Positions 1-64,000 of a DNA stretch of 64,000 nucleotides are shown in pieces (the first letter of the stretch is position 1; every line of letters begins with the position of its first letter). The notes beneath the pieces were generated by a model, which did not search any database, was not told the DNA's origin, and saw nothing but the letters and a program-made list of their open reading frames with translations. The DNA lies in the NCBI GenBank assembly GCA_021234155.1, contig JAJEKV010000279.1:124001-188000 (forward strand), read 5' to 3'. This stretch comes from Isoetes taiwanensis (Eukaryota > Streptophyta > Lycopodiopsida > Isoetales > Isoetaceae). Both the position numbers and the translations under genes were made by a program.

Positions 1-2260
1 ATGGTTTGATGCGGATCAGAAGAAGAACGCAGCTTTCCGCAGCCACATCCCGGATCCGTGCAATTCGCCAGCCACCACACGCATCACGCCCATCCGGAAG
101 GACACAAAGCGCCGTACCTTGCCAAGCATCGTGGGGAGATGTTCGGCTCGGCTGACACTCATCCTCAACCTTTTGGCGCAGAGGCTTCAAGGCCGCCCGA
201 CCTTACGTGGGGACATCACACCGAGGCGGGGAATAAAGACATTGCAAAGCAGCCTCTATGACCCGGGCCAGGACGCTGTGGGGCAGCGTCCCCCACCCCA
301 GATGGCCCCCATTGGTTCTCGTGGATGAGGATGTTGAGGAGGGCCCGCGAACGCTAGCTAATGGGAAGGCGGTGACCCTCGATGGTATGCGTGCCGAAGT
401 TACTCAAGTGGGCGGCAGCCGCTTGTGCTTGGCCCTCACTACCCCGTTCAACGAGCATTGCAAGAGGGTTTCCGACAATGGACCACAAGTGGTTGTTCCC
501 ATTCAAGCGGGCGACCCACACCGTCCGCCAACCACGGACGATCATGGTCGGTTCAGTATTTGCCAACCGTTGGTCGGCATTCTCGAAGCGGCTAGTTGAC
601 CGGGCAGAGGCGTGGATGCGCGAGCCCTCACGCAAGGCGGGCTTCGGGACCACAGCCACTCAGCGATTGACCATATCTTTACTGGCCTGGGCACCGATTA
701 GCACCGGAATCACCTAGGCTGGACTTGTATTGCTGCTTTTGTGGACTTCGCGAAAGGCTTTTGATACGGGCCCCCGAAAAGTTGTGGGCTAGATCAGGCC
801 GTTAACCTGGGGCTCCGCTTTTGTGCGTAATGCCATATACAAAGTTGTATGAGAGTTGTTTTGGCAGATGCGATCGACGGGCCAAGCATTTACTCAGTAT
901 CGGGTCGGCAGTGGTTGCCCCTCTCGCCACCACTTTTGGCCTCTACATTGATCAGTTAGAGCCCTGGCTTACTGAGCATGGGGGGATGGCATACAGCTTT
1001 TGCACCAGGTCATCCGCTACTCATCTATGCGGGACGATGTTGGCTCGGCGGCCCACACCCCGAAGATATGCGGTCTCACACGGATGCCCTAGACACATTT
1101 TGTCGCTACGACATTACGCGCGTCAATCTGCCAAGACCGTGGTGGTTCTCATATCCTCTTCATCGCCACCCCATGCCTCCCGCACTCACATATCGGGGGC
1201 GGCTGGGCGCCACGCCCACCTACAAGTACCTAGGGGTGGAGTTCCCCTCCTCGCTCTGGGCTGAGGCGTCTATCCGCTTATGTGTGAAGCAGGCCGAAGC
1301 GCTTTATGCAATGCGTAACAAATCACCAGGCAGAGCTATATGATTGGGGCCATCGGTCACATCCTGCTTACCGGGTCGAGCCCGCCCTTCAGACGGGTCG
1401 AGGTTTAGCGGAATCGTCTCTTTGACGACACTGGAATGACTTGGGAGGCAAAAGTGTAAGGCATTTTTGGCTGGCACTTGGGGTGAAACCTTCATCCCCC
1501 TATCGGTTTCTTTGCAGAAACCGGATTCTTGCCGCCGGGGCTGGGATTCTTGATAGACACATCGTCTATTTTCGAAAAGTGGTTACTATGGGTGATGCTC
1601 GCCCCGCGACTGGCTTACACTGTGGGCCATGAGTCCGCAGTGGCTTAGAAATTGGAGGGTAAGAGAGATCGGTGGTTCGCCAGATGGAACGGCAGAGCAC
1701 AGATGCGCATACCGGGCGCAATGTCGATCGTGTGTACCGGGGAGTACCTAGATGCTTGTTTCCTTGGCAAGCTCGGGGACCCCATTGCTCTAGAGCAGGT
1801 CAAAATGGCCCATTACAAGGAGCACATCAACCCCTGAAAGTTAGTCGGGGCCCACGCCTCTAGCCCTCGAAAAGCGCAGCTCATTGCCTCCATTCAAGAC
1901 AGTGCCCACCATCTTCGCGATCGACTCGGGTGGATTGGGAGCCCCCGACGGCAGACGTGCTCGGCTGTCGGCTTTGCCAAACAGATTGGTGCCGTTGAGG
2001 ATGAGTCTCACACTTTCCGAGTTGCCCCGCTCACCGATTCGGGCAGATCGCTCTCTTAGAAATTTTGGGCGTGCCCTTGCATTTTCACGATGAACACACC
2101 GCCGTCGATGCGTGCCGCGGGGTCATACATCCGAGGTACTTGGACTGCGAGGTCACCTTTGCCCCCCACTGTTGTCCGTGACTAGGCACTACTGGGTGGT
2201 GCATGACCGTATATATTGGGATGTTTACGCATTTTATATGATTAGTACGGTTTGTCGGTG

Positions 2261-2322
2261 ATTGTCGCCACGGTTTTTCCCTCGAAACCCTTCGGTGGGG
2301 GTTTTTTAATCGAGGCGATAAT
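2261..2322 (+). other. Structured 3' motif of LINE family A
   Basis: A stem of ATTGTCGCC (2261-2269) with GGCGATAAT (2314-2322), including one G-U pair, closes a loop holding GGTTTTTCCCTCG and GGGGGTTTTTTAATC. The same inner sequence with a different but still pairing stem occurs at 50807-50877 and 9347-9400, and in the recombinase element at 5873-5923. It is probably a 3' UTR RNA structure used for template recognition or 3' processing. The function is inferred; the pairing is seen directly. Confidence 0.65.
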
Positions 2323-2386
2323 CCGCTTGCGTTTTTGTATTGGGTCCCATAGACCGATTGGTCTCCGTGGACGATAAAAGTAACTT

Positions 2387-2406
2387 CCTTCCTTCCTTCC
2401 TTCCTT
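2387..2406 (+). repeat. CTTC microsatellite tail of LINE copy 1
   Basis: Tandem CTTC repeat directly after GTGGACGATAAAAGTAA. The minus-strand copy at 9.2 kb ends in a closely related sequence followed by the same tetranucleotide. This marks the 3' terminus of a LINE that ends in short tandem repeats rather than poly(A). Confidence 0.7.
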
Positions 2407-2410
2407 GGGT

Positions 2411-4180
2411 CAGTTTTTCCTACAGACACGGTGATCTGCCATATGGTGGGACTTGTGAACTTTTTTCTTTTCAATTTTTGATTTATGGTTGCATGGTATT
2501 TCTATTCTTGTGTATTGGGATTTGATGATTATGACGATCGGCATATTGTTATTGTTTTTCTGGACTTATTTCTTTGAATTTTTTTGTTTGGGTTATGGAT
2601 ATACATTATGTCTTTAATTTCGATCCGGGTGTGCTGCACCTTTAGTTTTTGAGTGGGCTATATTTTATATGTTTCTATATTTCTTATGGGTTGCGGAATA
2701 TTTGGATACTTATCACTATTGCATCATCATTTCCATATGTCTTTGCCCTTTTGCTTTTGCGTTTAAATATTCTCAAGATATTGATTCTCTATCATTATGC
2801 TCTCATTTGATACTATGGTACATTATACTTTCTTTGTGACTTGTCTCTTTGCATTTTTATGCTTGCTTTGAATCTCCTCTTCGATTTGGCCCTGACATTC
2901 GCTGTGTTCTTGATATGATCTCAATCTTGTCCTTTTCGACTTTGACTTGGCCCTTTGCTTGTTTTCATGTATATCCATTCATCTCCTTCTACCAAAGCTC
3001 GATCTCAGTTGGTTTTGACTTCGATTTCCGCTCCTTTGCCCCAAACCTCAACCTTGATTTCTATCGTTTTGTTCGCTTGTCTATTTCCACATAGGCCTCT
3101 TAACCATTCGATTGATTTGACCTCATTCACGAGAATCAGTGCATCTGCCCTAGCCATCTACATTTTTCGTCTCCACTTTGTCTAAACACCTCAACTCTCT
3201 CTTCTCTACTAGCTAACACTTTCCATGGATAGCTTTAATACTAATATGTCACTTCACGTCGTCACTGTGTTTTTGGTCCATTTATCTTGTCCATTACTTC
3301 TTCTTTATAATAGCAGACCATATGTATGGCACTCGCTTTATTAATAATATGTCATTTTACCTAGCCATTATGTTTTCATTTGTCCTTTTCTACCATATGG
3401 CTAACCTCATTGCACTCCACCCCAATCTTGGCACTTTTGACCTTCATCTCCTCCTTTTCATTGGCCATAACCTCACTTTTGACTACTTAAGCCTCATTTT
3501 TGTTCACTTTGCATTGTGATCCGAATTAACTTCCATCTCAATTTCCTTCTTGACCTTCCTTTTGATTGGTGCTAACATGTCTACATCCTCTTCCTCAATC
3601 TCGTCCCTCGTTTGCAAAAGTATGATTCATATTGGGGCCTTTATTCATGGCTTTAGGCATATGGTATTATTTGTCTTCTGACATCACCTCACATTTCTCC
3701 TCTGCTAACCTGAACCAGACCTTAGCACCTTCGCTCTTCTAATCTTGTTCCAAACCATTTCTCAAACCTTATGAACCTCTTTGCTTTGGACTTCTTTTTT
3801 ATGTCAACCTCATTTTTCTTCTTGACATTGCTCTGAGATTGATCATTATGTTGGTGTTTTTCATGCATCTGGTAAGCTTAGAGAAGTTGCTTTTTATGTT
3901 ATTGGATGTGGTTGACATTTCAGGTTCTTAGTTTGATCTTTTCATTTTGGCAGATTAGGCATATCGTTTGTTCCTTTATACACCTTCTTCATTTATCACT
4001 GGAAGAACCTATTAGCACCATCCTTGCCCTTGCTATTGTTATATTGTCCTTACAACCTTGGGTAGATTTCACAATTTTGGTAACCCTTTGTTCTTGTTAA
4101 CTCCTTGATCATATCACTAACCTCCTGAATTCCACTCTCACCTTGGCACTCTTGCTCTTCATCTCCCTTTACGGAATGTC
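2411..4180. other. Pyrimidine-rich stretch, no gene seen
   Basis: About 1.8 kb that is T- and C-rich on the + strand with scattered stops in all frames. The reverse strand is purine-rich, and near 3.5-3.65 kb it briefly reads as Lys/Glu-rich peptide (DEIEEEDVDMLAPIKRK), which may be a dead gag-like or linker segment. It could be the 5' half of the recombinase element that follows, but no reverse transcriptase or methyltransferase motif was found. Confidence 0.4.
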
Positions 4181-4188
4181 GACGTCAT

Positions 4189-5163
4189 GTGGCTCTTTAT
4201 GTTTTCGTTGCCCATTTAATTAAATTTAACGTGGTTTTATGTTGTCTTGTGGCAGCTACCTCTCGCTTCCTTACCCCCCAGGAGGTCCCCTTGTTTCCTC
4301 TCCACTTTTGCTTTGGTGTTTTCCTCCCGCGCCCCATCCACCCTCACGGTTTACATGGCTATGTTCCGCTGCTTTGTTGCTTGGTGCCATCTACATTCTG
4401 TTTCATATCTCCCTGCTTCCTCCTTCGTCGTCGCGGCCTTTCCGCCTCTCTTCATCATCCTATTTTGGCCTCGGCAGCAATATCCTTTATTCATCAAATT
4501 TTCAAACCCCCAACCTTTCTTCCCCTTACGCCTCACCAATCTACCTCATTCGTCGCCCCCCCTCCCCAACACCTTTCTTTCCCTTTTACCTCAGCATGTA
4601 CGCTCTATTGTTCTCCATTTCGCGCATCCCACAGCCCCATCCCCCTCATCATGCTTTCCTTTGCAGCTTTTTTGTGCATCTCTGAGGCCCTCGCACTCAA
4701 CTGGTGCGATCTCTCCTTTTCCTTGTCTTCTGTTGATCTTCTTATCTGCAATTCCAAATGAGACCAACTTGCCCGCGGTCATACGATTACTTTAGTTCAT
4801 TTGCCTTTGCTCGGATGTCCCATTACTATTCTCTAGCGTCTGATTTCTACGGGTACTTATCATCTCCTCATCCTGCTTCAGGCAGCCCTCTTTTTCGCGT
4901 CTCTCCCTCTTCTCTGCGCCCCTTATCCGATCCGACTGCCCGCTTATGGTGGAAGAGTTGTCTTCTCGCTATCGGCTTGGATCCATCCCCATATGGTACA
5001 CATTCTGTTCGTCGCGGCGGAGCCTCGGCAGCTGCGGCTCGGGGAGTTCCACATGATGCTGCTCGCACCCACGGTCGTTGGCGCTCCTCTTCTTCCCACT
5101 CTCGCTACGTGCTTCGTGAGCCGACTCAACACTTGGAGGTTTCTCGGCAGCTGGGCTTATAGC
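4189..5163 (+). pseudogene. Tyrosine recombinase of a Crypton/DIRS-type element, decayed
   Basis: The + strand carries, across at least two frames, a recognisable phage-integrase-fold recombinase. A Pro/Ser-rich core-binding segment lies near 4.5-4.65 kb. Then come LCISEALALNWCDL near 4.67 kb (the first catalytic Arg appears replaced by Cys), a beta-hairpin with Lys (LLICNSK, 4.75 kb), and a continuous 134-codon frame to the stop at about 5161. That frame contains HSVRRGG (the H-x-x-R box), HGRWRS (the His/Trp box) and SRYV with the nucleophilic Tyr. A TGA after the Lys and an internal TAG show decay. Such recombinases move Crypton, DIRS and Ngaro elements through circular DNA. No RT was found beside it, so Crypton or a truncated DIRS are both open. 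Composition is GC-richer than the flanks. Confidence 0.75.
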
Positions 5164-5180
5164 TAAGGAAGTTCTCTGGT

Positions 5181-5208
5181 AGTCGGCTAGTTTTGTGTCT
5201 CATGCGAG
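5181..5208 (+). repeat. Direct repeat, left copy, flanking the recombinase 3' region
   Basis: 28 bp beginning AGTCGGC and containing TTTTGTGTCTC. It matches 24 of 28 positions with 6054-6081. The two copies bracket the 0.85-kb 3' region of the recombinase element. They may be split direct repeats or termini of the element. Confidence 0.5.
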
Positions 5209-5264
5209 TCCCTTCCCAGAATCGCATCGATCCGAGCCCTCGGATCGCCATTCTGGGCAGGGAC
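5208..5264. repeat. 57-bp palindrome just after the recombinase gene
   Basis: An inverted repeat with outer arms GTCCC/GGGAC, middle arms CCCAGAAT/ATTCTGGG and perfect inner arms CGATCCGAG/CTCGGATCG around a 2-bp centre. It lies 45 bp after the recombinase stop and just before a TATATAAG sequence. This is the size expected of a paired recombinase-binding site or a strong hairpin. Which of these it is cannot be decided from sequence alone. Confidence 0.6.
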
Positions 5265-5872
5265 GAGCTATTATATAAGAACACTTCACATTTGAGAACA
5301 GTTATCAGCGTCTTCTCACAGCAGCCCTTCTTTCATTCCCATTGCTTCCCTCCCTGCCCACCCTGATTTGTTGGGGCGCTCATCTCTTTATTCAAATGGG
5401 TTTTTGTTCATGCACTCTTTTATTGTTATCCACCCTTGGGTGTTGCTATAATAATGTTTTTTTTTTTCGTCGGCATCATGCCGCATTATTCTCCACCTGT
5501 GGGTGGTGTTATTTATTTCCACCTCGAGGGTGACGCACATTTCTTTTAGCATGTTCATTTTTCCATCCGCTGGGTGACGCTCCACCCTATGGGTGATGCT
5601 ATCTCCTCTTTTTGCTATGTATTTTTGTTTTTCATATGTCCTCATCGCTCACATCGTTTTGGGTGCTTGTTGTTGTGCAGCTTGCCGTGTCACTGCCATG
5701 CACGTTTTGGTTCTCTTTAACCAGTCGCGGGTGTTTTGTCGGTGTTCTCCGTTTTGCTTGCAGGTATTACGCTGTCTCGCAGTGTTCATTCCATTGTGCA
5801 TTCACCATCGACCCACCTCCTTCAATTCTCCAGGCAACACATTCAAGGTTGTTGGCGACCATTTCTCATTAG

Positions 5873-5923
5873 GGTTTTCCTCGAAAACCCGAAAGGGCGG
5901 GGTTTTTTTTATCCCGATGAGAA
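5873..5923 (+). other. Structured 3' motif in the recombinase element
   Basis: A perfect 7-bp stem TTCTCAT (5873-5879)/ATGAGAA (5917-5923) encloses GGGTTTTCCTCG and GCGGGGTTTTTTTTATC. This is the same arrangement as in the LINE family A 3' ends, although the stem sequence is unrelated. Confidence 0.6.
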
Positions 5924-6053
5924 GTTGTCGTCATTATCCTTCTATACTGCCTGTGCACATTTCTTCTTTACTGGGTAGCTCAATATTGTTCCTATGGTCA
6001 GCTCCCCATCTCTATTATTCAAACATTGTATACTGCTACTGTGATGAATGACA

Positions 6054-6081
6054 AGTCGGCCGATTTTGTGTCTCTTGCGAG
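6054..6081 (+). repeat. Direct repeat, right copy
   Basis: Partner of 5181-5208 with four mismatches; includes TTTTGTGTCTCTTGCGAG. It is a possible right boundary of the recombinase element. Confidence 0.5.
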
Positions 6082-6089
6082 ACTTATCT

Positions 6090-9000
6090 CAAAATCATAG
6101 AGATGTCAAAATATGGTTATGGAATGCATTTTTTACTTACATCTAAATGCTTTTCAAATCAACTTCCTCGTAACCTGGTGAAAGAACTCGTCTGTGCTTA
6201 CGGATGGTTGCAAGATGCTGCGGCTTGAGAGTTTCGACGGTGCGGAGGTTTCTGGTTTTTTTCCTCGCCCTCTTGAAATTTTATTTGACGTGCTATTTTT
6301 TAGCTCGAGGGCTAGTGTTAGGGCGCATTACCTTCTCGTCCCAATCTCCAGCTTTGCCATATCACCTAAACTAGGAGTGGATTTTGGCGCCATTTCTATT
6401 GCAAATCAGAGAAAATTCAAACTAAAGGACATTTTTATTGCAGATCAGAGAAAATTCAAACTAAAGAACAAGAAAACAGGGCAAGAACTGGAATCATTAC
6501 GAATGCTCTATCTAGAAGACAAAAATTTTGACAAACCCATTTCCTATAAATGGGGAATTCAGAAGTACTAGAAGGCTTATGAAGAAAGAAGAGGTGCCTC
6601 CGCCGTGTCATCGTAAACGGGAAATTGGGATTGCAGTGTGAACTTCAATTTTAAAATCGGGTTTGCCACACAACGAAGGCAACTTCGTTTTGGTGCGTAA
6701 TGGGGATGGGCTCTTAACAAGGTGTTGTTGCACAGTGTGCTGCCCTCATAAATAGGATTGAGACATTTGTTAAATTCAAGTTATTTAGTTGAGCTTTTGA
6801 GCTGCTTTGAGTAGCAAAAACTTAACTTATACTCTATGTATAGAAACTCCTAACCCAATTGCATAAAATAATATGACATTGCATAAAATATATTTGTGGG
6901 TAATCAATATGGATATTTGCATATCTAGACCAAAACAAATGGGCCTTTAAAAGAGAAACTAAATACCAGTTTCAAGGCATGTTTAATAATATGCACCTGA
7001 TGCACCTGCTATTTTTGAGATGCACACACGACATCCATTTGTGATACTGAAGGGGAACAACACTGGCAGAAATAATGAGAGACGAATATGTGCTGATAGA
7101 GTTATACAGCGCACAACACACAGGTAAGTCTTAGTTCCTTATTTTAAATATATGCTGATAGAGTTATACAGCACACAGGTAAGTCCTAGTTCCTTATTTT
7201 TCTGAATATAGATCATTAACAGTTTTAAACTAACGAACTCCATATATAACTCCTTAAACTCTGAAATCATCTTTCTTCGAATACATTGCTTTACTATACA
7301 TGTTATCTCACTTTGAATCTTTCACTAGGAACTGAAGATGAGATATGATTTGATGCTGATGGACACTTATAATATAAATCAGATGATGAATACAGAAGCG
7401 TTTCAAAAGGTCATAGTTTAAAGTGATCTGCTGCGTATTCTATATTATGCATTAGTTGTTTAGATCATAACCAGTCTATTATGTTTCGTGCCATATATAT
7501 TTTATCTCTTCAGGGAATTCCTTGAGTCTTCCAAGGGATAGCTTTGCAACTCCAAAGCTCTCGTTCTCACTCATCAGAGGGAGGTGGTTAATAACCAGAG
7601 CATGGAGGCAATGAAATTAGAGATCCCTTTAGATGTTGTAGCGTTCGAATCAAGCAATGGTGTTGGGTCACTTAAGCCATATTGACATTGAAAATCAATT
7701 ATCACATGAAAACGTGTAGCTTTTGCTAAATATTCACATTCTATGCAATAAGCAATGCATTTTCTTTTAATAGTTGCCATGGTTAGTTGAAGGAACTCAA
7801 ATCTTTGGTGAATTTCACAGTGAGTAATTTGATGTATTTATTTATGTGAGCGAATGTCGAGTAACTATATTTCTTCTGCAAACTCCTTTGCCACTCGAGG
7901 ATTTATAGAATGGCCTATGGTAGGATCCCAACTTCCTTATTTTGTGGAGTGTCTGGAAGGGTGTTGGAGTTAAGCCTTCAACATTAAAGTTATGGGCATA
8001 ACATTTCCTGAGGCTCGATATACCAACTTTATTTTATATTTTTCAATTTCTGCAGTTTTACTCGTTAGTTTGTTCACCATAGAGCTTTGTATTATTTGTC
8101 TATAGTAGTATGCCATTATGCCACTATCCTGATCAATTTTTGTACTTCTATTATTTACTAGAAGTGTGAAGTGGCAGTGATGCCAAATTATAGAACATTT
8201 ATAGTCTAAGGTCAAAGATCTCAATGCCCTTTTCATGTCGTAATATACAACTATGTCGATTGTCTTATAAACAATAAATCACTTGGCAGTACTTTGAATT
8301 TTCATGTTTCATAGAATTTATGATGCAGGGATAAGAAAAAGGAACATGCTCCATGTAAGTACATGCTCCATATATAATTAAGTGTTTAATTTTATGCTTT
8401 TCCATATAATTAAGTGTTTAATTTTCTTGGCACGGATATCTATCTATCTTCTAATAAAATTTATCACATAGCATGATTTATTGATCTGTAAGCCGTTCTT
8501 TATAAGGGCGCCTCCTCATTTTCTTTATGAATTCTAGTTTAGAACATTGTACAAGTGAAAATAGTGGTATGAGATAATGAATTTTGCTACACGTTCTCTT
8601 TATCAATATGCAAGTTCATGCAAGCAAGTTATGCCATCTTGAGTAGAGTCATGTCTCTACTCAAGCTATGTTTGTGTGCATAATTTGTAGTTTCTTGCTC
8701 ATGTGGCTCTATTTTAAGACTACTGCTTTTGATGTGATGACCTCGTAATGAAAATTGGTTCCTTTGTTGTAAATCATTAGCATTTTCGGATACATGAGAC
8801 ATCCTAGTCTATTGGTTTAGGTATGTATTTTGAGCAAACTTTTGTGCACGTGTTGAGATATTTTATTTTTTGGCAGTTTTATGTTCATATAACTAAATAT
8901 TCTATTACACCACATTCGGTCTTTTTGCAATAGTAAATGTGACCAACATTCTATTCTTACATTAATTGGTCAAGATAGTTTCCTGCGATAAAAGACCGAG

Positions 9001-9185
9001 AATAAGCTTTGCAATTCCTCATGGAACATTGGGTTTTGGTGAACTATGGGAGGAGTTTCGTCTAAATATGGAGGAGGAATTGCCTTTAAATATAGAAGAG
9101 GAATTACATTGTGCAAATATTAAATAGTTGGATCAAATATTTAATTCAACTTACAAAAGATCGAATAAACTCAATATGAAATACA
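6090..9185. other. AT-rich intergenic DNA, no gene seen
   Basis: No open frame with recognisable content. Local duplications are present: a roughly 60-bp unit (GCTGATAGAGTTATACAGC, then CACAGGTAAGTC) around 7087-7148 and 7149-7200, and a TATAATTAAGTGTTTAATTTT unit repeated near 8374-8424. Confidence 0.6.
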
Positions 9186-9189
9186 ATGC

Positions 9190-9560
9190 AAATTAAAATA
9201 GACAAAACCCAATATAAAAGGAAGGAAGGAAGTTTATTTTAACGTCCACGTAGGCCAGAGGCCTATGAGACGGTACATGCAGAGAACAGGCAAAAAAGCC
9301 AAAAACCCCAACACCAAAAACAAACAATGCAACTGTACAGTAGAACCCTACTACCGGGATGAAAAAACCCCCACTTGGGAGGAAAAACCCTGACAGTAGG
9401 CTCTCAAATACCATGCCCCCGAAGAGCAAGTCTGACGGCCGAAATCTGCAGGATGTAAGCTCCCAATCGCGCTACCATAGGTGATGCGAGTAACTGATGT
9501 AGCGGTGTGTCAGAGCATCTAAGATCAGTGTGCACTGCTCGGACATGGGCAAAAATAAAC
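9190..9560 (-). mobile_element. LINE family A 3' end (copy 2a)
   Basis: Read on the minus strand, this contains the structured 3' motif (9347-9400), then CTACGTGGACGTTAAAATAA and a CTTC repeat at about 9221-9234. It is strongly 5'-truncated: only 3' UTR is present, with no coding sequence. The terminus matches copy 1 almost base for base (GTGGACG, A-rich, CTTC repeat). Confidence 0.75.
9347..9400 (-). other. Structured 3' motif (LINE copy 2a)
   Basis: On the minus strand, CCTACTGTC pairs with GGTAGTAGG (nine pairs, two of them G-U) around GGGTTTTTCCTCCC and GGGGGTTTTTTCATC. It is the third instance of the motif in a LINE. Confidence 0.6.
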
Positions 9561-9636
9561 AACTTACCTACGTAGAGAAGTGGTCTACTTTATTTTGAAT
9601 TGAAGTACTAGGGAGTTCTCAATACGAAATACAATA

Positions 9637-10420
9637 GATAGATAGATAGTTTTAATGTCACGCCACTAGGCAGCATCCAACTGGACATGTGACCTAAGAA
9701 CCGGGATAAAAAGATAAATTATAAAGCAGATGCAGTAGGGCAAAGGAGCAATAGAACAACGAGGCAACTAAGGCAAGAAGGAGAAGACAACGGGGGTAAC
9801 TAATAGTAAATTGAACAAAAGGGCCATTAGAGGCAATGAGGCACATGACAACAAGGAGGTATGGTAAAGACCACCAAACAAGTAATGGACGCCAACCATG
9901 AATAAATAAAGATAAGCAGCATGAGGTCCAATGAACCAATGCAAACAGTGCAAACGGAGCAACAAAATGAATGCAATGAAATGGATCCATCGGAGGGATA
10001 TTACTTGGCCCCAAGACTGCGTTCCTGTATAGAAGAATGAATACCACCAACACCCTAAATAATTGCGACTGATGGGCCCATCATATAGCTCCACTTTGTG
10101 ACTATTGTTCTGCATTGCATACAGTGTTTTCCAACCTGCTGTCACTCGTAGCCGCATGGAAGCATCCCGCTACATGGTAAAAGTTACCTCCATTTTTCAA
10201 GACTTGTAGGTGGGCGTTAGCTCCACATTTTGCTCTCGGTAACTGAATGGTGGGGCTTTGGCCGATATGAGGATGAGATGAGCATCACCTGTGTCTTGGC
10301 TAGATTGACATGCATGTCAATGGCCTGACAGAATGTGTCCAGGGTATCGAGATGGCACTGCATATCTTCTAGAGTGTAAGTTAGGAGGTTCACATCATCA
10401 ATATATATGAGCTGCTAAAA
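9637..10420 (-). mobile_element. LINE family A fragment with RT active site (copy 2b)
   Basis: The minus strand encodes the RT catalytic box LIYIDDVNLLTYT near 10.40 kb, followed by a VNLAKTQVMLISSS block as in copies 1 and 4, then a long decayed C-terminal region and 3' UTR. It ends in CGTGACATTAAAAC and an ATCT tetranucleotide repeat (9637-9653). The 5' part is missing beyond about 10.42 kb. The YIDD box is intact, but downstream frames are broken. It sits 80-90 bp from copy 2a in the same orientation, so it is either a separate insertion or a duplication. Confidence 0.75.
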
Positions 10421-10649
10421 CAGACTTTTGACATTGCATGCTATCTCATTACCCAACCATGAGCTCTCAGCTAGAACGCCGCTCCACGTGGCCCAACAAG
10501 GCCACGTGGCATATATCATTCCCTCCTTCTCGACATTGCAACAGTCCTCTGCTGCAAAAGGGCATTTAAATAGCTTTAGCCATCCGAGCATAATCATTTT
10601 TGGCCCTCTCTTAGGCCAGTTAGTATAAGCCTGTCCTTGGAGATCTTCT

Positions 10650-11620
10650 GTCCTTTGGCTTCCCTTGCATTCCTGTCCTTATATTCTTGAAGAATATCCA
10701 GATAAACTTATAAAACATTGCCATGTACCCATGAAGCGTCCTCCAAAGTTTTGTGAGCAAACTTTACCAAATACTCTCTTTCAACCAGTAGTGGATTTAT
10801 CCACCAAAATTGTTTCCGGTTCTAGAACTCCGGAATTATCCATCAATTCTGGCTCACCTAACGTCCCAAATTAAGGTAACCCCTTACATATGATAAGCCT
10901 TTAGGAATGTAACATTCACTACATCATGCATTTTCCAACCTTGAGGCTATCTCAATTGATATGCATTCTCATTAACTACTTTAATAATGTGAAACGGTTC
11001 ATGGAAACAGAGTGCCAACTTAAGATCTTGCACGCATCTTTCTTAAAGTGGCCTTTATGGATCCTCATCCATACCCAATTTCCTTCCTTAAAAACCATTG
11101 GTTGCCGCGACCTAGATATTTATCTACAAAAGAAGCTTGAGCATCTCGAATACGAGCCTGAAGCATGTCTCTGAGATCCTTACTCAATAACTAAATCATC
11201 AGCAGCTGGAACATCCTCACACATTCGAAAGAGTGACTCCGTACAGGCTCAACATAGACTGCCTGAAAAGGGGTCATCTTTATGGTAGACTGATAGGTGG
11301 TGTTGTACGCAAATTCAGCAATAGGCAAATACTCTTTATAATGACCTTGATGTTTATTGACAAACCCCCCTTAAGATGGAGCAAATAACTTTATTTGCCA
11401 CCCCGGAATGTCCATCAGTTTCTGGGTGAGAAGCAGTGGAGAACCTTAATTCTGTTCCGAATTGCATAAACAATGCCTTCCAAAATTTACTGGTAAACTT
11501 TGTATCACAATCGGATACAATAATCTTAGGCAACCCATGTAGCCTAAATATCTCTTTCATAAAGAGCGAAGCCGCACTATGAACTGTCAACTTATCCGAA
11601 CAAGGAATGAAATGTGCATG
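10650..11620 (-). mobile_element. Ty3/gypsy integrase relic
   Basis: The minus strand carries the end of a gypsy integrase. An integrase core piece lies at 11354-11590 (EIFRLHGLPKIIVSDCDTKF, SHPETDGHSGVANKV), followed at lower coordinates by decayed C-terminal sequence (HNTTYQSTIKMTPFQAVYVEP in another frame, then a KLGTLFP-like stretch) to about 10.9 kb. The D in the SDCD box and the Glu region are visible, but frameshifts and stops kill the frame. RT, protease and gag are absent nearby. It may belong with the LTR-like sequence at 11.72 kb. Confidence 0.75.
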
Positions 11621-11718
11621 CTTAGTTAAACAATCAACAACCGTCTAAATGACAGTATTCTTACGAGAACTTGCAAAAAAACCAGTGATCTGCTCCCACT
11701 TCACTTCCAGAATAGGTA

Positions 11719-12590
11719 ATGTGACGTTCCAGCATAATATACGGCCCGAATACGCATATTATACTACCACGTCATGCGTACTTGTCACCTTGACAAGTAC
11801 TTGAGAGCCGTGAGAAGTTGCGCCTAGGGGGCAACCTTGTATGTTGCATGTGTATATTAAACATATGCAATTAAACCCCTTTGCCAAATGGCAAAGCCCC
11901 ATTGGTCCTTTCTAACCTAAACCTAATAGGCCATGTAAAAGGAACAAAAGAGGAAACCCTAAACCCTTTTTCCATTTTTGCATTTTGGCTTCCTTAGGCC
12001 ATTTTGGCCAAGCCAAGGTGCTAGTCTGCATTGCCAGGTGCAGCCAAGCCGCATTTGCACAACAGATCTCAGGAGCAGCTGCATTCAGCCCGAACGAAGG
12101 CATGGACGCGATTCAAGGAGCAGGAGCAAGTCAAGGATCAGGTAACCTGTGATTCCGTTGTGCAAAGCTGATTTTCAGCTCTGTAATGAGCTAGGATAGT
12201 ATGGTAGATCAGTCTTAGCAGCCTTATAGATCCTAAGATCACCAGCCTTAATGAATGAACCTAACCATGTATGTTTAGGTAGATAAATTAGATAGTATTC
12301 AGTATCTCAGTTCTTTTATGATGATGATGTTCTATTCTATGTTCTCTAGTGTATGTGGGAAGGGGGGTAGAGGCCCTGAAACCATGCCAAAACCAGCAAA
12401 AAGGATTACTAGAAAACGGTGGATTCTGCCATCACTAGCATTACAAGCTCATTCCCAACACTCATTCCCGACATGAGGATGTAAAAATCCATCTTCAAAC
12501 TCATTCCCAACATGAGGATGTGAAGACACATTTATAAGCTCATTCCCAACATGAGATGTAACGACCCATTATCCACATCAGGAATTAGGT
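11719..12590. repeat. LTR-like sequence of a gypsy element (tentative)
   Basis: Non-coding DNA starting TGTGACGTTCC, a common gypsy LTR start, and running to TGTAACGACCC near 12.56 kb. No second copy exists in the window to prove it is an LTR. No protein-coding content was found; apparent short frames here are uninformative. Confidence 0.35.
12448..12565. repeat. Short tandem repeats (CATTCCCAACATGAGGATG unit)
   Basis: Three to four imperfect copies of a unit of about 45-50 bp containing CTCATTCCCAACATGAGGATG, with spacers. Located at the end of the LTR-like stretch. Confidence 0.7.
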
Positions 12591-14868
12591 TGCTATCAAG
12601 TATTTCAAAATCGCTAAGAACAGCATTATAGTCATGACGACAGCCATAGTGGACTCATCAAAGACTGCATCATGACTAGTAATGATTCTTCGCATAGTAA
12701 TATCATAAAATCAGTATCCCTGCCTCCACAGCATAGCCAACAAATATGGCTTTGAGGCCGACCGGAACAAGCTTCTTTCTCTTCTCTTTTGGAATATGAA
12801 CATAGGCTAGACAACAAAAAACTCGCAAATTTTGAACATTTGGTTTGACTCCCGTCCATAATTGCAAAGGAGTTACGCCTTTCAAAGAAGAAGTTACTGT
12901 TCGATTTTGCACATAAACAGCAATAGCCACAGCTTCTGCCCAAAATGACTTATCCAAGCCAGCATGAATAAGCATACATCGAACAACATTGATTATCGCA
13001 TGTTCATGATACTCAACAATATCATTTTGCCGAGGGGAATAAGTGATGGTAGGCTCACAAGCTATACACCGTGCTCTTCACAAAAATACTTGAATTGAGC
13101 AGAGGTAAATTCCCCACCATTGTCAGTACGTAATCTCTTGATCACTTTGCCAATCTAGTCTCCACCATACTTTTTAACACTTGGAATTTGGTGAAGACCT
13201 GGGACTGCGTAGAGATATAATATACAAAAACTCTACGGGAAAAATCATCTACAAACAAGATGAAATATTGTGCACCACTCAAAGCACAAGGTAGTGGGCC
13301 ACATATACCAGCATACACAAGCTCCAAAAGCTGTGTTGCACGTTTTCCTTTTATATTGAAAGGACGGCGATGTTGCTTCCCAACAGCACACGCCTCACAT
13401 ACACCCATTGATGCAGTGCTACTCAATGACGGACCATCCACGGTTCTATCAAAGGCCATATCCAATAAATATTGGAAGTCAACATGTGCAAAACGACAAT
13501 GCCACAGTGTACTTGATTCATCTCCACTGGCAGTCATAAGATTCACAAAATCATCAGTCAATTTAAGCTCGTACAGACGACCTTCTCTCGGGGCAACTCC
13601 AAGTACACATCCATCTTGGATGAATCTACACAATCATCTATCAAATTGTATAGATAGACCATGACCAGCAAGTCTAGACATAGATATAAGATTTCGGCGT
13701 AAACCAGGCACATGTAAGACGCCATGCAAGACTTGCACACCACTGGAAGTATCAACATGAAGATCGCCAATGCCTTTAACCTCATGGGTCATGTTATCAC
13801 CAAGAAACACAAGTTTTCTAACTTGAAATGGGGGGTAATTCCTCAACCAATGCCTATAAAAAGTCATGTGCTGTGTTGCACCAGGATCAATAGTCATGGA
13901 AACAACAGCTCCTATAGAAAAAACGGCTTCAGAAGCTTCATCACATGCAACACTTACATGTTCACCTGGAATATGAGGTCCATCTCGGATTGTCTGGAGT
14001 AAAGTTTTATGCTTATTAACAAAGCATTTATAATAACATTCGCTTTCAACATGATTCGTCTTTTTACAATAGGCACAAACAGTCTCTGACTTAGGTTGCT
14101 CAAGTTCTAGCCAATTCCTGTCTATCACCCCCATGACTCCCACTTCTACTATGACTGCGAGTGCGCTTTGTATCAGTAACAAAAGCCTTTTCATCTTCTC
14201 GACCTTGTTTCTTACTATTAACAAGTAAAGCTTGATCTTCTTGCATAGATTGCCTTTGTAATTTTCGTACCCCATCTTTTAGAGATTCACAAGCCCGATC
14301 TAAGGTCATAGATTTTTTATTGGCTAGCATAGTCTTAAGCGTCTGAAGCTCTTCCGGCATGGATTCCAGAAAATGGACAACATGTTGATCATGCGAAATA
14401 CTAGCACCAGCTGCAGACAATGCTTCTAGAAGCACTTTAAATTTATCCACATGTTCGTCGAAGGAATCATTCAAACGATACTGCAATGATGTAAATCCTT
14501 GCAGACTAATTACTTCATGCATAGTCTTCTTCATATAAGTTTTTTCTAAATACTTCCATACTTCACTAGAAGTAACAAAATTCTTAGCATCTATTAAAAT
14601 GGATTCTTTGAGAGCATAGAGAATCAGTGCTCGAGTTGTTTGATCTTTTTCATTCCAGTCATCTACAGCATCATTCAAAACAAGATTGCCGGTAGTTGCA
14701 TCAACTAGCTGCACCAGAGGAAGGTTATTCCCGGTCACAATTCCAAAAAGCTTTTCGCTTTGCAAGACGAGTTCCATCTTGATCTTCCAAGCTGGATATC
14801 CAGCTCCAGAGAAAATATACAAAGTTTTCGTCATAGTGAGCCCTCGAAAATTCCAGATTTAGATGCAA

Positions 14869-14880
14869 GCTCTGATACCA
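14869..14880 (-). other. Retrotransposon primer-binding site
   Basis: TGGTATCAGAGC on the minus strand, complementary to the 3' end of plant initiator-Met tRNA. It begins immediately after the LTR CA end, which fixes the LTR boundary. Confidence 0.9.
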
Positions 14881-15082
14881 TGTTAAACTTACTAGTTTAC
14901 TATGAAAACACAAGAGAGACAAGTATTCACCATAATACAAATACGTATATTGAATGATATATGTTACAATATATAGGTACCATAAAAGGCACATCCCAGG
15001 GAAAAGATGAAAGATAAAAGGAGCTCATGTTGCCTTTTTATAAAGGCAAGCTGCCTACCTAATATAGGCAGCTTCGCTAACA
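14881..15082 (-). repeat. Copia 5' LTR
   Basis: 202 bp bounded by TGTTA and TAACA inverted ends and abutting the primer-binding site. The outer boundary is inferred from the matching terminal pentamers. Confidence 0.7.
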
Positions 15083-15089
15083 ATAGATA

Positions 15090-18000
15090 CCTTGAGGCTG
15101 CATTGAGCATTAATGGCTTCTGTGAGGGCCAGACCCTCCTCTTCTATTTTCTCTGCCATTTTATAGGGCTTGCAAAAAAAAAAAAAAAAAAATTGGCAAC
15201 TTGAAGATCAAGCTTCACCTGTACTCAACGATGAGCCCCACCCATGAGCTTTATCAAACTTCTCAGTATCATTTAACCTTAGAACATAGACATTTATATA
15301 ATACGACATATAATAGTGGCTTAGAAGCCGACAAGAGGGTTAAAAAGCATCTGAAGGAGTAAATGGTGTGGCCCGGGTATGGGTCTGACACCCCCTGGGT
15401 CGTAGGATACATGCCTATAGGGACGTCCTAGACTCGGTATAGATTTAGGGGGGTAAGTCGGGTACAGATGCATGTGCGCCGAGGTGGCACGTACCCTCTA
15501 GCACACCCATGGAACCATTGTGATTCTGGAGAAGATTCATCCCTTTCCTGCCTCGTCGGACTGGGGAGATGTAATCCAGAGTAGTCTCTTAGGGTGATTC
15601 CATGGGATTACATCTCCGAAAGGCTACAACCACGCCATAGCATGATTCAGCCTATCTACAAAGTGTGCACAGGAGGGACGGATGGAATGGACTACCCTAG
15701 CCATTGTTCTATGCCAGCTCCATTGTCATTATTCCGTCTGTTGTTATCCGGAGGCCCTGGCTATTAGTTGACCCCCATGAGTCTGAGCCTAGGGTAGAAT
15801 CCTCATTTATGGTGCATCTCCTTTGTTATGTTGGTATTCTGTTGTTATTCGTATTAATGATGATGGGCCACCTTTCATGGTGGCATATTATTTATTTGTA
15901 TTGTTGCCAGGTGCTAACATGTATGTATGCTTCTTCTGCTATAAAGGATGTATGCTTCCGCTATATAGAATTCCTATAGAAGTCATGGGACAAATGACAC
16001 CTCCGTGTCCTTCACCCAGACACTTGGGCATCACAAGTGGTCCGAGTCAGACGGAGACCCTTTCCGGAGTCGCCATGGGAGGGGAATTTCCCATATTTAT
16101 ACGATGGGAGCATCGTATAGGTTCAGGGAGCATCACATTCACCAATGAACCAACACATCAAAAGCTTTGGGGATTTCTTGAAAAGCATACTCTAAAAAAA
16201 GGTAGATCAAAAGGAAGAAAAGCTTTATTTCATTTGCATGAGTGCACGACACATGTTTCACAATTGTCCAAAGATGGAGAATGCAAACTTTGAAATATTT
16301 GATTGGGGCACTGATACAGATGATGAATAAGAGCACTCAAATTTTTTTGACACCCTCATGGCAGCAATAGACTATGTGGAACGTGAATCAGATTCGGCCA
16401 CGATGAGAACCTAATGTACGTCTCGACGATAGTGGAATCAAGTAACCTCATCAACATCCTTTAATGATTTCAATTATCACAATAGTTGGAAAACAAGGGA
16501 TCATGGTATAGACAGTGGCAGCTTCTAAAATTTCACATCACCCAAGGCACTTGAAAAGTTAGATTGGTAACCAAGGATGTTAAAGGAGGAAGGCAAAAAG
16601 CACCAAGAGTGCGAGATATAGTTCCCACATGAGAGAGAGTTCCCAAATTTCACTTAAAGGCAGATCCTATCTTTATGGAACTCCCCATTGACCTTGCTTC
16701 CATGGATTACCACTGGATACCAAAATGCTGTTTTATAACAATAGTTCAATTTAGGAATGAAATGCCAGGTTGAAGAATGCTTGATAAATTTAGATTGATA
16801 AAGTTTGCATAATTAGTTTCGTATTGTGGGAGGGTATTCTCGCAATAGTTGGGACTATGATTGCGGTATAGTATTTCATAAAAAAAATGGCATGTTTTAA
16901 ATGATTTGCGCAGCTTGTTTGGTTTATTGATCTTGTTTCTATTTTTGAGTTATTTTTTGATGCCTTTTTAATAGATAAAATGTTGTGGGCTTGCAATATG
17001 ATTCCTTCTCTCTAGGTTCATGCCAATTGAAGCGAGATTGGAGAATTAGCTGGAGCGATTCTCCCTTTGATCTGCAACTCGGGTTTTTGCCAGATTCTTC
17101 TTTGGCAGGCCAGGGTTTTGCCAGACTTGAGAAATACGGTTTGGGGCGAGGAATGACCGTTTTAGAGGCTGTTTGATCTCATTGGAGCCTCATGGCTTTG
17201 GTTGGTAGAGGACCCTGTTATTTCAAACCTATTAAGATCACAATCAAAGCTAGATTGAAGGGCATTCAGGCCAAATTCAAGGCTGGGTGCATGTTTTGAT
17301 CGATTCATAGAGCTATTCTTTAATCATCATAGAGGTCGAATTGAATCATTCTTCATAGTGGTCGGATCAAATCATTCTTCAATCAGAGGGAGGGCAGCAT
17401 GGTCGGATTCAATCATTCTTGCATGGTCGTGAGGGGCCTGGTAAGGCCATTGTGGCCTGGACGTTGGAATCTTTCTGCCAGGATTTCCGGCATGTTACTC
17501 TTGGTTGCTTGGACAATGGTTTTGAGGGCTTAAACTATTAGATTACATTGCCATTCGTTGCACCATTAGTACGTGCAAGAGTTTTTAGGAAAGAAAATAT
17601 GCTGACCCTGGATGTCGAAGATTTCATGGAATCTTCCATAATCTAAGGGTCACAAATTGCCAATAAACATTAACGATAAAGAAAGTGGTACCACCTTAAG
17701 TACAAATTTAGATTGAATAATGTGGCAAAGTGGCGATCTCGAAGAGAATGGATTAGACTTTCATAATAGCACGTTTTGAATTTTTTTTGTTTTCGTATGT
17801 TAAGGGAGATGGTGTTTTTTTGGTTTGAAAAAAAAAAAAATTCAAAAAACATGAGCAAGGTTATGAATAATGTATAAACTTTTAAATTTAACACAAATCC
17901 CATAACACAGCGCGACTGCACTTTTGATTTTTTATTTTTTTTCAAATCAAAAAACACATCTCCATTTTTTTCACATAATGGAACTACGGCTATCGAACCT

Positions 18001-18265
18001 GAAAACAAAGTGCCTAGACTCCTCCCGAATACAAATCATTTCCATGGACAGGAGCTCCAACTCCGATGCTTTGTATATGAGATTGCTACAAACAATCACT
18101 CCAAATGAATGAGGATGGGATGAACCACGAACTATAGCAAATAAAATATAGCATGTAGCAACAAATTTTTGTGGATATAAATGCTTTTCTTTTATTAGCT
18201 TCAATGTCCAACTTTATATGTGAAATGTATTATTCTCTCGCCGGATTAGACCCTCAGATCCATGG
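15090..18265. other. Intergenic, no gene recognised
   Basis: Contains a poly(A) run at about 15174-15191, a GC-richer block at 15.36-16.1 kb (starting TGGCCCGGGTATGGGTCTGACACC) that looks like an old repeat or LTR, and T/A homopolymers near 17.8-17.9 kb. No reading frame with recognisable domains was found on either strand. Confidence 0.5.
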
Positions 18266-18269
18266 ACGG

Positions 18270-18976
18270 CCATTTTTATCGCAGATAGGAGGACTCCACG
18301 CACTCTAAGAAAGCGTGTTGCTCATCTTCCACAAGAGCCCTTCTACAACATGAGCAAAAACGGAGCTGTCTTGCTATATCATGGAAGTGACATACTTCAA
18401 TTTCCAATTTATGGCTACTTAATCTTGCTTCCGATATTAGTTTCTTCTTCCTGGCACTGAGATCTGCATTTAAATATCCCTGCTCAGCATATACCAACAG
18501 TGGATTGATCTCACGTCTATAAGTCAATTTTTACTCCGGTGTTTTCCCATATTCTTTGAAGCATGTTATCATGTACTAGGCACCGAATTCCAGCATCTGA
18601 TTCTGACATATCATGAATGTCAATCCCCCAAGTGCTTGCCCACTCACACGCTTCTGATACCGTCCTGAATGTTCTTGCAAATGAGATTCTACTAGTGCCT
18701 GAAATGGAACTCTATTATCACTTAAGTTTCTCACTCTGCCCAAGTAGGAAAGGGTTAAATACAACGATTCTCCTTCAAGAGGAAGAAAACCAACTTCCGC
18801 TAAGAGCACTGCATATGGTGTTTGGGCTTTGACCCCCAATTCACTGAGGAGGAAACGTTTTTGAACATCCTCAACCTTTCCCCACATTTCCTTAGATAAG
18901 CCGGGCCCCATACTTGGCACCCATAAAGCAAAACTGGTTGCACCAGTGTTTTGTACATAAGCTTGGAGCGCCGTAT
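18270..18976 (-). mobile_element. LINE family A C-terminal fragment (copy 3)
   Basis: The minus strand encodes KMWGKVEDVQKRFLLSELG-like text (18576-18920; seen as EMWGKVEDVQKRFL then LGVKAQTPYAVLLAEVGFLPL). This aligns by eye with LEKVQKAFLAQTLGMKSTTPYQILLQ of the 49-kb copy. A Cys/His cluster follows (CSCCRRALVEDEQHAFLEC, 18.3 kb) that is typical of LINE C-termini. The RT active site and the 3' structured motif are absent. The fragment is cut at its upstream end by the MITE at 18980. Confidence 0.8.
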
Positions 18977-18979
18977 ATA

Positions 18980-19132
18980 TCGGACGCCGTCATGTTATAG
19001 CCATGTGCATATCCATGGTATATCCATGTCTTTGACCTGTTATAGCCACGCCTAAAAAAAATTACACAGTGCTTTTGTGGACTCGGCGAATTTTTTGTCA
19101 TTTAGGGCTGGCTATAACATGCCCACGTCCGA
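18980..19132. mobile_element. MITE with 24-bp terminal inverted repeats
   Basis: Left TIR 18980-19003 (TCGGACGCC..CATGTTATAGCCA) and right TIR 19109-19132 match at 21 of 24 positions when inverted. The interior is 105 bp, AT-rich and non-coding. It lies directly at the upstream edge of LINE copy 3. No clear target-site duplication was seen, so the transposase superfamily is unassigned. Confidence 0.75.
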
Positions 19133-19139
19133 CATTTAC

Positions 19140-22100
19140 TGCGATGTTATAAGCTTCCTCATGAGTATTCTTGTTTTTATGAAAGCTTCTCCTTTATATT
19201 TAAATGGTCCACCTTTTTCTATTATAGGCTTCATGTCATAATAATATTTTTTGGACCCCTAGATATTTCAGTGGTCTTTTGATAAGTTATCTAAAATCAA
19301 TGATCCATAAAAAAAATAACTTTTTTATTTATTAAAAAGTTTTTACTCCAAGCAAAGTTTTTTAAAAAGCATTTGCCACATTATAAGGTTTGCTGTAGAT
19401 GTTTAGTAAGATTTTGGCCAAAGGTTGGGGAGGTTTCTTGGTGTTTTTGGGTTGCCCCTAGGGGGCAAACCCTCGTTTATGTGGGTATGTGGGCATATCC
19501 AGGTATATGCCGGCATATGCCTAGCATATGCTGGTGACTGCTCCAAACTGTCTGCTGCCTGTAAACTCTCGGTCAGCTTCATTGTTTTCGTTGCAGGGGT
19601 TTGTGGAAGGATGATGTATTGTTTGTGGCGTGGCTATGGCGCAGCTCGACCCTTCCGTGGAGCTTCAAAACTCTGGCTTCTGTTGATTTGGGCTGTCGAT
19701 TTGAGCTACGTAGGCTGACTGTCACTGGCTGAATGATGGAGCTTTCTGAACAGAGTAGATAAATTTCTTATTTTTACCCTCTGGTTTTTTGGCTCCAGTT
19801 CTTTACGGGCCCCCAAATCTGTGCCTTGCCACGATTTAACATACATTTTATTGGCAACAGCTATAATCCTTTTTCATGTGAAGTTTTACTGGCATATCAT
19901 GCCTTGGATGTTTTAGGGCTTCTATTTGGCAATGCTGGAACTAGGCTTCAGATGCTGCATCCAGGCTTCAATTGGTTGGTCGACTATGCTATATAAGCAT
20001 TAGCAGCCTCTGGCCACTGAGAATGTGGAGTTGAATCGTGGGATTGAGCTAGAAACAGTTACCTATCCTATCTATTCAGGTTTTACATTCTTTTCGAGCA
20101 GCAGATGGGCAGGTTCTCGTTACACAGCATGTGTTCTGTCGTTGTTGCCTATGCACAATGCCACAGCTTCTGCTCTCCTTGTATCGCGGCTTTCCAGTGA
20201 TGGATTCACCTGCTTTGAAGGTGATTTTCTTACTGTTAATTTTAATAGTAGCTATGGTTGTGCTCATCAGATGCCTGTTATCTTGCACTTCATTGGCCAA
20301 ATAAGGTCCTCTACCTGCACAATTAGTTAGATATGTTTAAGCTACACTCTTCTTGCTTGTTTTAATATTGTTCTACCAAGAGAGCCATATGGGTAGCATT
20401 GCCAGCATAGGCATAATGAGACATGCAATCGCTGATCTAAGGGCATAGATTATAATATGATGCTCAAGAATTGGATAACCTGGAGAGACTAATGGATGGA
20501 ACCTTGGAGTTGGTTGTTGAAGTAATTATGTTGGGGGCAACAAGCTGTTTGTAACTGAGACTAGCTGATAGAAAGCTATGACGGCAATTGTATGCTCTAT
20601 ATAACTTTCAATAACTGCAAATCTAAGTTTGGAGAAGGTATGTCATATGAAGATGATTAGCTACTCATGATATGAGTATTGGCTAGCAATTGGGAGCCTA
20701 TTATTTTTTATTGGTCTTGGCGGGATGTGAATATTAAGAAACTAGTAACATTTTGGCTCTGGCTTAATGCATGAACAATTGTTAGTATTGGCTAAAATTT
20801 TAGTTTTCATGTAATGATTATGGTGCACCATTAAGCAGAAGCTTATTGAGAAAGACAGAGAAACAACAATAGTATGAAGGCTCTGGGGAAGAACATGCAT
20901 ACCCAAACAAAACATGGGGCCTCCATTTGTGGGCCTTTAATGGTTAGCCTCATCAAAATGGATTGGCAGTACCCGATAAATATTTATTGATTAAGGTGCT
21001 TGTTGAAGCCATGCATGCGCTGCTCAAGAAATGACAGTACAATAGTGGCTACATGCGGTGCAAAATTTTTGAATGGATTCAGTGCCGCAAGATTCTGTTT
21101 GGATAGCAAGCTTGACATGCTCTCTTATACATGTGATGGGCCAAGAGTTAGGTGCTGCATTGCTTATGGTCAATAAAGGGCACACGTGCATTTGGATGGG
21201 GGTTGCCATCTATTTAATGATTATGCTGGCCTTGGCTTCACCCATAAGATGGTTAATTTCTGGATCGGACATATACAACAGCAAAAGAAGAATAAAACTT
21301 TAACTTCTAACTAGTGAAATTTGTTGTGTGGTTGCAGATTACATTGCGTCTCTGTTTGCTGGTCCAGATTGATGTATTTTATCCGTCTGGTATGCCACGA
21401 TACTATGTCAGCGTTTTGGGACATCTATGTGCACTAGGGAAAAAAAATGATTGCGTGAAGGGGATAGATTTCTCTACTGGTACTTCTGACATTTGTTTGC
21501 ATCAATTGCATCAGTGGCATAAGAGTTTATATAGTCATTGCCACGCAATATTCTAATAAATTTAGCGGGAATCATTGGCCTGTGGAGCTGCCATTTCCGA
21601 GTTTGTACGTGTTGTCATATTCCTTATAATACTTGTTTAGATGCAAGTGAGACAGAAGTCTAGTATGTACACTATGCAGGAACTTGCGATAAGTTTCTTT
21701 CTTTGACCATTGGGAAGGGTACCTATCACAAGAAAGTGCCATTCATCCTTGGATTACTTCTTGTTACTTAGTTTGACTAGAGGCATATGCTATTTGGTTC
21801 CTGATGGCAAACCAAAACGTGATAGAGGTAGGTTTTTTTAAATGTCATTCAGAGGTTCTCTCTCTGCTCTGTATCCCATAATATGAAGTATAGTTTCCAT
21901 GATTCCTTGCTAACTAGAGAACGTTGCATTTGGTTCTTATAAATTCAAAGACTCAGTCAGGAACCTTCTTCTAAAATTTACCTTTATTGATGAATGGTAT
22001 GACTTGGCCAAACGAACTTATCTTATGAAGTACAAAATTCCTCAACTCATACTGCATGAGATCACCAGAGATTTGTGTTCTTTACTTGGTGTCTTGAGTT

Positions 22101-23230
22101 TGTTTATATTTTCAAGTTGGCAAAATTCGATGCTATACTTTTGGTTTTGCTTTTGGCGGGATGTTTATCGAATATATAAGCCCTATCTAGGCGCCTGCTT
22201 GAATCTGTGATTAGGTCTCGTCTATGGCAGCTATACATCACCGCTCATTTTTCGAGATTATTCGGTGAAACTCTAACCACATTGTGTCTAGCTTTTATTT
22301 GGTGTACCTGTTAAAATCTGCATAGCCATTCAGATGTTATGGCATTGTAAGGCATTTCATTCTTATATTAGGAGTCCGCTATATGTACATGTGACCCGTG
22401 ATCTTTTAAACCGACCAACAGATTGAGTCATCAATAGAAGTGAGAAGATTCTGAGTGAGCCAGCTCTTGTTTTCATTGATTTTGGAAGTTGGAGATGCCA
22501 ACTGTGCATAGGTTGACTCATATTACCAACGAACTTCCTGATAGGTACCTAATTAATGCGAAGGCGTGCAAGATGGTGAACAAAAAGTGGCATTCAGAGG
22601 TGATGGATAATGTCTCACAGGTGATGGATAATGTATCTATAATTCGCAAACAAGCTGAGCTTGGTTCTTACTTATGCCTTGGTCATGGAGAAATTCTTTC
22701 CTAATTCTTTTAACATTTTTATGCAAAATTTTAAAAGATATGCTTCAAGCAAGCTTTATTCTTGTATTTTTTACAACGAGAAGGGGCTGGTTGCTTGAGG
22801 TTTATTGAAAGAGTGGGCCACGTGGACATCCATCAATGTTGGTAGTCTTTATCCAAAGTAAAGTCATTGAAGTTGCCACAGCACAATATTTGTTGTATTT
22901 GGAAAAATGGCCCAAGTTGCCAATAGGACCAGCATAGGCTGGATTTTGCAAATCTTCCCAACATAAAACCCTTGTAGAACAAATTTCAGCCGTTAGATTA
23001 GTACCTTTGCAGACAGGACCATGTAGCATGTTGTGCGAGAGTGGACTTAATTCCAAGATGCCCAAATCACAACACTTCATCTTTTTGCTCAATGCGGCAG
23101 TCTGTTTTTCATTAACTTCAACCTGAAACGTGAATGTTCCACTTAGTTTTACATATTTTAAGTTGTTGAACTGTAGTATCATCTGTCCACATAGGAAAGC
23201 TTGCTTCAACACAGTAAAACATCCCATGCT
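19140..23230. other. Intergenic, no gene recognised
   Basis: Four kilobases without a recognisable frame. Features seen are a GCATATG-rich run (TGGGCATATCCAGGTATATGCC and variants, 19490-19530), a TATATAAGC box at about 19990, and a weak 71-codon frame at 22489-22704 with an internal repeat of VMDNVS. Unrecognised exons of a spliced gene ending at 23.4 kb cannot be excluded. Confidence 0.4.
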
Positions 23231-23253
23231 AATAGCATTGTCAATATGTGCAG

Positions 23254-23403
23254 GGTTCTTAACATTGCTATGCCTCAAGAGATGAGACAAAATCCTGTTG
23301 GTGAGGAGCATCAACTGGAATCAGAGTTCATGCACAAGTGGCAAGCAGATATTGCTGCTGGAGTCGAGAGCATAAAGGAGGGTTCCAAGCCGAGGCTATA
23401 CTA
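23254..23403 (+). pseudogene. Possible orphan terminal exon, unknown protein
   Basis: After a good splice acceptor (ATGTGCAG), the + strand reads an open hydrophilic stretch (RVLNIAMPQEMRQNPVGEEH, then HKWQADIAAGVESIKEGSK) ending PRLY and a TAG at 23403. Base use looks coding-like compared with the surroundings. The family was not recognised and no upstream exon could be joined. It could be the last exon of a gene in 20-23 kb, or a relic. Confidence 0.3.
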
Positions 23404-23404
23404 G

Positions 23405-26400
23405 TGTTCTTCCACATACACAAGCAGCAGTTGTCACAAGGGACTCATATGCCATATAGCTCGAAATCTTGCACTGTTTTAACAGTTCTTCTTTTGATAT
23501 GAGAGGAGGGAAGTTACTGAAAGAAGATGATGCACTCAGAAGATACGGACTTGGATAATAGGGAATTAAAAAAGTAAGAAGGTACATTGGATTGTACATT
23601 GTCTTATGACTGGACAGATAGTCGAAAGAAAATATCTCTTTATTCTATCTCTTGCTAAATAGACCTGCTCAACTTCATTGTCGCACATACTATGGAAGCC
23701 CTAGCATCTGATAGCTCTTTGAACACCCATCATGGCATTTCTTGAATCCTTCATGACCGGTCAGTCCAAAGAAACCCATGCATTATTTACATCCAATCAG
23801 TTCAAAGAAACCCATGCATCATTTATGGCATATTTTGAGAGAGTTCCTAGTTGGATTTTTATTCCTTGGATATCGCAAGTAATGCTGCCAATTGCGTATC
23901 CACTAGTTGCGTATCCACTAATTTATGGTAGAGCATCTTATTGCATAATTGTTGACCTTTTTTCTCGATGACCATAATGAGAGGTGCGTCTTCCTCTAAA
24001 GATGTTCTGTTAGCTACTAGATGTTCTGTTAGCTACTAATTGTAGTGGGACTTGGCCCATTTCTACATTATGGCATTTTCTTCAAAGTACCTTTCCAAGT
24101 ACGTTAGGCATCTAGAGCTACAGTTCGTCTTTTAGCTTCAATTATTTAGAATACAACAAAGTCGTATAGAAGTTTGTCTCAGTTCGGATCTTGATTATTG
24201 ATGAAAGTTCTTGATATCTCACATTTTTTATATAGATCAAATCAGAGAGAAACAATAAACCCGAAATGTCTGTTGCAAAATTACTCCAAGTCTTGAACCT
24301 AAGGCATTTGGGGGAAATAAACTATGCCTAAGGCATTTGGGGAAAATAAACTATGATTGGCACAACATGCTGGTCCTTTATTTTGACGTCTTGGTTTTGT
24401 TGCAGAAGCCAAAAGGTATTTTGTTGAAGGAATAGAATAGAATAGAATAGTTTTTTTAGAAGGATGCTGGCCATAATGGGCATAGTTAAATGTCTGTGAA
24501 CACGGTTATCTTTATATATCCTAGTAATATATACCTGGTTTGGATGAGGGTGCTCTATTATTGCCAATAATTTGGTCACTCAAAAAAGAAGAAAGAACGT
24601 GTGGCCTATATATAACAAGTAATAACTAGGACGTGTAACTCTATTATTGCCAATAATTTGGTCACTCAAAAAGGAAGAAAGAACGTGTGGCCTATATAGG
24701 GGAGGGTCGCCATTCGCGGCCATCAAATTTGTTTTTTTTGTGTTTTTAGGGTTTCCATGACGATTTTCACGGAAGACTCATGCAGCTCCTATGTCGACAA
24801 GTGAGGGCTCCGCTTTCACAGCCAAAGAAGATCTTGCCACAGCTATTACATGCGTGTGGTTGCACCGATTTCTCAGGGGCTCCCTTCCTTGACTTAATTC
24901 CCAAAAAGCCCTTCGTATTTTTAAAATTCCCAAAATGACCTTAAATTTTAAATATTTTCCCAAATAGCCCCGTATATTTTATAGTTACGAAATTAATGTG
25001 TGTTCTTTATTTCACGGGTTGCTAAACTCTTTGCATTTTGGAAGATAAAGGTAGTTCGTTGGCTACAGAGGATTTCGTTTCTAAATGTTCGGGGTTATGG
25101 TTTTGAATTGACTGTCAAAATATGACTTTGAACTATGATTTAAGCCACTTCACCCTCCGGCCATGGAGGGCAACCCTCCGTGCGCAGCACCTTGTTTATT
25201 TTTGTTTGTTTTTTCAAGTGTAAGTTCGAAGGTCTATTTTGGGAGAGTCACATGGGCTTCTTTGCATCCTTTTTGAGGTCGTGGATTTTCTAATCGGCTA
25301 GCTCAAGATCCATCCTTGAGCCAAATTGCCCAAGGATTCTCTATCTAATCCACCTACCTCTGGCGGTCTCTGGCACAAGGTGTTCTGACACATCTACGTC
25401 CTTTAAAAATCGAGCTGGGTTCCGCAAAACCCTTTAGATACCTAGTTCAAAATTTGTCTTTGTAGGTGCCGCAAAGCCTTTGAGCTCCAGTTCCGCAAAA
25501 CCGGCAAACAGCTGGGCCGCAGGAAATGTTCAAATGGCTGAGCAAAAATCGGTTCTCAAAGTTTTTCTTAGATTTTGCTGTCTGCAGGGTTTATGTTTCT
25601 GCGTATCTGCCATAGCCAGAAGAAATGCAAAGCTTGCCTCGTGCCCTTGTTTGTGATTCAGAAGCTTACTGTCTGCATGCAGGAAGAATCGGTCATCCAA
25701 CTTTCATTCCTCTTCCATTTCTGTTCTCTGAATCCCGCTTTTTGGTTGCGGCCATTGGATGTGCTTATGGTTCGTTCGCCGGAGCTTATCAGGTTCAGGC
25801 TCTGGCTTCATCGAACCACTGACTTGTGCATGTATTTGCACATTTTGGTGTATTTATTATTTATATGTGACAATTTAATGGTTTAACAATGGTTACAAGT
25901 TTTAAAAAATGCAAAAGGTTACACTTAGCGATAAGGTCCACGTTATAATACATTGATTAAATTCGTTGCCACATTACCGAAAACAAAGGGACGAATCAGC
26001 GAACTGTATCCTGGCTATGGTCAGACTGATATTTTACGCCTCGGGTCCACACGTACTTCAAAGCGATCCCCATAATGGAACAGAAAATCCCAAAAGAAAC
26101 CCAGACGACAAGTCGAGCTCAAGTAAGTTTGGTGATGTCGACCATTCCTTCCAGTGCATTTGCCAGTAATACTACACATTCCTTGCTTTAACTCTAGTTG
26201 GCTGCCCAATATTAGCAAAGAAGAATTTTTTTGCTTGAACAAGAACTCGTCTTGCATTTACTTGAACCGTTCAACTTTCTGGAATTCTGGATCCGGGTCT
26301 TCCTTTGCTTCTGGTTTTTAATTATAGGTATCAAACTGCCAGCAATCTGGAGCGGAGAATGGAAAAAGATTCTTTTCGTAAATTATGAAACGTAACAAGA

Positions 26401-26530
26401 AGAATAGGTCCTATCGTTGCATCTTAGCACATTTTTCGATCCTTTTAAGTAGATTTGCTCAAGGCTTAAGTACATGGTCAGGATAAGCATAAAACCTGAT
26501 GTGTTAAACTGAGTAGCTGCCGTCGATAAC
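23405..26530. other. Intergenic upstream of the receptor kinase
   Basis: No recognisable gene. Contains direct duplications at 24551-24707 and 24294-24354, and an AGAAT/AGAAA run near 24435. The last few hundred bases should include the promoter of the receptor kinase, but no convincing TATA or CAAT arrangement could be assigned. Confidence 0.4.
24551..24707. repeat. Direct duplication of about 67 bp
   Basis: CTCTATTATTGCCAATAATT followed by GGTCACTCAAAAA, a purine run and AACGTGTGGCCTATATA occurs at 24551-24617 and again at 24640-24707, nearly identical, with a 22-bp spacer. It is probably a recent local duplication. Confidence 0.8.
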
Positions 26531-26534
26531 ACTT

Positions 26535-42287
<15,753 letters not shown>

Positions 42288-44338
42288 ACAGCTTCAGCCA
42301 TTGATCTTGGATGTAAAAACACACTTTTAACAATATGTGAAAAGTGTCTGGTGATGCCGAGCATTAGTAGTGCACGTAGGGTCGTGGACGTGGGATTTGA
42401 GATGGGAAGACGCAATGCAATTGTAGGCAGATCAAAAAGTTGTAGATGTAATTGTGTTTGTAGATATATTGGATGCTAAGTATTATGGGTGTTGGGGTTT
42501 AGACATGTCCACATTAGCTTTGGGGTGCATGAAATAGGAATAATGGAATGCATATGTAGAATGGATAGATGCAATGGAGAGTCTAGTGTATATATTGGTC
42601 TTTGTGAAGTTTAGGGTTCGTTAAGATCCATATCCAATAAATAGTCCACCTAGACATGTGAAATGGGAAGTGGAAGGCATGTCTACTTAATAGTACCTAT
42701 GGTGTGGGACTTCATGGTAACTGTTATGGGCTGGGGGTGTGTTTCAAGACCAACAAGCGACAAATAATGAAATTAAATTTAATAGAAATAAAGTTAATGG
42801 TTGATAAAGGTAATATTATCTAAACTAAAATATTTGCTAATGCTAAGGACTTGTTCTGATATGGAGCAAGCATAGGGAGTGGTTGGTCCACATCAAATCG
42901 GTTAGGGAAATCGCATAATCTATGTAAATAATATTCCTATGTGTTGTCCTAAGGTTACAAATGATTAAAAGGGCCATAGATATTATACAGACCATTATTA
43001 AAATATATATACACAAGTTTTTTAATCGATCCTACGGTGCATGTTCTAGTTTATAAAAATCACTATAAACTTATTTTTTTAGATACCTTCTATTTTAGGT
43101 TGAGGTGCTTCTATTCCATTTGACTGGTCAAAGAACATTCTAGAACTATTTAGAAGTTCTAGAACCTTTAGAACATTTTAGAACTTTCTGGGAAAATATA
43201 GCCTTATGTAAATTAAAAAAAAAAAAAAAACATATAAAGCATAATCGACGTCTGCCCCTTAGTGGTTGGCGTGGGGGGTTTGGACGGGTTCAACCTATGG
43301 GGCAGGGGTTTAATTCTTGCTTCTGTGGAAATTTTTTTAAGATAATGATGAAATGATCTAAAAACTTAAGTAGAATGCTCTAGAAGCATGTGGATGATCT
43401 GAATGGCTAGGATTGGCTTAGACTGATGATTTGGCCCATGTTGCAACGACCACAATTAGACTGACGATCTGTCAATCTTAGCCGTCACAACGGCCACGAT
43501 TAGATTGATGATTTGGCCCATGTTTAGTCTGTTTAATCTCAGCCGTTGGGTTTTACAATGGACTACCATGCAATGGCCACGAGCCATTGGTTCGTCATTC
43601 TAGGCAGACCTCTATAAGAATATATATAAGGCAGAAAATTATATAAGAGCTATGGATATTTTAAGGAAGGCTTAGAATAAAAGAGGGAAGCAGGCAGGCC
43701 TCTATAAGAATATATATACGGCAGAAAATTATATAAGGGCTATGGATATTTTAAGAAAGGGTTAAAATAAAAGAGGGAAACTTTTTATTCATTGAACTTC
43801 TAGGAAAGGGGAGCTAAAGGAAGATAATGAAGTCCATGACTTGGAAGGAAAAGTCAAGTAACGAAATTTAGTAAAAGGTGGGTCGACTACTTTGTCCAAC
43901 AAAAGGTACAAAAAGGTAATCTAAACTATAAAGACAAGAACTAGCGATCATATTTGCCATCGAACATCAACGGCATCTGCTTTGTGGTAACATTTTGGCA
44001 AGCCAATGATCTGCTCATAAATCAGTTCAACGGTTCTATGTGGCCTTGCAAAGTCTTTTGCTCTACAAGATAGTAAAGCTATGCTTTGAAGTCTAATCCA
44101 AATATTATACTCGAGGCCTTCCATTAAATTCCTTGATTAGAGGCTACAGTGAAGTAGGTTTGATCAATCCATTATGCCAATAGCCATAACCAGTGATAAA
44201 GATTTGCCAAAGCCTTGTGAATCTGGTTGGATGTTCAATTATTTGCCCATATCAATTTGTTGTTTTCTAAATAACTCTTATTCTTTTGTCTAAGTTCCAA
44301 TATTAAGTTTTTTTACTCAATTCCGTAATTCATATCAA
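42288..44338. other. 3' flank of the kinase gene, no further gene
   Basis: AT-rich non-coding DNA. Includes a run of GAAC/GTTC half-sites (43130-43190), an A tract at about 43216-43231, two ATTAGACTGA-type repeats near 43.45-43.55 kb, and the tandem duplication at 43602-43780. The last part may be the LTR of the gypsy element whose primer site lies at 44340. Confidence 0.5.
43602..43780. repeat. Tandem duplication, 90-bp period
   Basis: TCTATAAGAATATATATA..GGCAGAAAATTATATAAG followed by GCTATGGATATTTTAAG occurs twice, offset by 90 bp (43611 and 43701), with few differences. It lies just upstream of the gypsy primer-binding site, so it may be an LTR-internal repeat. Confidence 0.85.
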
Positions 44339-44387
44339 TTGGTATTAGAGCCATGTTTCAATCCAATATCTTGTGAAATGGCCAACT

Positions 44388-44398
44388 GCTTCCAAATT

Positions 44399-44401
<3 letters not shown>
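44388..44401. repeat. Target-site duplication, left copy (L1 copy 1)
   Basis: GCTTCCAAATTTCT, identical to 46081-46094. It lies next to the poly(T) (poly(A) on the element strand), as expected for target-primed insertion. Confidence 0.9.
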
Positions 44402-44437
<36 letters not shown>

Positions 44438-46080
44438 AAGGACGACAAGCTTTATTCACCAACTAAAAACTAGAGCAACATAAAATGCAAAGACAGGATT
44501 ATAACCCCAGTGGACAAACCGATCCAACTGAGCACAACCACCTGCCTATGCAAAAGAATGAATCTGAAGGTAAGTATGCTAGATCAGTACTTTCTTCTCT
44601 TGATCAAGAGAAGAACAATTGTAAGCCATAACAATTTTATTTTGCGCCCACTGAAGAACAATCTCATCTGTAGTATCTACGCCCTTAAAGATAAACAACC
44701 TCCTTCTCTTCCAGATTGACCATAAAAGCCAACCACATGTGAGATGAAAAGCTCGTTTCCGTAGTTTGGGCCAAGCATCAGGATGGATAGCAAGCAAAAT
44801 TTGCTGGCTAGATCGAGACGTGCCAAATAAGGTCAACAACCAAGACCATGCCTGCCGAAGCCGCTCACACAAGAAAAAACAATGCTCAATACTCTCAACC
44901 CTTTGCTGGCATAAAGGACAGAGCTCTGAAATCCGATTATCCATTTTTGGACTAACCTATTGACTCTGAGGCATCTATGGATCACTTGCCACCACAAAAC
45001 TACTACTTTGGGATGAAGCAGCTTATCTCATACCCATATCCAAACACTTTTCCATTGTGGCTGAGGGACCTGAAGATGCCACCTATTAGATGGAGGCAGG
45101 ATTTTAGAATGCAAAAATTTATACACAGAAGACACAAACCACCCTGGCTGGATATCCTGATGGCAACCCCATACGACTACCTCAATCTATGAACCAGAAT
45201 CCTGTGGCAACAATGCAGTAATATGATTCCAGATTACTCTGTACCATCTGTACAATAAGAACTTTGTTCTAAATGCTTCCCATGACATGAGATGACCAGA
45301 CTCATACCAAGCTGCAATAGTGCTTATACCAGCCGCTATCCATCGTCGTTGTGTCTTTGGATGAACAACCACATTTAGAGGCACATTCTCTGGAGTGTCC
45401 TGCAACACCAGCATGGAGTGGACAACTGAAGACATGCCTCAAGATTAATATGGAAAAGAGACCTGACAGTGTCCCAAGCAGCAAGCAACCCCTTTAGAAA
45501 GGGAGAAGCATTAGGATACGAATGCATATGATAAAGCAAAGCCCAAGGAAGGAGGGCTTAATGGTGGCCTTATGAAACGGGAGACAATGTTGAATCGACT
45601 GCACCAACAACCTCATGTCAGGAGAATCATCCTTACCAATGAAAATCCTCCAAATAAACTTTCATATCGTCACCTTGCTTTGGAGGTGAAAATCCAACAT
45701 ACCAAGACCACCAGCTGCCTTAGGCCTAATGCATTTCGCCCACGCTACCTTGACCACCGCACTTAACTCATTTCCACCCCAAATAAAATTTCTGACGATA
45801 TGCACAATCTCCTCCATCTTACACTGCGGAGCTAATAGAGCAGACGCCATGTAGACATGAGTATTACTAAGAACACATTTAGCCACAGCGATTCTACCGG
45901 GCATGGACAGTTTAGCTGTATTCCACCAAAACAAGTGCTTTTGCAACCCACTAATGATTTCATCCCAAGCATCTGAAGCAGAGACGTGAATTCCAACTGG
46001 GATACCAAGCAACTTTGTGGTATTGCCATGCAGAAGAATCTTCCATGGATAGTCCAAAATACAGGGAGGGATACACTACC
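44402..46080 (-). mobile_element. 5'-truncated L1-type LINE with zf-RVT tail (copy 1)
   Basis: Minus-strand LINE with poly(A) (36 T at the plus-strand left edge) and a 14-bp target-site duplication. From 46057 downward it encodes the C-terminal RT region (LLGIPVGIHVSASDAWDEI, FIWGGNELSAVVKVAW, CIRPKAAGGLGMLDFHLQSK), a decayed middle, and the zinc-binding zf-RVT segment (LCPLCQQRVESIEHCFFLC near 44.9 kb, then LLWSIWKRRRLFIFKG). It ends GTGAATAAAGCTTGTCGTCCTTCAA then poly(A). Frames are broken once or twice. It belongs to the same family as the insertion at 62679-63423, which shares the last 40 bases and the zinc region. It inserted into a gypsy leader. Confidence 0.9.
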
Positions 46081-46094
46081 GCTTCCAAATTTCT
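46081..46094. repeat. Target-site duplication, right copy (L1 copy 1)
   Basis: GCTTCCAAATTTCT at the 5' edge of the truncated L1. Its position fixes the element's 5' end at 46080. Confidence 0.9.
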
Positions 46095-46772
46095 GAAAGC
46101 CAGTATCAGTAAGGTTCTAATTAATCAACAAAAATTGGAGCAGATAGCTCTACTCTACAGAATTTTTGCCCAACAATTTCTAACATCCTCCATTGCCAAA
46201 CAACCTTCCACCAGCTAATCCTCCTCCACCCACTAATCCTCTGCCAAATATTCTCAACCAAGTCAATAACTTTGTCAAAATTAAATGGCTGGAGAAAGTG
46301 GGGGGAATGCCAATGTATTCAAGAGAGAAGAGAAATCCTCATGCCGGTTTGAGATTTTTAACATTGTGGGAGAGTTTCTTTGAAAGAGCTAGAGCTACTA
46401 GGGAGCAAAAGCTCTAGGCAATGGACAAGTATCTCGCAGATGTTTCCAGGATTTGGTGGCAAGGAAGCAAGAGATGGTTCCTGTGATAAAGACATAGAAG
46501 GAATTTAAAAGAGCTTTCAAAAGTCTTAACTGGCAGGCTTTTGATCAAAGCAATCTTGAACATCCGTTGCTGATCCGTCATATGTCAGAATCAGCGGATT
46601 TATCTTCGGATTCAGGCTTGGATGCTGATGTCTTGGTCTGGATGCTGATAATTTTGCCCTGGGTCTGATAATCGTGCTATGATTGCTGATAAACATTGCT
46701 GTAGGTCTGATAATCCTGCATCGGGTCTTCATAATCCAGGCTTGGTATTCAGGATTGGTAGCTTGCCAATTA

Positions 46773-46880
46773 AAGGGGTTCACCTCCCTTGCTCTCCCAT
46801 TACGCCAGATAAATGGGCTCGCCCCTCCGGGCTCGCCCATTTATCAGACGTAATGGGCTCGCAGGGGAGGTGAACCCCTT
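46773..46880. repeat. 108-bp imperfect palindrome
   Basis: Arms of about 49 bp: AAGGGGTTCACCTCCC at the left edge is exactly inverted at the right edge, followed inward by CCCATTACG and GATAAATGGGC blocks on both arms, with about ten mismatches overall. The centre contains GGCTCGCC repeats around CCTCC. It is GC-rich in AT-rich surroundings. It may be a fold-back transposon or a hairpin-RNA source. Confidence 0.8.
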
Positions 46881-47659
46881 CATAACTTACATACAAGCTA
46901 TTTTATAGATCTTAGAAGGGCATGGAAATATACTTACATAAGGAGCATGAGAATCTGTGTATCAATAAACTAGCAGTTGTCTTTCGGTGAAAATGGAAGG
47001 CCTTAATGACAAAGAATTAACAAGGAAATCCATGTCTGGACTAAGGGAAGAACTTTATGATGAGCTTCGATTCATTGAACCACAAACGTTTTCTGAAAAG
47101 CGGAAGCCGTGGAAAGAAATCTTAATCCTAAGAGAGTAAAATATGATTTCTAGAAAGGCTATCCTCAAGAAAATCATGGCAAATATGACAGTGAAAAAAT
47201 AAACCACAATGGAGCAAAAGAGTTAGATTTAATGATGATCGTAGAGACCCATATACAAGGAATAAGACCACATCAACGCATATTCCAGGAGCAGGTAAAT
47301 TCAATAGCAAAAGATTGTCTTATATGCGGCAGGCCTTATATCAAAACTTATTGGCCAAAGAAGCTGACTCCTACAGGACAAAAAAAAAAAAAAAAAAAAA
47401 AACTCCAAGTGAAGTTCCAAAAACCAAAAATATCAAAGGAAAAGTGCCAATGCACACTATTACTGAAGCACCCAAGAGTTCTCATGCGAAATTTGATAAA
47501 GCTGCAGCAAGGGAGTCTGAGAAAAATCAACTAACCATTGGTTATGTATGTGAGAAAATTATCAAGTTAGAAACCACAACCTTAGAATGCAAAATGTCTA
47601 GAATGTCAAAGTGTTTCACACTTCTCCATTATCATTGTAATCTCCTTCAATACAATCTA

Positions 47660-48335
47660 TGATCATAACTCTAGTGAATGTGTTTTTCAAACATGTTATC
47701 ATTCAAATAGATAATCAATAAAGTAAATAACCTTAGATGAAAGCATGGTCAATAACTTTCACCTTAACCATTGGATAGATATCAATATATTTTACTGTTC
47801 ACATTACTCGGAATACTGTAATCATCTTATGTACCTTATCAACATGTATTGATCACCAGATTCAACTAACATAACATGTTTTCTCCTTGTATATTTATGG
47901 AGGCAGTTCCGTCGGTTATGGAACCGTCAAGCTCCTCTGCTACTGCCGGATACCATGGGGTTTTCCTTTTCAAATATAGCTTTGGCTCCAAACTATTCGA
48001 TCAAGAAGCCATTTGCCAAATATAATTATTTAATAACTTCCATCTGTTTTGTCATTTAAAAGTCATGGTTGTCAAACCTAACAACCATGTTGATAACCTT
48101 AGTGTATATTTATAAGGTTGCACTTTTGCACTCCTCATTGTGTTCAGATGAGTAAACTTCACAAGAAACAATTCTTCCTCTAGTCTTGACAGATGAGGAG
48201 TATCATATCATTAGTTGATACCAAGTATCATCATCACTATCGTAGTTCTTTCTCAACAGTGAGTACTTTTCTCTGTCACCCTTCACAGAATATTCAATAC
48301 TTCATTACAGAGTTGTGAGATGAAAACCTTTAACA
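47660..48335 (-). repeat. Probable copia 3' LTR
   Basis: Lies past the copia RNase H at 48351, beyond a purine tract (AAAAAAGAGGAA on the minus strand). The minus strand starts TGTTAAAGG at 48335 and contains a TATAAATATA box near 48.1 kb. The far boundary is not certain, since no partner LTR is in the window. Confidence 0.4.
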
Positions 48336-48350
48336 TTCCTCTTTTTTAGA

Positions 48351-48871
48351 TCACAACTTGGTAACATCCCTGCAATTTATTTCAACAGCTAGTTTTTGAA
48401 ATCTGCTAGTGCTCAATCCCTTTGTCAAAACATCTGCTAATTCTTCATCAGTCTTTACATACTCCATCCGTATCATTTCTTTGTTTACCATATCTCTGAT
48501 GAAATGCAATTCCATCTCTATATCTTTTGTTCTTTCATGCAGTATTGGATTCTTTGTCATTGCTATACAACTCAAATTATCACAAAAAACTTTGTATCTT
48601 CTTTTTGGGTGACTCCTAGTTCTTCCAAAAATCTTCTAAACCATACGATTTCTTTGGCTGCAAGAGTTGTTGCTGCATATTTGGACTCTGTTGTTGATAA
48701 TGCAATTGATGATTGCTTTTTACTTCTCCAGCTTACTAGTCCACCAATGGAAAAGTACCTGGATGGTATACAGGGAAGGTTGCTCAAGTAGACAGGGCCA
48801 TCCATTGTACCTGTACTAATCGCCTCTTTCAACAGGGCGTTATAAGAAGGTTTCTCCCCCCAGTGGATCAC
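48351..48871 (-). mobile_element. Copia RNase H fragment
   Basis: Minus strand: YFSIGGLVSWRSKKQSSIAL, STTESKYAATTLAAKEIVW, FRRFLEELGV, then in another frame ERTKDIEMELHFIRDMVNK and YVKTDEELADVLTKGLST. This is the terminal RNase H of a copia polyprotein (DEDD-type, with the C-terminal ADVLTKGL signature). There is a frameshift near 48.58 kb, and nothing remains N-terminal of RNase H. Confidence 0.9.
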
Positions 48872-48874
48872 TAG

Positions 48875-49195
48875 CAGAGTTGTTCCTATCTACATGGCAG
48901 GTGACCCGCACAAGAGAAATTCACTCATGTATAAGGGGGATATGTCGTCTTCGTGCATGTGGTGGAAAAATCCCCCCAGTATACGGATTTTTAAAAGCAA
49001 ATTTTGACCCCTTCCGAATAGAAATTACCTAGGCTAGTGCAAAAAATACCAGAAAAAGGACTCCTTGCCGACCGTATATGTACGAAAATGGGTCGAAAAA
49101 ACCCCCCTCCCGCACATGCACATGCACATAGTTTATATATAAAAAGCGAGAATCCCTCTTGGACCCGCACTGCCCAGACAATTACTGAACAATCA
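48875..49195. other. Short unassigned stretch
   Basis: GC-moderate DNA with CCCCCC runs and no recognisable frame, between the copia fragment and the LINE. Confidence 0.5.
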
Positions 49196-49199
49196 TTGC

Positions 49200-50960
49200 C
49201 TCGAGCAGCAGTTGATGGGTTCAGCGAGATTCAGGCCCCGGCACTCAACCATTGATCACATCTTCATGTTGCGGACTCTGATTGAAGACAACACGAACCA
49301 TCGGCAAGACCTGTATTGTTGCTTTGTGGACTTCGCCAAGGCCTTTGGCACTGTGCCTTGGAAAAATCTATGGTTGAGACAGCTGGGGGTCCTTGCAGAT
49401 CTACAAAATGCAGTGTACAAGAAATATGAGACATGCTCAGGCTGGTTGCAACCTACAGGCCAACCATTCGATAGTAGTATCAGGGTTCGCTAGGAATGCC
49501 CTCTCTCTCCAACATTGTTTGGGCTTTACATTGATCAATGAGAGAGCAGGATTGCTGACAATGGGGGCAACAGAGCTCACCTTTTGCACTAGGTCACCAG
49601 ACAGCTAATATATGATGATGATGTGGACCTCCTAGCTTACACTCTACATGCAGTGCCATCTCAATACCTTGGACACATTCTGCTATGCGACTAATATGCT
49701 CGTCAACATGGCCAAGACTAAGATGATCCTCATATCATTCTCACATCGGCCAAGGGTCCCCTCCTTCAGTTACCGGGGGTAAAATGTAGAAGCAGAATTT
49801 CCTTCTGCTATACACTGGGACACTTCCTTCCGGTTGGGAGCGATGGCGGGCTGAGGCACCATATGCAATGTAAAACAACAGTCACAAAGCGAAGTTGTAT
49901 GATTGGACTCGTCAATCGTACCTGTTCAGGGTCTTAGTGGAGCCCGTCCTTTTATACGGGGTCGAACTCTGGGGCTTGATGGTATTCCTCGCTACCTGGA
50001 ATGATTTGGAGAAGGTGCAAAAAGCTTTTTTAGCGCAAACACTAGGCATGAAGTCCACGACTCCATATCAAATCCTGTTGCAGGAAACAGGTTTCTTGCC
50101 TCTATAGAGGGTATCGCCATATTGTCTACTTTTAGAAGGTGGTCAACATGGACAATGCTCATCTCTCTAACATGTCTTATGCCATGGCAATGGGGTCACA
50201 TCGCCTTAAGGTCTGCTGGAAGGAAAAGAGAGCTCAGTGGCTAACCAGATGGAATATGCAGAAGCACAGGTGCATAAAGTACAAATAGAGGCATATCACC
50301 ATAGCTTGAGGCAATACCTTATGGCTTGTTTCCTCAGCAAGCTTTGGCATGCCAACGCCCGTGAATAGGTCAAGATAGCATATTACCAGCGCCAGATAGA
50401 CCCCACATTGGAACGGGGGCGCAACGCTACCTGCATACCCATTTGGTTATGAAAAGACGCAGACTCATTGCCTCGATTCGCATAGCGCACACCGTCTCTG
50501 AATTGAGATGGGCAGATGGATTGGGGAGCCACGCCAGGAGAGGCTTTGTCAACACTGCCAAATGGGAGCCGTTGAGGATGAATGCCATACCCTTCAGCAC
50601 TGTCCATTGTATGATCAACTAGATATGCTATGCTGAGTTGGTCAAGCTCGGCTAGCTGTCACATGTGATATTGAGCACGGCCTCAGTATGGATGCTGGGA
50701 TCATACCTTCTGGAGGTCATGGATATGCGGATGAGCTATGTTCTCGGACACTCACCTGACATGTATATATATTTTATGATGTATATTTGTACAGTTTGAC
50801 AACATTCTTATTACTGCCACGGTTTTTCCCTCAAGAACTTTTCGAGATGGGGCTTTTTTAATCCAACCAGTAATAAGTCTGTTGCGCTTTCATGGTTGGC
50901 AAAATTTGCTTTGTCTTTTAGCCTTAAAACCTTTTTAAGAGAAGCAATGCCTTCAACCAC
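49200..50960 (+). mobile_element. LINE family A, RT to 3' end (copy 4)
   Basis: The best-preserved copy of the family. The + strand gives SARFRPRHSTIDHIFMLRTL (49.22 kb), LYCCFVDFAKAFGTVPW (49.31 kb), CPLSPTLFGLYIDQ (49.5 kb, new frame) and LIYDDDVDLLAYT (49.61 kb), where the usual YADD reads YDDD. The thumb/C-terminal region follows: LYGVELWGLMVFLATW and VQKAFLAQTLGMKSTTPYQI (49.94-50.08 kb). A 3' UTR carries the structured motif at 50807-50877. Stops and frameshifts separate the blocks. The LYG.E.WG C-terminus supports an RTE/CR1-like rather than plant L1 affiliation (family knowledge, not searched). Confidence 0.88.
50807..50877 (+). other. Structured 3' motif (LINE copy 4)
   Basis: A perfect 10-bp stem CTTATTACTG (50807-50816)/CAGTAATAAG (50868-50877) encloses CACGGTTTTTCCCTC and GGGGCTTTTTTAATCC. 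The inner block closely matches copy 1 while the stem bases differ throughout. Confidence 0.7.
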
Positions 50961-51048
50961 ACGGCAAAAGGCTTGCAAACCAGGTTACATTGTTAATGAA
51001 ATACACCATTATTGTGGCTTCTACTTGTCTTTAAATATATTTTCTGGA

Positions 51049-51830
51049 TAAGAGAAAAGCCCTTTTGGGCTTCTTTCTGAAGGCCGACGTGCGAAGCGTG
51101 GAGGTCTGCTTGACCCTTCAGAAAGAATCCCAAAAGGGCTTTGCCTCAACGTAAAGGACGGTTGGGCCCAATCCAGCCATCCACATGTCAAAGATCTAAG
51201 CATTGAAAGCAAAAGTGGCAGGTAAAAATAACAAAAAGGTAAGTAAGAATGACAGTAAACAAACAGAAAGGTACAGTAAAAACACATGAAAGTTCAATAA
51301 AAATTAAGTAGAGTTGCCGCATGATTTTCAATAAGAGAAAGCCCTTTGGGCTTCTTTCTGAAGGGGAAAGCAGGGCGACGCGCGAAGCACGGAGGTCTGC
51401 TTGACCCTTGGGCTTCTTTCTGAAGGGGAAAGCAGGCCGATGCGCGCCTTCAAAAAGAAGCCCAAAAGGGCTTTGCCTCAACATAAAAGACAGTTGGGCC
51501 CAATCCAACCATCCATGTGTCAAAGATCTAAGCATTGAAACCAGAAGTGGCAGGTAAAAATAACAAAAAGATAAGTAAGAATGACAGAAGATACAGTAAA
51601 CCTTTAGAAAGGTCCAGTAAAGAAACATGAAAGTTCAGTAAAAATAAAGTAGAGTTGCCACAAGCCTTTCAGGTTTAGAAAGTGCGACATGTGTCACCTT
51701 TTGATTGGATAGGATCGCTGGATTGGGCCCAACGTCCTTTACGAGACAGTCCTTTACGAGACAACACGTCACCATATGACGGCTGGATTGGGCCCAACCG
51801 GACGAGTGGTCATCTGCATTGTATGGTTTT
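51049..51830. repeat. Fold-back tandem repeat block
   Basis: Two tandem units (51049-51318 and 51332-51659), each starting with a hairpin whose arms are AAGCCCTTTTGGGCTTCTTT-like and its inverse, and each containing GGTTGGGCCCAATCCA and CAAAGATCTAAGCATTGAAA. The second unit has an extra internal copy of CTTGGGCTTCTTTCTGAAGG. After 51686 the GGGCCCAATCCAGCC block returns twice in inverted orientation (about 51719-51744 and 51781-51799). No coding content. It may be a fold-back or MITE-like element. Confidence 0.7.
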
Positions 51831-51899
51831 GCAGAGGCTGACCATGCAGTTGCACTACAGCAGGCAAAGCAATAACACTAGAGTTGTCCCTTGATGGAC

Positions 51900-52436
51900 C
51901 ATAAATGGTTCATTTGTACAGTTTGCTTTAAAATTCATATAAAATCAATGGCATCAAAATTTAGTTAAACCCTTTCTACACGTTAATATATGGCAGTTAC
52001 TTTGCATAGGAAAAATAGTTAAAAATGCATGTACCTCTAAAATTGAAAGTTATGCTTGGGTGAATCAAGGGGGGTCAAGTCCAGTTTGCTTCATGTTTAC
52101 ATAATGTAAAACTGTCTCAACAAAAGGATTTTTTTGATTTTTTTCACTATAATGGTATTTTTCTATACGAGATAAGGATGAATATACAAAAAACCTTGTT
52201 CCAATCCGAAGTCTAGGAAGAAAGATATAGTCAGTCAAACATGACAGGGTCAAAACAGTTTTAAATTACGTGGACCAATAATGGTTCCCGGAGAATTTCA
52301 TTTCAATTAAAATTCTATACCTTTTGCATGAAAATGATTTTTTACTTCAAATTTGGTATATAAGTAGTTGACTAATTGCTTCATGCATAGAAATTATTTG
52401 TTGGCCTGTAATTTGAAGGTTCAGCTTTTGTCACAT
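51900..52436. other. AT-rich spacer, nothing recognised
   Basis: Non-coding on both strands with ordinary AT-rich composition. No repeats or motifs were seen before the tRNA-like array starts. Confidence 0.5.
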
Positions 52437-54241
52437 TTAAGGGTCTGGACAGGACTCGAACCCACTACCTCTGGAGTGGTAGCCGTGCAGCCTAACCGAA
52501 AAGGCCACGATGATTTGGACGAAACCAAATCACATGCTCCAGACCTGATAGTTAATCGTCACACTATCCTCCCCTCAAGGCCCCCCCTCCTTGAAGGCTT
52601 GCAATGGGGGAATTGGGGCGGACCCGAACTTTCGATCACGCAAGGGGTGAACACCGAGGAGTGTGGCGACAACCATCTGGACCCCCAACCCTAATACGGG
52701 TTGCCCACACCACTAGGGCATGAGTTGTCCAAATCATCTTTGTCATATTTAAGGGTGCGGGGCGGGACTCGAACCCATCTTGTCACATTTAAAGTGCGGG
52801 CGGGGACTCGAACCCACTACCCTGCGGGTGGTAGCCGTAAACCCTAACAAAGAAAAGGCCACGATGATTTGGGCGAAACCAAATCACTGCGCTCAGACTG
52901 ATGGTTAATCGTCACACTATCCTCCCCTCAAGGCCCCCCTTCCTTGAAGGCTTGCAACCGGGGAATTGGGGCGGACCGAACTTTCGATACGCAAGGGGCT
53001 GAACAGGAGTGTGGCGACCACCATCTGGACCCCCAACCCTAATGCGGGTTGCCCACACCACTAGGGCATGAGTTGTCCAAATCATCTTGTCACATTTAAA
53101 AGTGCGGGCCGGGACTCGAACCTACTACCCTGGAGGTGGTAGCCGTGCGGCCCTACTTAGAAAAAACCCGCGATGATTTGGGCCGAAACCAAATCTGCGC
53201 TCGGACCTGATAGTTAATCGTCACACTATCCTCCCCTCAAGGCCCCCCCTCCTTGAAGGCTTGCAGGGGGTGGGGGCGGGGCTGACTTTCGATCTGCAAA
53301 GGGGTGAACAGGGGTGTGGCGACAACCATCTGGACCCCCAACCCTGTGCGGGTTGCCCACACCACTAGGGCATGAGTTGTCCAAATCGCCGTGGCCTTTT
53401 GATTAGGCTGCGCGGCTACCACTCCCGGTAGTGGGTTAGAAATCTTGTCACATTTAAAGGGACTGGGCGGGACTCGAACCCCCTACCTCTGGAAATAGCT
53501 AAAAATCGAAAACCAAACGGACAAAACCAAATCACGCCGGGTGATTTGGGCCCAAATCATCGTGGCCTTTTCGGTTAGGGTCGGCACTCGGCCACCACTC
53601 CGAGGTAGTGGGTTCGAGTCCCGGCCCGCACCCTTAAATGTGACAAGATGATTTGGACAACTCATGCCCTAGTGGTGTGGGCAACTCGTAATAGGGTTGG
53701 GGTCCAGATGGTTGTCATCACACTCCCTGTTCACCCCTTGCGCATCGAAGTTGGCCCGCCCCAATTCCCGGTTGTTGCAAGCCTTCAAGGAGGGGGGGCC
53801 TTGAGGGGAGGATAGTGTGATGATTAACTATCGTGTCCGAGCGTGTGATTTGGTTTCGGCCCAAATCATCGCGGGCCTTTCTGCTAGGGTCGCACGGCTA
53901 CCACCGAGAGGTAGTGGGTTCGAGTCCCGCCCGCACCCTTAAATGTGACAAGATGATTTGGACAACTCATGCCCTAGTGGTGTGGGCAACCCGTAATAGG
54001 GTTGGGGTGGGTCCAGATGGTGGTCGCCCACACTCCTGTTCACCCCTTGCATCGAAGTTCGGGTCCGCCCCCCCCCCCCCCTGCAAGCCTTCAAGGAGGG
54101 GGGCCTTGAGGGGAGGATAGTGTGACGATTAACTATCGTGTTTGGAGCGCAGGATTTGGTTTCGTCCAAATCATCGCGGCCTTTTCTGTTAGGGTCGCAC
54201 GCTACCACTCCGTAGGTAGTGGGTTCGAGTCCCGCCCGCAC
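52437..54241. repeat. Inverted tandem array of a tRNA-like (SINE-like) unit
   Basis: A unit of about 305 bp carrying a pol III box-B sequence GGTTCGAGTCC within GTAGTGGGTTCGAGTCCCG. It is preceded by an A-box-like TGGCCTTTTCGG and followed by CCGCAC and CTTAAATGTGACAAGATG. Box B lies on the minus strand near 52452, 52764, 52803, 53111 and 53470, and on the plus strand at 53611, 53917 and 54222. The orientation switches at about 53.40-53.57 kb, making two arms of an inverted repeat. The A-to-B spacing and CCCGC-type end suggest descent from a tRNA. Apparent reading frames across it are chance. GC is much higher than the flanks. Confidence 0.75.
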
Positions 54242-54384
54242 TCAACCTACCAAAAATAAGGAAAATACGCGGAAAATACGCAAGAAATACGGAAGAAATA
54301 CGCCAAGATCGCAAAGAATCGGGATATATGAATAGGAATCAATAATACAATAGCCCAAGGCAAGCAGAATACAAGATGATGCCT

Positions 54385-55897
54385 AGAAGACTCAAGATCG
54401 GGCGCCGTGGTGAAAGCATGCTTCGTGGTAACAAAAGCAGATTCCGCCTACCCATTCGAATGGCACGCCCCTGATGTGGAGGCGGTCAAAGGAAGAGCAA
54501 TCTCGAATAATCCGGATGAAACGCCGATAGAAATTGGCAAACCCAAGAAAACACCTTGAACATCTCGAGCGGATGAAGGTGTTTGCCACTCCAAAAAAAG
54601 GTCTTACGACCTTTCGGGGTCCATAGATACTCCATGTGGAGTGATGCGATAGCCAAGGAACTCGCATTATCCTGCTCAAACTGACACTTCTCAAGTTTGG
54701 CATATAACCCATGCTCACGAAGCTTCTGAAGGACCTGTCGAACATGCCTCTCATGTTCTTCGAGAGTCTTAGAATAAACAAGAATATCATCCAGATAGAT
54801 GATAACAAAAGTGTCTAAGAACTCGAAAAACATCATTGGCCATATCTTTGGAATATTGCCGGGGCATTTGGTAAGTCCAAACGGCATATCAGTATACTTT
54901 CGAAATGGCCATACCGAAAAGCGAAAAGTCATTTTTCCACTCATCACCCTCCCGGATCCGAATAAGATTGTAGGCACCCCGAAGATCAATCTTCGTAAAA
55001 TAATGCGCACCTTGAAGTCGCTCCAACAACTCTGGGATTAGAAGAAGCGGATACCGATTCGGTACCGTGATTTTGTTGAGGCCGCGATAATCAACGACCA
55101 GCCGTAACGAATCATCCTTCTTTTTGACAAAGAAGATAGGCGCTCCAGCAGGGGACTGAGAATGTCGAATGAAGCCAGTGGCTACCCGGCTGCAAATCAA
55201 TAGGACAATCATATGGACGATGCTCTGGGAGTTTACTGGCCTTGACTTTGTCAAACACATCAGAGAAATCGCCATATTTATCTGGGAGCATTGGAGCAGG
55301 CTTCAATGGTGCCGAGCTAGCCGACGGGTGAACCTGAATTGCAAATACTGAACTTGGATCTTGCCTTCTAGATTTATCGAACTCGCGAAGAGAAATCTTC
55401 GAGATCTAAAACCGAGGGCATGAAAAAGCCTCTACAAGAGCGGGGAGTAGGAACATGAGCAGGAGCAGAACGCGGAGCGGGAGCAATGGGAACATGAATC
55501 GAGCATGAACTAGATCAAGAACCGGAGCAAGCGTGGACTGGATCAAGAGCTAGAGCAGGAACAGGGACCGGAGCAAGAACTGGAACAGAACCGAGGATCG
55601 AGCAAGAACCGAACAGAAAACGTAAACTAGAACTGGAGCAGAAACTGGAGCTGGAGCTGGGACATCATCAAAAATATGATCAGAATCTGGGGCATGAACT
55701 GGAGCAGAGGCAAGAGGCGGATCAGAACATGGAATGCAAGCGACAGAGTCGGGCCGACATCGCACGCGGATCGAAGTCGATGTTGGTGTAGAGACCTGAT
55801 CTGCAGATGAACTGGAACTAGAGCTAGAACCAGCAAATCGAAATGATCTAGTACGCCAATCAATCTGCGGGTTATGTAGCTCGAGCCAAGGCAGACC
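54385..55897 (-). mobile_element. Ty3/gypsy protease-RT relic
   Basis: Minus strand, from 55900 downward: protease end GLPWLELHNPQIDWRTRSF, a long Ser/Ala/Pro-rich linker (55.4-55.85 kb, with repeated P/A/V text), then RT. RT blocks are [65 protein letters not shown] (the YLDD active site near 54.8 kb) and [16 protein letters not shown]-like text. A decayed connection follows to the start of RNase H at about 54.4 kb, where the tRNA-like array cuts in. The protease end is interrupted by the CACTA terminus at 55898, so gag is displaced beyond the window. Several frameshifts are present. Confidence 0.88.
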
Positions 55898-55910
55898 CAC
55901 TACAAGAGAA
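55898..55910 (+). repeat. CACTA terminal inverted repeat
   Basis: CACTACAAGAGAA, matching the En/Spm superfamily terminus. The expected 3-bp target duplication would be ACC (55895-55897); its partner is not in view. Confidence 0.8.
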
Positions 55911-56167
55911 GGGTACCTATAGTGTCTAGTGTAACGTCAAATTTCTTGACACAAACAGAACCTTTCAAAACTCAATTATTGTCACAGTCTTGACACTATA
56001 CTTGTCGTGTTCATTTGTCACAAACATGCCACAATAGCGTCAAATGTTGTGTCAAGCTTGTGGCTTCAATTTATGACATAATATTGATACAAAATCAATT
56101 TGAAACTACATGGTAGTCTAAAGAATGTCAAATTTGTGACAGTATTTTAACAATATTGTGATAAATA

Positions 56168-56620
56168 AATAATAGCCCATACGAACAACATTACATTAAT
56201 ATTATAGCAAGCTAGTGAAATAATAGTAGAATACATCTATAATAAGACAACCAATAAGAAATGTTGTGACTAGTTTTGTATGGAAAAAATAGCTAGTATT
56301 ATGAGCCCATTGTGATAGACAAATAAAGCCTATAATGACAATATAGCATCATTATCATGGGCAAGGTAGTGAGAAAATAGCACCTATAATCCTATCCACA
56401 ATAAGACAACTAGTAAGAAGTTTTGTGACCAGTTTTGTGTCTCAGGAATAACTAGTGTTGTGACCACATTATGATAGACAAATAGAGCCTATACTAAAAA
56501 CATAGCATCATCATGATGGCAAGCTAGTAACGACATGATAACTATATTCCATCTACCATAAAACAACCAATAACAATGCCTGACAAGTTTTGTGTCCAAG
56601 TAATAGCTAATTTGAGACAA
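56168..56620 (+). repeat. Three tandem copies of a ~150-bp subterminal repeat
   Basis: Each copy contains ATAGACAAATA-AGCCTATA, a GCATCAT-type stretch, GCAAGCTAGTGA, ATAAGACAACCAATAAGAA and GACTAGTTTTGTGT-like sequence. Copies are moderately diverged. This is consistent with the repeated subterminal regions bound by CACTA accessory proteins. Confidence 0.65.
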
Positions 56621-56829
56621 TATGTGCATTTGGCTTGTCAAAAGGATAAATATCTAGATAGTTTGCTTTGGTAACACATATTTGATAATATATATTGCAA
56701 ATGAAGAGTCAAAGTAATAAATTGCTTGATCATTAACCAATTTTCAAAATACCAAATGGCCGGTCCAAGGCAAGAGTACTAATTTTAATGTCAACAAAAT
56801 AATAAAATTAAGCAACTCAAAGTCAATCC

Positions 56830-57440
56830 TCTCTATTTGTTGGTTCATCTCCATGATCCTCATCATTTGCATTCCCTTCATGTCTTGCATTGTCTTCTTC
56901 ATTCTTGTCCTATTAATTATATTTGTAAAGCATTTTGTAAGAACTTTTGTAAGTAAATATTAACAATAAAGCTTCTTCTCTTACCTCATAGAATCATCAA
57001 CATAACATACAGTCTGAATGTCATAAAAGTACAAGCATAAAAATTTTGAACACAAGGTTGAAATGACAAAATGCACAATACTTACATGCAATGGTTCTTT
57101 GCCTTTCTTTGATTTTGTCTTAAATACGACACCCGGGCTTGTTCCTTTGGTATAATCTATATCCTTGTGCTAAAGTAGAAAACCAAAAATATAAAATACA
57201 TGAAATGTGTATATAGAACAAGCGTAAAGCACACTGACCTTTCCTGGCACAAACCCTTTGGAAACCATTCTTTTCTTGAATGCCTCATATCCACCTTTTT
57301 CTAAAATTTCTTTCAGCATATCATCGGTAGGCATGGAGTCCCAATCTCATACGTTTTCCCACATAATTCCACAAACCTCTTCCAAGACTCCTCGTCCATA
57401 TGCTCCCCTGTATTTGAAGTAAGATCAAGAGGAAACATGC
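56830..57440 (-). pseudogene. CACTA accessory (TNPA/Transposase_24-like) C-terminal exons
   Basis: Minus-strand spliced fragment. One exon begins near 57405 (MDEESWKRFVELCGKTYEIGT, one frameshift, then MLKEILEKGGYEAFKKRMVS) and ends with GTCAGT. A second exon (57.09-57.17 kb: HKDIDYTKGTSPGVVFKT, then KSKKGKEPLH) has clean TTTAG and GTAAGT borders. A third acidic exon (56.82-56.91 kb: DKNEEDNARHEGNANDEDHG) ends in a stop. The arrangement and acidic tail resemble the second protein of plant CACTA elements. The family name is a guess from style. Orientation is opposite to the transposase. Confidence 0.45.
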
Positions 57441-57653
57441 TGCAAAACGGCCATACATAAATTAAACTTAAAAATTATTGCCCTACTCCTTTTCTGTTTA
57501 ACATCTTGAGTTGCCCTGTTTTTCTGAAGATGTCCAAATAGGCTATTAACAATACTACCACTGTAATAGTAATTTCCTCCATATTACCACTGTAGTAGTA
57601 ATTTCCTCTAGCAATACTACATCTCTGAAATTACAAGTAAAAAGCTGAAACAG

Positions 57654-57992
57654 ATGAAAGCAAGAAAAGTTCAACTTATGTTGCTTGTAGCAGTACTGAG
57701 GGAAGTATTTGTTGCAGTGAAAAAGTTGGATGGTTCTGGACATTCTATGCAGATCACATTGACTGGTACTATACAAGGCATTGATTATATTGTCAATGAC
57801 TATTCAAACTACTTAACTCTGTCTGATAGTGATGCATGCAGAAAAATCTGTTTGCTAAATGGAAGCTGCCAGACAGGCTTTTTCCAGATTCATACAAACC
57901 ATTGTCTTCAGTTCAACCAGATAGAGACACTTAGATCTGAGAACTCTAGCTATATGGCATTCTTCAAGGTTTGTGCAGAAAAAACCGTCTAA
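57654..57992 (+). pseudogene. PAN/apple domain fragment of a lectin-type receptor kinase
   Basis: A 112-codon open stretch whose C-terminal 60 residues read as a PAN domain: DYSNYLTLSDSDACRKICL, then NGSCQTGFFQ, HCLQF, and SSYMAFFKV before the end. PAN domains occur between the S-locus glycoprotein segment and the membrane anchor in G-type lectin (S-domain) receptor kinases and EP1-like proteins, where paired Cys hold a protein- or sugar-binding fold. No lectin or kinase exon adjoins it in frame. A poly-pyrimidine stretch and an in-frame Met precede it. Being inside the presumed CACTA, it is probably a captured host fragment. Confidence 0.65.
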
Positions 57993-58083
57993 ACCGTCCA
58001 TAAGTAAGTTCATAAATTACCCTTGTCTTGTGGCCCGCAATCAACATTCATCTTCTCTGACATCAGGTAACCAAACTTGTGTT

Positions 58084-59122
58084 CCATACAATGCAAAAAG
58101 CGAAAAGCCCATTATAGTGCCTATGGATTTTCAATCCAACACGTAAGGAAACTACCAAACAGAGGCTTCTACAAAAACAAAGAGATGGAGGCAGAAAGCT
58201 TACCCTGACCTCTTAGAACAAAAATCGGCATCTTACGGCAGACCAGATCATATGTTCTCCATGTTTAGACGATCTGTGTTGGATATAGGCAAAAAAAAAC
58301 GGAAAGTGAGACCGGATTATTATAATATAATAGATAAGATATGGCAAAGCTTTGATAACCTCACAGGCACAATGGTGTGCAACCAGCTTTTAAGGCAGAG
58401 ACAAAGGTTGTTGAAAGGGAATTACAGTGACTTGCCTAGGGTCGGTAATTCCAATGGCCTTTGAGCCTTGCAAAATGGGAATTCCAAATCAATGCTAATG
58501 TTTGTCGACAAAGAAGCAGCAATCATGCCTAGAAAACTTAAAATGTGGGTTAGAAGTGATCTGCCTTCAAATGCTTAAACACCTTTCCTTGCTTCATGGC
58601 ACTTACTACTCGAACAGCCTAGATTACTATTCAAACAGTTGCATGCACACAATTTACTACCTGCAAGGAAATGAAATTAGTTAGCAATGGGCTTTTGCAA
58701 TTCGACAAACAACTTACCAGCGTAGAGTTCCTGAAAGCTACCTTTCATTAAATGCACGTGGCATTATCAAATTGGGGCTCGCATAACATATCTCAAAATT
58801 CCGTCCATTATCAATGTAACTGGCCACTAATCTAAAAGTGCAAAAACCAGGAGCCATCTTCTGAATTGTAAGATGAGTTTCTTTGGCAACTATTCCAAAA
58901 GCTGGTTGTGCTCCTATTTCAGTATACCACATCACACCACATCAAATATGGATCATGGAGCAAAAATATGAAGCAAAAAGCGAAAAGCTCCATTATAGTG
59001 CCTATGGATTTTCAATCCAACATGACAATGATTTAAGAAAACTACCAAACAGAGGCTTCTACAAAAACAAAGAGATAGAAGCAGAAAGCTTACCGTAATC
59101 TCTTAGATAAAAAATGGGCATC
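58084..59122. repeat. Direct duplication flanking a minus-strand open stretch
   Basis: A unit of about 140 bp (AAAAAGCGAAAAGC, ATTATAGTGCCTATGGATTT, CAGAGGCTTCTACAAAAACA, GCATCTTACGGCAGACCAGA) occurs at about 58094-58248 and 58975-59142, about 90% alike. Between them the minus strand (58738-58935) is open and reads AFGIVAKETHLTIQKMAPGF and VASYIDNGRNFEICYASPNL, possibly a lectin-type extracellular piece; not identified. Confidence 0.7.
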
Positions 59123-59131
59123 TTACGGCAG

Positions 59132-59770
59132 ACCAGAGGCAAAAAGTCTATTGCCAATATCCCACAAAGTTCTGGATTCAGTGACGAAGCAGATTTGTGC
59201 ATTTGAAGCATGGCCAGGCCAAGAAACTGTGGTATATAGGACCAATCATCCCCTATATGTGGAACTGTACTGTGTGTATCCTTTAAATTATCTTCCCCTA
59301 CATCCTTTTATGCTTATATTCCTAAAAGTTCTATTCATCTGAGATAGGGTTTTAGGTAGAGAGAGCATCTGAACAGACCATTAGGATCAGACCATTGCCT
59401 TGCTGCTTAAGTGACATGAGCATCTCTGATACTTCTCCAGAAAGTCATGCATTAGCATACCATTTGAGACAGCTCTACTGCCTTTAATATCTTCCATTCT
59501 TAAGAATATCAGAAAGATCAGAATCGTGGACGAACAACACCCTTAATAAACTGTCTTTAATTCCCAATTGCGGCAAGCATGCAATATTGCATAAACAACT
59601 ATATATCTAGGCGACCAAATGCAGCAGACAGCAAACGGCACATTGTACGAAAAGACTGACATTTTCCTAGGGGCAAAAAGTCTGTCGTCAATATCCAGCA
59701 AAGTTGTGGATGGTGTGCGGAGGCAGATGTGCATTTAAAGCATGACTAGGACAAGAAAATGTAGTATGTG
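59132..59770. repeat. Second diverged direct duplication
   Basis: GGCAAAAAGTCTATTGCCAA..TTTGTGCATTTGAAGCATGG at 59139-59240 has a diverged partner at about 59663-59775 (GGCAAAAAGTCTGTCGTCAA..TGTGCATTTAAAGCATGAC). Together with the 58-kb duplication this shows repeated local copying of the captured segment. Confidence 0.6.
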
Positions 59771-59948
59771 TGACCAGCAAATACGTGCATTTGGGGCATA
59801 CACAAAGACCGAAAGGCATGAATAGTGGGATGGCACCACTAATGTCGGAAATATTCCACCATTAGCCAGCAGAAAAAGTAAATTAAATGACTCAAACGGG
59901 ATATAATAAAACCTAATCTCAGAAAAAAGGAAGCACAAGAAGAGATGA

Positions 59949-60051
59949 AGAACCTGGGCGCCGCTGCTCTACTTCTGTTTGTTCTACAAATCACTGCCGG
60001 ATTCGGCGGTGCAAAGAAATGGCCGGCTCCAAATATCACGAGCATGGTATT
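59949..60051 (+). pseudogene. Orphan signal-peptide exon
   Basis: ATG followed by a typical secretory leader (MKNLGAAALLLFVLQITAGF) and GGAKKWPAPNITS, ending at a GTATTT donor. It looks like exon 1 of a secreted or receptor protein. Following exons could not be identified, so it is probably a captured fragment in the CACTA element. Confidence 0.4.
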
Positions 60052-60054
60052 TTA

Positions 60055-60900
60055 CATCAACACCAACATCACATCTAGTCTTATTTTCTCAAGATAGATG
60101 GTCTAAGATAGAACACTTTTCACCTAGATCTATAATCATTTTGAAAAATCTGAGCTGCAAGAAGACAGATTATTTGAGAGCACCTTAAAGATATGCTTTT
60201 ATGGCAGCCAAGCGAACTTTCTCAATGCTTCTCACTTGCCCTGCCATTATATCTGCAACACAACAGTAAGTACATAAATAATAAATAATCGTGATATTCT
60301 GCAGGTTTTTCATTCATTCAGATGTAATATATGCATTTTGGCTAACCTACTTACTTGCATGATGCAAATGATTTGCTCTGGAACACATTTGTGTAGCCTG
60401 TTGCAGATCAATACAACTGAATCTTTGGATATCACATCAGGAGGGATCAGACCTTGTAGTGAAGGGCCATAAGACAACCATAACTAGCGAGATCACATCT
60501 GCAACATCTATCTTATTTTGCAGGGATGGCTCTCTATTTGAAGACAGCAAAATATCTTGAGATAAAACAATGCCAACTTGACATTCAACTCTTGAACTAC
60601 AGGTAAAAGCCAACGCAATAAATTGATTATGCTGGCACCTGCTCTAAAAGAAACATACCGCCAAAAATGCCGAAACCCTATCAACTGGTTGAAAACCTCA
60701 TTCTATAGAAGATCGAACTGTTCCAAGCCAGCTGAAAATCAGGTTTTCTATTGGAAGACACTAAGCATCAACAAAAATAGATAGACGTTAGAAAATGACA
60801 GTAGCAGCATAAATGCAGAAAGATCCTAAAAATGGAAAGTTTATTGCCAACATTTTTGCATTTTGCTTCAAACTTCTGTATGCTTACTGATCGGGACTGT
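60055..60900. other. Non-coding interior of the CACTA region
   Basis: No recognisable domain on either strand. A short open stretch ending SMLLTCPAIISATQQ before GTAAGT (near 60.20-60.27 kb) may be another relic exon. Confidence 0.4.
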
Positions 60901-60939
60901 GGCGCTGTTGTTACTCGTGGCGACTATGAATGAACCCTA

Positions 60940-61575
60940 AACAGGCGCTATTCAAGAAGGACGATTCAAGATTTATTATGCTGGATGTGAATCAGGTGAG
61001 TAAATCGCGCCATATTTCTGTTTGAACGAATATTTCGGTTGTTGTCTTGTTTCATCATTTTCTGTTTTCCTCCATTTCATTGTTGGGTAATATATTTAGA
61101 ATCGTTGTTGGGTAATATATTCTGAATCATAATCATAATAGGGATCTTATATTAGCAATAGTGTGTAATAGAACGAATGGAAGGAAACATATCTACATTC
61201 ATTATGCATGATGTGAATATTGTTTTCTTAGTTAAATGGAACCAATGGTGTGTAATGGCTAATGTTACATTCAATTTATTGTCTGCTAGGGCCATTTCAT
61301 TTTTTTCTCGATTTCATTCTTAGGATAATGATATCTTGCACCATGGGGACCTTACTCAACAAGAATGTTAGAAAGGTTCATTTCATTATCTGATGGGGTA
61401 TTCCCTAGTCATTTTGAAAAAACATTAGTGGATATTCCCTACTCATTTTGAGAAACATTAGTGGCTCACGCGGTGGCATTCATGCATGTGGAAACGTGAA
61501 CGAACCCTAGATAAGCAAGCGCTATTCAAGAAAGATGAATCAAGATCTATTCTGATGGCTGTGAACCAAGTAAGT
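60940..61575 (+). repeat. Duplicated short exon with splice donors
   Basis: GCGCTATTCAAGAA(A/G)GA followed by ATTCAAGAT-type sequence and GTGAATCAGGTGAGTA occurs near 60950-61003. A diverged copy at 61513-61578 reads LDKQALFKKDESRSILMAVNQ before GTAAGT. The introns after each copy also share GTTGGGTAATATATT and TTTTTCTCGATTTCATT blocks. It may be 5' exons of the transposase gene, duplicated. Confidence 0.6.
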
Positions 61576-62069
61576 ACTCATGCCATATTTATGTTTAAAA
61601 TGTATCTCTGGGTTGCTCTTTTTTTTTTTTATCATTTTCTTTTTTTCTCGATTTCATTGTTGGGGTAATGACATTTTGTACTATAATGCGATCTTATATT
61701 AGATTCTTAGAACCAATGGGGCTATGGTCATTTTCTGTTTTTCTCAATTTCATTTCTTATCTCATCTGAGACTCCAATATGATTTAATTTTGCAGCATTT
61801 CGTTTTTTATAACCTACATCGTGCTAGCCTATTGGAGTATCTCCACTCGTGGATTGACCATAGGATCTCTTGCCACTTTTTGTAAATATACCCTTCCGCT
61901 TTTGTGGGTAGTATTTCTCAGAACAACATTGTTTACTTCCAATATACTAATAGCTTTGCTTTTCTATCCCATGGTGCTAATATAGAAAATATCTTTGCTA
62001 TAGTGTCTAGTTTACTTTTTTTTGTATTAGTTTATCACTGTTTAACTCTATTTAAATGATTGAATAGGT

Positions 62070-62678
62070 GAACAAATTATGTCGGGCTCCAAAAGCAGTG
62101 GCAATATGGGGGACACTTGCTTGCCACATCGTATATCAACAAAGTCATCATCCTCATCATCAGATATGGTATTATCAAAGTCATCATCTTCATCGTCTTC
62201 ACAATCTCATCAACCAAGCAGGAACGGGCTAGACGAGGCCCAAACAAAGCTTTCTTTCTCCATTCGCGTAGTTGTTGGTGCAACAAATGTAAAGGCAAGT
62301 CTAATCGTTCCTATCGGATTCGTCAAGAACATGAAGCAAGATTTGGTCTTTGTCAGAACCGACCAACCCAACCTGATGGACATGATCTTGAACAAAATGA
62401 AAATAGTGTAAGTGGTGTGCTACAATATGTGAATTCGTTTTCCTATTTATTTCATATAGGCATAAGTTTGGTTTCACATTAATTTTTATATATTGCAATT
62501 TTATCTTCATTTTATTTTCTATAATTACTATTGATTCTAGTCATTGTGGTCCATGTAGTCCTTCGATGAAGCGTCTAGATCACACAGTGCATTTCTTGGT
62601 GAGGATATATTACACAAAACCGTTATGGATTTTTTTCCAACAAATGAAGAAGCCAGTGATGACAAAAATAATGATGGT
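62070..62678 (+). pseudogene. CACTA transposase N-terminal region (broken)
   Basis: After an A-rich acceptor, the + strand gives a Ser-rich stretch (62.08-62.22 kb) and then a Cys/His segment CWCNKCKGKSNRSYRIRQEH with FGLC. This resembles the zinc-binding N-terminus seen in TNP2-type transposases. In another frame after an intron-like gap comes acidic text (FFPTNEEASDDKNNDG near 62.63 kb) that is interrupted by an L1 insertion at 62678 and resumes at 63439 with EHMDNVDGEACRENF. This acidic region precedes the catalytic domain in the family. Frame changes indicate either unrecognised introns or decay. Confidence 0.55.
62664..62678. repeat. Target-site duplication, left copy (L1 copy 2)
   Basis: AAAAATAATGATGGT, identical to 63424-63438; brackets the L1 insertion. 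Confidence 0.9.
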
Positions 62679-63423
62679 ATGGGTTTGTCATGAAGAAATT
62701 AAGGAGTGCAAACTTGTGAACTCTATATATCAGTTGTTGCTTGATACTGATATTCTTCCTCCGTCTAATAAGTGGTCTCTTCAACTTCCTCCTCCTCAAT
62801 GGCAGAAGGTGTGGTCTTGGGCATGGGACAAGCTACTTCATCCTAAAGTGGCAGTTCTTTGGTGGCAGATTCTTCATAGGTGTCTGCGGGTTAATGTGCT
62901 TGTCCATAAGTTTAACCCTAGAATATCAAATCAGTGTCCAGTATGCAAGCGTGGATCTGAGACCATTGAGCATTGCTTTTTCATGTGTGAACACCTTAGA
63001 CAGGTATGGGACTGGTTGTTTTCACTTTTTCAGGTTTCACTAACAAGTCAACAACTGCTTTTGGCAATTTACCCAAGTACTTGGACAGAGTTACAAGGCC
63101 AGGCTTTTCATCTAGCAGCAGGATGGTTGCTTTGGACTATCTGGAAAAGACGAAGATTGGTAATCTTCAAAGGTCTGGATGTGGCAGATAATCGTGTTCT
63201 CCAAGAAGCTCAAGGTTACATTGTAAAGTCGTATCATTGTTCTTCACTTGCCCCTCGCAAGAGGCGATTGATTTTTGAGGAGTTTTTGGATGTGCACTCT
63301 TATGCTTAGGCAGGTTGCTTCACTCGGTGGGTCTCCGCTTATCCGCTGAGATTTTATTCATGTCTCTGCATTTATACTTGTATTTGACTCTTTGATTGAA
63401 TAAAGTCTGACGTCCTTCAACAA
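62679..63423 (+). mobile_element. 5'-truncated L1-type LINE, zf-RVT end (copy 2)
   Basis: A young-looking insertion: one uninterrupted frame from the truncation point to its own stop at 63309. It includes WWQILHRCLRVNVLVHKF, the zf-RVT Cys/His box QCPVCKRGSETIEHCFFMC (62.94 kb) and GWLLWTIWKRRRLVIFKG. The 3' UTR ends GAATAAAGTCTGACGTCCTTCAA with a short A tail, the same end as the 44-kb copy. A 15-bp target-site duplication flanks it. Only the C-terminal 210 residues of ORF2 remain, so it cannot move itself. It interrupts the acidic region of the CACTA transposase. Confidence 0.93.
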
Positions 63424-63438
63424 AAAAATAATGATGGT
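63424..63438. repeat. Target-site duplication, right copy (L1 copy 2)
   Basis: AAAAATAATGATGGT at the 3' edge of the L1, merging with its A tail. Confidence 0.9.
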
Positions 63439-64000
63439 GAGCATATGGATAATGTGGATGGCGAGGCATGTAGGGAAAATTTCTCCAGGTATGCTTTGAC
63501 TTTTAAACTTCTATTTTTTGTAATAAATCATATTGCGCAAAGTATGCAATGATATTACATGGGCTTTGCAGCATATACTTCTATGTGTGATACGGAACTT
63601 CTTTACCCCACAAATAAGGAGCATTATATTCCGATTGGGTAAATTTGCAAGGTGGGTATCCTCCAAAGAAATTGAAGTGGCCGATATCTCAAAAGTGGAG
63701 GAGGAAGTGATTATACTGCTTATATACACAGGTACATTTGTTGATACATATTCCAAATGAGATAAGGTTGGTGGGACCTGCTCCTAGCAGATGGATGTTT
63801 TTTCTAGAGTGCCACATGAAGGTGCTCAAAGATTTTGTGCGTCAAATGGCAAAACTAGAGGGTTACATGGCTGAAGGCCATCTTGTACAAGAGACATTGT
63901 TCTATCTAAATGATGCCACTATCGCATGCCATCCTGAAGGTCCTAAATTGTGGGAGACTGAAGAGCCCAAAGAGATTACTTCAGAAGTATTACAGGGTAA
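63439..64000 (+). pseudogene. CACTA transposase, DUF4218-like C-terminal part (runs off end)
   Basis: From about 63.55 kb the + strand encodes LLCVIRNFFTPQIRSIIFRL and VEEEVIILL. After a frame change near 63.73 kb come LVHIPNEIRLVGPAPSRWMF and HMKVLKDFVRQMAKLEGYMA, EGHLVQETLFYLNDATIAC. This matches the DUF4218 block of En/Spm TNP2 transposases, whose usual wording is HL..E....GP...RWMY..ER.M..LK..VRN...PEG.IAEGY. The central DDE catalytic domain expected between the acidic N-terminus and this block is missing, so the gene is internally deleted as well as frameshifted. The sequence continues open to the window edge. Confidence 0.75.

Follow-up and report, generated by a model that had tools for sequence, protein, structure and literature searches.

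Probable ENE-Type Hairpins in the 3' Regions of LINE and DIRS-Like Elements of the Quillwort Isoetes taiwanensis

Introduction

What kind of element is a hairpin that recurs four times within 64,000 nucleotides of a quillwort genome, each time with a different stem that still pairs? The hairpins lie in a stretch of Isoetes taiwanensis DNA (contig JAJEKV010000279.1, positions 124,001 to 188,000 of the forward strand), the whole of which is called the window here and provides the coordinates given below. The original prediction, made from the letters of the window, took them for an RNA structure under selection, located in 3' parts of mobile elements and marked by stem covariation, suggested template recognition or 3'-end processing as its role, and knew no described motif of this form.

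ENEs (elements for nuclear expression), as summarised in several papers, are hairpins whose long internal loop is rich in U on either strand; they are located near RNA 3' ends and bind poly(A) through a major-groove triplex and flanking contacts (PMC8704770, PMC11411715, PMC10078130, PMC12846552). Their described function is the protection of RNA 3' ends through this poly(A) triple helix. Judged by anatomy and position rather than by a database match, the quillwort hairpin, carried by retrotransposon RNAs in their 3' region, is very probably an ENE. It would thus be a known kind of RNA element, which is unusual here in its number, its hosts and its sharing between element classes.

Four Hairpins in the Window

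Direct reading of the sequence and folding showed that all four hairpins were present and folded as described. In each, the two strands of a lower stem with its own sequence enclose an apical stem-loop that has one U tract on its 5' side and another on its 3' side. Three sites stood as originally placed, at 2261..2322 (plus strand), 9347..9400 (minus strand) and 50807..50877 (plus strand), while the fourth, at 5863..5923 (plus strand), had to be moved, its 5' strand beginning at 5863 and not at 5873; there TTCTCAT (5863-5869) pairs with ATGAGAA (5917-5923). The copy at 2261 may serve as the example: its lower stem is formed by 2261-2269 with 2314-2322, its U5 tract occupies 2274-2278 and its U6 tract 2302-2307 with the apical stem-loop between them, and its innermost lower-stem pair is G-U, followed by G-C. 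Compared with dinucleotide shuffles, the copies at 2261, 9347, 50807 and 5863 gave fold z scores of -3.2, -2.0, -2.0 and -2.3, and 0, 7, 8 and 4 shuffles (each of 200) folded as well.

The three copies at 2261, 9347 and 50807 had been attributed to one "LINE family A." All three do belong to LINEs, but not to one family, as the copy at 9347 (group B) differs in loop sequence from the other two, with a short apical loop, no A4 bulge and CATC after the U tract. At 5863, the 5' U tract is just 4 U long and is paired with the internal AAAA in the minimum-energy fold. This U4 may be an assembly error, as may other shortened U or A runs among the copies of this long-read assembly.

A covariance model was built from 23 copies, namely the four of the window and 19 picked by eye for diversity from 40 of the 41 exact-core genome matches (see below). 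Searched against the window, it returned exactly the four known copies, at 2248-2337 (70.5 bits), 9413-9332 (57.3 bits), 50797-50889 (67.9 bits) and 5849-5939 (83.2 bits); because all four are in the training set, this search shows only that the window holds no fifth copy at E = 10.

Genome-Wide Copies and Stem Covariation

Pattern searches covered the assembly from which the window comes (1,658,258,908 bases in 1,110 contigs). A search with the exact core as first reported gave 41 matches, and its reversed form gave 0. A relaxed but still strict core, GGTTTTTCCN{8,38}GGTTTTTTNATC (U5, then GG-U6-NATC), gave 10,263 matches (5,054 + 5,209) against 1 for the reversed control, and a variant with GGGC before U6 gave 24. 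These counts are lower bounds, since copies with other U-run lengths fall outside the patterns. For the analyses below we sampled the first 81 of 100 listed strict-core matches in listing order, with the flanks disregarded (80 loci, L041-L120).

The original prediction had proposed flank pairing against shuffled controls as its own refutation test. The mean stem score was 31.2 with a copy's own flanks and 10.4 with shuffled flanks (8,100 shuffles). Flanks taken 60-260 nt further out also scored 10.4 (486 cases), and 3' flanks swapped in from other clusters scored 16.4 (5,404 pairings); the latter value exceeds that of the shuffles, indicating that the families share some stem sequence. The 99th percentile of the shuffles was surpassed by 64 of 81 copies with their own flanks, by 1,070 of 5,404 swapped pairings and by 4 of 486 outer ones. 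The remaining 17 of 81 lower stems stayed within that percentile, and the lowest of them included visibly decayed stems (e.g., L041, L104, and L084) and group B copies, whose stems are interrupted.

In an alignment of the 81 copies (68 distinct rows), 93.1% of cells were paired, compared with 35-53% when the strands were slid against each other. Cells changed on both sides numbered 112, against 32.2 +/- 4.0 in shuffles and 8-29 in slid controls. Two of the five measures were weaker: pairs with a both-side change amounted to 10 against 7.4 (18 of 500 shuffles reached this value), and further pair types to 28 against 25.5 (34 of 500). The recombinase family alone, aligned in 20 rows (17 of the 22 copies of cluster 0, the window copy, L132 and L133), contained 36 both-side-changed cells against 9.2 +/- 2.6, with further pair types again weak (53 of 500), and the 23-row set contained 41 against 18.7 +/- 3.7. 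These shuffle statistics ignore relatedness among copies, which the slid controls and the between-cluster swaps cover in part. Without a given structure, RNAalifold found the lower stem and the upper closing pairs, with both-side change in 11 of 18 pairs; the small apical hairpin was not predicted from the 81-row alignment. Stems that differ in sequence and still pair are seen in all four window hairpins and, as strong compensatory change, throughout the genome, and the covariation beyond shuffled and slid controls supports a selected RNA structure as originally proposed.

Anatomy of the Hairpin

The copies share the core GG-U5-CC ... GG-U6-(A/C)AUC, in which the internal loop is bounded at both ends by G-C closing pairs. 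Below it lies a lower stem of variable sequence that pairs in most copies; the loop consists of facing tracts of U5 and U6-7, and the upper stem in many copies ends in a GAAA or UUCG tetraloop (apical hairpin loops of the 81 copies: UUCG or GAAA 21 + 15 and 19, other 26). The four window copies thus have a stem-loop that is U-rich on both internal-loop strands, with helices flanking the loop and G-C pairs adjacent to it; these are read from the sequence in the window copies, and the lower stem covaries. Genomic position puts the hairpin on the sense strand near the predicted RNA 3' end. The statement that no described motif fits was not sustained, as this is the anatomy of an ENE. Rfam gave no family at gathering score in the window, and only chance-level matches around 2201-2420.

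The constancy of the U tracts and of the two loop-closing G-C pairs among the 81 copies carries no evidential weight, since the search pattern fixed them. The pair one step further down the lower stem, at which the pattern left the 3' base unspecified, was kept in 79 of 81 copies, and among LINE copies found by anchors that contain no ENE letters, exact GGTTTTTCC was kept on the 5' side in 83 of 100 listed (by eye).

When the 81 copies were folded alone, the loop as drawn was frequently disfavoured, which speaks against the ENE reading: the upper closing pair exceeded 50% in 37 copies and the lower closing pair, tested in one register, in 17. The 5' U tract paired with the internal AAAA at more than 50% in 18 of 81, and among the larger clusters this was most frequent in LINE cluster 2. 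We also considered AAAACCC/GGGUUUU pairing as the main fold, and rejected it as the common structure because group B lacks it and LINE A1, LINE A2 and the L062/L072 family have not kept its third pair. Competition from this pairing is strongest in LINE cluster 2 and the recombinase family.

Host Elements

By their tails, 53 of the 81 sampled copies are of LINE type (clusters 1, 2, 3, 4, and 6 plus five single copies), the terminal motif being present in 51 and a microsatellite tail in 49. In the window, tblastn with the LINE protein of locus L126 identified a decayed reverse-transcriptase coding remnant at 888..2167 (plus strand), the end of which lies about 95 nt 5' of the ENE at 2261; the 3'-terminal motif GGTCTCCGTGGACGATAAAA follows at 2360..2379 (plus strand, by sequence), and then a (TTCC)n tail. 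The second remnant, at 9422..10414 (minus strand, tblastn), ends about 20 nt 5' of its ENE, although its last piece, 9553-9422, is weak (E 0.001), and the terminal motif with 1 mismatch lies at 9237..9256 (minus strand) before a TTCC-repeat tail. The third, at 49459..50730 (plus strand, tblastn), ends about 75 nt 5' of its ENE; RVT_1 was matched at 49143-49490 with E 7.7e-05, below Pfam's cut-off, and no terminal motif was found downstream of this ENE with up to 3 mismatches. In these three remnants and in L126, the ENE is on the sense strand, 3' of the coding part. A fourth remnant matching the L126 protein (18,279-18,958, minus strand) had no ENE found nearby.

The ENE adjoins the LINE 3' terminus, the distance from the end of its core to the terminal motif being 34-108 nt and mostly about 50-105 nt in motif-matched LINE-type copies. 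These copies end in microsatellites, not in poly(A). No run of 12 or more A occurred within 260 nt downstream in any of the 53 LINE-type copies, so that the DNA shows no poly(A) partner. An A-run of 3-7 precedes the microsatellite tail in the 51 LINE copies with the motif.

By eye, a second conserved hairpin adjoins the LINE tail, with the form GACC-loop-GGUC, GGCC-loop-GGUC or GGCC-loop-GGCC according to family; it is followed by the A-run and the microsatellite (TTCC, TATTC or similar), as at 2330-2406 and 9225-9290 (minus strand) in the window and in loci L041-L120. In some LINEs the enzyme recognises a terminal stem-loop, and the quillwort tail hairpin is similar. Downstream of the third copy, at 51060-51480, there are repeated inverted stretches of the type AAGCCCTTTTGGGCTTCTTTCTGAAGG.

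We further took a census from the tail side. The LINE terminal motif GGTCTCCGTGGACGNTAAAA matched 10,029 times in the genome (reversed control 0), a count that leaves out group B tails (GGCCTCC). An ENE was present at 44 of the first 65 listed tails: 25 had a strict ENE, as judged by comparing the strict-core and tail lists by eye, and 19 of the other 40 had one recognised by the model (10 + 9; two weak, L142 and L170). The figure of 19 omits a second weak match in L147 and an antisense match in L169, and the weakly matching L172 was counted as cut. At the 21 tails without a complete ENE, similarity to eight reference copies stops 3' of the ENE or inside it, and none of the 65 tails showed reference similarity running past the ENE site with no ENE there; a LINE family absent from the eight references would look cut in this comparison, and L139 and L140 are near-identical. 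Counted by anchors outside the ENE, LINE copies numbered 481.

A second host type was a DIRS-like tyrosine-recombinase family, to which 22 of the 81 copies (cluster 0) were assigned by flank resemblance. The tyrosine recombinase reported upstream of the fourth hairpin was recovered as a coding remnant at 4193..5159 (plus strand), 5' of the ENE at 5863, by tblastn, the L133 recombinase serving as query (88.5% identity across the final 96 aa). Phage_integrase was weak in this remnant (E 0.06) and reached E 4.3e-08 in L133, where it occurs in one element with RVT_1 (1.9e-15), so that relatives of the window copy are DIRS-like. In L132 and L133, the ENE lies downstream of the recombinase gene on the sense strand. 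Outside the ENE, cluster 0 flanks resembled the DIRS-like elements above 100 shuffles in 19 of 22 copies downstream and 13 of 22 upstream, compared with 0 of 40 in both directions for LINE copies. L125, the single long cluster 0 copy that was read, had no recombinase or reverse-transcriptase match, and cluster 0 may therefore consist of terminal repeats or non-autonomous copies. Anchors outside the ENE counted 986 copies of the recombinase family. Both host types bear out the predicted genome-wide presence in the 3' parts of mobile elements. Within 4193-6100 of the window, sequence around 5169-5222 recurs by eye near 6051-6095, like split terminal repeats.

Six of the 81 copies were assigned to neither type. 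In the L062/L072 family, L122 contains a DDE_1 transposase ORF 4.2 kb upstream, and an ORF without a known domain ends 2.8 kb upstream; the transposase as host of this ENE family is unproven. The single-copy L063 cluster has an RVT_1 ORF ending about 860 nt upstream in L124. Neither this cluster nor the L052 cluster (three copies) resembled the DIRS-like flanks, except for L107, whose upstream score against L133 was 32, just above the shuffle maximum of 31. As side observations, ORFs at L122:1751-2972, 4-5 kb upstream of an ENE of a repeat family without an assigned host, contain HTH_psq (E 6.6e-07) and DDE_1 (3.8e-20), and at L127:3298-4428 an ORF with DUF7869 (E 9.4e-41) lies on the strand opposite to an ENE of the L052/L066/L107 family.

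Function of the Hairpin

By analogy with known ENEs, the facing U tracts of the hairpin would capture poly(A) in a U-A-U triple helix and so stabilise the RNA. In the DIRS-like family, the clamped partner would probably be the poly(A) tail. For LINEs there are two candidates, a poly(A) tail that never enters the DNA copy or the 3-7 A immediately preceding the microsatellite tail.

The original prediction suggested template recognition, in which the LINE reverse transcriptase would bind the hairpin to begin copying. The short distance to the LINE terminal motif agrees with such a role, and the 21 of 65 tails without an upstream ENE, which reflect the usual 5' truncation, do not separate it from the ENE model. 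Nevertheless, the same hairpin is found in a DIRS-like element with reverse transcriptase and tyrosine recombinase, a kind of element not expected to use LINE-type priming, and in LINEs a different conserved hairpin borders the tail, which leaves template recognition as the weaker mechanism and an improbable one. A transcription terminator or 3'-end processing signal, that is, a G-C hairpin followed by a U run, is very unlikely: on inspection, the local form AAAACCC-GAAA-GGG-CGGGG-U6 does look like a terminator hairpin, but in the copies read the LINE sequence goes on past it as far as the terminal motif, and covariation extends to the outer stem, which lies beyond the U run. A DNA hairpin serving a transposase or recombinase would recall the long imperfect palindromes common at mobile-element ends, and it is hardly credible given that several stem positions of the 81-row alignment frequently have G-U pairs, that the apical loops alternate between GAAA and UUCG, and that the structure is not terminal in LINEs.

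The ENE reading is in line with what is described for plant transposons. ENEs are established in plant transposon RNAs, one of them promoting transposition, according to the account in PMC12501189. In the Evade element of Arabidopsis (Copia93), as reported there, the U tracts and adjacent G-C pairs are needed for the triplex, a triplex with A20 was shown, and deletion of the ENE lowers RNA stability and transposition (PMC12501189). The quillwort hairpin resembles the Evade ENE, as far as that account describes it, in its U-rich foldback tracts, its adjacent G-C pairs and its location within the 3' region of RNA from a plant retrotransposon. In contrast, Evade is an LTR Copia element with four U-rich tracts, whereas here the hosts are LINE and DIRS-like, a single pair of U tracts is present and the copies number in the thousands. 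About 200 ENEs, mostly from plants and fungi and strongly tied to LTR retrotransposons, were described by Tycowski, Shu and Steitz in 2016 (cited in PMC12501189), and, compared through that citation, the quillwort hairpins fall in the same class as these transposon ENEs. MALAT1, as summarised in PMC11411715, combines a U-rich internal loop with an encoded A-rich tract and forms ten base triples; the LINE A-run would resemble this encoded tract, although here the 5' tract has about five U and the A-run only 3-7 A. None of the papers listed in literature searches dealt, by title or abstract shown, with ENEs in LINEs or DIRS-like elements.

If the ENE reading is right, natural ENE variants exist by the thousand in a lycophyte genome, spread over two or more retrotransposon classes, compared with the roughly 200 distinct ENEs cited for eukaryotes in PMC12501189, the quillwort ones being mostly within-family copies. 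They would then form a natural mutational series for a poly(A)-binding RNA, and they would pose the puzzle of what an ENE does in LINEs whose copies show no poly(A).

Sharing Between Element Classes

The recombinase cluster, the families without a placed host and the LINE A families share, apart from small variations, an apical part of the form CCUCG-AAAA-CCC-(GAAA or UUCG)-GGG-CGGGG. Between single representatives, the apical identity of the recombinase family was 0.75, 0.75 and 0.67 to LINE A1, A2 and A3; 300 shuffles for each comparison averaged 0.44-0.46 and peaked at 0.62-0.67. With the host-unplaced families, the recombinase family had an apical identity of 0.77-0.95. Group B reached 0.33-0.55 to the others, near its own shuffle maxima of 0.50-0.59. 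The outer flanks scored 0.35-0.55 between classes (raw scores, without a null), and the 3' outer flanks 0.77-0.81 among the LINE A families.

An apical part common to unrelated families suggests that one ENE moved between element classes, and one origin followed by such exchange is the simplest reading of the likeness in sequence; a common constraint on the loop could also have produced it. Exchange would make the ENE a case of an RNA stability part passed between unrelated mobile elements. We can extend this tentatively to a fuller model, which is possible but rather unlikely to hold as a whole. A single ENE lineage, now in more than 10,000 copies, would have passed between LINEs, DIRS-like elements and other repeats. 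In LINEs it would clamp the short encoded A-run, its conserved AAAA bulge could occupy the 5' U tract until a tail is present, giving a self-covering poly(A) sensor, and the folded ENE would be a barrier at which LINE reverse transcription sometimes stops.

Truncation of LINE Copies

Seven of the 21 LINE tails without a complete ENE have break points 100-30 nt before the terminal motif, and in four of these seven (L134, L148, L152, and L167) the break is no more than about 4 nt away from the U6 tract's 3' edge. This pattern held for 3 of 3 breaks in the first 20 loci, from which the idea came, and for 1 of 4 in the second 20, which alone is not significant. A truncation footprint at the ENE is thus an exploratory lead. 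Of the remaining breaks, two (L161 and L172) were located where AAAA meets CCC at the edge of the apical stem and one (L166) at the base of the lower stem.
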